From positions 1 through 40,340 of IMG/VR virus record IMGVR_UViG_3300035701_002835: a stretch of DNA of 40,340 nt. One strand, 5' to 3'. Positions 1 to 40,340 of this stretch are shown in pieces. A model generated the notes under the pieces. It was not told the DNA's origin. It saw nothing but the letters and a program-made list of their open reading frames with translations, and searched no databases. Both the position numbers and the translations under genes were made by a program. The stretch's first letter is position 1. Every line of letters begins with the position of its first letter. This DNA comes from a virus.

Positions 1-120
1 GTGCTTTCTACGATTGGTAGTGATGTCAAAGTTATTGCGAAAGACAAGTCCACGGTATATCTAAATTTAGAAGCTGAGGACATTAGTATTGAGCTGTTAA
101 TAGCACCTTTAAAGGATTAA
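1..120 (+). CDS. C-terminal end of a probable DNA sliding clamp (partial)
   Basis: An open frame enters from the left edge and stops with TAA at 118-120, giving 39 residues that end in ISIELLIAPLKD. This resembles the last beta strand and 'LAP' tail of PCNA/gp45-type processivity clamps. The next core gene is a clamp-loader ATPase, as in the T4 45-44-62 order, which supports the call. The body of the protein lies outside the window, so the identification rests on a short tail plus gene order. Confidence 0.5.
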   Translation: MLSTIGSDVKVIAKDKSTVYLNLEAEDISIELLIAPLKD

Positions 121-142
121 AATAGTAGGGAAAAAGAAACGC

Positions 143-610
143 TTGACCGAAGAACATAAAATCAATATCGGTAAAGCAATTTCTGGTAAACGAAACGGTA
201 TGTTTGGGGTTCATCGGTTTGGTAAAACTGCTCCTCATTATGGAAAACCGCACACAGAACGAACAAAACGAAAAATGCGGCAACACCATTGGAGTAGAAC
301 CAATCCTTCATATTTTAAGGAAATTAATAAAAAACAACGTCCTAGAAATCCTACTCCTTATGAAGATTTATTAGCGAATGAATTAGGGAGGAGACAAGAA
401 ACATTTATAAGACAATTTTCAGTTTCTCCGTATTGTTGTGATTTCTATTTTCCTAAACAAAATTTAATAGTAGAAGTAGACGGTTATAGAAAATCAAACA
501 AAAGAACCAAATACATTTTATCTAAAGGTTATAAGTTACTTCATATTAAAAATGAGGCATTAACAAATATGAAGAAAGTTATGGAGTTTATTTATGCTAA
601 CTGGAATTGA
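143..610 (+). CDS. Free-standing homing endonuclease: NUMOD3 repeats plus Vsr/DUF559-like nuclease
   Basis: The N-terminal ~50 residues hold NUMOD3-type DNA-binding motifs (TEEHKINIGKAISGKRNGMFG, then a second GKTAPHYGKPHTERTKRKM-like unit). The C-terminal ~85 residues look like a PD-(D/E)XK nuclease of the Vsr/DUF559 type: an early YEDLL glutamate, CCDFYFP with an Asp, and LIVEVDG. Such proteins cut DNA at a defined site and spread their own gene. The start is uncertain: TTG at 143 is used, but the frame is open further upstream. The gene sits between the clamp and the clamp loader and its end overlaps the clamp-loader start by 17 bases, a typical homing insertion at a gene junction. Confidence 0.8.
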   Translation: MTEEHKINIGKAISGKRNGMFGVHRFGKTAPHYGKPHTERTKRKMRQHHWSRTNPSYFKEINKKQRPRNPTPYEDLLANELGRRQETFIRQFSVSPYCCDFYFPKQNLIVEVDGYRKSNKRTKYILSKGYKLLHIKNEALTNMKKVMEFIYANWN

Positions 611-1502
611 AAATCTCCTATTAACGGAGAAATATCGCCCTTCTTCGTTTGATGCTCTGATTCTTGCCGAAAAAGAGAAGGTGAAGTCTTTACTAGCCCA
701 CCCAAAGACTTTGCCTTCTCTTATTTTTTACTCTCAATCACCTGGAACGGGGAAAACTTCTACCGCCAAAGTCATCATCAACACCTTACAATGCGATTCA
801 CTACTTATCAATTCTTCGGATGAACGAGGGATTGACACAATACGGGAGAAGATAAAGAACTTTGTTCGGGGTATGTCTTCCAATGAAGAACTGAAAAAGT
901 GCGTGTTCCTTGATGAAGCAGATGGATTAACTCGTCAAGCACAAGATAGTTTAAGGAACTTAATGGAGACTTACTCGGACAATTGCTTCTTTATTTTCTC
1001 CTGTAATGATTTATCCAAACTTATCGAACCAATCCGAAGCCGATGCCTATCCTTAGGGTTTGACCGGCCCAGTAAACCGGAAATCCTAACTCGCCTTGAG
1101 CTAATATGTGTTCATGAAAAGTACACCGTTCCTATAGAAGACTTGATGGAACTATTAGAACGAAAGTATCCTGATATTCGTTCTATGATTTCTACTTTGC
1201 AGTTGGCTATCGCATCTAATACTCCCATTGTGTGGGATACCGAGTATCAAGCGTTTCTCCACGCTATGCAAACGAAAGACATACCATATCTCTATGAGAA
1301 GTCTTTTTCCAATAATTTTGATATCTTAGGTTTCAATCGTTGGTTTTTTAAGTATCTATTCGAGAACTATAAGAAGTTTGGTTTGGAGAAGTGTTCTAAG
1401 ATTGCCATGCTACTTGCTGATACTGAAAAGAATTGGAACTTAGGTGCGAACCTACAAATAATATTTATAACAAATATTGTTGACATCAGTAAGCAGTTGT
1501 AA
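594..1502 (+). CDS. Clamp-loader large subunit (gp44/RFC-like AAA+ ATPase)
   Basis: This 302-residue AAA+ protein loads the sliding clamp onto primer-template DNA using ATP. Visible motifs are Walker A SPGTGKTS at 49-56, Walker B CVFLDEAD at 103-110 and the SRC motif of clamp loaders at 149-151. The N-terminal EKYRPSSFDALI matches the 'KYRP' signature of RFC small subunits and T4 gp44. Length fits gp44 (about 320). The ATG at 594 lies inside the end of the preceding endonuclease gene, so translation may be coupled to it. The next gene is a probable small clamp-loader subunit. Confidence 0.95.
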   Translation: MLTGIENLLLTEKYRPSSFDALILAEKEKVKSLLAHPKTLPSLIFYSQSPGTGKTSTAKVIINTLQCDSLLINSSDERGIDTIREKIKNFVRGMSSNEELKKCVFLDEADGLTRQAQDSLRNLMETYSDNCFFIFSCNDLSKLIEPIRSRCLSLGFDRPSKPEILTRLELICVHEKYTVPIEDLMELLERKYPDIRSMISTLQLAIASNTPIVWDTEYQAFLHAMQTKDIPYLYEKSFSNNFDILGFNRWFFKYLFENYKKFGLEKCSKIAMLLADTEKNWNLGANLQIIFITNIVDISKQL

Positions 1503-1523
1503 TATAATGGAGACATAATTAAG

Positions 1524-1961
1524 ATGGAGTTCTTTGACGTAGCTAAAACAATTTCAAATAAACAGAATCTCGCTTCGAACATTACCATGTCAGATTGCTT
1601 CGGCTTGTGCGGAATTTATAAAAGAACGGAAAATCTGCCATACCTAAAAAAGATTTTACCATTCATTTTTTGGATTGAACCACAACATTTTTATTATTTA
1701 ATGTTTTTTCTTCTACCGTACGGGTGTGGTATGTACAAAAATATGGGCCAACAAAAAAGAGGCGTAAGGAATCCAACGCAAAGGGGGGCCCATGGCCCAG
1801 CAGAACAAGATGAAATGGCCCCCCTCTCTCTTTTTCAGAAAATCCAGTATGTCCTAGGATGGTCTAGCAAAGAACTCGCTTATAATATGGCTGTTCTAGA
1901 AGTACACCTTCCAAAATATAAAACCGTATGGGAACAAGAACTAGGAGTAGACAATGGGTAA
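1524..1961 (+). CDS. Probable clamp-loader small subunit (gp62-like)
   Basis: The product has 145 residues. Its place directly after the gp44-like ATPase and its helical, aromatic-rich sequence (FFDVAKTISNKQNL near the start, LFQKIQYVLGWSSKELAYNM near the end) suit the non-ATPase subunit of a phage clamp loader. It has no catalytic motif, as expected. Residues about 73-100 form an odd, polar, low-complexity linker (KNMGQQKRGVRNPTQRGAHG and following) encoded by a GC-rich inverted repeat unlike the rest of the gene. The stop overlaps the ATG of the methyltransferase gene. The identification rests mainly on context. Confidence 0.55.
   Translation: MEFFDVAKTISNKQNLASNITMSDCFGLCGIYKRTENLPYLKKILPFIFWIEPQHFYYLMFFLLPYGCGMYKNMGQQKRGVRNPTQRGAHGPAEQDEMAPLSLFQKIQYVLGWSSKELAYNMAVLEVHLPKYKTVWEQELGVDNG
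1782..1825 (+). repeat. GC-rich inverted repeat (9-bp perfect stem) inside the gp62-like gene
   Basis: AGGGGGGCC at 1782-1790 and GGCCCCCCT at 1817-1825 are exact reverse complements separated by 26 bases. In RNA this would be a very stable hairpin inside a coding region of an otherwise AT-rich phage. An inner alternative pairing also exists (GGGCC with GGCCC around the CCATGG). The frame stays open through it. Confidence 0.7.
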
Positions 1962-2880
1962 AACCTTAGAAGACTTGAAGAAAAGTAGAGAAATACGTAG
2001 AGATGTTTTGTACAAGTATGATGGGAAAGTACCTACGTCTTTGTGGGATATTAGTTACTGCAAAGACGGTGTATTTGAATATGAAGGGCGTAAGCAACAA
2101 GTCATAGCAAAGAAGCGTCATGAAAAAATGGATTACGATAAAGGTAATCCCGAACTCTCAAAAGCGTTTTCTATGAGTTCACAGAACGTAAGAGGTACTT
2201 CAGAGGATTCTGGGTTGTCAACCTTTCCTCCTGACCTCGTTAAAAGGGTGGTGAACTACTATACTGCCCCTAACGAGATAGTCCTCGACCCGTTTGCAGG
2301 TCACAATAGCCGTATGCAAGTGACCTACGAACAAGGTCGTCATTATATAGGGTACGATGTTTCTCATAAGTTTATGGACTTCAACCGAGAAGTCATGTCG
2401 CAAATTATGGGTGAAGGAGACCAATCGCAGTTAATCAAATCAAATAATACTATTACGTTGCGAGAGCAATCTTCAGAACATCTTGAAGAAAAGGACAATT
2501 CAGTAGATTTAATCTTTACCTCACCACCGTATTACAAGATTGAGTACTATACGGATGAACCAGAGCAACTCTATTTTAGCAAAGACTATGTTACTTTTTT
2601 AGCAAGGATGAAAAATATCATTGCAGATTGTAAGCGTGTACTGAAACCTGATAAATTTATTGTGTTCAATATCAATGATTTTCGGTACAACAAAGATTTT
2701 TACACCTATCATTGTGATATTGTACAAATTTATCGAGAGTTAGGAATTAGATTATGGGATATTATTATTATCAAATGGCCAGGTGCGATTGGGGCATGTT
2801 TCGCAAGTCAAGTGGAAGATAGAAAAGTTACAGCAAAAAGTCACGAATACTTAATCGTTGGTAAAAAGGAGACCGTATGA
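1954..2880 (+). CDS. DNA N6-adenine or N4-cytosine methyltransferase
   Basis: This 308-residue enzyme transfers a methyl group from AdoMet to an amino group of a DNA base. The AdoMet-binding motif DPFAG is at 112-116 (preceded by EIVL) and the catalytic TSPPYY is at 189-194, so motif I precedes motif IV. TSPPY is typical of N4C and some N6A enzymes; the target base cannot be decided from this. No restriction endonuclease gene lies next to it, so it is probably a solitary phage methylase that protects or marks phage DNA. Its start overlaps the previous gene by 8 bases and its stop overlaps the next start (ATGA). Confidence 0.9.
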   Translation: MGKTLEDLKKSREIRRDVLYKYDGKVPTSLWDISYCKDGVFEYEGRKQQVIAKKRHEKMDYDKGNPELSKAFSMSSQNVRGTSEDSGLSTFPPDLVKRVVNYYTAPNEIVLDPFAGHNSRMQVTYEQGRHYIGYDVSHKFMDFNREVMSQIMGEGDQSQLIKSNNTITLREQSSEHLEEKDNSVDLIFTSPPYYKIEYYTDEPEQLYFSKDYVTFLARMKNIIADCKRVLKPDKFIVFNINDFRYNKDFYTYHCDIVQIYRELGIRLWDIIIIKWPGAIGACFASQVEDRKVTAKSHEYLIVGKKETV

Positions 2881-3173
2881 CCATCAATGAAGCTATGGCG
2901 TTAGAGAAAATAGTGCGTGAGAGGTTGGGCGAATTGAGAGATTTACGGTCTAAAGTTGCCGTAAAAACAGAAACACATTGGTATGGCCGGGAGGCCTCCA
3001 ATGATAAGAAAGAAAGTATTGAGCCACAGTTTGATGTTAAAACCGTGGATAAGAAGGTTGTTCAACTTGAGAACTTCCTTTTTAAAATTAGTGCGGCCAT
3101 AAAGCAAACCAATGCACGAACAGATATTGGGTTTGAGGCGAACGTGGACGACCTTCTTGCACCATTAGTGTAA
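2877..3173 (+). CDS. Small coiled-coil protein, DIP1984-like
   Basis: The product is 98 residues, mostly helical. It pairs a leading MTINEAMALEKIVRERLGEL helix with a later VVQLENFLFKISAAIKQTN segment, a layout that recalls the DIP1984 (septicolysin-like) family of unknown function. It is translationally coupled to the methyltransferase (ATGA overlap). No catalytic residues are recognised. The family assignment is from memory of the pattern and is tentative. Confidence 0.6.
   Translation: MTINEAMALEKIVRERLGELRDLRSKVAVKTETHWYGREASNDKKESIEPQFDVKTVDKKVVQLENFLFKISAAIKQTNARTDIGFEANVDDLLAPLV
3092..3104 (+). repeat. 13-bp direct repeat, copy 1 (TGCGGCCATAAAG)
   Basis: The same 13 bases occur again at 3286-3298. 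This copy lies in the coding sequence of the DIP1984-like gene. The two copies bracket the gene end and the RNA-like segment between them. Confidence 0.6.
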
Positions 3174-3177
3174 GAGG

Positions 3178-3231
3178 TCTGAAGCGGGTAGGGTGGTTTG
3201 AATGACAATGGCGAAAGCCTCGCTTATCAGA
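3178..3231 (+). ncRNA. Possible structured RNA in the 3174-3389 gap
   Basis: The gap between two genes contains strong pairing potential. TCTGA (3178-3182) pairs with TCAGA (3227-3231) and AGCG (3183-3186) with CGCT (3221-3224). Inside lies GGC-GAAA-GCC (3210-3219), a stem closed by a GNRA tetraloop. There is no credible reading frame here. The rest of the gap up to 3389 shows no further clear feature except a 13-bp direct repeat. It could be a small RNA, a processing site or the remnant of an intron; nothing decides between these. Confidence 0.35.
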
Positions 3232-3285
3232 TGAGTGGAGACTTTACAGGTCGAAAAATTACAAACTAAAATTGTTGTGTATTGT

Positions 3286-3298
3286 TGCGGCCATAAAG
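3286..3298 (+). repeat. 13-bp direct repeat, copy 2 (TGCGGCCATAAAG)
   Basis: Exact copy of 3092-3104, here in non-coding DNA downstream of the possible structured RNA. A duplication left by an insertion or by slippage is possible; chance cannot be excluded. Confidence 0.6.
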
Positions 3299-3389
3299 TT
3301 TTACTCTGATGTGCTTATTGATGGTTATTAGTTGTTCTCATATTCAAACTTCTCTACTCGCCTCAAGCTCGTTGTCTGAAAGGAATCAA

Positions 3390-3593
3390 ATGAAATTTCC
3401 ACATTGGAGTAATTGGTTATGTATAGATTTCTATCAGTATTTATTTTCTAAACCTGATTCTCCTCAATGGACCAGTAAATGGGATAGATTTCTATGCAGA
3501 CTTCAACATCATCCAGAAGGAATGATTTTTTATAATCCTGGTGGTGACGAACCAGATTACCATTGTAAGAGATGTGGGGATATGATAGGATGA
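3390..3593 (+). CDS. Small zinc-ribbon-like protein
   Basis: The product is 67 residues from ATG 3390, chosen because GAAAGGA precedes it at a suitable distance; the open frame begins further upstream without a ribosome site. The C-terminus HHPEGMIFYNPGG..., then CKRCG, looks like half of a zinc ribbon and is common in small phage proteins. The stop overlaps the next ATG. Function unknown. Confidence 0.6.
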   Translation: MKFPHWSNWLCIDFYQYLFSKPDSPQWTSKWDRFLCRLQHHPEGMIFYNPGGDEPDYHCKRCGDMIG

Positions 3594-3751
3594 GTAGACA
3601 ATATAAATGGCAATTAAAACAAATATCAAAAAAATGTTGTGTGATTTGTGGGAAGGTTGCAGTAACAAAACTACATTGCCAAAAACATGCACAGAAACAA
3701 GTTGGATATGTACGTAAAGCAAATAGAAAGAAAATCTTGGTTTTAGCTTGA
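3590..3751 (+). CDS. 53-residue Cys/His-rich basic protein
   Basis: It starts in an ATGA overlap with the preceding gene. CCVICG (C16, C17, C20) and LHCQKH (H29, C30, H33) could bind one zinc ion, giving an HNH-like or zinc-finger layout without a recognisable nuclease motif. The protein is very basic and may bind nucleic acid. Function unknown. Confidence 0.55.
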   Translation: MSRQYKWQLKQISKKCCVICGKVAVTKLHCQKHAQKQVGYVRKANRKKILVLA

Positions 3752-3768
3752 CACTTTAGCGAGGGGAT

Positions 3769-3912
3769 ATGCCACTTAGCGGAGTTAATAAACTTTGTAG
3801 TACGTGCAAGAAATCGTGTAAACAATGGGCTCAAGTTATTATTGTACGGTGTACATACGGATATACACCTATCAAAACGAAAGAGAAGAAAAATGATACG
3901 AAAAACATTTGA
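3769..3912 (+). CDS. 47-residue Cys-rich micro-protein
   Basis: The ATG at 3769 follows GAGGGGAT. Cysteines at 10, 13, 17 and 28 (LCSTCKKSC then RC) form a possible zinc knot, followed by a lysine-rich tail. The last 20 bases overlap the start of the next gene. Function unknown. Confidence 0.5.
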   Translation: MPLSGVNKLCSTCKKSCKQWAQVIIVRCTYGYTPIKTKEKKNDTKNI

Positions 3913-4213
3913 GGAGTTAGTAAACAAATTAGTAGATGAAAGTTTAGAATTGTCCAGCAGTAAAGCACATGATTACGCCTCTGAAGATGTTCTTGCAAAC
4001 TTTAAACGAGTAGCAAAAATTGGTAGTCTATACAAGATTACTTTTGAAAGCCCTTACGAATATGCTTTATTTATGGTACTCATGAAACTTGATAGATTAC
4101 AAAATTTATTGAAACAGAACAAACAACCTAAGAATGAGAGTTTAAAAGATACTATTCAAGATTCTTTTAATTATCTTATGCTTATGTACGCATGTCTTGA
4201 AGATGGCAAATAA
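3893..4213 (+). CDS. DUF1599-like (nucleotide modification-associated) helical protein
   Basis: The product is 106 residues starting MIRKTFEELV; the ATG at 3893 has AGAGAAGA before it and overlaps the previous gene. The core AHDYASEDVLANFKRVAK matches the KxxDYA...D.LxNF pattern I associate with the DUF1599/Nmad1 family, an all-alpha, MazG-like fold seen in phage nucleotide-modification islands. Acidic residues in this motif may bind metal. Its neighbours are nucleases of the replication block. The reaction is unknown. Confidence 0.65.
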   Translation: MIRKTFEELVNKLVDESLELSSSKAHDYASEDVLANFKRVAKIGSLYKITFESPYEYALFMVLMKLDRLQNLLKQNKQPKNESLKDTIQDSFNYLMLMYACLEDGK

Positions 4214-5030
4214 AATAATATTAGTTGATTGGGGCGGAATAATGTTTAAATCAATCTTTGCTTGGTTTAAACGGCGTGATATTATTCCTACTTATACTGC
4301 TGTGACCATGCTTATTGGGGATTTGATGAAGGTAGGGTTAGACCCAACGGATACAGTTATCATTGCTATTGATAGTCCTTTGGGTAGTTGGCGTAAAGAG
4401 GTTGATGCAAATTATAAAGCTAATCGAAAAGAAGCAAGAGCGAAGTACGATATTGATTGGGAATACATGTTCAAAATCTTTGATGACCTTAGCCAACAGA
4501 TTGAAGCAAATTCTCCTTTTCATTTAATTGTTATTGACAAACTAGAAGCAGATGATATAATATCATACGCTTCTAGAAAGTTCCATGATAAGGATGTTAC
4601 TATCATCAGTTCAGATAGTGATTTTGAGCAGTTATGTTGTCTAATTAACGTCAAAATATTCAGCCCAATGTCGAAGAAGTATAAGCAGGTTTCTGACCCA
4701 CAAGGAATATTAGCTAAAAAGATTATCAAAGAAACTACTGATAATTTACACGACCCAGTAATTACTGAAGAAGATTATGAACGGCGAAACAAAATAGTTA
4801 ATTTACTGACTTTGCCTAAAGAAGTTGAAGACGCCGTTGAACAGCGTATCGCATTTTTACCTGAAAAAGATTGGGATTATCTCCAGCTACCTTTTCCAAG
4901 TTTACATAAGCGGTGGCAGAACATCTACACAAAAGATAAAATTGTAGACCCTACGAAACGTCATAAGAAAAAAGTTATAAAGAAGAAAACGAAGAAAAGA
5001 AATCGTCAAAAGGAGGTGTTTCATGGGTAG
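4203..5030 (+). CDS. 5'-3' exonuclease / flap endonuclease (PIN/FEN-like, T4 RNase H type)
   Basis: A 275-residue protein from ATG 4203. The acidic residues of a FEN/PIN active site are visible: D9 (KIILVDWGG), D57 (IAIDSP), E115-A-D117-D118 (LEADDII) and D138/D140 (SSDSDFEQL). A basic arch-like stretch follows SPLGSWRKEVDANYKANRK. Such enzymes remove RNA primers and flaps during lagging-strand synthesis. The canonical helix-three-turn-helix region is poorly recognisable and the C-terminus is an unusually lysine-rich tail. The gene overlaps both neighbours, and a strong AAGGAGG site near its end serves the next gene. Confidence 0.85.
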   Translation: MANKIILVDWGGIMFKSIFAWFKRRDIIPTYTAVTMLIGDLMKVGLDPTDTVIIAIDSPLGSWRKEVDANYKANRKEARAKYDIDWEYMFKIFDDLSQQIEANSPFHLIVIDKLEADDIISYASRKFHDKDVTIISSDSDFEQLCCLINVKIFSPMSKKYKQVSDPQGILAKKIIKETTDNLHDPVITEEDYERRNKIVNLLTLPKEVEDAVEQRIAFLPEKDWDYLQLPFPSLHKRWQNIYTKDKIVDPTKRHKKKVIKKKTKKRNRQKEVFHG

Positions 5031-5139
5031 TGCTTTTGTTTTTGCTTTCGGCGGTACGATGGGGGTAATTGTAGCAATAATAGTCTGTGTAGCCATTGTC
5101 GGTGGCTTAATCGAACTAAACAAACGTATAGGAGGATAG
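5023..5139 (+). CDS. 38-residue single-pass membrane peptide
   Basis: The ATG at 5023 follows AAAGGAGGTG, the strongest ribosome site in this part of the window. Residues about 4-30 are almost entirely hydrophobic with glycines (one membrane helix), ending in a short polar ELNKRIGG. It overlaps the end of the exonuclease gene by 8 bases. Function unknown; tiny phage membrane proteins can be holin-like or host-directed, but nothing here proves it. Confidence 0.6.
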   Translation: MGSAFVFAFGGTMGVIVAIIVCVAIVGGLIELNKRIGG

Positions 5140-5140
5140 T

Positions 5141-5566
5141 ATGAAGATTTTTGCGGTGAGTGGTAATAAGAAGTTTTATAGAATAGGTGAAACGTTTCCA
5201 GCTTCGATATGGTATACGGCGTCAGAAGATATAATTGCTGTTGCATCTGCTATGGCAAAAGGTGATGTAGTGGAAATTAAATCAGAGCCAGCAGTAAGTG
5301 GTGGTAATCCACTTATGACATCAATTAAAAAGGTTGGAACAGCGGCGCCTAGCAATACAAGTACTAGCCATGCGTCTGCTCCCAATTCTTCATATCAAAA
5401 ATCAACGTATGGGAAGTCACCGGAAGAGCAGAATAACATCAAGAGATTAGCTTTAGGTAATATGGTTTCTCGTTCTTTGATAGCATTACAGGGGCATATT
5501 GACTTGAATAATATTTATGAGATTATTGATACGTTGTACTCAAAGTATGAGGAGAAAATTGGGTAA
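5141..5566 (+). CDS. Unknown protein, possible DNA-binding replication accessory
   Basis: The product has 141 residues: a beta-rich N-terminal half (to about 65), a Ser/Thr/Ala/Pro linker (TAAPSNTSTSHASAP) and a helical C-terminal part (about 92-141). A GGAGGA site in the end of the previous gene serves its ATG. A folded head, flexible linker and terminal domain next to primase and exonuclease genes could suit a single-strand binding protein, but no diagnostic motif is visible. Confidence 0.65.
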   Translation: MKIFAVSGNKKFYRIGETFPASIWYTASEDIIAVASAMAKGDVVEIKSEPAVSGGNPLMTSIKKVGTAAPSNTSTSHASAPNSSYQKSTYGKSPEEQNNIKRLALGNMVSRSLIALQGHIDLNNIYEIIDTLYSKYEEKIG

Positions 5567-5682
5567 TGGAACAACAGCTTGAGTTTAAGTTTAAACAATC
5601 GGCAGTAAAATGTAGTCTTTGTCCATCATGTGCAGAAAGCTGTTATATGGATAAACTTATTTTACATTGCCCAAATTACTAA
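5566..5682 (+). CDS. 38-residue Cys-rich micro-protein
   Basis: The ATG shares an A with the previous stop (TAATG). Cysteines at 16, 19, 22, 26 and 35 (KCSLCPSCAESC, then HC) suggest a small metal-binding knot. It sits directly upstream of the primase-helicase. Function unknown. Confidence 0.5.
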   Translation: MEQQLEFKFKQSAVKCSLCPSCAESCYMDKLILHCPNY

Positions 5683-5692
5683 CCGAGGATAA

Positions 5693-7495
5693 ATGGAAAA
5701 AGTCCTAGAGTACACAAAAGAGTATCTAAGAACTAAAATACCAGAGTTTAAAATAAAAGGGTCTACCTTTACATGCCCAAAATGTAGAGTATATCCACCA
5801 TCTTGCCACATGATGGCTCAGTCGCATGTCATGTATTGTACAAGGTGCCGTAAAATAGGTACGTTATTTGATTTATATCCTTCTGACATGGTCATTGATG
5901 AAGTATGTAAATTGATGAATCTAAAGCGTCCTAACACAAAAAAGATTGAGCAATTCTTACAGTACTATGGTGATAATCATTTTGATATTGTAGTACTCGC
6001 TAAGAATCAAAAAATCCCGATAGAAAAAGATTGGCTCAATAAAGAACATCGGGATATAACTGACTGGAAGAACTGGTTAGATTGTGGTCTTAATATTGGG
6101 GTTAAGACTGGGCAAAAGAGTAGTATTACAGTCATTGATATAGATACAGGAGAGATTCCAGAAAGTATTCAAAAAGTGTTAGGTACTCCTATTATTCAAC
6201 GTACCAAACAGGGTTGGCATCTATTTTACAAGTATGTAGATTTACCAACCACGAGAATTGATGACCTTAAGATTGATATTTTGAATGATGGAAAACAATG
6301 TGTTGTGTACCCTTCTGTCGTAGAAGGTATTGAACGGGACTTCCAAGGAGAATTTATATTAACAGAAATGCCTACGGCATTAAAGACCTTGCTTGAAGAA
6401 AAACTAAGTGTTCCCGTTCGTACTTTCTCCGAAAAAATGGCTGAAGAAATTCAGAGTGGAGATTTTAGTTTTGATTTGATAAAAGAAGGTAACCGACACA
6501 ACATCTTTATGCATCTTGGAGGGATATTACGGAAAGAATTGAATATCGCTCAAACAGAAAATGTGTTGCGTATTTTCAATTCTCATTTTTGCAACCCAAG
6601 ATTAGACCAAAGGGACTTTACTGCTATCGTCAAAAGTTTAGACCGTTACGACGTTTTTGATGACAGAGAGTTAGCTAGTAAAGTATTGAACTATTTACGA
6701 GTGGTAGAAGAAACAAGTGCTAGAGATGTTAAAGACGCACTCGGAGAGAAAAAAGAACGAATTGATAAAGTTTTAAGTTATTTGGTTAAAGAAGGTTATA
6801 TTATTAAGAAGTCCCGTGGTATCTTCCAAGTTCTCAAGAAAGCAGAATGGAAAGAAGTGTTGATTGAAGAAGATAAACGTATCAACTGGAAGATGCCATA
6901 CTTCTACGATAAAGCGATATTCAGATATGGTGATATGATTATTATTGGCGGTACACCAAAAGTCGGGAAAACTCATATCGCTATGAATATTGCCAAACAG
7001 TTTGTTAACCAAGGTATCACCCCGTACTATGTATCATTAGAGAGTGGTAATAGATTTATCTCTATTGCGTTGACATTGGGATTGAAACCTGGGGATTTTA
7101 AGTGGTGTATACATTTTAACCCTCAGCAAATCGAATTAGAAAAGAACGCTGTTACTATTATTGATTGGTTACTTCCTAATGATTATTCTGAAACTGATAA
7201 GTTGTTTAAACACTTTGCAGAACAATTAGTCAAAAATGGTGGTATCTTGATTGTGTTTGTTCAGCTCAAATATGACGGGAAATTCTTCGCTGAGAATATG
7301 ATAAGTATGTTCCCAGCCTTGATTACCCGCTACTTATATGACGCTGAACACGAAGGAGAAAGCGGTCATTTCACATTAGATTATATACGAGAACCACTAG
7401 AAAAGAAAAAGAGAGAAAAGATACCGTGTCGGTATCTGTTTGAAACTAAAGAACTTAAAAGGGTGGATGAAGATGAAGAAATTAATTCAATATAA
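5693..7495 (+). CDS. Primase-helicase fusion: zinc finger + AEP PrimPol + RecA-like helicase
   Basis: A 600-residue replication protein. A zinc finger (C28-x2-C31 and C49-x2-C52) is followed by an archaeo-eukaryotic primase domain (about 100-235) with the DID acidic pair at 149-151 and GWHLFYK at 174-180. A winged-helix-like segment (about 325-380) leads to a RecA-like ATPase with Walker A GGTPKVGKTH at 419-428. It would both prime and unwind at the fork. This differs from the T4 layout (separate gp41 helicase and DnaG-type gp61) and recalls PrimPol-helicases of plasmids and some phages. The start ATG follows CCGAGGATAA; the end overlaps the next gene. Confidence 0.9.
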   Translation: MEKVLEYTKEYLRTKIPEFKIKGSTFTCPKCRVYPPSCHMMAQSHVMYCTRCRKIGTLFDLYPSDMVIDEVCKLMNLKRPNTKKIEQFLQYYGDNHFDIVVLAKNQKIPIEKDWLNKEHRDITDWKNWLDCGLNIGVKTGQKSSITVIDIDTGEIPESIQKVLGTPIIQRTKQGWHLFYKYVDLPTTRIDDLKIDILNDGKQCVVYPSVVEGIERDFQGEFILTEMPTALKTLLEEKLSVPVRTFSEKMAEEIQSGDFSFDLIKEGNRHNIFMHLGGILRKELNIAQTENVLRIFNSHFCNPRLDQRDFTAIVKSLDRYDVFDDRELASKVLNYLRVVEETSARDVKDALGEKKERIDKVLSYLVKEGYIIKKSRGIFQVLKKAEWKEVLIEEDKRINWKMPYFYDKAIFRYGDMIIIGGTPKVGKTHIAMNIAKQFVNQGITPYYVSLESGNRFISIALTLGLKPGDFKWCIHFNPQQIELEKNAVTIIDWLLPNDYSETDKLFKHFAEQLVKNGGILIVFVQLKYDGKFFAENMISMFPALITRYLYDAEHEGESGHFTLDYIREPLEKKKREKIPCRYLFETKELKRVDEDEEINSI

Positions 7496-7676
7496 GGTAG
7501 ATATGGTGTATGAGGATAAAACTTATACACTCAAAGGCGATGATGCAAAAAGATGGATTGAAATGTTGGGCAAAATAGTGAAGATATTCCAGCTAGAGAG
7601 TAGTCTACCTGGCTTCAAGTGGGAAGAAAATGATAACCATACCGACAAAACAAATAGAAAAAGCTCTCGGAATTAA
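7473..7676 (+). CDS. Small unknown protein
   Basis: 67 residues starting MKKLIQYKVDMVYEDKTYTL. The ATG at 7473, after AAAAGGGTGGATGAAG, lies inside the end of the primase-helicase gene, and the end overlaps the resolvase start by 47 bases. A short beta hairpin and one helix are likely. No known motif. Confidence 0.55.
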   Translation: MKKLIQYKVDMVYEDKTYTLKGDDAKRWIEMLGKIVKIFQLESSLPGFKWEENDNHTDKTNRKSSRN

Positions 7677-8151
7677 AGTCAACCCATTCTTACGCTGTTT
7701 GGGCGTTGATACCGCAAGTCGAACAGGATGGTGTATGGTACTCACTAATCCTGATAGCGTACAGATTGACTATGGGTTTATTGATATTAAAAGCAAAGAC
7801 AGATATTTTCTGTTTAATGAATTGATTCGTATCTTCTCCGAACTCGTTAAGAATCAAGATATCATTATCATTGAAGATGTCTTTCTGAAATTCAATGTCA
7901 ATACTCATTCATTTCTTGCTCGTATTGGGATGATAGTATACGTTCTTGCCCAGTTGAATGGGATTAAAGAAAAAAGATTCATGTGGGCTACCACAGCTCG
8001 GAAGAACTTAGGTCTTAAAGCGACAGCTAAAAAAGCAATCATACAACAAGATTTCACTAAGAAATTAAAGATGCAGTTAGAAGATGAAGATATTATTGAT
8101 GCTATTATTTTAGCATTAAATGGTGTGTGTGAACAACCGAAAGTTTTATGA
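7630..8151 (+). CDS. RuvC-like Holliday junction resolvase
   Basis: A 173-residue RNase H-fold nuclease. The expected acidic residues are visible: Asp in CLGVDTASRTGW (strand 1), Glu in IIIIEDVFLKF, and the C-terminal pair in EDEDIIDAIILAL. RuvC-type resolvases cut four-way junctions made during recombination-dependent replication. It lies between the helicase and the RecA gene, as expected for that role. The ATG at 7630 overlaps the preceding small gene and the stop overlaps the next ATG. Confidence 0.85.
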   Translation: MITIPTKQIEKALGIKVNPFLRCLGVDTASRTGWCMVLTNPDSVQIDYGFIDIKSKDRYFLFNELIRIFSELVKNQDIIIIEDVFLKFNVNTHSFLARIGMIVYVLAQLNGIKEKRFMWATTARKNLGLKATAKKAIIQQDFTKKLKMQLEDEDIIDAIILALNGVCEQPKVL

Positions 8152-8270
8152 AACGTAATTTAAAATTTGAGTTCTTTTATTTTTTATATAGGGTTCTGAA
8201 TGGTTGGGCAATAAAATGTTACGAAATATATCACGCTGAATTTAAAAAGATGTCTAACGAAGATAAATAG
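8148..8270 (+). CDS. 40-residue unknown protein
   Basis: Coupled to the resolvase gene by an ATGA overlap. Residues 5-22 are aromatic and hydrophobic (FEFFYFLYRVLNGW), possibly an amphipathic or membrane-associated helix, followed by a charged tail. Function unknown. Confidence 0.45.
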   Translation: MKRNLKFEFFYFLYRVLNGWAIKCYEIYHAEFKKMSNEDK

Positions 8271-8278
8271 GAGAATTA

Positions 8279-8500
8279 ATGCTTCCTAAACCGAAACATA
8301 AATATGGCTATACATCAGTAGAGATAGAACAAATATGTAAACTCCGTGGTGTTACTACGAAGAAGTTTTGGGATAATCATGGGGTTAACACTTGTGCTAT
8401 GTCTAAAGATGGTAAGACTATTTATCACTACATTTGTGATGTTGAACGTACTTTACATAAACTTGGTGCAAAAGATGGTAAATTTCACCCATGGGATTAA
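8279..8500 (+). CDS. Small unknown phage protein
   Basis: 73 residues, with GGAG before the ATG. It contains a helical EIEQICKLRGVTTKKFWDNH that could be a small DNA-binding (helix-turn-helix-like) unit, and a C-terminal helix ending KDGKFHPWD. The frame overlaps the next small gene by 10 bases. No firm family. Confidence 0.6.
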   Translation: MLPKPKHKYGYTSVEIEQICKLRGVTTKKFWDNHGVNTCAMSKDGKTIYHYICDVERTLHKLGAKDGKFHPWD

Positions 8501-8664
8501 CTCGTCTAATACATATCGGTAGAAAAGTACCAAAGGGATATGAAGAATTACCAGGAGGTATCCACTTAGGTAAAGGTATGTGGATGCTCCCAATGTGTAA
8601 GATAAAGGACTCTAATGAAAAAAGCAAAAGAAATAAAAGCAGAAGCTCAAAAACACGGGTATAA
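8491..8664 (+). CDS. Small unknown protein overlapping the recA-like start
   Basis: 57 residues from ATG 8491, starting MGLTRLIHIGRKVPKGYEEL. The first 41 residues look protein-like. The last third lies out of frame over the recombinase start and is a Lys/Arg/Ser run, as expected from an overlapping frame. Function unknown. Confidence 0.4.
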   Translation: MGLTRLIHIGRKVPKGYEELPGGIHLGKGMWMLPMCKIKDSNEKSKRNKSRSSKTRV

Positions 8665-9571
8665 AATAAAACTCGCTTCAGAAATCAAAGAAGCAGAGAA
8701 GATTCGTACAGGTGTATTTGCACTTGATTATATCCTTGATGGGGGTATCTATCAAGGTGAAGGAGGGCATCGTATCGAGTTCTTTGGTAAAGAAGGCTCT
8801 GGAAAGACAACGTTTGCTTTATATGTTATCAAGCAGTTCCAAGCATTAAATAAGAAAATAATGTACTTGAACGCAGAACGTAGTTATGATAAGATGTGGG
8901 CTGAGATTATTGGGGTAGACAATAAGAAAGTGTGGACATCAGAACCTGAGTCTCTTGAACAAGCGGGAGACATGCTTGTAGAGTTTATACCCCAATATGA
9001 TTTGATTATAGTAGATTCTATCCCGTCATTGATTACACAAGAAGAACTTGATGGTACTTTGGAAGAGAACAAATATATGGCTTCTCAAGCTAAAGTATTA
9101 TCCCCGCTCATTCGTAAAGTTTATAGTGCGATTGCTAATAGTTTTACTACTATTATTTTTATCAATCAATTACGAGAAAAAGTAGGGCAGATGTATGGCA
9201 ACCCTATTGATACCCCAGGCGGTCGAGCATTAAAACATTATTATAATACCCGTGTGGAATTCAAACTCGGTAAAGCGATAGAAGAAGATATTGCCGGCGA
9301 AAAAGAGAAAGTAGGGTATGAGATAGACATCCGTTGTACTAAAAACAAACGAGGGAAACCGTATAGGACTGCGGTGGTTGATTTTTATCTCGATGGTAAG
9401 ATAGATAACAAAAAGTCTCTTTTCTACGCCGGTATGAAATATGGGTATATACTCAAAGAAGGTAATACATATCATTATGAAAAGTTTAAGCTTGTTGGTC
9501 GTGAAAACTTTATTGCTGAATTTAAAGATTGGGATAAACTAGAAGCAGAACTTTGGACAAAAATAAAATGA
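8615..9571 (+). CDS. RecA/UvsX-type recombinase
   Basis: A 318-residue strand-exchange ATPase. Walker A GKEGSGKTT is at 58-66, the catalytic Glu at about 88 (YLNAERSYD), Walker B IIVD at 131-134, and the DNA-binding L2 region about 184-207 includes NQLREKVGQMYGNPIDTPGG. It would form filaments on single-stranded DNA for recombination and recombination-dependent replication with the RuvC-like resolvase. The ATG follows AAAGGACTCTA. Length and motifs resemble phage RecA more than the diverged T4 UvsX. Confidence 0.95.
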   Translation: MKKAKEIKAEAQKHGYKIKLASEIKEAEKIRTGVFALDYILDGGIYQGEGGHRIEFFGKEGSGKTTFALYVIKQFQALNKKIMYLNAERSYDKMWAEIIGVDNKKVWTSEPESLEQAGDMLVEFIPQYDLIIVDSIPSLITQEELDGTLEENKYMASQAKVLSPLIRKVYSAIANSFTTIIFINQLREKVGQMYGNPIDTPGGRALKHYYNTRVEFKLGKAIEEDIAGEKEKVGYEIDIRCTKNKRGKPYRTAVVDFYLDGKIDNKKSLFYAGMKYGYILKEGNTYHYEKFKLVGRENFIAEFKDWDKLEAELWTKIK

Positions 9572-10053
9572 AAAAAGCTATCTTTGGTAGAGAAAACGGT
9601 AAGTTGAAAATTGTTATAAGTGAACCTATTGATGGGAGATATATGAAAGAACAAGAGATTCTCAAGAAGTATTGGTTCTTTCATCCAGAGAAATCACCCC
9701 AACGTGGGTCGATGTGTTTTGGGTTAGAGTGTGATGAGGGATGGTATCCCCTTCTTGATAAGTTGTGTAAAAAAATCGAACAGCTTATTGATACCAAATA
9801 CCCCGAGTTGAAAACACAAGAAAATCCATTTGAAGTAATGCAAGTTAAAGAGAAATTTGGAACGTTAAGATTTTATACAAATTTTTCGATTGATGAAATT
9901 GATGATTTAATAACACAAGCGGAAGATGAATCAGCTAGAACTTGTGAAGTGTGTAGTGATAAAGGTAAACTCAGAAACTATGGTTGGTATAAAACTATGT
10001 GTAAAAAATGTTATGAGATATTGTTGAAAGAGAGAAAGATAAGAAACAAATAA
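9568..10053 (+). CDS. Zinc-ribbon phage protein of unknown function
   Basis: 161 residues from ATG 9568, coupled to the recombinase gene (ATGA). The middle has WYPLLDKLCKKIEQLI and VKEKFGTLRFYTN, and the C-terminus carries a zinc ribbon, CEVCSDKG...MCKKC. I recognise this layout as recurrent in phage proteins without known function. Location after recA suggests a DNA-metabolism role, but that is inference. Confidence 0.7.
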   Translation: MKKAIFGRENGKLKIVISEPIDGRYMKEQEILKKYWFFHPEKSPQRGSMCFGLECDEGWYPLLDKLCKKIEQLIDTKYPELKTQENPFEVMQVKEKFGTLRFYTNFSIDEIDDLITQAEDESARTCEVCSDKGKLRNYGWYKTMCKKCYEILLKERKIRNK

Positions 10054-10076
10054 TAAAAGTAGAAAAGGAGACCATA

Positions 10077-10115
10077 ATGGCTAAGAAGAAACCTAGGAAA
10101 CCCTGCGGTAAGTAA
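10077..10115 (+). CDS. 12-residue leader-like mini-ORF
   Basis: AAAAGGAG precedes ATG 10077 at good spacing and the frame encodes MAKKKPRKPCGK before TAA. The peptide is very basic. It lies directly upstream of a strongly structured RNA segment, which resembles the layout of a translated leader. The same frame continues after two TAA codons into 26 more open codons (to 10211), so a recoded or decayed longer gene is also possible. Confidence 0.35.
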   Translation: MAKKKPRKPCGK

Positions 10116-10120
10116 AATCA

Positions 10121-10235
10121 CGGGGGGTAAGTTAAGAAGGCCATCGCCGAACACGAATATGGCACAGGCCGTAAGGAGCATGGGATTGTTACTCAGTCAG
10201 TCGTGAGACCGTAACTTACACCGCACCTGCCCCCC
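10121..10235 (+). ncRNA. Candidate structured RNA element upstream of the polymerase region
   Basis: Four complementary pairs are visible. GTAAGTTA (10127-10134) pairs with TAACTTAC (10212-10219). GGGGGG (10122-10127) faces CCCCCC (10230-10235). GCCAT (10140-10144) pairs with ATGGC (10159-10163). CTCA (10192-10195) pairs with TGAG (10204-10207). Together they make a closed multi-branch fold of about 115 nt, more GC-rich than its surroundings. It is not a tRNA: there is no T-arm or anticodon arm. It may be a cis-regulator or a free small RNA. Confidence 0.5.
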
Positions 10236-10254
10236 TATCCTTTAAGGAGAAAAC

Positions 10255-10530
10255 ATGGTTTATATGACAAATATGAATAACAATACGTCATCAGAAGACA
10301 TATCAAACATTATCGTAGAGAAAGAAAAAGAACTCGCTAAAGCGATTAATGACCAAGCTACTGTTGAACAAGCTCTATTGACCCTATCTAAGCAGATTCT
10401 TGACTTGCAATTCAAACGTAAAGATTTACAGATTGCTTTATCAAAAGCCAATCAAAATGTCAGACTACTCAATGGTGAGTTACGGGTACTGCGTAATCAA
10501 TTTTTTAGTGCAAGGAATTCTGGTATATAA
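10255..10530 (+). CDS. Coiled-coil protein upstream of DNA polymerase
   Basis: 91 residues, with AAGGAGAAAAC before ATG 10255. From about residue 20 to 85 it is a continuous heptad-rich helix (EKEKELAKAINDQATVEQA and on). No catalytic motif. It is 3 bases from the polymerase gene and probably co-transcribed with it. Function unknown. Confidence 0.65.
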   Translation: MVYMTNMNNNTSSEDISNIIVEKEKELAKAINDQATVEQALLTLSKQILDLQFKRKDLQIALSKANQNVRLLNGELRVLRNQFFSARNSGI

Positions 10531-10533
10531 TTT

Positions 10534-12702
10534 ATGCAACTATTAAATATACATAATAACGAACGGACTGTTTATCTGTTTACCCGAGACAATGAGGGTA
10601 AGCAGAATATTATTGTTGATAAGAACTTTTTTCCGTTCTTCTATGAGATAGACCAAAAAGGCAAATATAAGAGTTATGATGGTGTACCGCTTACCCGTAA
10701 ATTTACAAGCGTACCAAGCGACGTACCAAAACAACGTAGCCAGACATCATATAGTAGCGACGTTTTATTTACAAAAAACTATCTCATTCACAAAGTACCC
10801 AGTATCGAGAAAGCTCCTACAAAATATTGTTTTTTAGATATCGAAGTGTTAGCAAAAGAATTACCTAATCCCAAAGAAGCTAAACAAACTATTAGTTGTG
10901 TTAGTACTTATTGTGATGGAAAATTAAATACATGGTGGTTGAAAGACTACCCTGACGAAGAACAGCTAGTTAACGATTTTGTTAATTATCTGTATACAGA
11001 GAAACCTGACTTGCTATTAGCTTGGAACATGGACTTTGATTATATTTATTGTAATACTCGCATCAAAGATTTTGCAAAACGTATCAGCCCTATCAATCAA
11101 ACTCGGTGGAATTTCAAGAATGAGATTAATTATCCTGCTGGTATTTCTATTCTTGACTACTTGAGTTTGTTCAAGAAAGTGTTTATGAGAGAGGGTAGTT
11201 ACGCTCTTGATTATGTTGCTCAGAAGCATTTGAATGAGCCATCTTGGGGGAAAAGCGACTTCGGGGTACTCACGGACGAGATTAAAGAAAAAAATATAAA
11301 CGACATTAAACGTCTTGTGAAATTGGAAGAGAAATATCATCTGCTAGAATATTTCGATGAAATCAGAAGATTAAGCAAATGCTTGTGGGAAGACTTGTAT
11401 TTCAATTCATTTATTATTGAAATGCTACTGTTTGAAGAAGCTAAGAAACAGAATATTGTTCTCCCGAACGTTGCTCAGAACAGACCAGAAACAACGTTTG
11501 AAGGGGCAACAAGAGAATGTCTTGAAACAGGAGCATTATATGGGGTAGGGAAGTATGACTTATCTAGTGCGTACCCCTCGATGATTGTGAACTTCTGTTT
11601 AGATACAAGAAATGTTGGGAGTGAGGGAATAGAAATAAATGGTATTCATTTTAAGCAAGATTCTACTACTCTTATTCCTTCAATGGTGAACAAAATACTT
11701 GTACTAAAAGACAATTTAAAGAAGCAGATAAAAAGTTTTTCAGGCGAAAAAAACGAAGCGTATACAACCACAAAAATTAAATATGATGCTATTAAAGGTG
11801 TTGTCAACTCTACTTTTGGTGTTATGGGTTTTTCTAGTTTCCGTTTGTATGATAATCAAATTGCATCTACTATAACATATTTAGTGAGAGAACTATTACT
11901 CTATACAAAAGCTGAAATTGAGAAGCAAGGATATAAAGTTATCTACTGGGACACAGATAGTGTATTCATTAAATCAGAAAAGAATCTACGCAATGAACTG
12001 AACCAAATTGTTCAGAATTGGGCGAAGACTTATAATAAGGACAGTATTGATATTGAATTTGAGTATGAAGGGATGTTTGAAAGAATATTCATTCTGTCGA
12101 AATGCCGATATGTTGGTGACCTCCGCACTTCTAAAGGTTTAATAAAAGAAGTGAAAGGTGTGGAGATGAAGAAATCTAATTCTAGTAAATATCAAGCGTT
12201 CTTTCAGGATACTTTGATACAAAAAGTTTTGAACAGAGAACACAAAGAAACTATCGAACTTTGGATAGAGCAAGAAAAAGACCGTATTAAAAATCTACCG
12301 ATTGACGAAATTGGTATCCCTACAAAGATGACGAATAAAACATATGTAACAGATTATACATTTACTCGTGGAGGGAAAGAGATTACCATTAAGGATAAGA
12401 TACCCCCTATTTTTGTCAGAGCTTATACTAATGCGAAAGAAGTATTTGGTACTAAATTCAATGTAGCTCTAGGGGAATTATTTTATTATGTGTATGTTAA
12501 AGATATGGGCAATAATAAGAAAGGCAGACCTATCACAGTTATGGGTTTTACTAAAACGATGCATTTAGATAGGAGTAAAATAAACTATGATGAGATGATA
12601 CGCATAAATATTTTAACCAAAGCCCAAATGATTTTTGATGCTATGTTATGGAATAAAGATATGTTGGTATCTACCAATTCAATGCAACTACGGATTTTCT
12701 GA
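10534..12702 (+). CDS. Family B DNA polymerase
   Basis: The replicative polymerase, 722 residues. The 3'-5' exonuclease half shows Exo I DIE at 102-104 and Exo II AWNMDFDY at 163-170. The polymerase half shows motif A DLSSAYPS at 342-349, motif B around 416-432 (KYDAIKGVVNSTFGVMG) and motif C YWDTDSV at 471-477. It is shorter than T4 gp43 (about 900), mainly through a compact N-terminus. It would work with the clamp and clamp loader encoded at the left end. The gene starts 3 bases after the coiled-coil gene, without a clear ribosome site of its own. Confidence 0.95.
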   Translation: MQLLNIHNNERTVYLFTRDNEGKQNIIVDKNFFPFFYEIDQKGKYKSYDGVPLTRKFTSVPSDVPKQRSQTSYSSDVLFTKNYLIHKVPSIEKAPTKYCFLDIEVLAKELPNPKEAKQTISCVSTYCDGKLNTWWLKDYPDEEQLVNDFVNYLYTEKPDLLLAWNMDFDYIYCNTRIKDFAKRISPINQTRWNFKNEINYPAGISILDYLSLFKKVFMREGSYALDYVAQKHLNEPSWGKSDFGVLTDEIKEKNINDIKRLVKLEEKYHLLEYFDEIRRLSKCLWEDLYFNSFIIEMLLFEEAKKQNIVLPNVAQNRPETTFEGATRECLETGALYGVGKYDLSSAYPSMIVNFCLDTRNVGSEGIEINGIHFKQDSTTLIPSMVNKILVLKDNLKKQIKSFSGEKNEAYTTTKIKYDAIKGVVNSTFGVMGFSSFRLYDNQIASTITYLVRELLLYTKAEIEKQGYKVIYWDTDSVFIKSEKNLRNELNQIVQNWAKTYNKDSIDIEFEYEGMFERIFILSKCRYVGDLRTSKGLIKEVKGVEMKKSNSSKYQAFFQDTLIQKVLNREHKETIELWIEQEKDRIKNLPIDEIGIPTKMTNKTYVTDYTFTRGGKEITIKDKIPPIFVRAYTNAKEVFGTKFNVALGELFYYVYVKDMGNNKKGRPITVMGFTKTMHLDRSKINYDEMIRINILTKAQMIFDAMLWNKDMLVSTNSMQLRIF

Positions 12703-12713
12703 GGAGGTGAATA

Positions 12714-12914
12714 ATGCTATATATCGTTACGCTGTTAACAAAAGAAGACCGAGTAGAGGTAACAACTTCATGCAATAGTAAAGCCGATGTAGCAAACTTA
12801 TTGTTACATTTAAATAAGAACTATGAACTTATTAACATTGTTAAAGTTCCTGCTTATATAGAACCTACAGATTTAGTCCAAAAAGAAGATGGTCTAGAAA
12901 CCGGAAACTCATAG
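12714..12914 (+). CDS. Small unknown protein
   Basis: 66 residues; GAGGAGGTGAATA precedes the ATG. The N-terminal half looks like a beta-alpha unit (MLYIVTLLTKEDRVEVTTSC), the C-terminus is acidic. It follows the polymerase gene closely. Function unknown. Confidence 0.6.
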   Translation: MLYIVTLLTKEDRVEVTTSCNSKADVANLLLHLNKNYELINIVKVPAYIEPTDLVQKEDGLETGNS

Positions 12915-12924
12915 GAGGATACAC

Positions 12925-13179
12925 ATGTTAAGGAATAAGGATTTATATGAAGAAATCAGTCAGATTGATGAAATCGTTAAGCAAGAAAAAGATATTCGTT
13001 GGAAAGCTTTGTTGAAGATTGGAACTTTAGGTTTGAAGCTTCTTCATAATATCAGAACAAACCTAGTTTCTCTTATGACAAAATTGGGTGCAGACAAGAT
13101 TACTGCCCCTACAGCTCATATCGAACCTATCGTACCTGAAAAGACTAGTGAGAAAATTGAAAAAGTCAAAGGGAAGTAA
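12925..13179 (+). CDS. Small helical protein of unknown function
   Basis: 84 residues; TAGGAGGATACAC precedes the ATG. It is predicted helical throughout with a hydrophobic middle (LLKIGTLGLKLLHNI) and a Pro/Glu/Lys-rich tail. Its last 32 bases overlap the following nuclease gene. Confidence 0.55.
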   Translation: MLRNKDLYEEISQIDEIVKQEKDIRWKALLKIGTLGLKLLHNIRTNLVSLMTKLGADKITAPTAHIEPIVPEKTSEKIEKVKGK

Positions 13180-13435
13180 GTTCGAGACGAAGTGCCAAAA
13201 AACAATAAACTCTGGTAGTTTGTGGTTCAGTAAAGGTGATTTAAACTATAGGAATTATTGTATTGATGCAAAATATACTGATAAGAAAAGTTTCGGTATT
13301 ACGCTAAATATGGTTGAAAAGATATGGTCGGAAGCTCTTAATGCAAATAAAGAACCTATGTTACAAATAGGACTTCCTCGTAATGAAAAAGAACTGTTTG
13401 TTTTAGATTGCGTTATTCGTCTCGATAGGAGGTAA
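13148..13435 (+). CDS. Small PD-(D/E)XK nuclease (Holliday-junction-resolvase-like)
   Basis: 95 residues from GTG 13148 (TTG 13157 is an alternative; no ATG fits well). The pattern SKGSKFETK (conserved Glu), WFSKGDLN (Asp), then CIDAKYTDKKSF (D-x-K) matches the E...D...(D/E)xK core of archaeal-type resolvases and phage relatives. It probably cleaves DNA in recombination or repair. It overlaps the previous gene and is one base from the reductase start. Confidence 0.65.
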   Translation: MRKLKKSKGSKFETKCQKTINSGSLWFSKGDLNYRNYCIDAKYTDKKSFGITLNMVEKIWSEALNANKEPMLQIGLPRNEKELFVLDCVIRLDRR

Positions 13436-13436
13436 A

Positions 13437-14936
13437 ATGGCAATTTCGAAAAACGCTTCAAAGTTATTAAAAGACCGTTACTGCCACCAAAACGAACACC
13501 CTAAGGAAGTTTATCCTAGAGTAGCTAATGCTCTGTCTTTAGGTGACACTAAGTTTGAGAAGAAGTTAGCGAAAGTCATGGAAGATGGTGCATTTTTACC
13601 AAACTCTCCATGTATTCGTAATGCTGGTATTAAAAAAGGTATGCTTCATGCGTGTTTCGTACTTCCTATCAATGATGATATGGAGAGTATCACCAACGCT
13701 TTGAAAGATATGATGATTATCTTCAAGAACGGTGGTGGCGTAGGAATTAATTTCAGTAAATTAAGACCTAAAGAAGCTATGTTATCTGGTGGAGGTTCAT
13801 CTTCTGGTGTCGTATCATTCATGTCTTTATTTAACACCGCTACTGAAGTTGTCAAACAAGGTGGTTTTAGGCGTGGTGCTTTAATGGGGATTTTGAATTT
13901 TGAACATGCAGAGATTCTAGAGTTTGTGCGTAGTAAGTTGACAGGGCAATTAACAAACTTTAATATTTCTGTATTGGTTAGTGATGCGTTTATGGAAAAA
14001 GTAGAGAAAGGAGAGACAATAGATTTAAAAAATCCACAAGATGATAAAGTATGGGCTACGATTAATGCCAAAACTATCTTTGATGTTATTTGTTTTAGTG
14101 CGTGGAATAGTGGTGACCCTGGGTTTTTATTCTATGATAGAATTAACAAAGACAATCCACTATATCCTAAGATTAAAATTAAAACAACTAATCCTTGTGG
14201 AGAGGTACCTCTTCCTGAGTATGGTGCTTGTTGTTTAGGGTCTATCAACATCTCTAAGTTTGTCCATGGTGGTAAATTTAGATTCAATGTTTTTGCTGAT
14301 ACATTAGAAATTGCGACAAGAGCGTTGCGTAACAATAATGCTATCTCTTGGTATCCTCTACCTCAGATTACAAAAACAATGAAAGAGTTAGACCCAATCG
14401 GGGTAGGTATTATGGGGTTTGCTGATACGTTGATTATGCTTGGTATTTATTATGATAGTGATGATTGTTTAAAGTTTATTGATGAGCTAGGTAAAATCTA
14501 TAAAGAAGTAACAGATAGAGTAGCACCTAAATGTTTTTATCGTAGAATCATTGCACCAACAGGGAGTTTGAGTATTCTTGCTGATTGCAGTAGTGGTATT
14601 GAACCTGTCTTTGAAACTACGTTTGAGAGACATTTAACGGTAGGCATTATTGAAGAAACTAGAAATATATATAAATCAAAGTATGTAAGAACCGCTCATC
14701 AAGTAGCACCTGAGTGGCATTTGAAAATACAAGCTCAATGGCAAAATTGGTTAGATGGTGCGTGTAGTAAAACGGTCAATCTACCTAATGATGCAAGTGT
14801 TGATACAGTTAAGAAAATATATATGGATGCCTGGAAAGCAAAGGTAAAGGGGATTACCGTTTTTAGAGATGGTTCTAAAGAAGGTGTACTTAGAAAAAAA
14901 ATAGGAAAATGTGACGATGAAGGCTGTCACCTGTAA
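13437..14936 (+). CDS. Class II (adenosylcobalamin-dependent) ribonucleotide reductase
   Basis: The 499-residue enzyme makes deoxyribonucleotides. Visible features are C73 in MLHACFVLP (reducible cysteine), the GGGVGINFS substrate loop near 99-107, NPCGE at 252-256 with the radical cysteine C254, ACCLGSIN with the partner cysteine near 265, and a C-terminal CDDEGC pair for re-reduction. The ending KGITVFRDGSKEGVL is typical of NrdJ. No small radical-generating subunit gene is nearby, which supports class II. It lacks an N-terminal ATP cone and is short for bacterial NrdJ, as in other phages. AGGAGG precedes the start. The host would have to supply B12. Confidence 0.9.
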   Translation: MAISKNASKLLKDRYCHQNEHPKEVYPRVANALSLGDTKFEKKLAKVMEDGAFLPNSPCIRNAGIKKGMLHACFVLPINDDMESITNALKDMMIIFKNGGGVGINFSKLRPKEAMLSGGGSSSGVVSFMSLFNTATEVVKQGGFRRGALMGILNFEHAEILEFVRSKLTGQLTNFNISVLVSDAFMEKVEKGETIDLKNPQDDKVWATINAKTIFDVICFSAWNSGDPGFLFYDRINKDNPLYPKIKIKTTNPCGEVPLPEYGACCLGSINISKFVHGGKFRFNVFADTLEIATRALRNNNAISWYPLPQITKTMKELDPIGVGIMGFADTLIMLGIYYDSDDCLKFIDELGKIYKEVTDRVAPKCFYRRIIAPTGSLSILADCSSGIEPVFETTFERHLTVGIIEETRNIYKSKYVRTAHQVAPEWHLKIQAQWQNWLDGACSKTVNLPNDASVDTVKKIYMDAWKAKVKGITVFRDGSKEGVLRKKIGKCDDEGCHL

Positions 14937-14946
14937 GGAGAACGAT

Positions 14947-15654
14947 ATGGGATTAGAAGTCTCTAAAATGAAAAAAGAAGAGATTTTAGCTAGAGATAAG
15001 TTTCTCTGTCCTGATAAGGGGCATGGTTCAAAAAATGGGTGGGAGCATCCCCGTTGTTTTGAAAAATATACTAAAGGTCTCTACCAAGAAAAAGTTATTT
15101 ATTTTGATATAGAAGCTGAAGATTTAAATGCTGATTATGGTATTATGTTTAATTGGTGTGCTATTGATGATGAAGGGAATCAGTTTGAGGATTGTATAAC
15201 GTTAGAAGATATTAAAAAGTATAAGTCGTCACAAAGAGATGTAGAACCAAAAGAAGATACTCGAATCGTTACAAGTTTAGTTAATACGTTATCCCGTTAT
15301 ACTCGCTGTGTTGCTCACTATGGTTGTGGATATGATTTACCTTTTGCTAGAACGAGAGCTGTCATTAATAAAGTTCCATTCCCTACTTATGGAATGTTGT
15401 TTCAAAGTGATACATGGGTATTTTTAAAGAAGAAGTTTAAATTGTCAAGAAATAGTTTAGAGAATGGATGCCGTAAACTCCTTGGGTATACTCGTAAAGA
15501 CCACCTCTCTTTATCTGTAAAACATGGTTGTCTGCGAGGTGAAAAGTGGGCTCTTGATATATCTAGAGAACATTGTAAGAAAGACGTTCTTGATTTAATT
15601 GCTCTGTTCGAAGCTACGCACATGTTCGCTCGTAAGACTAAAAGTAGTATCTAA
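14947..15654 (+). CDS. DnaQ/YprB-like 3'-5' exonuclease (RNase H fold)
   Basis: 235 residues from ATG 14947 (AAGGAGAACGAT upstream). The DEDD exonuclease motifs are visible: YFDIEAED (Exo I), VAHYGCGYDLPFA (Exo II) and REHCKKDVLDLIALF (Exo III). The N-terminus has a possible zinc site (CPDKGH...HPRCF). It is probably a nucleic-acid-trimming exonuclease. The original open frame extends upstream over the end of the reductase gene but lacks a ribosome site there. Confidence 0.8.
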   Translation: MGLEVSKMKKEEILARDKFLCPDKGHGSKNGWEHPRCFEKYTKGLYQEKVIYFDIEAEDLNADYGIMFNWCAIDDEGNQFEDCITLEDIKKYKSSQRDVEPKEDTRIVTSLVNTLSRYTRCVAHYGCGYDLPFARTRAVINKVPFPTYGMLFQSDTWVFLKKKFKLSRNSLENGCRKLLGYTRKDHLSLSVKHGCLRGEKWALDISREHCKKDVLDLIALFEATHMFARKTKSSI

Positions 15655-15658
15655 AACG

Positions 15659-15859
15659 ATGAAACTAAATTTTGGTAAACATAAAGGTAAAGAACTCATA
15701 GATGTACCGTTAGAGTACTTGGCGTGGCTTGTACATCCCGTCTTACCAGAGGATAAGATGTTTGACGTACCTAAACAAATACAAGATGAAGCAAATAAAC
15801 TCTATGTTATGAAACTTATAGAACGTAACTATAAGGATTGGCGATTGGAAATCCTATAG
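15659..15859 (+). CDS. DUF3820 / ExoX C-terminal-like small protein
   Basis: 66 residues. The core FGKHKGKELIDVPLEYLAWL matches the F-G-K-x-K-G-x...P-x-x-Y-L-x-W-L pattern of DUF3820, also found as the C-terminal domain of exodeoxyribonuclease X. Here it follows a separate exonuclease gene at once, so the two may act together as the domains do when fused. The last 22 bases overlap an HNH remnant. Confidence 0.7.
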   Translation: MKLNFGKHKGKELIDVPLEYLAWLVHPVLPEDKMFDVPKQIQDEANKLYVMKLIERNYKDWRLEIL

Positions 15860-16053
15860 TTTTAAATGCACATCATATAATTTCATTCGCAAATTTATTA
15901 AAAAAATATAAAATCACTACTTTGCAAGAAGCTATTTCTTGTAAAGAATTATGGGATATTAACATAGGTTTAACTCTATGTATCAAATGTCATAATAAAA
16001 CGAAGGGGGGAACTAAAAATGAGTTTCAAATGCTACCTAGCGGGATTTATTGA
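15838..16053 (+). pseudogene. Truncated HNH homing endonuclease remnant
   Basis: The readable part holds the second half of an HNH domain: NAHHIISFANLLKKY, then NIGLTLCIKCHNKTK. The first half, with the CxxC zinc pair and the DNA-binding region, is absent. A TAA lies just upstream in frame and no good start or ribosome site exists (TTG 15838 is the first possible). The remnant begins exactly where the DUF3820 gene ends and runs into the next gene's start, like a decayed homing gene at a junction. It could still be translated as a fragment. Confidence 0.75.
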
Positions 16054-16492
16054 AGGGAATCATATTGAACAATGTATTGGATGGCGTAAACGTCTTGCTA
16101 CACATTATCTAAGCCGAGCGTGGGATATCGTTTGGTTAGACCCTATCAATGGGAAAGCGATAGGTGATATCACACCTGATGGGTATAAGTCTTCAATTCC
16201 TGGTAAAGCGTTTGTATCAAGAGATATCAAATGCGTTGAAGAAGCAGACTTAGTGATAGCTAACTTAGATAATTTTGGTGCAGAACGACCGATTATCGGT
16301 ACTATGTGTGAATTGGCTATTCGTGGTTATTTGCGTAAACCTCTTATCATTATTACCGATAATTATATTTATAATGACCATCCTTGGATAAAAGACTTTG
16401 CTTCTATCATGGTGTCTTCTGTAGACGAACTACTTGAAAAGAAGTATATTGATTATTTTTATCGAGGAACGGTAACAGCTAGATACGAATAG
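16019..16492 (+). CDS. Nucleoside 2-deoxyribosyltransferase-like protein
   Basis: 157 residues; AAGGGGGG sits upstream of ATG 16019. The fold signature is clear: CYLAGFIEG at the start, RDIKCVEEADLVIANLDN with a conserved Asp, and GTMCELAIRGYLRKPLIII with the probable catalytic Glu. The family cleaves or swaps the glycosidic bond of deoxynucleosides, useful in nucleotide salvage or base modification. The gene lies among ribonucleotide reductase and nucleases. Substrate unknown. Confidence 0.8.
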   Translation: MSFKCYLAGFIEGNHIEQCIGWRKRLATHYLSRAWDIVWLDPINGKAIGDITPDGYKSSIPGKAFVSRDIKCVEEADLVIANLDNFGAERPIIGTMCELAIRGYLRKPLIIITDNYIYNDHPWIKDFASIMVSSVDELLEKKYIDYFYRGTVTARYE

Positions 16493-16500
16493 GAGACGTT

Positions 16501-16647
16501 ATGAAAGAACTCTATCGTTTTAAAGATGATGAAGAAGTTGTAGACATTAAAACTACACGACATGCTATTATTGTAATTACGAACAAAGCTCTCTATCTTG
16601 AATATATCTTGAATCAAGATGGGCGACCAGCTTCTAACGTAGAATAG
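16501..16647 (+). CDS. 48-residue unknown protein
   Basis: TAGGAGACGTT precedes ATG 16501. The product is MKELYRFKDDEEVVDIKTTR followed by a hydrophobic strand and a short helix. It looks like a single beta-sheet mini-domain. Function unknown. Confidence 0.5.
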   Translation: MKELYRFKDDEEVVDIKTTRHAIIVITNKALYLEYILNQDGRPASNVE

Positions 16648-16654
16648 GTGTCTT

Positions 16655-16924
16655 ATGCCTTATATTAAACCTGAAGATAGAAAACATTTTGATTTAGTTT
16701 TATTAGAATTTGAATCTGCGTTAGAATTGCATGGCTGTACTCCTGGTGAATTGAACTATGTCATATCGTCTTTATGTAGCTTATATCTAAAACGTAAAGG
16801 TGAAGCATATACCTATCATAATGATATCTTAGGTGTACTTGAAGGGGTAAAGCAAGAATGGTATAGACGTAAGGTTGCTCCTTATGAAGATAAGAAAATA
16901 GTTGAGAATGGAGATGTTTACTAA
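16655..16924 (+). CDS. Conserved phage/bacterial protein, DUF6899-like
   Basis: 89 residues. The signature parts MPYIKPEDR, PGELNYVISSL, YHNDILGVLEGVKQEWYRR and VAPYEDKKI...NGDVY match a very widespread small family I recall as DUF6899. It is found in many phages and bacteria and its function is unknown. The stop overlaps the next ATG. Confidence 0.75.
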   Translation: MPYIKPEDRKHFDLVLLEFESALELHGCTPGELNYVISSLCSLYLKRKGEAYTYHNDILGVLEGVKQEWYRRKVAPYEDKKIVENGDVY

Positions 16925-17748
16925 TGAAATATACTAATAATTTTAACTTGCCCCAAAGCATTGTTGATGCTATAATCAAGAATACTTACGACCTTAGCCA
17001 GAACAATCCTAACGTCACAAGTATAACAACATTAATTAATCCACCAAGAATTAGGCATCTTACGATTCGTCATTGGGCAAATATTGAAGAAGACGTATCT
17101 ACTAACTTCTGGCGGTTATTAGGTAGTGCTGTTCATGAAGTACTGTCTCGTATTCATGATACGAATAGATTGATTGAAGAACGTTTGTTCGTAGATATGA
17201 TTACGAAGAAACTCTTGACAGTAGCACCAGACAAGAAATTAGAAGTTGAAGCAGGACATTTTTATATAGCAGGTAAACCAGATTTATATGAAGATGCTAC
17301 TAAGTCGATTGAAGACTATAAAGTAACCTCCGTATGGGCAGTTAGTCATGAGAAACGAGAATGGACAGAACAAGTCAATTGCTATGCATGGCTTTATCAT
17401 AAATTGGGTTTCAAAATTGAGAAAGCTTTTATTAATGCTATTCTGAGAGATTGGCGTAAATCAGAATGGTACCGTAATTCAGAAAAAGGATATCCACCTT
17501 TTCCTTTTAAACGAATAGAGATTGAATTGTGGCCCACGAAAGTACAAGAAAAGTTTTTAGACACTAAACTCAAAGAACATCAAGCTACCCTATTATTATC
17601 TGATGAAGACCTTCCTATATGTAGTGAAGAAGATAGATGGAAAGGGAATATTCGTTGTAAAGATTATTGTTTTGTAAATAAATTCTGTAGCTTTTATAAA
17701 AAGGAAGTATGGACAGAAGATGAGAAAAGACCCGACAAAAAAGCCTAG
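16924..17748 (+). CDS. PD-(D/E)XK nuclease, Cas4/RecB-like
   Basis: 274 residues. The nuclease core shows H71 (GSAVHEVL), GKPD at 117-120, the IEDYK motif at 129-133 and Q150...Y154 (TEQVNCYAWLY). Four cysteines near the C-terminus (233, 245, 249, 255) could hold an iron-sulfur cluster, as in Cas4 and AddB. Such enzymes resect DNA ends. No cas genes are present, so a role in phage recombination or host DNA degradation is likelier. Its end overlaps the next gene by 29 bases. Confidence 0.8.
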   Translation: MKYTNNFNLPQSIVDAIIKNTYDLSQNNPNVTSITTLINPPRIRHLTIRHWANIEEDVSTNFWRLLGSAVHEVLSRIHDTNRLIEERLFVDMITKKLLTVAPDKKLEVEAGHFYIAGKPDLYEDATKSIEDYKVTSVWAVSHEKREWTEQVNCYAWLYHKLGFKIEKAFINAILRDWRKSEWYRNSEKGYPPFPFKRIEIELWPTKVQEKFLDTKLKEHQATLLLSDEDLPICSEEDRWKGNIRCKDYCFVNKFCSFYKKEVWTEDEKRPDKKA

Positions 17749-18013
17749 TTTATCTAACGAAGATGTTGTTAGAAATCGTAAAAAATCTGCTACCGCAAAA
17801 GATGGATTGCATAAACTATTTGGTAAACTCACATTTTATGGTGGAGGTTTTGGAACTGGTAAAATTAAAATGATGTCTAATGCAGATAGACGAAGTATGG
17901 GGTTAGAACAAGATAAAGAATTGCCAGATTATCAGGAGGAAAAAAATGAGAAGCCGGCAAAGAATTCCAAAGATGTTAGCTCTACTAGGAAAGATTTGGA
18001 ACAAACACCCTGA
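17720..18013 (+). CDS. Unknown charged protein
   Basis: 97 residues, beginning inside the end of the nuclease gene. It is rich in Lys/Asp/Glu with a glycine-rich centre (FYGGGFGTGKIKMMSN) and is probably partly disordered. The last 68 bases overlap the next gene. No family recognised. Confidence 0.5.
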   Translation: MRKDPTKKPSLSNEDVVRNRKKSATAKDGLHKLFGKLTFYGGGFGTGKIKMMSNADRRSMGLEQDKELPDYQEEKNEKPAKNSKDVSSTRKDLEQTP

Positions 18014-18182
18014 TTTACGTTTGGGGCAACTAATTATTAATTGCATCCCTGGTGGAGACCTGTACTATTTAGAAGATGATAAGTTAGTAAAACACTTGAC
18101 AAGACTATATGATGTTGATACAATAGGACATAACCCTTACAAATTTAACTTATATGAAGATGAAATGCCCGAAAAAAGATAA
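17946..18182 (+). CDS. DUF1040/YihD-like small protein
   Basis: 78 residues; ATCAGGAGGAAAAA precedes the ATG. The core RIPKMLALLGKIWNKHPDLR and LGQLIIN resembles a recurrent small family in phages and bacteria (R-x-x-x-x-L...W-x-x-x-P-D-L-R-L-G-Q-L). I relate it tentatively to DUF1040. Function unknown. Confidence 0.6.
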   Translation: MRSRQRIPKMLALLGKIWNKHPDLRLGQLIINCIPGGDLYYLEDDKLVKHLTRLYDVDTIGHNPYKFNLYEDEMPEKR

Positions 18183-18420
18183 ACATTGCCATTGTTTAAT
18201 GTATTATAAAGCTGAACAGAAAAATAATTATATTTGTTCTGGCATACATAAACGACCTCCCAGATACAAAAAGGACAATATTAAACTATGTTTGTCAAGC
18301 ACCGTAACAAAAGAGGATTTTTATATGACCGCCGAAGAAGCATCGTATATCATATCTGTCTTAGGAGCCTCGGTTGGTCGGCTTATGCCAGGGATAAGAC
18401 AGGAGGACGTACATGCATAG
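18154..18420 (+). CDS. Cys-rich small protein
   Basis: 88 residues (ATG 18154; ATG 18160 is equally possible). The N-terminal part CPKKDKHCHC, a later C and LC could bind zinc. The C-terminal helix TAEEASYIISVLGASVG is hydrophobic. It may instead be two units, since an internal ATG precedes TAEEAS with GAGG upstream. Function unknown. Confidence 0.5.
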   Translation: MKMKCPKKDKHCHCLMYYKAEQKNNYICSGIHKRPPRYKKDNIKLCLSSTVTKEDFYMTAEEASYIISVLGASVGRLMPGIRQEDVHA

Positions 18421-18589
18421 AGTACGATGTAGAAAATGCAGACAAAGGTTCGTATGGGAAGGACCGAAAGAACAATTAAAAGAATGTATTTTATGCCATT
18501 CAACCATGATAGATACAACAATGCGTGGTGTTTGTATTCACTTAGATGATGATTCAGAAAAAGAAGGAGTATCGGAAAATGACGCTTAA
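18413..18589 (+). CDS. 58-residue zinc-ribbon protein
   Basis: CAGGAGGACGTAC precedes ATG 18413. C6-x2-C9 (RCRKC) and C25-x2-C28 (CILCH) make a complete zinc ribbon, followed by an acidic tail. It overlaps the MazG/HNH gene start by 11 bases. Function unknown. Confidence 0.55.
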   Translation: MHRVRCRKCRQRFVWEGPKEQLKECILCHSTMIDTTMRGVCIHLDDDSEKEGVSENDA

Positions 18590-19394
18590 AGAATTGTGTA
18601 AAATATCGCATCAAGTAGCAGTTGAAAAAGGTTTTTGGGATGTTGATAGAAATAAAGCAGAACTTCTCGCTTTAATACAAAGTGAAGTATCCGAGGCATT
18701 AGAGAGTTTAAGAGAAGGTAATCATCATCTTTTACCTAAAACAGAACCTCCCAAAGAAGAAATATGGAAAGATATTAAAGATTGGGAATCATATTATATG
18801 GTTTCAAATCTTGGGAATGTTCGCTCATTAAACATGACAGTAGTTTGTCAATTAAAAAAATATAAAAAAGAAGGGAGAGTGTTAAAAGCGGGGATTGGTG
18901 GAACTGGGTATTACACAGTTTCTTTGAAAGGAAAAACTCACAAAGTTTCTCGTTTGGTGGCCGAGGCTTTTATTTCTAATCCAGACCATAAAAAATATGT
19001 TAATCATATCAATGGGAATAAATTAGATGATAATGTTAATAATCTTGAGTGGGTCACTTCTAGTGAAAATAATACCCACGCACTCAAAACAGGTCTGAGA
19101 AATATGGATAAAAAATTATCCATAGAAGATAAATTATCTATTTTATCAGCTTTTAAATATGATAAAAAATCTTTAAAAGAATTAGCGAAAAAATATAAAG
19201 TTAATATTACAAGTATAAAAAGAGCAAAACATGTCGCTGAAAAAGAATTAAAATCGTTTGAAATGGAAATCTCAGATGTCTTCATTCGTCTTGGAGATAT
19301 GTGTGAAGCTCTTGGAATAGATATAGAGTGGCAAATTAACTCAAAAATATCTTATAATAAAACTCGTCCGCATAAACATGGAAAGGAGTTTTAA
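18579..19394 (+). CDS. MazG-like nucleotide pyrophosphohydrolase with an in-frame NUMOD4-HNH endonuclease insertion
   Basis: 271 residues from ATG 18579. Residues 1-50 are a MazG-type N-terminus with the first metal motif E36-x2-E39 (QSEVSEA). Residues about 222-271 are the C-terminal half with ExxD (E230...D233, FEMEISDVF) and the NKTRPHKHGKEF tail seen in phage MazG proteins. In between, about 60-170 is a NUMOD4-HNH homing endonuclease (EIWKDIKDWESYYMVSNLGN; NHINGNKLDDNVNNLEWVT) followed by a helix-turn-helix-like part (LKELAKKYKVNITSIKRAKH). The reading frame is open throughout. No intein splice residues are seen at the borders, so it reads as a domain insertion splitting the catalytic motif. 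Confidence 0.9.
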   Translation: MTLKELCKISHQVAVEKGFWDVDRNKAELLALIQSEVSEALESLREGNHHLLPKTEPPKEEIWKDIKDWESYYMVSNLGNVRSLNMTVVCQLKKYKKEGRVLKAGIGGTGYYTVSLKGKTHKVSRLVAEAFISNPDHKKYVNHINGNKLDDNVNNLEWVTSSENNTHALKTGLRNMDKKLSIEDKLSILSAFKYDKKSLKELAKKYKVNITSIKRAKHVAEKELKSFEMEISDVFIRLGDMCEALGIDIEWQINSKISYNKTRPHKHGKEF

Positions 19395-19604
19395 ATGTGG
19401 CAATCTATATTAAAAATCATTGAGGTCATAGCAAGTCAATTTGACCCTGAATTAAAAAAGAAACGATATCGGGTAAAACTAACACAATTGAAAGATGAGA
19501 AAAAGAAACTTATGAAGATAGTACCTTGTACTTCAAAGATATCCAAACGATTAGAACAGATAGAAACTGAAATGAAAAATATAGAACTTTACTTGCAAAG
19601 TTAG
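19395..19604 (+). CDS. Small basic coiled-coil protein
   Basis: 69 residues starting immediately after the MazG/HNH stop; AAAGGAG lies in that gene's end. The N-terminus is mildly hydrophobic (ILKIIEVIASQF) and the rest is a Lys-rich coiled coil. It resembles small phage proteins of unknown role. A spanin-like function with the next lipoprotein is conceivable but the N-terminus is too weak for a clear membrane anchor. Confidence 0.55.
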   Translation: MWQSILKIIEVIASQFDPELKKKRYRVKLTQLKDEKKKLMKIVPCTSKISKRLEQIETEMKNIELYLQS

Positions 19605-19612
19605 GAGAGTAT

Positions 19613-19819
19613 ATGAAAACGAGAACGGTTATATTCGGATGTTTAGTCATGCTACTCTTAACTGGATTTTCATCTTGTAAGCATGTACCTGTCGTAGTAG
19701 ACCCTTGTGCGAAGTGCCCAAAGATTTGGACAGGTAAAGCAGGTACTAATCCAACAGAGAATAATGAAGTATGGAAGTGCTACGATTGGATTTTAAAATC
19801 CCAAGAGTTGGAGAGATAA
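19613..19819 (+). CDS. Small lipoprotein
   Basis: 68 residues with a classic signal: Lys/Arg start, hydrophobic VIFGCLVMLLLTGF and lipobox FSSC, so Cys22 would be lipidated. The mature part has a CAKC motif and WKCYDW. TTAGGAGAGTAT precedes the ATG. A phage lipoprotein could be a spanin subunit or a receptor-blocking protein made early. No family is recognised. Confidence 0.7.
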   Translation: MKTRTVIFGCLVMLLLTGFSSCKHVPVVVDPCAKCPKIWTGKAGTNPTENNEVWKCYDWILKSQELER

Positions 19820-19820
19820 A

Positions 19821-20189
19821 ATGAATAAGAAAACAGATAAGATATTTGGTTACGAACTCCTACTAAACGTCTATGATTGTGATTTAGATGTGTTACAATC
19901 AAAAGAAAAGTTAACCGAGTATGTAACAGAACTGTGCAAACTAATAGATATGAAAAAGTATGGGGAGACTTTGCTTGAATATTTCGGTACTGCTAAAGCT
20001 CATACTAAAGGATATTCATTGATGCAGTTTATTGAAACGAGTGCTATCATTGGTCATTTTTCTGAGTTTTGGAAGATAGCTTATATTAATATCTTTTCAT
20101 GCCAACCATATGACCACAAGAAAGCAAAGGTATTCACTAAAAAGTTTTTTAACGCAAAATCTATTACAGCCAAACTTATTGTACGATGA
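19821..20189 (+). CDS. S-adenosylmethionine decarboxylase-like protein
   Basis: 122 residues, the length of bacterial SpeD (class 1B). Aligned by eye with SpeD, the self-cleavage serine (S74 in IETSAIIGH), the active-site His (H79) and the catalytic Cys (C94 in NIFSCQP) are all present, while the usual Glu and His flanking the serine are Thr and Ala. SpeD makes its own pyruvoyl group and decarboxylates AdoMet for spermidine synthesis. Polyamines neutralise packaged DNA, so a phage use is plausible. Activity is not certain with the altered flanks. Confidence 0.65.
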   Translation: MNKKTDKIFGYELLLNVYDCDLDVLQSKEKLTEYVTELCKLIDMKKYGETLLEYFGTAKAHTKGYSLMQFIETSAIIGHFSEFWKIAYINIFSCQPYDHKKAKVFTKKFFNAKSITAKLIVR

Positions 20190-20827
20190 AAACAGTTATC
20201 ATTATTGGTGGTGGACCGAGTGTTAAACGAGGGATAGCGAAAGACCTTTGGGGTAAGATTCGTGGTATGGATATTTGGGCATTGAATTATGCATATAAAA
20301 CTATGCCCTATTTCCCTACCAGAGAATTGTGGTTAGATAAAAGTTTCTTTAAACAAAATGCTCCAGATTTACAACGATTAGCCGCTGAAGGTGTTCAGTT
20401 ACATGCTAGAAGATTTGATATGTATGTTGCTATTCCAGAAATTCATACCTATGAAATTACAAGAAATGAAACTGAGTTTGATACAGCTATGTACATATCA
20501 ACGTTAGGTCAGGTAGGACCCTTCGCTTTATCTATTGCAATTAAAGAAAGTTATGATACAATATATCTCTTAGGGTACGATTTTGGTACTGTTAGTCCAA
20601 CAGATACTTTTACACATTACTATCAAGATACTCACAAAGTGATTTCTTCGGGAATTGGAAGACCTGATATTTATTTAATGCCTAGTGGGCATCCAGTATC
20701 ACACATGAAAAGTTTTGAGATTTTTGCTTCGAAACATGCTGGGATATATAATGTCAGTCTTCAAAGTAATCTACCTTATTTCCCAAAAATAAGTTATGAA
20801 GAGTTCTTTGAAAAAATTAAACTATAA
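20186..20827 (+). CDS. DUF115/MptE-like Rossmann protein, possible glycan enzyme
   Basis: 213 residues, coupled to the previous gene (ATGA). The N-terminal VIIIGGGPSVKRG and the later IYLLGYDFG recall the DUF115 (MAF/MptE-like) group, which includes sugar-transfer and pyrophosphokinase relatives. A second protein with a similar LFGYDG motif lies at 35492-36265 in the sugar block, which supports a surface-glycan role here. The reaction is unknown. Confidence 0.6.
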   Translation: MKTVIIIGGGPSVKRGIAKDLWGKIRGMDIWALNYAYKTMPYFPTRELWLDKSFFKQNAPDLQRLAAEGVQLHARRFDMYVAIPEIHTYEITRNETEFDTAMYISTLGQVGPFALSIAIKESYDTIYLLGYDFGTVSPTDTFTHYYQDTHKVISSGIGRPDIYLMPSGHPVSHMKSFEIFASKHAGIYNVSLQSNLPYFPKISYEEFFEKIKL

Positions 20828-20841
20828 GGAAAAGGACGGCA

Positions 20842-21105
20842 ATGGGAAAATCTTATAAAAAACATCCTTTTACTGGTTTCACAACGGCTAAAAGTGAAAA
20901 AGATGACAAACGTTTAGTCAATAGGAATGTTCGGCATAAAGTAAATGTTATGCTAAAACACATAGATTTAAATAAAATTGATGAAGACGAAGTTGATTTA
21001 ACATTGGACAAAGAAGATATTTCTGATGTTTGGGATTTTGCGAAAGATGGAAAGATGAGAGTAACTCCTAGCGACCCATTTTATAAGAAAGCGATGAGAA
21101 AATGA
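20842..21105 (+). CDS. Unknown small protein
   Basis: 87 residues; AAGGAAAAGGACGGC precedes the ATG. A basic N-terminus (MGKSYKKHPFTGFTTAKSEK) leads to an acidic DLNKIDEDEVDLTLDKED segment. It may bind nucleic acid or protein; no family recognised. Confidence 0.6.
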   Translation: MGKSYKKHPFTGFTTAKSEKDDKRLVNRNVRHKVNVMLKHIDLNKIDEDEVDLTLDKEDISDVWDFAKDGKMRVTPSDPFYKKAMRK

Positions 21106-21200
21106 AAAAGAAAAAACAAAAGAAGTTAAAGATTTATCATGACCTTTCTTGCCGTTGTTATGATTGCAAAAAAGGGATTTCTTTACGAGCGAAAGACTAG
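21102..21200 (+). CDS. 32-residue basic Cys-containing micro-protein
   Basis: ATGA overlap with the preceding gene. It begins with a Lys-rich run and has C17, C19 and C22 (SCRCYDCKKG). Too short for a family call; counted because of its coupled start and the pattern of such genes here. Confidence 0.4.
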   Translation: MKKKKQKKLKIYHDLSCRCYDCKKGISLRAKD

Positions 21201-21201
21201 T

Positions 21202-21345
21202 ATGAGTACTTGGTTGATGAAGTTTTTGTTTGTAGAATATCTTATTATACTTGCAATGTGTATTTATGAAAAAAATTGGGCGAGAACACTCTATTGGTTT
21301 GGAGCAAGTGTGATACAAATCAGTATATTAATAGGAATGAAATGA
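21202..21345 (+). CDS. 47-residue membrane protein
   Basis: From ATG 21202, one base after the previous stop. Two hydrophobic segments (FLFVEYLIILAMCIY and TLYWFGASVIQISILIG) flank a short polar EKNWAR loop, a helical hairpin in the membrane. The stop overlaps the next start. Function unknown. Confidence 0.55.
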   Translation: MSTWLMKFLFVEYLIILAMCIYEKNWARTLYWFGASVIQISILIGMK

Positions 21346-21875
21346 AAAAATATAAAATAGTTTACGTTGACCCTCCTTGGTCTTGGGAAACATACTCGCA
21401 AAAGGGCCGTAAGAAAACGTCGGATAGACATTACTCTTTGATGTCTTTAGATGATTTATCTAGATTAGATATACCCGCTGATGACAATTGTGCTTTATTT
21501 ATGTGGACACAAGATGCTCATCTACATAACGCTATACATTTGGGGGAGAAGTGGGGGTTTATTTATAAAACTATAGCTTTTGTTTGGGATAAACAGAGCT
21601 TTGGGATGGGATATTGGACAAGAAAAGGAGCAGAGATTTGTCTTCTGTTTACAAAAGGACATCCACATAGAATAAGCGGAGGAGTAAGACAATTTATTTC
21701 TGATAAAGTGAGAGAACATAGTAAAAAACCAGACGAGGTTAGAAATCGTATTGTTCAACTTATGGGAGACCTCCCCCGCATAGAACTATTCGCCCGTCAA
21801 AAGACAGAAGGTTGGGATGTTTGGGGGAATGAAGTGGAGAGTGATATAGACTTAACTGGAGGTAGCCATGACTAA
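21342..21875 (+). CDS. MT-A70-type adenine N6-methyltransferase
   Basis: 177 residues from ATG 21342. The catalytic DPPW is at 10-13 (IVYVDPPWSW), and the family's later parts ALFMWTQDAHL, GFIYKTIAFVWDK, GYWTRKGAEICLLFTKG and the closing RIELFARQKTEGWDVWGNE are all visible. These small prokaryotic MT-A70 enzymes methylate adenine in DNA. It is the second DNA methyltransferase in this window (the other at 1954-2880), of a different family. It probably protects phage DNA from host restriction. Confidence 0.9.
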   Translation: MKKYKIVYVDPPWSWETYSQKGRKKTSDRHYSLMSLDDLSRLDIPADDNCALFMWTQDAHLHNAIHLGEKWGFIYKTIAFVWDKQSFGMGYWTRKGAEICLLFTKGHPHRISGGVRQFISDKVREHSKKPDEVRNRIVQLMGDLPRIELFARQKTEGWDVWGNEVESDIDLTGGSHD

Positions 21876-22149
21876 GCCAAGCTTGAGGGAAACCCAACAG
21901 ACCTTGCGTGAGGAGATTTTCAATATCTTGACTATGAATTGTGATAACGCAGAAAGTATAGAGTGGAGAAAAGGAGTTACCGAAGCCATCCTCCAAGCCA
22001 TCAGGAAAGCTGTGCCGAAGAAGAAAGAAAATCATTCTGACTGGGAAGACCTAGAAGGGGATGTTCATAAGCATGGTTGTGCAGACTGCGAAGAATCGAA
22101 TATTTACAACTCTTGTGTAGACGACTTCATAAAAACATTGGAGGTTTAG
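21868..22149 (+). CDS. Unknown small protein
   Basis: 93 residues; GGAGGTAGCC precedes the ATG, inside the end of the methyltransferase gene. Helical N-terminus (LRETQQTLREEIFNILTMNC) and a C-terminus with CADCEESNIYNSC. No family recognised. Confidence 0.6.
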   Translation: MTKPSLRETQQTLREEIFNILTMNCDNAESIEWRKGVTEAILQAIRKAVPKKKENHSDWEDLEGDVHKHGCADCEESNIYNSCVDDFIKTLEV

Positions 22150-22150
22150 G

Positions 22151-22384
22151 ATGAGTATTTGTAATTTTTGTAGGCGTGAAGGTGAATTAAGGCTTGGAGT
22201 TTGTTTCGATTGTGCATCGGCTCAAGAAATAATTGGAGAAATTGTTTTAAAAGAGGATAAGCCGATAAAGACGAATGAAATAATAAGAACGCTTGCAGAT
22301 AAGGGATGGTTAATTGTTGAAAAGAGCTTTGTTGATGAGGCTGAGTTTAAAGGAGTTGAGAGAGATATTTTAAGAAATGACTAA
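22151..22384 (+). CDS. Zinc-ribbon protein
   Basis: 77 residues. C4-x2-C7 (ICNFC) and C18-x2-C21 (VCFDC) form a complete N-terminal zinc ribbon; the rest is a mixed helical domain (NEIIRTLADKGWLIVEKSF). The ATG starts one base after the previous stop. Possibly a nucleic-acid-binding regulator. Confidence 0.6.
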   Translation: MSICNFCRREGELRLGVCFDCASAQEIIGEIVLKEDKPIKTNEIIRTLADKGWLIVEKSFVDEAEFKGVERDILRND

Positions 22385-22434
22385 CACCACTAAGACGCTA
22401 TGTTGAAGGAGATGGAACTCTAAAGGAGGATGGG

Positions 22435-22542
22435 ATGACCGCCACAGCTTGTATTGAACGCAAGAAGTATATCCTCATTTGGCATACGAAGAAAAATAAG
22501 TGGATAAAGATTAAAAAGTCCACACAAGGAAAGGATATATGA
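22435..22542 (+). CDS. 35-residue basic micro-protein
   Basis: AAAGGAGGATGGG precedes ATG 22435. The peptide is basic with alternating hydrophobics (KYILIWHTKKNKWIKIKK), probably a beta hairpin. The stop overlaps the next ATG. Function unknown. Confidence 0.4.
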   Translation: MTATACIERKKYILIWHTKKNKWIKIKKSTQGKDI

Positions 22543-22841
22543 GCATACTCAAAGAGAAAGTATTTCAAGCGTTAGGTGAAGCGTCGTTGTGTTGGGATGA
22601 GAAACCTTATGGGATATTTGACAGCACAAACGCCAATAGAATAGGGAATGAACTTCTCCTCGCCATAAAGGATGAATTGATGAGGGTGATAATAGACGAC
22701 AGAGTAACGATTGATGATGGTTATGCTTGTAGCCAATGCGGACAGTTTCCGACTCAATGGGAAAAAGGTCACAACGCCTGTCGCTCTCAAATGATTTCCG
22801 CCATCACAAAACTTTGCGAGGAGGAGAAATGCACAAATTGA
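22539..22841 (+). CDS. Small zinc-binding protein
   Basis: 100 residues; AAGGAAAGGAT precedes the ATG. Residues about 20-46 form a helix-rich unit and CSQCG near residue 64, with later cysteines (NACRSQM, KLCEEEKC), can bind zinc. No family recognised. It overlaps the next gene by 13 bases. Confidence 0.55.
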   Translation: MSILKEKVFQALGEASLCWDEKPYGIFDSTNANRIGNELLLAIKDELMRVIIDDRVTIDDGYACSQCGQFPTQWEKGHNACRSQMISAITKLCEEEKCTN

Positions 22842-23188
22842 CGAAGTTATTGTTTCCGATTGATGAACACCCAAAGACCTTAGCTAACTTTGACAAAATC
22901 ATCCGTGATTATTTACAAGAACGGGCAAGCTATGGTTTTAAACACTCTAACCTTCCCATGCGGCACTTTACAGATTTGCTTGAACTCTCACCCAAAGAAG
23001 AAAAGTGTCATTGTGGTCAACTATGGACAAACCATGATTATTCATCATGTGATAGAAAACCACCCATCCCCTCACAACCTGAGAAGGTGTTGCCGAGTAA
23101 GTTTCCGCCAAAAGGACATTTAGACGATATGACAGAGGTTGTTAGAAAAATCAACGAAATCATCGAATACTTGCGGGAGAGAGAGTGA
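22829..23188 (+). CDS. Unknown protein with a CHCG motif
   Basis: 119 residues from ATG 22829, chosen because GAGGAGGAG precedes it. EKCHCGQLWTNHDYSSC near the middle could be a zinc site; a Pro-rich linker and a final helix (VVRKINEIIEYLRERE) follow. Function unknown. Confidence 0.55.
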   Translation: MHKLTKLLFPIDEHPKTLANFDKIIRDYLQERASYGFKHSNLPMRHFTDLLELSPKEEKCHCGQLWTNHDYSSCDRKPPIPSQPEKVLPSKFPPKGHLDDMTEVVRKINEIIEYLRERE

Positions 23189-23827
23189 ATGAAACCTTTT
23201 ATCATTACATCATACGTGACTAAAGATACACCTTATGAAGAAGTTGTAGAACAATATTTACGACCTTCTCTCGAAAAGTTTAAACTTGTACATTATATCG
23301 AGACCGTACCTGATTTAGGAGATTGGTATCAGAATACCGCTTACAAGCCCGCTTTTCTGTTAAAGATGTTACATATGTTTAAAGAGCATGATATTGTTTT
23401 TCTCGATGCAGACGCAACCGTAGAACAGTATCCTACGCTCTTTAATGAGATACCAGACGAATACTCTCTAGCGTTGCATTATTTAGAGTGGAAGACTTGG
23501 TACAATCAACCTACAGTATCTACGGTTGAGACACTATCGGGTACTCTTTATCTACGGAACACTAGTCGAATCGTAGATATGCTCTCTATCTGGTCTCAAG
23601 AAAGCGTTCTCACACGCATGTGGGAACAAAAAGTCTTACAACGGGTACTTGGTGACTTTTTTGATATTAAAGTCTATCATCTACCATTAGACTACTGTTA
23701 TATTAAAACTCTTCCACAAGGTCAAGAACCGTATGTCAAGATTGAACATCCAGTTATTGCCCATCATCAAGTATCACGGCAATTAAAAAGGAGGAAAGAA
23801 TGGAAGAATATAAAGATAACAAAATAA
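23189..23827 (+). CDS. GT-A-type glycosyltransferase-like protein
   Basis: 212 residues. DIVFLDADATVEQYP contains a DxD motif after a hydrophobic strand, the metal and nucleotide-sugar site of GT-A enzymes, and the N-terminal FIITSYVTKDTPYEEVVEQY suits the first Rossmann strand. The later HYLEWKTWYNQPTVSTVETL and LSGTLYLRN resemble putative nucleotide-sugar transferases of phages. It would add a sugar to DNA, protein or glycan. It overlaps the next gene by 28 bases. Confidence 0.7.
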   Translation: MKPFIITSYVTKDTPYEEVVEQYLRPSLEKFKLVHYIETVPDLGDWYQNTAYKPAFLLKMLHMFKEHDIVFLDADATVEQYPTLFNEIPDEYSLALHYLEWKTWYNQPTVSTVETLSGTLYLRNTSRIVDMLSIWSQESVLTRMWEQKVLQRVLGDFFDIKVYHLPLDYCYIKTLPQGQEPYVKIEHPVIAHHQVSRQLKRRKEWKNIKITK

Positions 23828-24000
23828 CAGTAACCGATTGTCGTGGTCATAGTCTTACATTAACTCTTTCTTGGGATGCTGATATTGAAGCTTGGACAGA
23901 AACGTTTAAAACTATTATGACCTTTTTAACTTTTCATCCGAATTCAATCGCTGAAATGTTTGCAAGTGATGAGATAAACTATGATACCAAAGAAGAATGA
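23800..24000 (+). CDS. Small acidic unknown protein
   Basis: 66 residues; AAAAGGAGGAAAGA precedes the ATG inside the glycosyltransferase end. The core TLTLSWDADIEAWTETFKTI followed by a second hydrophobic helix looks like a folded mini-domain that recurs in phages. Function unknown. Confidence 0.6.
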   Translation: MEEYKDNKITVTDCRGHSLTLTLSWDADIEAWTETFKTIMTFLTFHPNSIAEMFASDEINYDTKEE

Positions 24001-24154
24001 ACAAACAGGTTACGTTCCTTGTGAATTGTGTGCTGAAGAATATGCTATAGATGCTGTTGGTGGTGTCACACCGGATGGGCGTAGAGGATATTTTTTAGTT
24101 TGCCCAGCATGTAAACAAATAGTATTAGATGAAAGAAGAAAGAGACGAGAATGA
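23981..24154 (+). CDS. 57-residue zinc-ribbon protein
   Basis: C14-x2-C17 (PCELC) and C41-x2-C44 (VCPAC) form a full zinc ribbon, with GYFLV as the connecting strand and a basic tail (DERRKRRE). It overlaps both neighbours. Function unknown. Confidence 0.55.
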   Translation: MIPKKNEQTGYVPCELCAEEYAIDAVGGVTPDGRRGYFLVCPACKQIVLDERRKRRE

Positions 24155-25029
24155 ATAACTGTTTCAATGGGCTCTTAGTAGTAAATGTTGAATTGACTTC
24201 TCGCTGTAATAAATCTTGTTGGATGTGTGGCCGCCGTAAATGGGAACAGATTGAGAAGACTGATTGGGGTGATATGGATAGGGATTTAATGTACAAAACA
24301 TTAAGGCAAATCCCTTCTGGTATTATAGTCCAATTCCATAGTAATGGAGAACCTTTACTGTATCCTCTCTTAGTACAAGCTCTAACTTTTAGACTTGATT
24401 ATATAAGAACTTTGGATACAAATGGGAAACTACTTGTCGAACAAGCCGATTACATTATTGGGCATCTAGAAACCATTACCATTTCAGTTATAGAAAATGA
24501 CCCAGAGCAAGATGAACAATATGAAATAGTCAAGAAATTTTTAGAAATTAAGGGTGATAGGAAACCATTCGTAGTCTATAGGTTGTTAGGAGATGTAGGA
24601 AAACTAGATTCATTACGTCCTCATAAAGAATTAGAAAGTTATGGAACTTATACCTTATTGGCGGATTTAGAAGTCCAACGTAAAGAACGTAGAGAACGTT
24701 GGTACAAATTACCCGGTTTAGTAGCACCGAGAATATTACATAAAGCTATGGGCAGTTTTGGTTATAGTAAAAAAGTAACAATACCTGAACATGGAATTTG
24801 TCTTGATTTATTAAGTCATTTAGTCATTGACAGGTTTGGAGATGTTTATCCCTGTGTAAGATTTAACCCCAATAAATATATGAAATTAGGAAATATTAAA
24901 GAAACGAATTTGATTGATATGTGGAACAGTCCTTATAGATTAGCAACAATTGAACAACATATTAAAGGGAATAGAAAATGTACAGAACTTTGTAGCCAAT
25001 GTGACTTTTATGGAGTACCAACAGGATGA
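24151..25029 (+). CDS. Radical SAM enzyme with SPASM-like C-terminus
   Basis: 292 residues. The CxxxCxxC cluster motif is C19-C23-C26 (SRCNKSCWMC), followed by the HSNGEPLLYP partial-barrel signature. The C-terminal part (CLDL...GDVYPCVRFN...GNI...CTELCSQCDFYG) matches the SPASM/Twitch layout for extra Fe-S clusters. Such enzymes modify peptides, proteins or sugars by radical chemistry. The 41-residue gene after it belongs to a small conserved basic type and is not an obvious peptide substrate. It begins the small-molecule block that includes an aminotransferase and a second radical SAM enzyme. Confidence 0.85.
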   Translation: MNNCFNGLLVVNVELTSRCNKSCWMCGRRKWEQIEKTDWGDMDRDLMYKTLRQIPSGIIVQFHSNGEPLLYPLLVQALTFRLDYIRTLDTNGKLLVEQADYIIGHLETITISVIENDPEQDEQYEIVKKFLEIKGDRKPFVVYRLLGDVGKLDSLRPHKELESYGTYTLLADLEVQRKERRERWYKLPGLVAPRILHKAMGSFGYSKKVTIPEHGICLDLLSHLVIDRFGDVYPCVRFNPNKYMKLGNIKETNLIDMWNSPYRLATIEQHIKGNRKCTELCSQCDFYGVPTG

Positions 25030-25151
25030 GTATTAAACGTAAAAAACAAGTTAGATGCACCATGTGTTCCCAGTATAAGTGGATGGGAAACAGCAAGAAG
25101 AAAAAAAGAATTCGGGATGTACGTAAAATCCAAAGGGAGTTATATGACTGA
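25026..25151 (+). CDS. 41-residue basic CxxC protein
   Basis: Coupled to the radical SAM gene (ATGA). RCTMCSQYKWMGN with C11-x2-C14, then a Lys/Arg-rich helix. I recognise this pattern as recurrent in phage genomes, function unknown. It overlaps the next start by 8 bases. Confidence 0.55.
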   Translation: MSIKRKKQVRCTMCSQYKWMGNSKKKKRIRDVRKIQRELYD

Positions 25152-25947
25152 TATTCAAGTTAGTTTAGTTGCAAGTGCTGTACGAACAACATCATGGTTA
25201 TCTTTTTATGATTCTTTAAAAGGTAACAATATTAAGTATGAAGTGATTTTTGTTGGTAATAGAAAACCTGATTTTAAACTACCAGAAAACTTTACTTATA
25301 TTTATGCAAATGTTAAACCTGCTCAATGCTATGAAATAGGATTTAGAGCCGCAAAAGGTGAACTTGTGCATTGGACGGCTGATGATGCTGATTATGGCAG
25401 GGCACCAAATCGCAATGGATTAGAGATTGGGTATAATACTTACAAAAAATGTAATAATTATAAGATGATTATCGCTATGAGACCCTACGAAGATGGGAGT
25501 GCTAATGTTTGGAAGTTTCATCATTTCTTTGGCGGTAAAGATAATACCCCAGTTATGGCACCATTTGGATTGATGAGTAAACAATTTATGAATGAGATTG
25601 GTGGATACGATAAAGCATTTATAGGTGGTCAGTCAGAAAACGATTTAGTTATGAGAGCTTTTGAAGCTGGTGGTAGCGTACACGTAGACTTAGAAGCTCA
25701 CTTATGGGTAAATCACCGTTTACATGAAAACCCTAATAAATTTAGAGCTTATTATAAGTGGGATAGAGAAGTATTAGAGAACGCCTGGGTACCTACGGGT
25801 TATGGGTCTTATAATGATAGGTCATTAAATTGGGACCAAGTACAAATTTCAGCAACACGCTTAAGACCTTTTGACCCGTTTGTTGAAACAAAAGATTGGA
25901 CTACTGTTAGTCAAGGTCCGAAAGGAGATAATGTGCCATGGAATTAA
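25144..25947 (+). CDS. GT2-like glycosyltransferase
   Basis: 267 residues from ATG 25144 (GGGAGTTAT upstream). Strand VIFVGNRKPDFKLPENF, then VKPAQCYEIGFRAAKG and HWTADDADY give the GT-A Rossmann core with an Asp-rich metal site; GGYDKAFIGGQSENDLVMRA is the acceptor region. The protein at 36917-37645 on the other strand is clearly related (KPAQC.EI.FR.AKG and W..DD). Both probably build the same glycan with the NeuA/NeuB-type genes. Confidence 0.75.
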   Translation: MTDIQVSLVASAVRTTSWLSFYDSLKGNNIKYEVIFVGNRKPDFKLPENFTYIYANVKPAQCYEIGFRAAKGELVHWTADDADYGRAPNRNGLEIGYNTYKKCNNYKMIIAMRPYEDGSANVWKFHHFFGGKDNTPVMAPFGLMSKQFMNEIGGYDKAFIGGQSENDLVMRAFEAGGSVHVDLEAHLWVNHRLHENPNKFRAYYKWDREVLENAWVPTGYGSYNDRSLNWDQVQISATRLRPFDPFVETKDWTTVSQGPKGDNVPWN

Positions 25948-26090
25948 AACATGCTGTACCTATTTCTGTACGTTGTACAAAATGTGAAACGATGAAAGAC
26001 CCTGTGCAAGACAGATGTAAAAAAATAAAAGACCATACTTGGATTTGTGCTAAGTGTGACGAAAGTACTCATAGTCGGAGGACGAAATGA
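25938..26090 (+). CDS. 50-residue zinc-ribbon protein
   Basis: C13-x2-C16 (RCTKC) and C37-x2-C40 (ICAKC), with an extra C27, form a zinc ribbon. AAAGGAGATAATGTGCC precedes the ATG. The stop overlaps the next ATG. Function unknown. Confidence 0.55.
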   Translation: MELKHAVPISVRCTKCETMKDPVQDRCKKIKDHTWICAKCDESTHSRRTK

Positions 26091-26440
26091 AAAAGTTTAT
26101 TTTAACATTAGCGTTCTTATTTTGCTGTCATCTCGCATATGCGTATGACTTAGAAACATTACTTGAAGCACGATATCGTAATGTTGAAATTGTCACAAAA
26201 GATGGTTCTAAATTCGAAGGATATGTTTGGGATGTTATAAAAGTTATTGAAGATGAGGGTAATAAAGATAAGATAATCAAGTATAGTATTAATAGTATGG
26301 ATATTGGTAAGATTGATGTACGAGGTAATGAATTTACTAGTATCACACGTACTAAATATTATCTTATCATCCGTAAAGGAGTTGTCGAATATCAAGTAGA
26401 TAGTGACAATATATCGTTATTAGGCATACAAAAATGGTAA
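26087..26440 (+). CDS. Exported protein with a cleavable signal peptide
   Basis: 117 residues. MKKFILTLAFLFCCHLAYA is a standard Sec signal with an AYA cleavage site before YD. The mature part is beta-rich (VEIVTKDGSKFEGYVWDV; later IGKIDVRGNEFTSITRT), somewhat like a small beta-barrel. It would act in the periplasm or outside the cell. Role unknown; early host-surface modification is one option. Confidence 0.65.
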   Translation: MKKFILTLAFLFCCHLAYAYDLETLLEARYRNVEIVTKDGSKFEGYVWDVIKVIEDEGNKDKIIKYSINSMDIGKIDVRGNEFTSITRTKYYLIIRKGVVEYQVDSDNISLLGIQKW

Positions 26441-26449
26441 GGAGATAAT

Positions 26450-26671
26450 ATGTCATCTTCAAAGAGATATATGGATTTAGGAAAACGCATTAAAAATAAA
26501 AAACATAAATTAGAACAACGTTTAAAAAAGATTGAACGGGCTAGAGCAACAGAACCTGTGATTAATCCTAACACTAAACAACTACCAAAACGTAGTTCTA
26601 ATCCTATCGAGAATACAATCAAAGCATGTCCTATTGGTAGGAAGAGAGAAAGAGCAGGAAGATGGGTGTAA
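26450..26671 (+). CDS. Small basic coiled-coil protein
   Basis: 73 residues; AAGGAGATAAT precedes the ATG. A Lys/Arg-rich helix (KRIKNKKHKLEQRLKKIERA) and a proline-containing tail. Its end overlaps the aminotransferase start by 10 bases. Function unknown. Confidence 0.5.
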   Translation: MSSSKRYMDLGKRIKNKKHKLEQRLKKIERARATEPVINPNTKQLPKRSSNPIENTIKACPIGRKRERAGRWV

Positions 26672-27894
26672 AAGCTATTGAACTAAAGACTACTATTCCT
26701 CACCCGCAAGACGTAAAAGATTATGCTACGTTTATGAAGTATGAAGCTAGGTCTATGCAGGGGCAACTGCCCATTGTTTGGCATAAAGCAAGATACTGTA
26801 ATGTTTGGGATAGATATGGAAATAAATTTCTAGATTTTACTTCTGGTATTGCTGTAGCTAACGCAGGGCATGGGAACTATAATATTGCTAAAGGGATAGA
26901 ACACTTATTACATCGTCCTCTTATGCATAGTTATACCTTTGCTACTGATGTTCGGTATTGGTTTTTACGAGAATTGATTGAAACGTGTTATCCGGGTGGG
27001 AAAGCGTTTTTAGTTTCAGCTGGTACTGAAGCCACCGAAGTAGCTTGTAAGCTGATGAGAATGTATGGTTTACCTAAACGTTCTTTTATAGTATCTTTTA
27101 AAGGTGCTATGCATGGGAGAACGTCTTTAGCAGAGAATTTAAAAGGTAATACTTTGATGAATGGTGGTTGGGCAAGTAAAGATTGGAACGTAGAATGTAT
27201 GGAGTTTCCTAATAACAATACCCCATTTTTAGGATTTAGGAAACCAGAAGATGTTGCAGGTGTTATTATTGAATCGTATCAAGGTTGGAGTGCGAGATTT
27301 TTTAATCCTAAGTTTATTCAAGACTTAGTAAAATATTGTAAAGAACATGATATTTTAGTTTGTTTCGATGAAATACAAGGTGGGTTTGGACGAACGGGAA
27401 AGATGTTTGCGTATGAGCATTATGGGATTGAACGACCCGATTTAATCTGTATTGGAAAAGGGGTAAGCAGTAGTCTACCTCTTTCAGGAGTTATTGGTAG
27501 AGCCGATTTAATTGATTTACCTGAAATGGGTAGCATGAGTTCTACACACTCGGCAAATCCTTTATCTTGTATCGCAGGATTAAAAAACTTATTAGAGATA
27601 CATGATAAGCATCTTGTACAGCAATCACATTATTTAGGAGATATACTTCATTCGTTTTTAAGACAAAAATTTGGTAAAAAGTATGAGATTAATGGAGAAG
27701 GATTACTATTAGGTCTTATCACCGAAACTGAAGAAGAAGCAACTCAAATTGTATGGGAGTGTTTTAAACGAGGGTTACTAACAATTTGGACGCATAAGAA
27801 TAGCGTAAAATTAGCACCACCTTTAACTATAACTGAAGCTGAGTTAGCAGAAGGACTGGGGGTATTAAATGAAGTGTTACTTATGCGGGCATGA
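26662..27894 (+). CDS. Class III PLP-dependent aminotransferase
   Basis: 410 residues, normal for the family. It shows SAGTEATEVACKLMR (PLP phosphate site), DEIQGGFGRTGKMFA at 236-250 with the Asp that contacts PLP nitrogen, and the Schiff-base lysine K266 in CIGKGVSSSLP. The family includes ornithine, GABA and glutamate-1-semialdehyde aminotransferases, so the substrate is open. In this context it probably aminates a sugar-like or small carbonyl compound. Its end overlaps the methyltransferase start by 26 bases. Confidence 0.9.
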   Translation: MGVKAIELKTTIPHPQDVKDYATFMKYEARSMQGQLPIVWHKARYCNVWDRYGNKFLDFTSGIAVANAGHGNYNIAKGIEHLLHRPLMHSYTFATDVRYWFLRELIETCYPGGKAFLVSAGTEATEVACKLMRMYGLPKRSFIVSFKGAMHGRTSLAENLKGNTLMNGGWASKDWNVECMEFPNNNTPFLGFRKPEDVAGVIIESYQGWSARFFNPKFIQDLVKYCKEHDILVCFDEIQGGFGRTGKMFAYEHYGIERPDLICIGKGVSSSLPLSGVIGRADLIDLPEMGSMSSTHSANPLSCIAGLKNLLEIHDKHLVQQSHYLGDILHSFLRQKFGKKYEINGEGLLLGLITETEEEATQIVWECFKRGLLTIWTHKNSVKLAPPLTITEAELAEGLGVLNEVLLMRA

Positions 27895-28690
27895 ACAATT
27901 TAAAGTTGTAAGACATGGGGTAAGAACAGACCCAGATAGCCAAGTTTTGATATGTGTACATTGCGGTCTAATTTTTCTTGGCGAATACAAGATAAATTAT
28001 CGAGACAATGAGATGTTAGAAATAGATTCTTCTGATACAATGGATGGTGCTGATACGGAACGAAGATTTGAACATTATAAACGGTGGTTTCAAAACTCTC
28101 GTATTTTAGATTTTGGATGTGGTAAAGGGTCTTTGTTAACGAAACTAAAAACAGATAGATTAGTAAATTCAACCGAAGTATATGCATTTGAACCAAATCG
28201 TATTTTTGCCAATTTGTTAGCTAACCAATTCCCATTATATACTCAATTAGATATAGTACCTAATAGACATTTTAATATTATCACATTATTTCATGTAATA
28301 GAACATCTTGAAGACCCTATCGAAATATTAAATACTCTATATGATAAGTTACTACCGCAAGGGAAAATCATCATTGAAGTTCCTAATCATGACGAAGCTC
28401 TTTTTAAACTATATAATTGTTCAGCTTATAACGAGTTTATGTATACGCCATATCACAACTTTTATTTTACAACAAAAACTCTCAAAAAATTATTAGACAA
28501 AACTTTGTTTGATGTTGAATTTATTCGTATAGAACAACGTTATGAATTAAGTAATCATCTTCATTGGTTAGCGAAAGGTCAACCCAATGGTCATCTGCAA
28601 TGGCCATTTCTCGATAGTATTGATTATAAACGTCATATCGAATCAATAGGCATGGGAGATACGCTAACGGCGGTGGTGAAAAAATGTTAA
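27869..28690 (+). CDS. AdoMet methyltransferase with N-terminal zinc ribbon
   Basis: 273 residues. A zinc ribbon (C3-x2-C6, CYLCG; C29-x2-C32, CVHCG) leads to a class I methyltransferase with motif I ILDFGCGKGSLL near 95-106, ITLFHVIEHLEDP and GKIIIEVPNHDE. This zinc-plus-methyltransferase arrangement is shared with sugar C-methyltransferases of the Methyltransf_23/13 groups. It may methylate a nucleotide sugar or an intermediate from the neighbouring enzymes. Confidence 0.8.
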   Translation: MKCYLCGHEQFKVVRHGVRTDPDSQVLICVHCGLIFLGEYKINYRDNEMLEIDSSDTMDGADTERRFEHYKRWFQNSRILDFGCGKGSLLTKLKTDRLVNSTEVYAFEPNRIFANLLANQFPLYTQLDIVPNRHFNIITLFHVIEHLEDPIEILNTLYDKLLPQGKIIIEVPNHDEALFKLYNCSAYNEFMYTPYHNFYFTTKTLKKLLDKTLFDVEFIRIEQRYELSNHLHWLAKGQPNGHLQWPFLDSIDYKRHIESIGMGDTLTAVVKKC

Positions 28691-29097
28691 ACTTTCGTCA
28701 TACTTGTATTGTCGTATTAGATTTGAATAGTGCGTTAGAGTTTTATGTTAGTAAGTTAGGCATGAAAATTATTGATTGTGAAACTTTAGAAGGTCCTTAT
28801 CCAGATGAACTATTAGGTATCAAGAACGTTCGATTAACTTACGTTAAATTAGATTTTTTAAATCAGCTTCCTCCACGATTTGAATTACATTATTATGAAA
28901 ATCCTATAGTCGAAGATGTCATTCCTTTTGGTCACATCTCATTAACAACAGAAAACTTAGATGTAGAGTATGAACGACTTAAAAAATTAGGTGTGAACTT
29001 TGTTTCACCACCTATTGTTGCACCAGATACAGGACGAAAAGTGTGTTTCTGTACAGACCCTGACTTCAACTTGATTGAACTTGTGGAGGACGTATAA
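28684..29097 (+). CDS. VOC superfamily (glyoxalase-like) protein
   Basis: 137 residues. Two beta-alpha-beta-beta-beta units: FRHTCIVVLDLNSALEFYVS with H5 as a likely metal ligand, FELHYYENP with a Glu, FGHISLTTENLDVEYERLKK with a His and FNLIELVED with a final Glu. Metal-dependent VOC enzymes isomerise, epimerise or oxidise small molecules. It overlaps the methyltransferase by 7 bases and probably works on the same pathway. Confidence 0.8.
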   Translation: MLNFRHTCIVVLDLNSALEFYVSKLGMKIIDCETLEGPYPDELLGIKNVRLTYVKLDFLNQLPPRFELHYYENPIVEDVIPFGHISLTTENLDVEYERLKKLGVNFVSPPIVAPDTGRKVCFCTDPDFNLIELVEDV

Positions 29098-29100
29098 GCT

Positions 29101-29649
29101 TTGAATAATTATTATGTCTATTTATATATAAATCCTATTAATAATTCTATTTTTTATGTTGGCAAAGGAAAAGATGATAGATTACTTAGTCAACAAAGAA
29201 ATTATTTATTTAAAACTGAATTAAAAATTATTCGAAAACATAAAAAAACCCCTATCGTTCAAAAAATAAAAAATAATCTATCTGAAATTGAAGCATTTAA
29301 ATTAGAAGAAAAATTAATAAAATTATATGGAAGAAAAGACTTACATAAAGGAACATTATGTAATTTAACTAATGGTGGAGAAGGAGAAAGTGGGCATATT
29401 CATAGTACAGAACATAAAACAAAAATAAGTATTGCTTTAAAAGGCCATCCCGTTTCTAAAAATACCCGGCAAAAGATAGGAAAAGCAAATGCTAAATCTC
29501 TCCTTGGGCATAAACATACACAAACAACTAAAGATAAAATGAGTAAAATACGTCTTGGGTCGAAACATCCTTTTTTTGGTAAACATCATTCTAAACAGTC
29601 TAGATATAAACAAAGATTATCGGCTCTTAAAAGATATAGCAATGTCTAA
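29101..29649 (+). CDS. GIY-YIG homing endonuclease with NUMOD3 repeats
   Basis: 182 residues from TTG 29101. The GIY-YIG core is YVYLYINP...FYVGKGKDDR, followed by further family parts (EIEAFKLEEKLIKLYG; NLTNGGEGESG). Three or four NUMOD3 units fill the C-terminus (TEHKTKISIALKGHPVS and so on). It is inserted between the VOC and radical SAM genes and its end overlaps the next start by 8 bases. It is visibly more AT-rich and uses more AAA/AAT/ATT codons than its neighbours, which fits recent arrival. Confidence 0.9.
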   Translation: MNNYYVYLYINPINNSIFYVGKGKDDRLLSQQRNYLFKTELKIIRKHKKTPIVQKIKNNLSEIEAFKLEEKLIKLYGRKDLHKGTLCNLTNGGEGESGHIHSTEHKTKISIALKGHPVSKNTRQKIGKANAKSLLGHKHTQTTKDKMSKIRLGSKHPFFGKHHSKQSRYKQRLSALKRYSNV

Positions 29650-31069
29650 AGTACTATTCATTATTCACGACAACTCGCAAGAAGACAATAGATTCCCATT
29701 AGGCGTTGCTTATTTGGCCGCAATGCTACGAAAGGACGGTATCGATGTCTACATCTATTCTATGGATGTGTACCATTACACTAACGACGATTTGGCTACT
29801 TTTCTTAGTCTTCACGATTTTGATGTTATTGGGCTCTCTTTCACGGCGGCGAGATTTAATACTATCATCAAACCGCTCTGTAAAGTCATCAATGAAAATA
29901 AGAAGAAAGCTTGGTTCGTCCTTGGCGGGCACGGGTCTTCACCCATCCCAGATTTCGTCCTCAAAGAAACGAAAGCAGACATCGTTATTGTTGGGGAAGC
30001 TGAAGAAACGATAGCTCAATTGGTATTCTGTAAACGAGCTAAAGGTGATGGGATTGATAAGATTCCTAATCTTGTTATTCGTGATAAAGATGGTATCTAT
30101 AGTACCTTCAGAAAACGCCCAACACTACCTTTAGATAGACTACCTTATCCTACATGGGAACTATTTCCTATTGAGAAATACGCTACATGCATCCAGTTTG
30201 CTCATCATGAACCAAACGATAAGTACTTACAAATAATCACAAGTAGAGGGTGTGTCAATCGTTGTGCGTTCTGTTATCGTATGGAACGTGGTTATCGTAT
30301 GCGTAGTATTAGTGATGTAGTTAAAGAAATGAATATGTTGAATGATTATTATGGTATTAATTATTTTGAGATTTTAGATGAGATGTTTGTATTGGATAAA
30401 AATAGGTTGCAAGAATTTAAAAATGAACTTGATAGATATCATCTGAAGATTAAGTATACGTGTGATGGTAGAGTGGATGTGATTAATGATGAATTAATGG
30501 AACTCCTCAAAGCTTCTGGTTGTACGTTCTTAAATTTTGGTTTTGAATCAGCCAATCAGAATGTTCTCAATAGTATGAGAAAGCATACTACAGTTGAACA
30601 GAATATAAAAGCCGCCGAGTTGGCAAAGAAACATGGTATCATGTTAGGGTTAAATCTTATTTGGAATAATGTTGGTGATAATCTACAAACGTTACACGAA
30701 GATGTGGCATTTTTAAAGAAGTATAATACATACTTTCAGTTAAGGACGATTAAACCCGTTACTCCTTATCCTGGGTCTGACTTATATTTTCAAGCAATTA
30801 AAGAAGGTTTATTAACAGGACCTAAAGATTTTTTTAATCGTTTTCAGAACATAGATTTAGTAACTGTTAATTTTACAGATATGCCAGAAGAAGAAATGTA
30901 TAAAGCTTTGTTTGAAGTTAATCGAGATTTGATTTTAGACCACTATGCCCACACAACAAAAGATGGAGCCAAAGCATTAGTACTTATTGACCAGCTCTAT
31001 CGTTTATATTTTGAAGGAGATTTAAGTTTTAGAGGTACCAGGGATTATAGCAGGGCGAATGGAGTATAA
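29642..31069 (+). CDS. B12-binding-type radical SAM enzyme
   Basis: 475 residues from ATG 29642. Residues 1-130 form a Rossmann domain of the B12-binding kind (PLGVAYLAAMLRKDGIDVYI; DVIGLSFTA; VLGGHGSSPIPDF; ADIVIVGEAEET). The radical SAM cluster is C204-C208-C211 (SRGCVNRCAFCYR). A HemN-like tail follows. Such enzymes methylate unactivated carbons, rearrange rings or join C-S and C-C bonds. Together with the aminotransferase, methyltransferases and VOC enzyme it suggests a tailored sugar or other metabolite. Confidence 0.85.
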   Translation: MSKVLFIIHDNSQEDNRFPLGVAYLAAMLRKDGIDVYIYSMDVYHYTNDDLATFLSLHDFDVIGLSFTAARFNTIIKPLCKVINENKKKAWFVLGGHGSSPIPDFVLKETKADIVIVGEAEETIAQLVFCKRAKGDGIDKIPNLVIRDKDGIYSTFRKRPTLPLDRLPYPTWELFPIEKYATCIQFAHHEPNDKYLQIITSRGCVNRCAFCYRMERGYRMRSISDVVKEMNMLNDYYGINYFEILDEMFVLDKNRLQEFKNELDRYHLKIKYTCDGRVDVINDELMELLKASGCTFLNFGFESANQNVLNSMRKHTTVEQNIKAAELAKKHGIMLGLNLIWNNVGDNLQTLHEDVAFLKKYNTYFQLRTIKPVTPYPGSDLYFQAIKEGLLTGPKDFFNRFQNIDLVTVNFTDMPEEEMYKALFEVNRDLILDHYAHTTKDGAKALVLIDQLYRLYFEGDLSFRGTRDYSRANGV

Positions 31070-31070
31070 C

Positions 31071-31193
31071 ATGTTTTTTTGGTTAAAGCATCGGCATCTT
31101 ATTGGTCGTTTAAGATTCTGGGTTATCAATCGACTAAACAGACAAGAAGGTAAACAAGGCTTTTATTGTACTCTGTGTGAGAGAGATTATTAA
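31071..31193 (+). CDS. 40-residue basic CxxC protein
   Basis: One base after the radical SAM stop. An aromatic/basic N-terminus (MFFWLKHRHLIGRLRFWVIN) and C33-x2-C36 near the end. The TAATG junction couples it to the next gene. Function unknown. Confidence 0.5.
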   Translation: MFFWLKHRHLIGRLRFWVINRLNRQEGKQGFYCTLCERDY

Positions 31194-31852
31194 TGCACAA
31201 ATACTTACACGTTACATATCCTAACCCTTCGACTACGTACCCTAATGCTTTAGCGGTCTATCTGTATAGTTATTACATATCACCTGATGACTATGTGTTA
31301 GACTTTGGTTGTGGAAAAGGTGAATACATTACTGCTTTTCGACAATTAAAATTGAAAGTAGTGGGGGTAGATAGTCGTGTCGAGACCCAACCGGGTTATC
31401 ATAAATGCGATATAGAGAAAGAACATCTCCCATTTGTCGATAATACTTTTGATGTTATTTTTTCTAAATCTACGATTGAGCATATACATAATCCTGACCA
31501 TTTATTTAATGAGTTATATCGAGTATTAAAACCTGGTGGTAAAGTCATACTGATGACACCTGATTGGGAAACAAACTATAAAGAATTCTATATTGACTAC
31601 TCTCACGTAACACCGTATACACGCAAATCTCTAAGAGAAGCATTATTGATATTTGGATTTAAGAATGTTAATGTTGAACAATTTTATCAACTCCCACTTT
31701 TATGGAGGTGCCCACACCTGAAATTTCTGGCGGCCCTTACTCGTAAACTTATACCTGACCAATTTAAATGGAAAGATAAAGAGCAAACTAAACATAGAAC
31801 TTGGATTAGATTCAGTAAAGAACTTATGTTACTGGGAATAGGAGAAAAATGA
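31193..31852 (+). CDS. Class I AdoMet-dependent methyltransferase
   Basis: 219 residues. Motif I YVLDFGCGKGEYI near 34-46, then VVGVDS, LPFVDNTFDVIFSKSTIEHI and ELYRVLKPGGKVILMTP are those of the Methyltransf_11 group. The acceptor cannot be told. It is the second small-molecule methyltransferase of the cluster. It shares overlapping start and stop codons with both neighbours. Confidence 0.85.
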   Translation: MHKYLHVTYPNPSTTYPNALAVYLYSYYISPDDYVLDFGCGKGEYITAFRQLKLKVVGVDSRVETQPGYHKCDIEKEHLPFVDNTFDVIFSKSTIEHIHNPDHLFNELYRVLKPGGKVILMTPDWETNYKEFYIDYSHVTPYTRKSLREALLIFGFKNVNVEQFYQLPLLWRCPHLKFLAALTRKLIPDQFKWKDKEQTKHRTWIRFSKELMLLGIGEK

Positions 31853-32052
31853 CTGACATAACGTGGGCCCTACTAGGTAAAATATGGATAATAGTTACAA
31901 CTTTATATGTGACAATTAGAATATTAGCATGGGTTGTAGTTGTAAATGAGACGATTAGAAAAACTAATGTAGCGTATGAAGATTTATCACAATTCAAACA
32001 TAAATGGTTAAGTGATATTCAAGAACGTTTAAGAAAGTTAGAACAAAAATGA
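31849..32052 (+). CDS. Small membrane protein with coiled-coil tail
   Basis: 67 residues. A single hydrophobic segment (IWIIVTTLYVTIRILAWVVVV) is followed by a polar helical tail (SQFKHKWLSDIQERLRKLEQK). ATGA coupling to the methyltransferase gene. It has the general shape of an i-spanin or a membrane adaptor, but nothing more specific. Confidence 0.55.
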   Translation: MTDITWALLGKIWIIVTTLYVTIRILAWVVVVNETIRKTNVAYEDLSQFKHKWLSDIQERLRKLEQK

Positions 32053-32201
32053 CAATACTGGAACAATTCTCTAAATGGATAACACAATCTTTTTGTAGAC
32101 ATTCTTGGAGATATGTCAACACAAAACAATATATGTATTATGAATTGAGACCATTTTTTATTTGTGATAAGTGTAGAAAAATGATGGAGGAAGCAGAATG
32201 A
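32049..32201 (+). CDS. 50-residue Cys/His protein
   Basis: ATGA overlap on both sides. C16 and H18 (FCRHSW) with C39-x2-C42 (ICDKC) form a likely zinc site in the pattern 'C-x-H ... C-x-x-C' seen in several small phage proteins. Function unknown. Confidence 0.5.
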   Translation: MTILEQFSKWITQSFCRHSWRYVNTKQYMYYELRPFFICDKCRKMMEEAE

Positions 32202-32380
32202 AAAATGAAGTTGCGTGTTTAAAAGATACTATTAAATTTTTAGGTCTACAAGTAGCAAGACTTTCTTATGCTATGGAAAATGCCGAGGGTAATACCCGTA
32301 TCCCTCCAAAAGATATGTATATCAGTTGTTTTTTAGCTAGACTTGATGATATCTTACAAGGAGAAGAAGATGAGGCATAA
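32198..32380 (+). CDS. Small helical unknown protein
   Basis: 60 residues; TGGAGGAAGCAG precedes the ATG. Predicted helices (LKDTIKFLGLQVARLSYAM; FLARLDDILQG) and an acidic end. No motif recognised. Confidence 0.5.
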   Translation: MKNEVACLKDTIKFLGLQVARLSYAMENAEGNTRIPPKDMYISCFLARLDDILQGEEDEA

Positions 32381-32540
32381 GAAAATGTGTGAGCATGTTC
32401 TTACGATGCATAAAAAACTAAAACGAACGGGTGAATTTCCTACCGTAAGTGGGAATGTAGCCATGTTCAAAGATGGGACAACCTATGATATACAAAAAGA
32501 TGGGTCCTGGAGAAAAAGACAGACAGATATTGTGCGATAA
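32370..32540 (+). CDS. Small unknown protein
   Basis: 56 residues from ATG 32370, after AAGGAGAAG. A basic helix (HKKMCEHVLTMHKKLKRTG) and a small beta meander (GNVAMFKDGTTYDIQKDGSW). Its end overlaps the next gene. Function unknown. Confidence 0.5.
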   Translation: MRHKKMCEHVLTMHKKLKRTGEFPTVSGNVAMFKDGTTYDIQKDGSWRKRQTDIVR

Positions 32541-32670
32541 ATGTGGTGTAGAATTACAATTCTACTACAATAAGTTTGATGGAGACTATAGAAAGCATTG
32601 CAAACGATGCCCACAATGCACGGAAGTTTACACAATAAGAGTTTACAAGGAGGTAGATGGCTATGTCTGA
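32485..32670 (+). CDS. Zinc-ribbon protein
   Basis: About 61 residues; the start is uncertain (ATG at 32473, 32485 or 32500, none with a clear ribosome site). LCDKCGVEL and HCKRCPQC give two cysteine pairs of a zinc ribbon. It overlaps the previous gene in another frame. Function unknown. Confidence 0.5.
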   Translation: MIYKKMGPGEKDRQILCDKCGVELQFYYNKFDGDYRKHCKRCPQCTEVYTIRVYKEVDGYV

Positions 32671-32791
32671 AAAACACCCTTGTTTTTGTTGCAAAAATGA
32701 TAGGGAGGGTATGTGGATTGATGATAGGTGGGTTTGCGGTTCTTGTAACCATCTTTCAAAAAAAGAAGGCACCGATGAACAGAACGCCTAA
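32663..32791 (+). CDS. 42-residue zinc-ribbon protein
   Basis: AAGGAGG lies at a good distance from ATG 32663 (ATG 32657 is too close). PCFCC and VCGSC supply four cysteines of a compact zinc ribbon with DDRW between. The end overlaps the next gene by 17 bases. Function unknown. Confidence 0.5.
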   Translation: MSEKHPCFCCKNDREGMWIDDRWVCGSCNHLSKKEGTDEQNA

Positions 32792-32990
32792 ATATACAGC
32801 GTACTTTCGGTGCCCTAAATGCAACGAGCAACTTATAAATTATTCTCAGAGTGTATTATTTATTGTAGATATCTTTTATGAGGAAATTATCAAGAAGTGT
32901 AGAATTTGTGGAGAAACATTTATAGAACGTAAAACAATTCATACTAACAAGGAGTTATTAGATGGGGACAAGAAGCAAGGGAAGATTTAA
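32775..32990 (+). CDS. Zinc-ribbon protein
   Basis: 71 residues from ATG 32775. CPKC and CRICGETF form a complete ribbon with a long hydrophobic insert (SVLFIVDIFYEEII). Function unknown. Confidence 0.55.
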   Translation: MNRTPKYTAYFRCPKCNEQLINYSQSVLFIVDIFYEEIIKKCRICGETFIERKTIHTNKELLDGDKKQGKI

Positions 32991-33081
32991 AATTGTTACA
33001 ACGACACAATTAACAAAAAAAGACAAAGAAGGTAAACAAGAGAAAAAAAGAGTTGTTGTAGGTGTGCGTTGTACGCACTAA
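32962..33081 (+). CDS. 39-residue basic micro-protein, last + strand gene
   Basis: AAGGAGTTATTAG precedes ATG 32962. The peptide is Lys-rich (MGTRSKGRFKIVTTTQLTKK) and ends VGVRCTH. Its TAA (33079-33081) overlaps the opposite-strand stop of the CMP-sugar synthetase gene, so no terminator fits between them. Confidence 0.45.
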   Translation: MGTRSKGRFKIVTTTQLTKKDKEGKQEKKRVVVGVRCTH

Positions 33082-33761
33082 TCTTGTTTACTGATAAGAT
33101 ATTCGGCGTAAGCTAATTCTGCTGGTGAATCGATTTCTATGACGTTAGGTGTGATAAACCCTAAACGTCTATCTCCATGTAAACTCCCTTTTAAAATAAC
33201 TTCAGGACGTAAAATATCAACGTACCCATTGGGCTTAAACGCCTTGGGTACGTTTTGTTTTGGTTGGAGATAAAAATCACCAGGAAACAAAGGGTCTAAC
33301 CAATTCTCTTGATTAAACTTTAACCATTTATAAGGACTTTCAACGAATTCTTCTACTGAAATCAATGATGTTGCTTCTGTTGTTACTTTCATGGTTTCAA
33401 TAGCTTCCGTAATCAGTTTTAGGTCACGAATAGGGGTAGTTGCTCTGAGATGCACCAAGAGTTCTGGTAAGTGTTTAAATGTATCTTCGTACCAAGTCAA
33501 GAAGTGCCATGCCCATTGCAAATCAGAAGCATTATCAGTAGATAGTTCTGGTGGTCTCATAACTACTTCTGCACCAAAACGTTCAGAGATTTCTGCAATA
33601 TCTTTATCATCTGTTGATACGAATGTTTCTTCAATCAATTTTGTTCTGATAGAATCCAGAATCGTATATCCAATAAGCGGTTGCCCACCTAGATTAGCTA
33701 TATTCTTATGCGGGATTGATTTTGACCCACCACGAGCTGGGATGACTGTTATAATTTTCAT
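33078..33761 (-). CDS. CMP-sugar synthetase (acylneuraminate cytidylyltransferase, NeuA-like)
   Basis: 227 residues from ATG 33761. The N-terminal VIPARGGSKSIPHKNI is the nucleotide-binding signature of NeuA, PseF, LegF and KdsB relatives; STDDKDIAEISERFGAEV and LRATTPIRD are further family parts. It activates a nine-carbon (or related) acidic sugar as CMP-sugar. A NeuB-like synthase is encoded just upstream on the same strand, so the two form a pathway. The exact sugar cannot be told. ATGA coupling with the upstream membrane-protein gene. Confidence 0.9.
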   Translation of the reverse strand: MKIITVIPARGGSKSIPHKNIANLGGQPLIGYTILDSIRTKLIEETFVSTDDKDIAEISERFGAEVVMRPPELSTDNASDLQWAWHFLTWYEDTFKHLPELLVHLRATTPIRDLKLITEAIETMKVTTEATSLISVEEFVESPYKWLKFNQENWLDPLFPGDFYLQPKQNVPKAFKPNGYVDILRPEVILKGSLHGDRRLGFITPNVIEIDSPAELAYAEYLISKQD

Positions 33762-34057
33762 GAGAACATGCGTAGCCCTAAGTGAAGAATTAACGCTATC
33801 CACATAATAATCATACTCGCTAAAACAACGATAGCTTTCCAGCGAGACTTTTGAGCAAAATTCCAAAAGTGTTGACTGATAGTTAACCCTGTATATTTAA
33901 CATACAGTAGTTCAGTAATACCGAAAATAATATTAAATGCTAAGAACACAAAAAACAATGGCCACATTCCTAGTATACCCATAACAATCATAGGAATCAA
34001 TATGGCGGTAATAAACAGGATTTCAATAATTGATACAAGACCTTTATTTTGAAACAT
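33758..34057 (-). CDS. Small membrane protein with three predicted helices
   Basis: 99 residues. Hydrophobic stretches near 8-28 (IIEILFITAILIPMIVMGIL), 30-47 and 73-95, with a polar loop KYTGLTISQHFWNFAQKSRW. Its ribosome site and ATG (GGAGGGCTCTCATG) are one arm of a 14-bp inverted repeat. It may anchor or support glycan assembly; no family is certain. Confidence 0.6.
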   Translation of the reverse strand: MFQNKGLVSIIEILFITAILIPMIVMGILGMWPLFFVFLAFNIIFGITELLYVKYTGLTISQHFWNFAQKSRWKAIVVLASMIIMWIALILHLGLRMFS

Positions 34058-34068
34058 GAGAGCCCTCC
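34055..34068. repeat. 14-bp inverted repeat, arm 1
   Basis: CATGAGAGCCCTCC here is the exact reverse complement of 34641-34654. The two arms bracket the coiled-coil gene with about 572 bp between them. This arm also contains the start codon and ribosome site of the membrane-protein gene read leftward. Confidence 0.75.
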
Positions 34069-34075
34069 GAGTTGC

Positions 34076-34615
34076 TTATCTTAGGTTCACGATAGAACCA
34101 TTCACTTCATACGCACCAATAGTAGCGTCTTTTGCTACCGAACTGGTGATTGTAGGAAAGTTAGATGAACAAGTATACGTCACCTGATTTCCTAAACTAT
34201 CAATGTACGCACCACTTGAACTACCACCATAAACAGTTATAGGATAGCTAGGATACGTAGGTTTTTCCCAAACAATAACGTACGGCCAATACCAAGGCGA
34301 CATCGGTCTTTCAACAATAGTTTCTTTCTCTTTAATAATCAACACAACAGAAACTTTTCTAGCTTTCTCGTCCTTTTCTTGGCGTTCAGCGATTCTATCT
34401 AATCGACCTTCTTTTAAATCATCAATATCCATTTTAAGTATCTTTTTTTGTTCCTCTAACTCTTTTACTTCTTGTTTCGCATCAGCAATTTCTTTCTCTA
34501 ACTTTCTCTCTTTTTCGAGAGTTTTTACCACAATCTTTTTAACTTCTTCATATTGCTTCTGTTTCAGAGAATCTTCGGCTTCTCTGACTGCCTTTTTTAT
34601 CATTTCTTTTTCCAT
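34076..34615 (-). CDS. Coiled-coil protein of unknown function
   Basis: 179 residues; GGAGG precedes the ATG at 34615. Residues 1-85 are one long charged coiled coil (KEMIKKAVREAEDSLKQKQY and on). The C-terminal 75 residues change to a Pro/Trp/Tyr/Ser/Gly-rich beta-type sequence (SPWYWPYVIVW; TVYGGSSSGAYIDSLGN). A stalk plus small head is the shape of fibre or adaptor proteins, but this is inference. The gene is exactly framed by a 14-bp inverted repeat. Confidence 0.6.
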   Translation of the reverse strand: MEKEMIKKAVREAEDSLKQKQYEEVKKIVVKTLEKERKLEKEIADAKQEVKELEEQKKILKMDIDDLKEGRLDRIAERQEKDEKARKVSVVLIIKEKETIVERPMSPWYWPYVIVWEKPTYPSYPITVYGGSSSGAYIDSLGNQVTYTCSSNFPTITSSVAKDATIGAYEVNGSIVNLR

Positions 34616-34640
34616 TTGTATTTCCTCCGATTATGAGATT

Positions 34641-34654
34641 GGAGGGCTCTCATG
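34641..34654. repeat. 14-bp inverted repeat, arm 2
   Basis: GGAGGGCTCTCATG, the exact reverse complement of 34055-34068, lies between the NeuB-like gene end and the coiled-coil gene start. No transposase or site-specific recombinase gene is in the window. Confidence 0.75.
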
Positions 34655-34658
34655 CTTT

Positions 34659-35495
34659 TTAGTTATCTTTAGTACGTCTTAATTTCGATTTTGCTTTTTC
34701 TTCATCAGGATAAATACGTTTAACTCCATCACCAAACGCTTCTTCAGCAGTACGGATATATTCAACCATCTTTGAAAATCCATGAAGTTCTACAGATGAT
34801 GGTTGGTCACTTCCATAAATAGTCCTATCAATAGTAATATGTTTTTCAATAGATGTTGCCCCTAACATCACAGCGAGTACAGGAGGGAGAATCCCTGGTG
34901 AATGACAACTATAACCAACTTTACAGTTAAAAGTATATTGTAATGTTGTTATAGTACAAAGATTCAATTCTTCTGTCTTTGCGGGGTATGCACTATTACA
35001 ATGCATGATTTCATATGACCCATCACGTTCTTTAAAGATATTAATAGCACGACCAATTTCTTCAATCGTTGACATACCCGTAGCAATAAACGTATGTTTA
35101 CCTGTTTCTGCTATAGCATGTAACATTTCTTCATGCACGATTAAAGCCGAGGGTACTTTCCAATATGGGATATTAAACTCTTTCAAAAACTCAACGCTAT
35201 CTAAATCCCAAGGAGAAGCAAACCAAGGTATCTCTAAACTACGGCAATATTCATCAATCTCTTTATACTCGTCTTTTGTAAACTCTAAACCCAACTTCTG
35301 TTGTTCATTTGTTGAACCCCAAGGACTTTCTCTCAGTTTAGATAAATCTTCATGAGAATACACTTTATAGATATTACGTTTCTGAAATTTAACTGCATCA
35401 GCACCTGCTGTCTTCGCACCTTCTATCATTCTTTTAGCCAAGCCCATTGCACCATTATGATTAATTCCTACTTCAGCAATAATAAACGTTTTCAT
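34659..35495 (-). CDS. Sialic-acid-synthase-like protein (NeuB family) lacking the SAF domain
   Basis: 278 residues from ATG 35495, after a strong AAGGAGGAATTAG. The TIM-barrel signatures are present: IIAEVGINHNGAMGLAKRMI, GADAVKFQKRN, FASPWDLDSVEFL, KVPSALI, IATGMST, MHCNSAYPA, GYSCHSPG and IEKHITIDR. NeuB enzymes condense PEP with a hexosamine to make a nonulosonic acid. Usual length is about 340 because of a C-terminal antifreeze-like SAF domain that helps bind substrate; that domain is absent here. Catalysis by the barrel alone is uncertain. It pairs with the NeuA-like gene. Confidence 0.9.
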   Translation of the reverse strand: MKTFIIAEVGINHNGAMGLAKRMIEGAKTAGADAVKFQKRNIYKVYSHEDLSKLRESPWGSTNEQQKLGLEFTKDEYKEIDEYCRSLEIPWFASPWDLDSVEFLKEFNIPYWKVPSALIVHEEMLHAIAETGKHTFIATGMSTIEEIGRAINIFKERDGSYEIMHCNSAYPAKTEELNLCTITTLQYTFNCKVGYSCHSPGILPPVLAVMLGATSIEKHITIDRTIYGSDQPSSVELHGFSKMVEYIRTAEEAFGDGVKRIYPDEEKAKSKLRRTKDN

Positions 35496-36265
35496 TCTAA
35501 TTCCTCCTTCAGTTGTCCATAAGATATTTGACGAAGACATCGATAGTTTGAGTTCGGAGAACAATTCAAAATCTCAGCTCTATTATTAAAGAGTGTTCGA
35601 TATAATAACACAATTGGTGCAAACCTATTTTCAAAATCTAACGTATCTCGTTTTAACCCCAAATTGATTGATTCACCATAAGCCTGTACCCATTCGTTAT
35701 GAGCTAACTCTTCTTTATAATACGTATGATGACTTAAGTTATCTGCCCCCACATGCCCATCATATCCAAACAATATAATCTTTTTTGCCCCACCACATAA
35801 TGCACTCGCAATCATCAACGTGATAGAATTTGGAACATCCATGTAAAATGGAATATTATTTTGTGGAAATAAACTATCGACTTTCAATATTTTATTTTGA
35901 TAGTTCTGCCATATATCGGGTTTATAGGGGGTAATAGAATCTCGAATTAATCCATGAGTTGTTATCCACAGATTGTTATCTTCACGTGCAAGAAAACGTT
36001 CAATACGAGGTAATCGTATTGTTTTTTCGTACACGTCCATTTGTGGCTCTGGCACAGTAGCACAATCAAATAATATGTCTAATCTCTTATCAATTTTGGA
36101 AAGAATAAAATCTTCTACCACAGTATATAAACCTAAAGACATCCAACAAATATCTTTATGTTTTAAATACTGTATCTCACGTTCAAGAATATCTAAAGAC
36201 GACCCATGAGCAACAATCGCTACTACACGATTATTAATAATGTCACTTATTTTTGTACCCACCAA
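35492..36265 (-). CDS. DUF115-like glycan-associated protein
   Basis: 257 residues; the only start that fits is GTG 36265, inside the end of the upstream methyltransferase gene. It begins VVAIVAHGSSLDILEREIQY and contains ALCGGAKKIILFGYDGHVGA, a nucleotide-binding pattern like that of DUF115/MAF proteins, which act around nonulosonic-acid sugars. It is coupled (4-base overlap) to the NeuB-like gene, supporting a transferase or related role for that sugar. Reaction not established. Confidence 0.65.
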   Translation of the reverse strand: MVGTKISDIINNRVVAIVAHGSSLDILEREIQYLKHKDICWMSLGLYTVVEDFILSKIDKRLDILFDCATVPEPQMDVYEKTIRLPRIERFLAREDNNLWITTHGLIRDSITPYKPDIWQNYQNKILKVDSLFPQNNIPFYMDVPNSITLMIASALCGGAKKIILFGYDGHVGADNLSHHTYYKEELAHNEWVQAYGESINLGLKRDTLDFENRFAPIVLLYRTLFNNRAEILNCSPNSNYRCLRQISYGQLKEELE

Positions 36266-36915
36266 ATCACCCCATCTTCTATTTTTGCCTTATTACCAAA
36301 TCGTTCAGACACAGCTCGAATAACACCTAAATGCATTGTAATAGAATCAATCTCATTCCATGGATTACGGTCACCCGGATTAAACATTTGTACTTGCATT
36401 GGGTCTTTAAAAGGTATGATAAACTCTAAGTCATGTCCTGATAAAATCCCACCCTGTTTAACTTTAGGCCACCAAGCATCAATATCTTTTAATACTTTTA
36501 GATAACGGTGGTCACCATCAATGAATACAAAATCAAAAGTTTCATCAGGATATAAAGAAGCGGCGGCAGCCGAATCAGATTTAATAACTTCAACAGTATC
36601 ATTTAAATCGAAGTATCTCATGACAGCTTTACACACTTCATGTACATTCGTTGTTTGAGCGGCGGCATCTAAACCTGTTCCAACAGACCCTTGAAACCAA
36701 TCGATTGCTTTTACATGCCCCTTGTACTCTCTCGCTAAAAATCCTAACACAACTGAAGATAGTCCTGTCCAACATCCTACATCAGCTATCATACCATTTT
36801 CTGGCAGGACTTTTTTACAGAGTTCTTGTAATGCATCTAAATTAGATGGACTTGTTCCACCAGGACCAGGATGATGCCAACCTAAGGTCATTGCTAACGT
36901 TGTAATACTATTCAT
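36247..36915 (-). CDS. Class I methyltransferase (Methyltransf_24/CmcI-like)
   Basis: 222 residues. MIADVGCWTGLSSVVLG is the AdoMet site and FDFVFIDGDHRYLKVLKDI, WWPKVKQGGILSGHD the family signature. It ends VIRAVSERFGNKAKIEDGVI plus WWVQK, strongly like the protein at 39420-40229, so the two are paralogues. GGAG precedes the ATG. Sugar O-methylation is a reasonable guess given the cluster. Confidence 0.85.
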   Translation of the reverse strand: MNSITTLAMTLGWHHPGPGGTSPSNLDALQELCKKVLPENGMIADVGCWTGLSSVVLGFLAREYKGHVKAIDWFQGSVGTGLDAAAQTTNVHEVCKAVMRYFDLNDTVEVIKSDSAAAASLYPDETFDFVFIDGDHRYLKVLKDIDAWWPKVKQGGILSGHDLEFIIPFKDPMQVQMFNPGDRNPWNEIDSITMHLGVIRAVSERFGNKAKIEDGVIWWVQK

Positions 36916-36916
36916 A

Positions 36917-37645
36917 TCAACTCCATTTTCCTTTATTTCCTTGCGATTTTATTAGTATATCTGTATCATAATATGGTTGGAATGGTTCTAAGCGTGATAA
37001 GTAAGCACCACCAGTTCTATCCATCCACAATCGTTTGAACTCTTCATTTTCCCATTGCCATGTTGTTGCAAAATTAGCTTCTTTTTTATGAAACTCTAAA
37101 TGTGGTTCATTACAATATCCTTCTTTAGTATAAACACTCTGTCCACCTAACGCATAGATTCTCATAATCAAATCACAATCCCATAATCCACATACAAATC
37201 TTGTATCTGCTAACCCTCCTGCTTCATTGATAACTTGCTTACTGATAAGACCTGTAGCGATTAAATTATATTTCTGGTCCCACGTTGTTTGATTTTTAGT
37301 ACATTCACGACCATCTTCAAAGAATCTAAAAAAGACCATAGTTTTATAATCATATTGAGATTGAATAGCTACAGCTTCATCTATGGCATAAGGTGTGTAC
37401 GTTAAATCGTCTCCGCACCAAATAATAAAATCTCCTTTAGCTTCTCTGAAAGCAATTTCAAAACATTGAGCTGGTTTAACCGTAGAATAGAACCATCTGA
37501 AGTTTTCTGGAAGAGTACCTTCAGGTTTTTTATCGCTTACAAACACAACTTCAAATGGTAACTTTGTAATGATACGGTCATAGAAACTTTGCCATAATTG
37601 TGTTCTATGAGCTGGTCCAATCAATGAAATTAGGGGTTTTTGCAT
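36917..37645 (-). CDS. GT2-like glycosyltransferase (paralogue of 25144-25947)
   Basis: 242 residues. ISLIGPAHRTQLWQSFYDRI, VVFVSDKKPEGTLPENF, VKPAQCFEIAFREAKG and IIWCGDDLTY give the GT-A core with an Asp pair for the metal. GGLADTRFVCGLWDCDLIMR corresponds to the acceptor-side motif. It is one base from the methyltransferase gene. Its start is overlapped by an HNH endonuclease gene. Confidence 0.8.
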   Translation of the reverse strand: MQKPLISLIGPAHRTQLWQSFYDRIITKLPFEVVFVSDKKPEGTLPENFRWFYSTVKPAQCFEIAFREAKGDFIIWCGDDLTYTPYAIDEAVAIQSQYDYKTMVFFRFFEDGRECTKNQTTWDQKYNLIATGLISKQVINEAGGLADTRFVCGLWDCDLIMRIYALGGQSVYTKEGYCNEPHLEFHKKEANFATTWQWENEEFKRLWMDRTGGAYLSRLEPFQPYYDTDILIKSQGNKGKWS

Positions 37646-37935
37646 CTTTTACTCCATTTTTTTATATACCTTATTGCTTTTAATAATATTTTAGGAGATT
37701 CTCTAAACAGTCCAAGACCACTATTACAGTTACTACATAACAAACCCCGAATTTGGCCAGTTGTATGATTGTGGTCTACAGCAAAATTCGTTTTTCCTTT
37801 AGAATATGCTTTATTACAAATTGAACATTTACGATGTTGTTTTTGTAACATTAATTTATATTGCTCATACGTAATACCAAATTTTTTTGGATAATAGGTC
37901 TCATAAGGGTCTTTAAATATGCCCGGTATACTCAT
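37630..37935 (-). CDS. HNH endonuclease of the T4 endonuclease VII type
   Basis: 101 residues. FGITYEQYKLMLQKQHRKCSIC, then AVDHNHTTGQIRGLLCSNCN carries the two CxxC zinc pairs and the catalytic DHNH region of the Endonuclease_7 family. Stand-alone short members of this kind act mostly as homing endonucleases rather than packaging resolvases. Its end overlaps the glycosyltransferase start by 16 bases, and a disturbed non-coding stretch lies upstream, both consistent with a homing insertion. Confidence 0.85.
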   Translation of the reverse strand: MSIPGIFKDPYETYYPKKFGITYEQYKLMLQKQHRKCSICNKAYSKGKTNFAVDHNHTTGQIRGLLCSNCNSGLGLFRESPKILLKAIRYIKKWSKRCKNP

Positions 37936-38070
37936 AATGTCTCTCTTTTTATATCTCTTTTAGTAGCAATAAGTTATATAACATATTTTTAGGGTCTTTT
38001 AATATACATAATATCAATCATACCAATGGGTTACATAAAAAACATCATCAAAAGGCTAAAAACTTCTTCA

Positions 38071-38084
38071 CCAGCCTTCGCTGG
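38071..38084 (-). terminator. Hairpin in the 37936-38168 gap, weak terminator candidate
   Basis: CCAGC (38071-38075) and GCTGG (38080-38084) form a 5-bp stem with a 4-base loop. Read on the minus strand, a run of five T follows about 9 bases later, too far for a strong intrinsic terminator. It may lessen read-through between the E1 genes and the HNH/glycosyltransferase genes. The rest of the gap holds a second in-frame E1-beta-like tail and a 22-codon minus-strand open stretch; no promoter is obvious. Confidence 0.3.
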
Positions 38085-38105
38085 CTACATTATTACGTGC
38101 TTAGA

Positions 38106-38168
38106 CTATGCTCGATACAGGTCTTGTACTTTTTGAGCATAAACCACCTGCCAATAACTACAGTCATT
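38106..38168 (-). pseudogene. Second E1-beta-like C-terminal tail beyond the stop codon
   Basis: After the TGA of the E1-beta-like gene the same frame continues for 20 codons and ends KVQDLYRA plus TAG, echoing the gene's own end EIQDLYRG. The codons differ, so it is not a simple DNA duplication. It looks like the 3' end of a related gene left by recombination, or an extension reached by read-through. Confidence 0.5.
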
Positions 38169-38696
38169 TCATCCTCTATATAAATCTTGAATTTCGATTA
38201 CTAAAATAGGTGTTTTCCCACTTCTAGCTAACGCATAGGCCTCATGCACTTCTTCGGGGGTAGTAACCTTTAAAACAGGAAATTTCAGTACTGCTTTCAA
38301 CATTGCTGTCAGGTCTTGGGAGTGCTGAGGCCCAACATTCATTGGTGATTTACTTCCAATAGTAGTACGGATGATAACTTTTGGGTTATACAACCCTCTA
38401 GACATCTCAGGTATCAGATTCAAGTGATTAACTAACTGGTCCATAGCTCTGGGTATGAAGTCCATGCGTTGATAGATAGAGATAGGTAGATACCCTTCAA
38501 GAGCTAATCCCGTACTTACTCCCATTTGCAGTTCTTCAGCTACAGGAAATTCATAACGTTTACTCATAGGAACGTTCTTCAGAGTACCATAAAACTCTTC
38601 AGAAGCTACTTGCTGTCCTATAAAGATAACGCTTTCGTCTTCTGCGAATCGTTCCATTTCTTCACAAATAGCTTTGTGATAAAGCGAATCAGCCAT
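38169..38696 (-). CDS. TPP enzyme, E1-beta-like subunit (pyrimidine-binding domain only)
   Basis: 175 residues; AAAGGAG precedes the ATG at 38696. It has the transketolase pyrimidine-domain pattern: VIFIGQQVASEEFYGTLKNV, YEFPVAEELQMGVSTGLALE with the conserved activating Glu, then PKVIIRTTIGSKSPMNVGPQ and HSQDLTAMLKAVLKFPVLKV. Full E1-beta subunits are about 325 residues; the C-terminal domain is missing. With the separate alpha-like subunit it would form a very small thiamine-diphosphate enzyme of unknown substrate. Confidence 0.8.
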   Translation of the reverse strand: MADSLYHKAICEEMERFAEDESVIFIGQQVASEEFYGTLKNVPMSKRYEFPVAEELQMGVSTGLALEGYLPISIYQRMDFIPRAMDQLVNHLNLIPEMSRGLYNPKVIIRTTIGSKSPMNVGPQHSQDLTAMLKAVLKFPVLKVTTPEEVHEAYALARSGKTPILVIEIQDLYRG

Positions 38697-38860
38697 AAAT
38701 TTCTCCTTTTATGAACCCATGTGCAATTACTACAATCCCAAACACCCTTGTACCAGCACCCAAATAGGGTTATTTTACAAGGGTATAAGTCACAATAGCA
38801 GTACGTACAATCTTCTAACTCTTTATGACAAGGATAGAAGTTACATTTAGTAGCTAACAT
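38618..38860 (-). CDS. Cysteine-rich small-domain protein
   Basis: 80 residues between the two E1-like genes, overlapping the beta gene by 79 bases. KCNFYPCHKELEDCTYCYCD, LYPC and VWDCSNCTWVH match the cysteine-rich small domain I recall as PF04071, known beside some cofactor and redox genes. Nine or more cysteines suggest a metal or Fe-S site. Its last third lies over the next gene and is probably not structured. A link to the TPP enzyme is suggested only by position. Confidence 0.7.
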   Translation of the reverse strand: MLATKCNFYPCHKELEDCTYCYCDLYPCKITLFGCWYKGVWDCSNCTWVHKRRNLWLIRFITKLFVKKWNDSQKTKALSL

Positions 38861-39441
38861 TAGAACATCACGTACTTTCCAGTTCCCGCGTGCGGGTAAT
38901 GGCGGTTATATTTGTATTTAATAATTTTAGATGATTTAGGACGCTCTATACCCCAAATTTCATTAGTTTTGGCTCGTACACACAAACCATTATCTTCAAT
39001 GATATACTTGATAGGTAAATCGTGTCTTTTAGCGTACTTCATACACTCATGAGCAATCCCACACTCTGAAGCGGCATCTCCGACAAAACAATACACCTTG
39101 CTGTTCGATTTCTTCATTTTTAGTGCCCACGCAACCCCTAAAGCGATAGATACGTTACCCCCCACTATCGCAGAAGAAAAGAATTTATCTGCAAATATGT
39201 GCATGGAGTGACCTTCTAATATCTGCTTCTTCAGTTCTTCTGGGTCTCTGCCTGATAGTAACCAATGATAGTGCGACCTATGGGTAGAAAAGACCCAATC
39301 ACCCTCTTGATAATCTTTAAAGATTTTACGTAGTTTACTTTCGTTATTTTTAGTTAAATGAATAGGTGCCAGAATTTTACCTTGTTCATACAGTCGTCCT
39401 ATTTCTGTTTCAAACTCTATTAACTCTTTTTTATCCACCAT
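38860..39441 (-). CDS. TPP enzyme, E1-alpha-like subunit
   Basis: 193 residues. STHRSHYHWLLSGRDPEELK, FSSAIVGGNVSIALGVAWAL and VGDAASECGIAHECMKYAKR, then IIEDNG, follow the E1-alpha pattern, with GD...EDN as the TPP/magnesium motif. Typical alpha subunits have 320-400 residues, so this one is strongly reduced. It overlaps the upstream methyltransferase by 22 bases and meets the cysteine-rich gene in a TAATG junction. In a sugar cluster it may decarboxylate or transfer a two-carbon unit. Confidence 0.85.
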   Translation of the reverse strand: MVDKKELIEFETEIGRLYEQGKILAPIHLTKNNESKLRKIFKDYQEGDWVFSTHRSHYHWLLSGRDPEELKKQILEGHSMHIFADKFFSSAIVGGNVSIALGVAWALKMKKSNSKVYCFVGDAASECGIAHECMKYAKRHDLPIKYIIEDNGLCVRAKTNEIWGIERPKSSKIIKYKYNRHYPHAGTGKYVMF

Positions 39442-40229
39442 ATTCTATCTCCTACGATTTGTGCTTTATCCCCAAATATTTCTGATACTGCTATAATAGT
39501 ACCAGGATGAACTCCTATAACTGGAGGATTTTTCATATTTTTATTCCAATATAAACCAATTATATCACGATGTTCCCAATTAGATATTTGTTTGAGATTT
39601 ATATTACCGTTTTGTGGAACAGATATTAGTGTTTCATGCCCATATATCGTTTTAGACCCATTGCTAAATGGTTTTTCAAAATCACTATTTCTAATATTCT
39701 TGATATTAACAATACCTTGGTGGTTTACTAAAAATTCACAATCATGACCACACATAATACCACCAGTTTTTAATTTAGGCCAATATAAATTAATATCTTG
39801 TTTTACTGCTTCATATTCATGATTACCATCAATAAAAATGAAATCAAATTCATTATCTGAAAATAAATGAGCGACATGATATGAGTAATCATTTACAAAT
39901 TGTACACAGTTTTCTAAACTAAAATAATCTAAATTGTCTTGTAAACAAGATAATACTTCTAATTCAATAACATGGTCATCAAACTGTAATGGGTCTATCG
40001 TAATCACACGCCCATTCAATTTCTTCGCCCAAATACCTAATAAACAAACAGAATGACCTTCATTTGAACCTATTTCACAAAATTGCATATTCTCTGTGTG
40101 ATTGTCTTCAATTAACTTGTCAATATGTATCCAATCATCCACCGTCATATTACAAAATCCAGGAATCACCGTATTATGAATACTACTAAATAGGTGAGGT
40201 TGTAATTGTGCTTGGACGATATTGCTCAT
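39420..40229 (-). CDS. Class I methyltransferase (Methyltransf_24-like, paralogue of 36247-36915)
   Basis: 269 residues. CEIGSNEGHSVCLLGIWAKK is the AdoMet site; FDFIFIDGNHEYEAVKQDI, YWPKLKTGGIMCGHDCEF the family signature. It shares its C-terminal pattern (IIAVSEIFGDKAQI...WWI) with the protein at 36247-36915 but carries an extra segment of about 45 residues near 170-225. ATGA overlap with the partial gene upstream. Substrate unknown, probably a sugar. Confidence 0.85.
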   Translation of the reverse strand: MSNIVQAQLQPHLFSSIHNTVIPGFCNMTVDDWIHIDKLIEDNHTENMQFCEIGSNEGHSVCLLGIWAKKLNGRVITIDPLQFDDHVIELEVLSCLQDNLDYFSLENCVQFVNDYSYHVAHLFSDNEFDFIFIDGNHEYEAVKQDINLYWPKLKTGGIMCGHDCEFLVNHQGIVNIKNIRNSDFEKPFSNGSKTIYGHETLISVPQNGNINLKQISNWEHRDIIGLYWNKNMKNPPVIGVHPGTIIAVSEIFGDKAQIVGDRIWWIKKS

Positions 40230-40340
40230 GTAGTTCTCTTCATAGGAATATTTATCATGTTATTAATTTCTTCAATCACGTTTAATCCAAATTTCTGTCT
40301 AATCATAGACAAATAAGAAGAACTTGAAAAATAAGTACGA
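40226..40340 (-). CDS. C-terminal end of an unknown gene (partial)
   Basis: A minus-strand frame enters from the right edge and ends at TGA (40226-40228), overlapping the methyltransferase ATG. The 37 visible residues (MIRQKFGLNVIEEINNMINI near the end) show no diagnostic motif. It is evidently the next gene of the same operon. Confidence 0.55.
   Translation of the reverse strand, partial: RTYFSSSSYLSMIRQKFGLNVIEEINNMINIPMKRTT

Follow-up and report, generated by a model that had tools for sequence, protein, structure and literature searches.

The window analysed here, that is, the whole 40,340-nucleotide stretch of DNA of the virus record IMGVR_UViG_3300035701_002835, carries a small phage MazG gene (18579-19394, + strand) that is complete but split around a whole NUMOD4-HNH_3-helix-turn-helix (HTH) endonuclease. 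Probably, as judged from the sequence, a free-standing HNH gene has inserted in frame in a surface loop of mazG and is translated with it as one 271-residue protein, from which it is not removed. A sequence-only reading of this DNA had already placed an endonuclease in frame inside a MazG-like enzyme, and Pfam, PHROG, tblastn with the joined halves and split profile matches agree with it.

Gene organisation and identity of the MazG part

The open reading frame runs without interruption from the ATG at 18579 to the TAA at 19392-19394, encodes 271 aa and is open on both sides of the insert through the YNKTRPHKHGKEF tail, as had been noted before; the next gene begins at 19395, directly after the mazG stop. 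A further in-frame ATG lies upstream at 18546, and 18579 was taken as the start because the AGGAG sequence sits 9 nt before it.

Table 1 Features of the split mazG gene (positions in the window).
Feature	Position	Strand	Basis
Shine-Dalgarno-like AGGAG for mazG start	18565..18569	+	sequence
MazG N-terminal half, residues 1-53, helix 1 and helix 2 with ExxE	18579..18737	+	alignment A9, 34 intact MazG
ExxE metal-ligand motif, E36 and E39	18684..18695	+	in at least 95% of 34 intact MazG
Inserted element, residues 54-222, 169 aa, 507 nt (borders inferred)	18738..19244	+	homology, loop spacing, lower GC
NUMOD4, residues 61-116	18759..18926	+	Pfam PF07463, 7.2e-12
HNH_3 nuclease domain, residues 122-165	18942..19073	+	Pfam PF13392, 1.3e-7; I-HmuI alignment; column statistics
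Endonuclease C-terminal HTH, residues ~182-217	19122..19229	+	HTH ends of free-standing relatives; AlphaFold2 helices
MazG C-terminal half, residues 223-271, helix 3 with ExxD, helix 4, YNKTRPHKHGKEF tail	19245..19391	+	
ExxD metal-ligand motif, E230 and D233	19266..19277	+	in at least 95% of 34 intact MazG

Two PHROG families annotated as pyrophosphatase, 3301 and 9236, matched the protein (4e-27 and 3e-21), each in two stretches; the Pfam MazG match was weak and lay at the C end (E 0.025). When the two halves were joined (residues 1-59 + 217-271) and used as a tblastn query, intact MazG was matched in 274 phage records, 168 of them with 80% or more of the query covered at a single location, and plasmid MazG genes were matched likewise. 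A custom MazG profile made from alignment A3 matched with its positions 1-55 before the HNH (E 4e-18) and with its positions 49-103 after it (1.5e-19), and these E-values rule out a chance resemblance to MazG. Since one of the ten rows of A3 was the joined window sequence itself, the independent evidence for MazG comes from the tblastn and PHROG matches.

All four metal ligands (E36, E39, E230 and D233) are kept, at the positions given by the sequence-only reading, and were invariant in the first alignment. Eighteen of the 20 near-invariant MazG residues (found in at least 95% of the 34 relatives) are kept as well, the two changes being H34Q and A232S. The MazG part is probably functional.

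Position and borders of the insert

The borders were placed in an alignment (A9) of 34 intact phage MazG from IMG/VR and 6 HNH sequences; a larger mix (34 MazG and 36 HNH) was misaligned by MAFFT, whereas A9 aligned properly and was therefore used for AlphaFold2. Both the ExxE and the ExxD helix are whole in the window MazG and the insert lies in the variable loop between them. Thus, the claim that the endonuclease sits inside the catalytic motif holds insofar as it separates the two metal-binding helices, but neither motif helix is itself interrupted. The loop from E42 to E230 has 12-41 residues in the 34 intact relatives compared with 187 here, and 18 once the inferred insert is taken out.

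In relatives whose loops are of the HLP type or resemble it, a Pro and the E of ExAD are separated by exactly 7 residues (examples are HLP-HLDSVGV-ELAD, HLP-QHDQWQV-ELAD and KIP-EFTGVEA-ELAD). The window MazG has HLLP at residues 50-53, and the 7 residues ELKSFEM stand ahead of EISD. Because of this spacing, residues 54-222 are the simplest insert, and the borders at about 54/222, for which the alignment with intact phage MazG had been proposed, should be accurate to a few residues. The homology to free-standing HNH endonucleases is firm from residue 60 to ~215.

Origin and condition of the endonuclease

NUMOD4 and HNH_3 were found with 45.8 and 31.6 bits, respectively, at Pfam cut-offs of 23.4 and 24.8. 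Free-standing phage relatives comprise NUMOD4, HNH_3 and often an HTH; they start with M-EEIWK.. or M-EIWK.., their Met falling at residue 59/60 where the homology of the insert starts, and those in the set used are 163-191 aa long compared with 169 aa for the insert. Since start and length agree with these relatives, the insert is one complete endonuclease ORF that lacks only a start and a stop codon of its own. The GC content of residues 59-217 is 28.5% compared with a window mean of 35.1%, which is the 2nd percentile of equal windows and fits a foreign origin.

I-HmuI (1U3E) is the sole significant match among solved structures, by sequence and by fold. The catalytic residues H75, N87 and N96 of I-HmuI correspond in the alignment to H143, N155 and N164, which are all kept, as are 34 of the 36 HNH positions conserved at 80% or more in 42 relatives, a value that is average for free-standing relatives. 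The remaining two near-invariant residues are lost, H124S (His in 41/42 relatives) and N151D (Asn in 42/42), so the nuclease may be impaired and its activity is uncertain.

These two changes, at positions conserved in 98-100% of the 42 relatives, also speak for a decayed or domesticated chimera, with the HNH as an inactive passenger or a DNA-binding domain and MazG either intact or impaired too. The single known occurrence and the slightly lowered conservation of the MazG halves (only 1 of the 34 relatives is lower) point the same way, but the kept counterparts of the I-HmuI residues, the conserved positions that remain and the lack of any stop codon or frameshift argue against decay. This explanation overlaps with the preferred one, which leaves HNH activity open; that the HNH is inactive has, in our judgement, a substantial chance, a little below even.

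It is very unlikely that two proteins are made, the HNH being produced additionally from an internal start or freed by proteolysis. Although the free-standing relatives are separate genes, no in-frame ATG, GTG, TTG or CTG is present between residues 6 and 74, the latter being already inside NUMOD4, no Shine-Dalgarno-like site with a following start codon was found at the insert border, and there is no stop codon after the HTH. With neither an in-frame start nor a Shine-Dalgarno site between residues 6 and 74, the HNH should be producible only within MazG.

Splicing and assembly

A mobile intron outside Rfam, with the HNH as intron ORF and a ribozyme that would remove the insert from the mRNA, is highly improbable. 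The RNA of the insert does fold somewhat better than shuffled sequences (z -2.9 and -3.2), and better than most free-standing HNH genes tested, but it is within the spread of tiles from the same genome (mean z -1.26, sd 1.8, lowest -6.4). Rfam gave no group I or group II match at E<=1 over 16.5-21.5 kb and none at gathering thresholds across the window, in line with the earlier view that no intron is involved. Furthermore, the HNH homology takes up residues 60-215 of the 169-residue insert, which leaves ~40 nt for a ribozyme core, and an intron would not require the frame to stay open across the two borders, as it does.

An error or chimera of metagenome assembly is highly unlikely too: the gene is known from a single IMG/VR contig, but two coincident in-frame joins would be required, both at a loop, and the tail and the downstream gene are intact. 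An intein, perhaps a divergent one, with a protein that splices itself, is hardly credible. In-frame placement in a metal enzyme is frequent for inteins, but Pfam, PHROG and NCBIfam searches of the protein gave no Hint domain or splicing motif, the border residues (K54, K222 and E223) provide no Cys/Ser at the start, no His-Asn at the end, both as noticed before, and no Cys/Ser/Thr at +1, an insert as long as one free-standing HNH ORF has no space for a splicing domain, and it lies in a variable loop and not in a conserved motif. Splicing elements are thus not detectable by these RNA and protein searches, and the insert is presumably unspliced in vivo.

Structure prediction

AlphaFold2 on A9 gave a model with a mean pLDDT of 88. 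Its pTM of 0.58 is in keeping with domains whose orientation to each other is uncertain. The MazG helices (3-16, 26-46, the ExxD part of 210-244, and 249-261) were predicted in the expected order with pLDDT mostly 95-98, and most of the HNH with 90-97, whereas the linker 48-55 was of low confidence. One continuous helix (210-244) runs from the last helix of the endonuclease into the ExxD helix of MazG. Foldseek matched the model to I-HmuI (1u3e, E 1e-6) in the PDB and to phage NUMOD4/HNH proteins in BFVD; MazG was not matched, which is expected for a split chain, yet does not confirm it. AlphaFold2 on a single intact MazG with no MSA gave a poor model, which was left out. Structure prediction had been suggested as a way to see whether the two halves meet around the HNH; as judged by pLDDT, the MazG helices would most likely still pack into a bundle around the insert.

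Occurrence in other genomes and a second case

Junction patterns (one N-side and two C-side) brought up no further MazG-HNH gene among the viral_contigs matches listed. Those matches were mostly MazG genes with a chance TTCCA, or chance matches, and the window alone had both domains. A strict, narrow pattern gave 0 matches in genome_contigs, tblastn revealed no MazG-HNH in INPHARED, and a search with PF07463 across 399 genomes from a single phylum gave too sparse a result to be informative. A close relative of this virus was not found in viral_contigs by comparison of the DNA polymerase. The search for relatives without the insert, also proposed earlier, yielded intact mazG genes, all of them divergent, and no close relative with an empty site. 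Homing at the mazG site would thus be represented by one known genome.

Among 183 matches to NUMOD4-HNH ORFs at all loci (the window counted twice), the window and one further locus (L497) alone were nested, i.e. were flanked at either end by long stretches of a recognised host protein; the ~180 others were not embedded in a host protein. Several candidates were rejected on inspection: other ORFs with long N-terminal extensions had ordinary C-termini and no recognised host protein, matches of the Staphylococcus phage K type (query 10-190) were intron-encoded HNH genes in DNA polymerase and not MazG, and a Javan389 match (query 30-171) was an HNH CDS with an N-terminal extension by chance.

At L497 (IMGVR_UViG_3300026549_000041, ORF 1533-2762, + strand), a NUMOD4-HNH-HTH unit is nested in frame in a phrog_6721 protein, which was matched with 206 bits in two stretches and is present without the insert at two other loci (L543 and L545). 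The phrog_6721 protein may be ThyX-like; PDB and NCBIfam searches gave no identity. Of 26 near-invariant HNH residues, 25 are retained at L497. By its domain matches, L497 adds an independent example in an unrelated phage protein, and suggests that this route has been used more than once.

Other features of the window and of mazG loci

Besides mazG, the window has several features that are recorded here in their own right. A rod-like hairpin of ~200 nt (3168-3371, z -4.4; the tile at 3001 has z -6.4) lies mostly between two ORFs and matched nothing in Rfam and no phage DNA; an 18-nt direct repeat with a GCGGCCATAAAG core is found at 3087 and 3281. The coding tile 6001-6491 also has an unusually stable RNA folding (z -4.6). 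A compact ribonucleotide reductase large subunit of 499 aa (13437-14936) has barrel-domain matches in three stretches, and a small subunit was not present among the ORFs scanned. A few genes downstream of mazG, an S-adenosylmethionine decarboxylase (19821-20189, Pfam 6e-16) is encoded, which is unexpected in a 40 kb phage. A metabolic-looking run at 24151-29097 (radical SAM/SPASM, aminotransferase, methyltransferase, glyoxalase) stands by nucleotide-sugar transferase-like genes and is possibly a modification pathway.

Two other viruses have endonuclease genes at or near mazG. An HNH gene overlaps the end of the MazG gene in Halovirus HCTV-5 (L005, 1492-2269), and in Enterococcus phage EF_RCK (L460, 792-2005) a free-standing HNH gene is encoded upstream of mazG at a distance of ~0.5 kb. 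Neighbourhoods of mazG may attract endonucleases.

Discussion

According to the usual view, a homing endonuclease can invade a coding sequence without harm to the host gene only by way of an intron or intein. Whether a tolerant loop suffices can be tested directly on a small enzyme with an HNH nested in its frame. MazG can be assayed simply, and the length of its loop varies by nature. We propose that a NUMOD4-HNH homing endonuclease gene lost its start and stop and entered the mazG loop between the metal-binding helices. The HNH would be looped out by a flexible linker on the N-side (~residues 48-60) and by a helix on the C-side that leads straight into the ExxD helix, and both MazG and the HNH would fold, and may be active, in this arrangement. 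If active, the HNH could cut or nick mazG alleles that have no insert, and repair would copy the insert in; past homing of this kind would have relied on the tolerant loop rather than on an intron or intein.

More tentatively, and somewhat short of probable, phages may hold a class of in-frame, unspliced homing endonucleases in permissive enzyme loops, with MazG and the phrog_6721 protein of L497 as members, which use structural tolerance to persist and spread; a single polypeptide may then combine both activities. The arrangement, for which there are only near precedents, suggests that elements of this kind may survive inside genes although they cannot remove themselves. Profile searches and annotation pipelines may label such genes "HNH endonuclease" alone and overlook the host enzyme.

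Comparison with known systems

The arrangement had been thought not to be described, and an in-frame HNH nested in a phage enzyme was indeed not found in the openly licensed texts searched. There are, however, near precedents in an actinophage DNA methylase: the ShiLan domain, an HNH insertion with the signatures of neither an intron nor an intein (PMC11855218; earlier PMC9957025), and a lone LAGLIDADG insertion in the same methylase with no detectable splicing domain (PMC11855218). ShiLan-type insertions are the closest published precedent: as in MazG-HNH, a phage enzyme gene is affected, the host frame stays open and the insert is predicted to loop out (PMC11855218). The ShiLan HNH does not share the methylase frame and depends on a start of its own, whereas the HNH described here shares the MazG frame and would be made only within MazG. 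What remains of the claim of novelty is, therefore, the reading in the host frame and MazG as host. The two systems also differ in host gene and in HNH type, and mobility of ShiLan is backed by population evidence, compared with one genome here.

Another endonuclease without intron or intein in a gene of nucleotide metabolism is mobE in nrdA of Aeromonas phage Aeh1 (Friedrich et al. 2007, as cited in PMC5374615). According to that citing account, nrdA function is kept like that proposed for MazG, but nrdA is split into separate polypeptides that reassemble, whereas MazG-HNH is one continuous polypeptide; such an nrdA split is mentioned in PMC10448857 as well.

I-HmuI and the free-standing NUMOD4-HNH_3 enzymes share domain order, borders and the counterparts of H143, N155 and N164 with the insert. 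The free-standing enzymes are separate genes, whereas the insert is nested in a host protein and has the atypical residues S124 and D151. I-HmuI is encoded in a group I intron. Mitochondrial endonuclease ORFs are inserted in or joined to rps3 as host gene. Endonuclease insertions are also present in mitochondrial cox2, which becomes split (PMC5374615). Both cases resemble MazG-HNH in that an endonuclease ORF lies in or is joined to a host protein gene, but they are organellar and involve other endonuclease families. Finally, Staphylococcus phage IME1318_01 (L542, 1198-2121; ARM67781) has a NUMOD4-HNH-HTH unit and a dUTPase in one polypeptide, like MazG-HNH; there the HNH is fused in frame at the N-terminus of the dUTPase, which related phages have alone, and is thus terminal, whereas the HNH of the window is nested within MazG.
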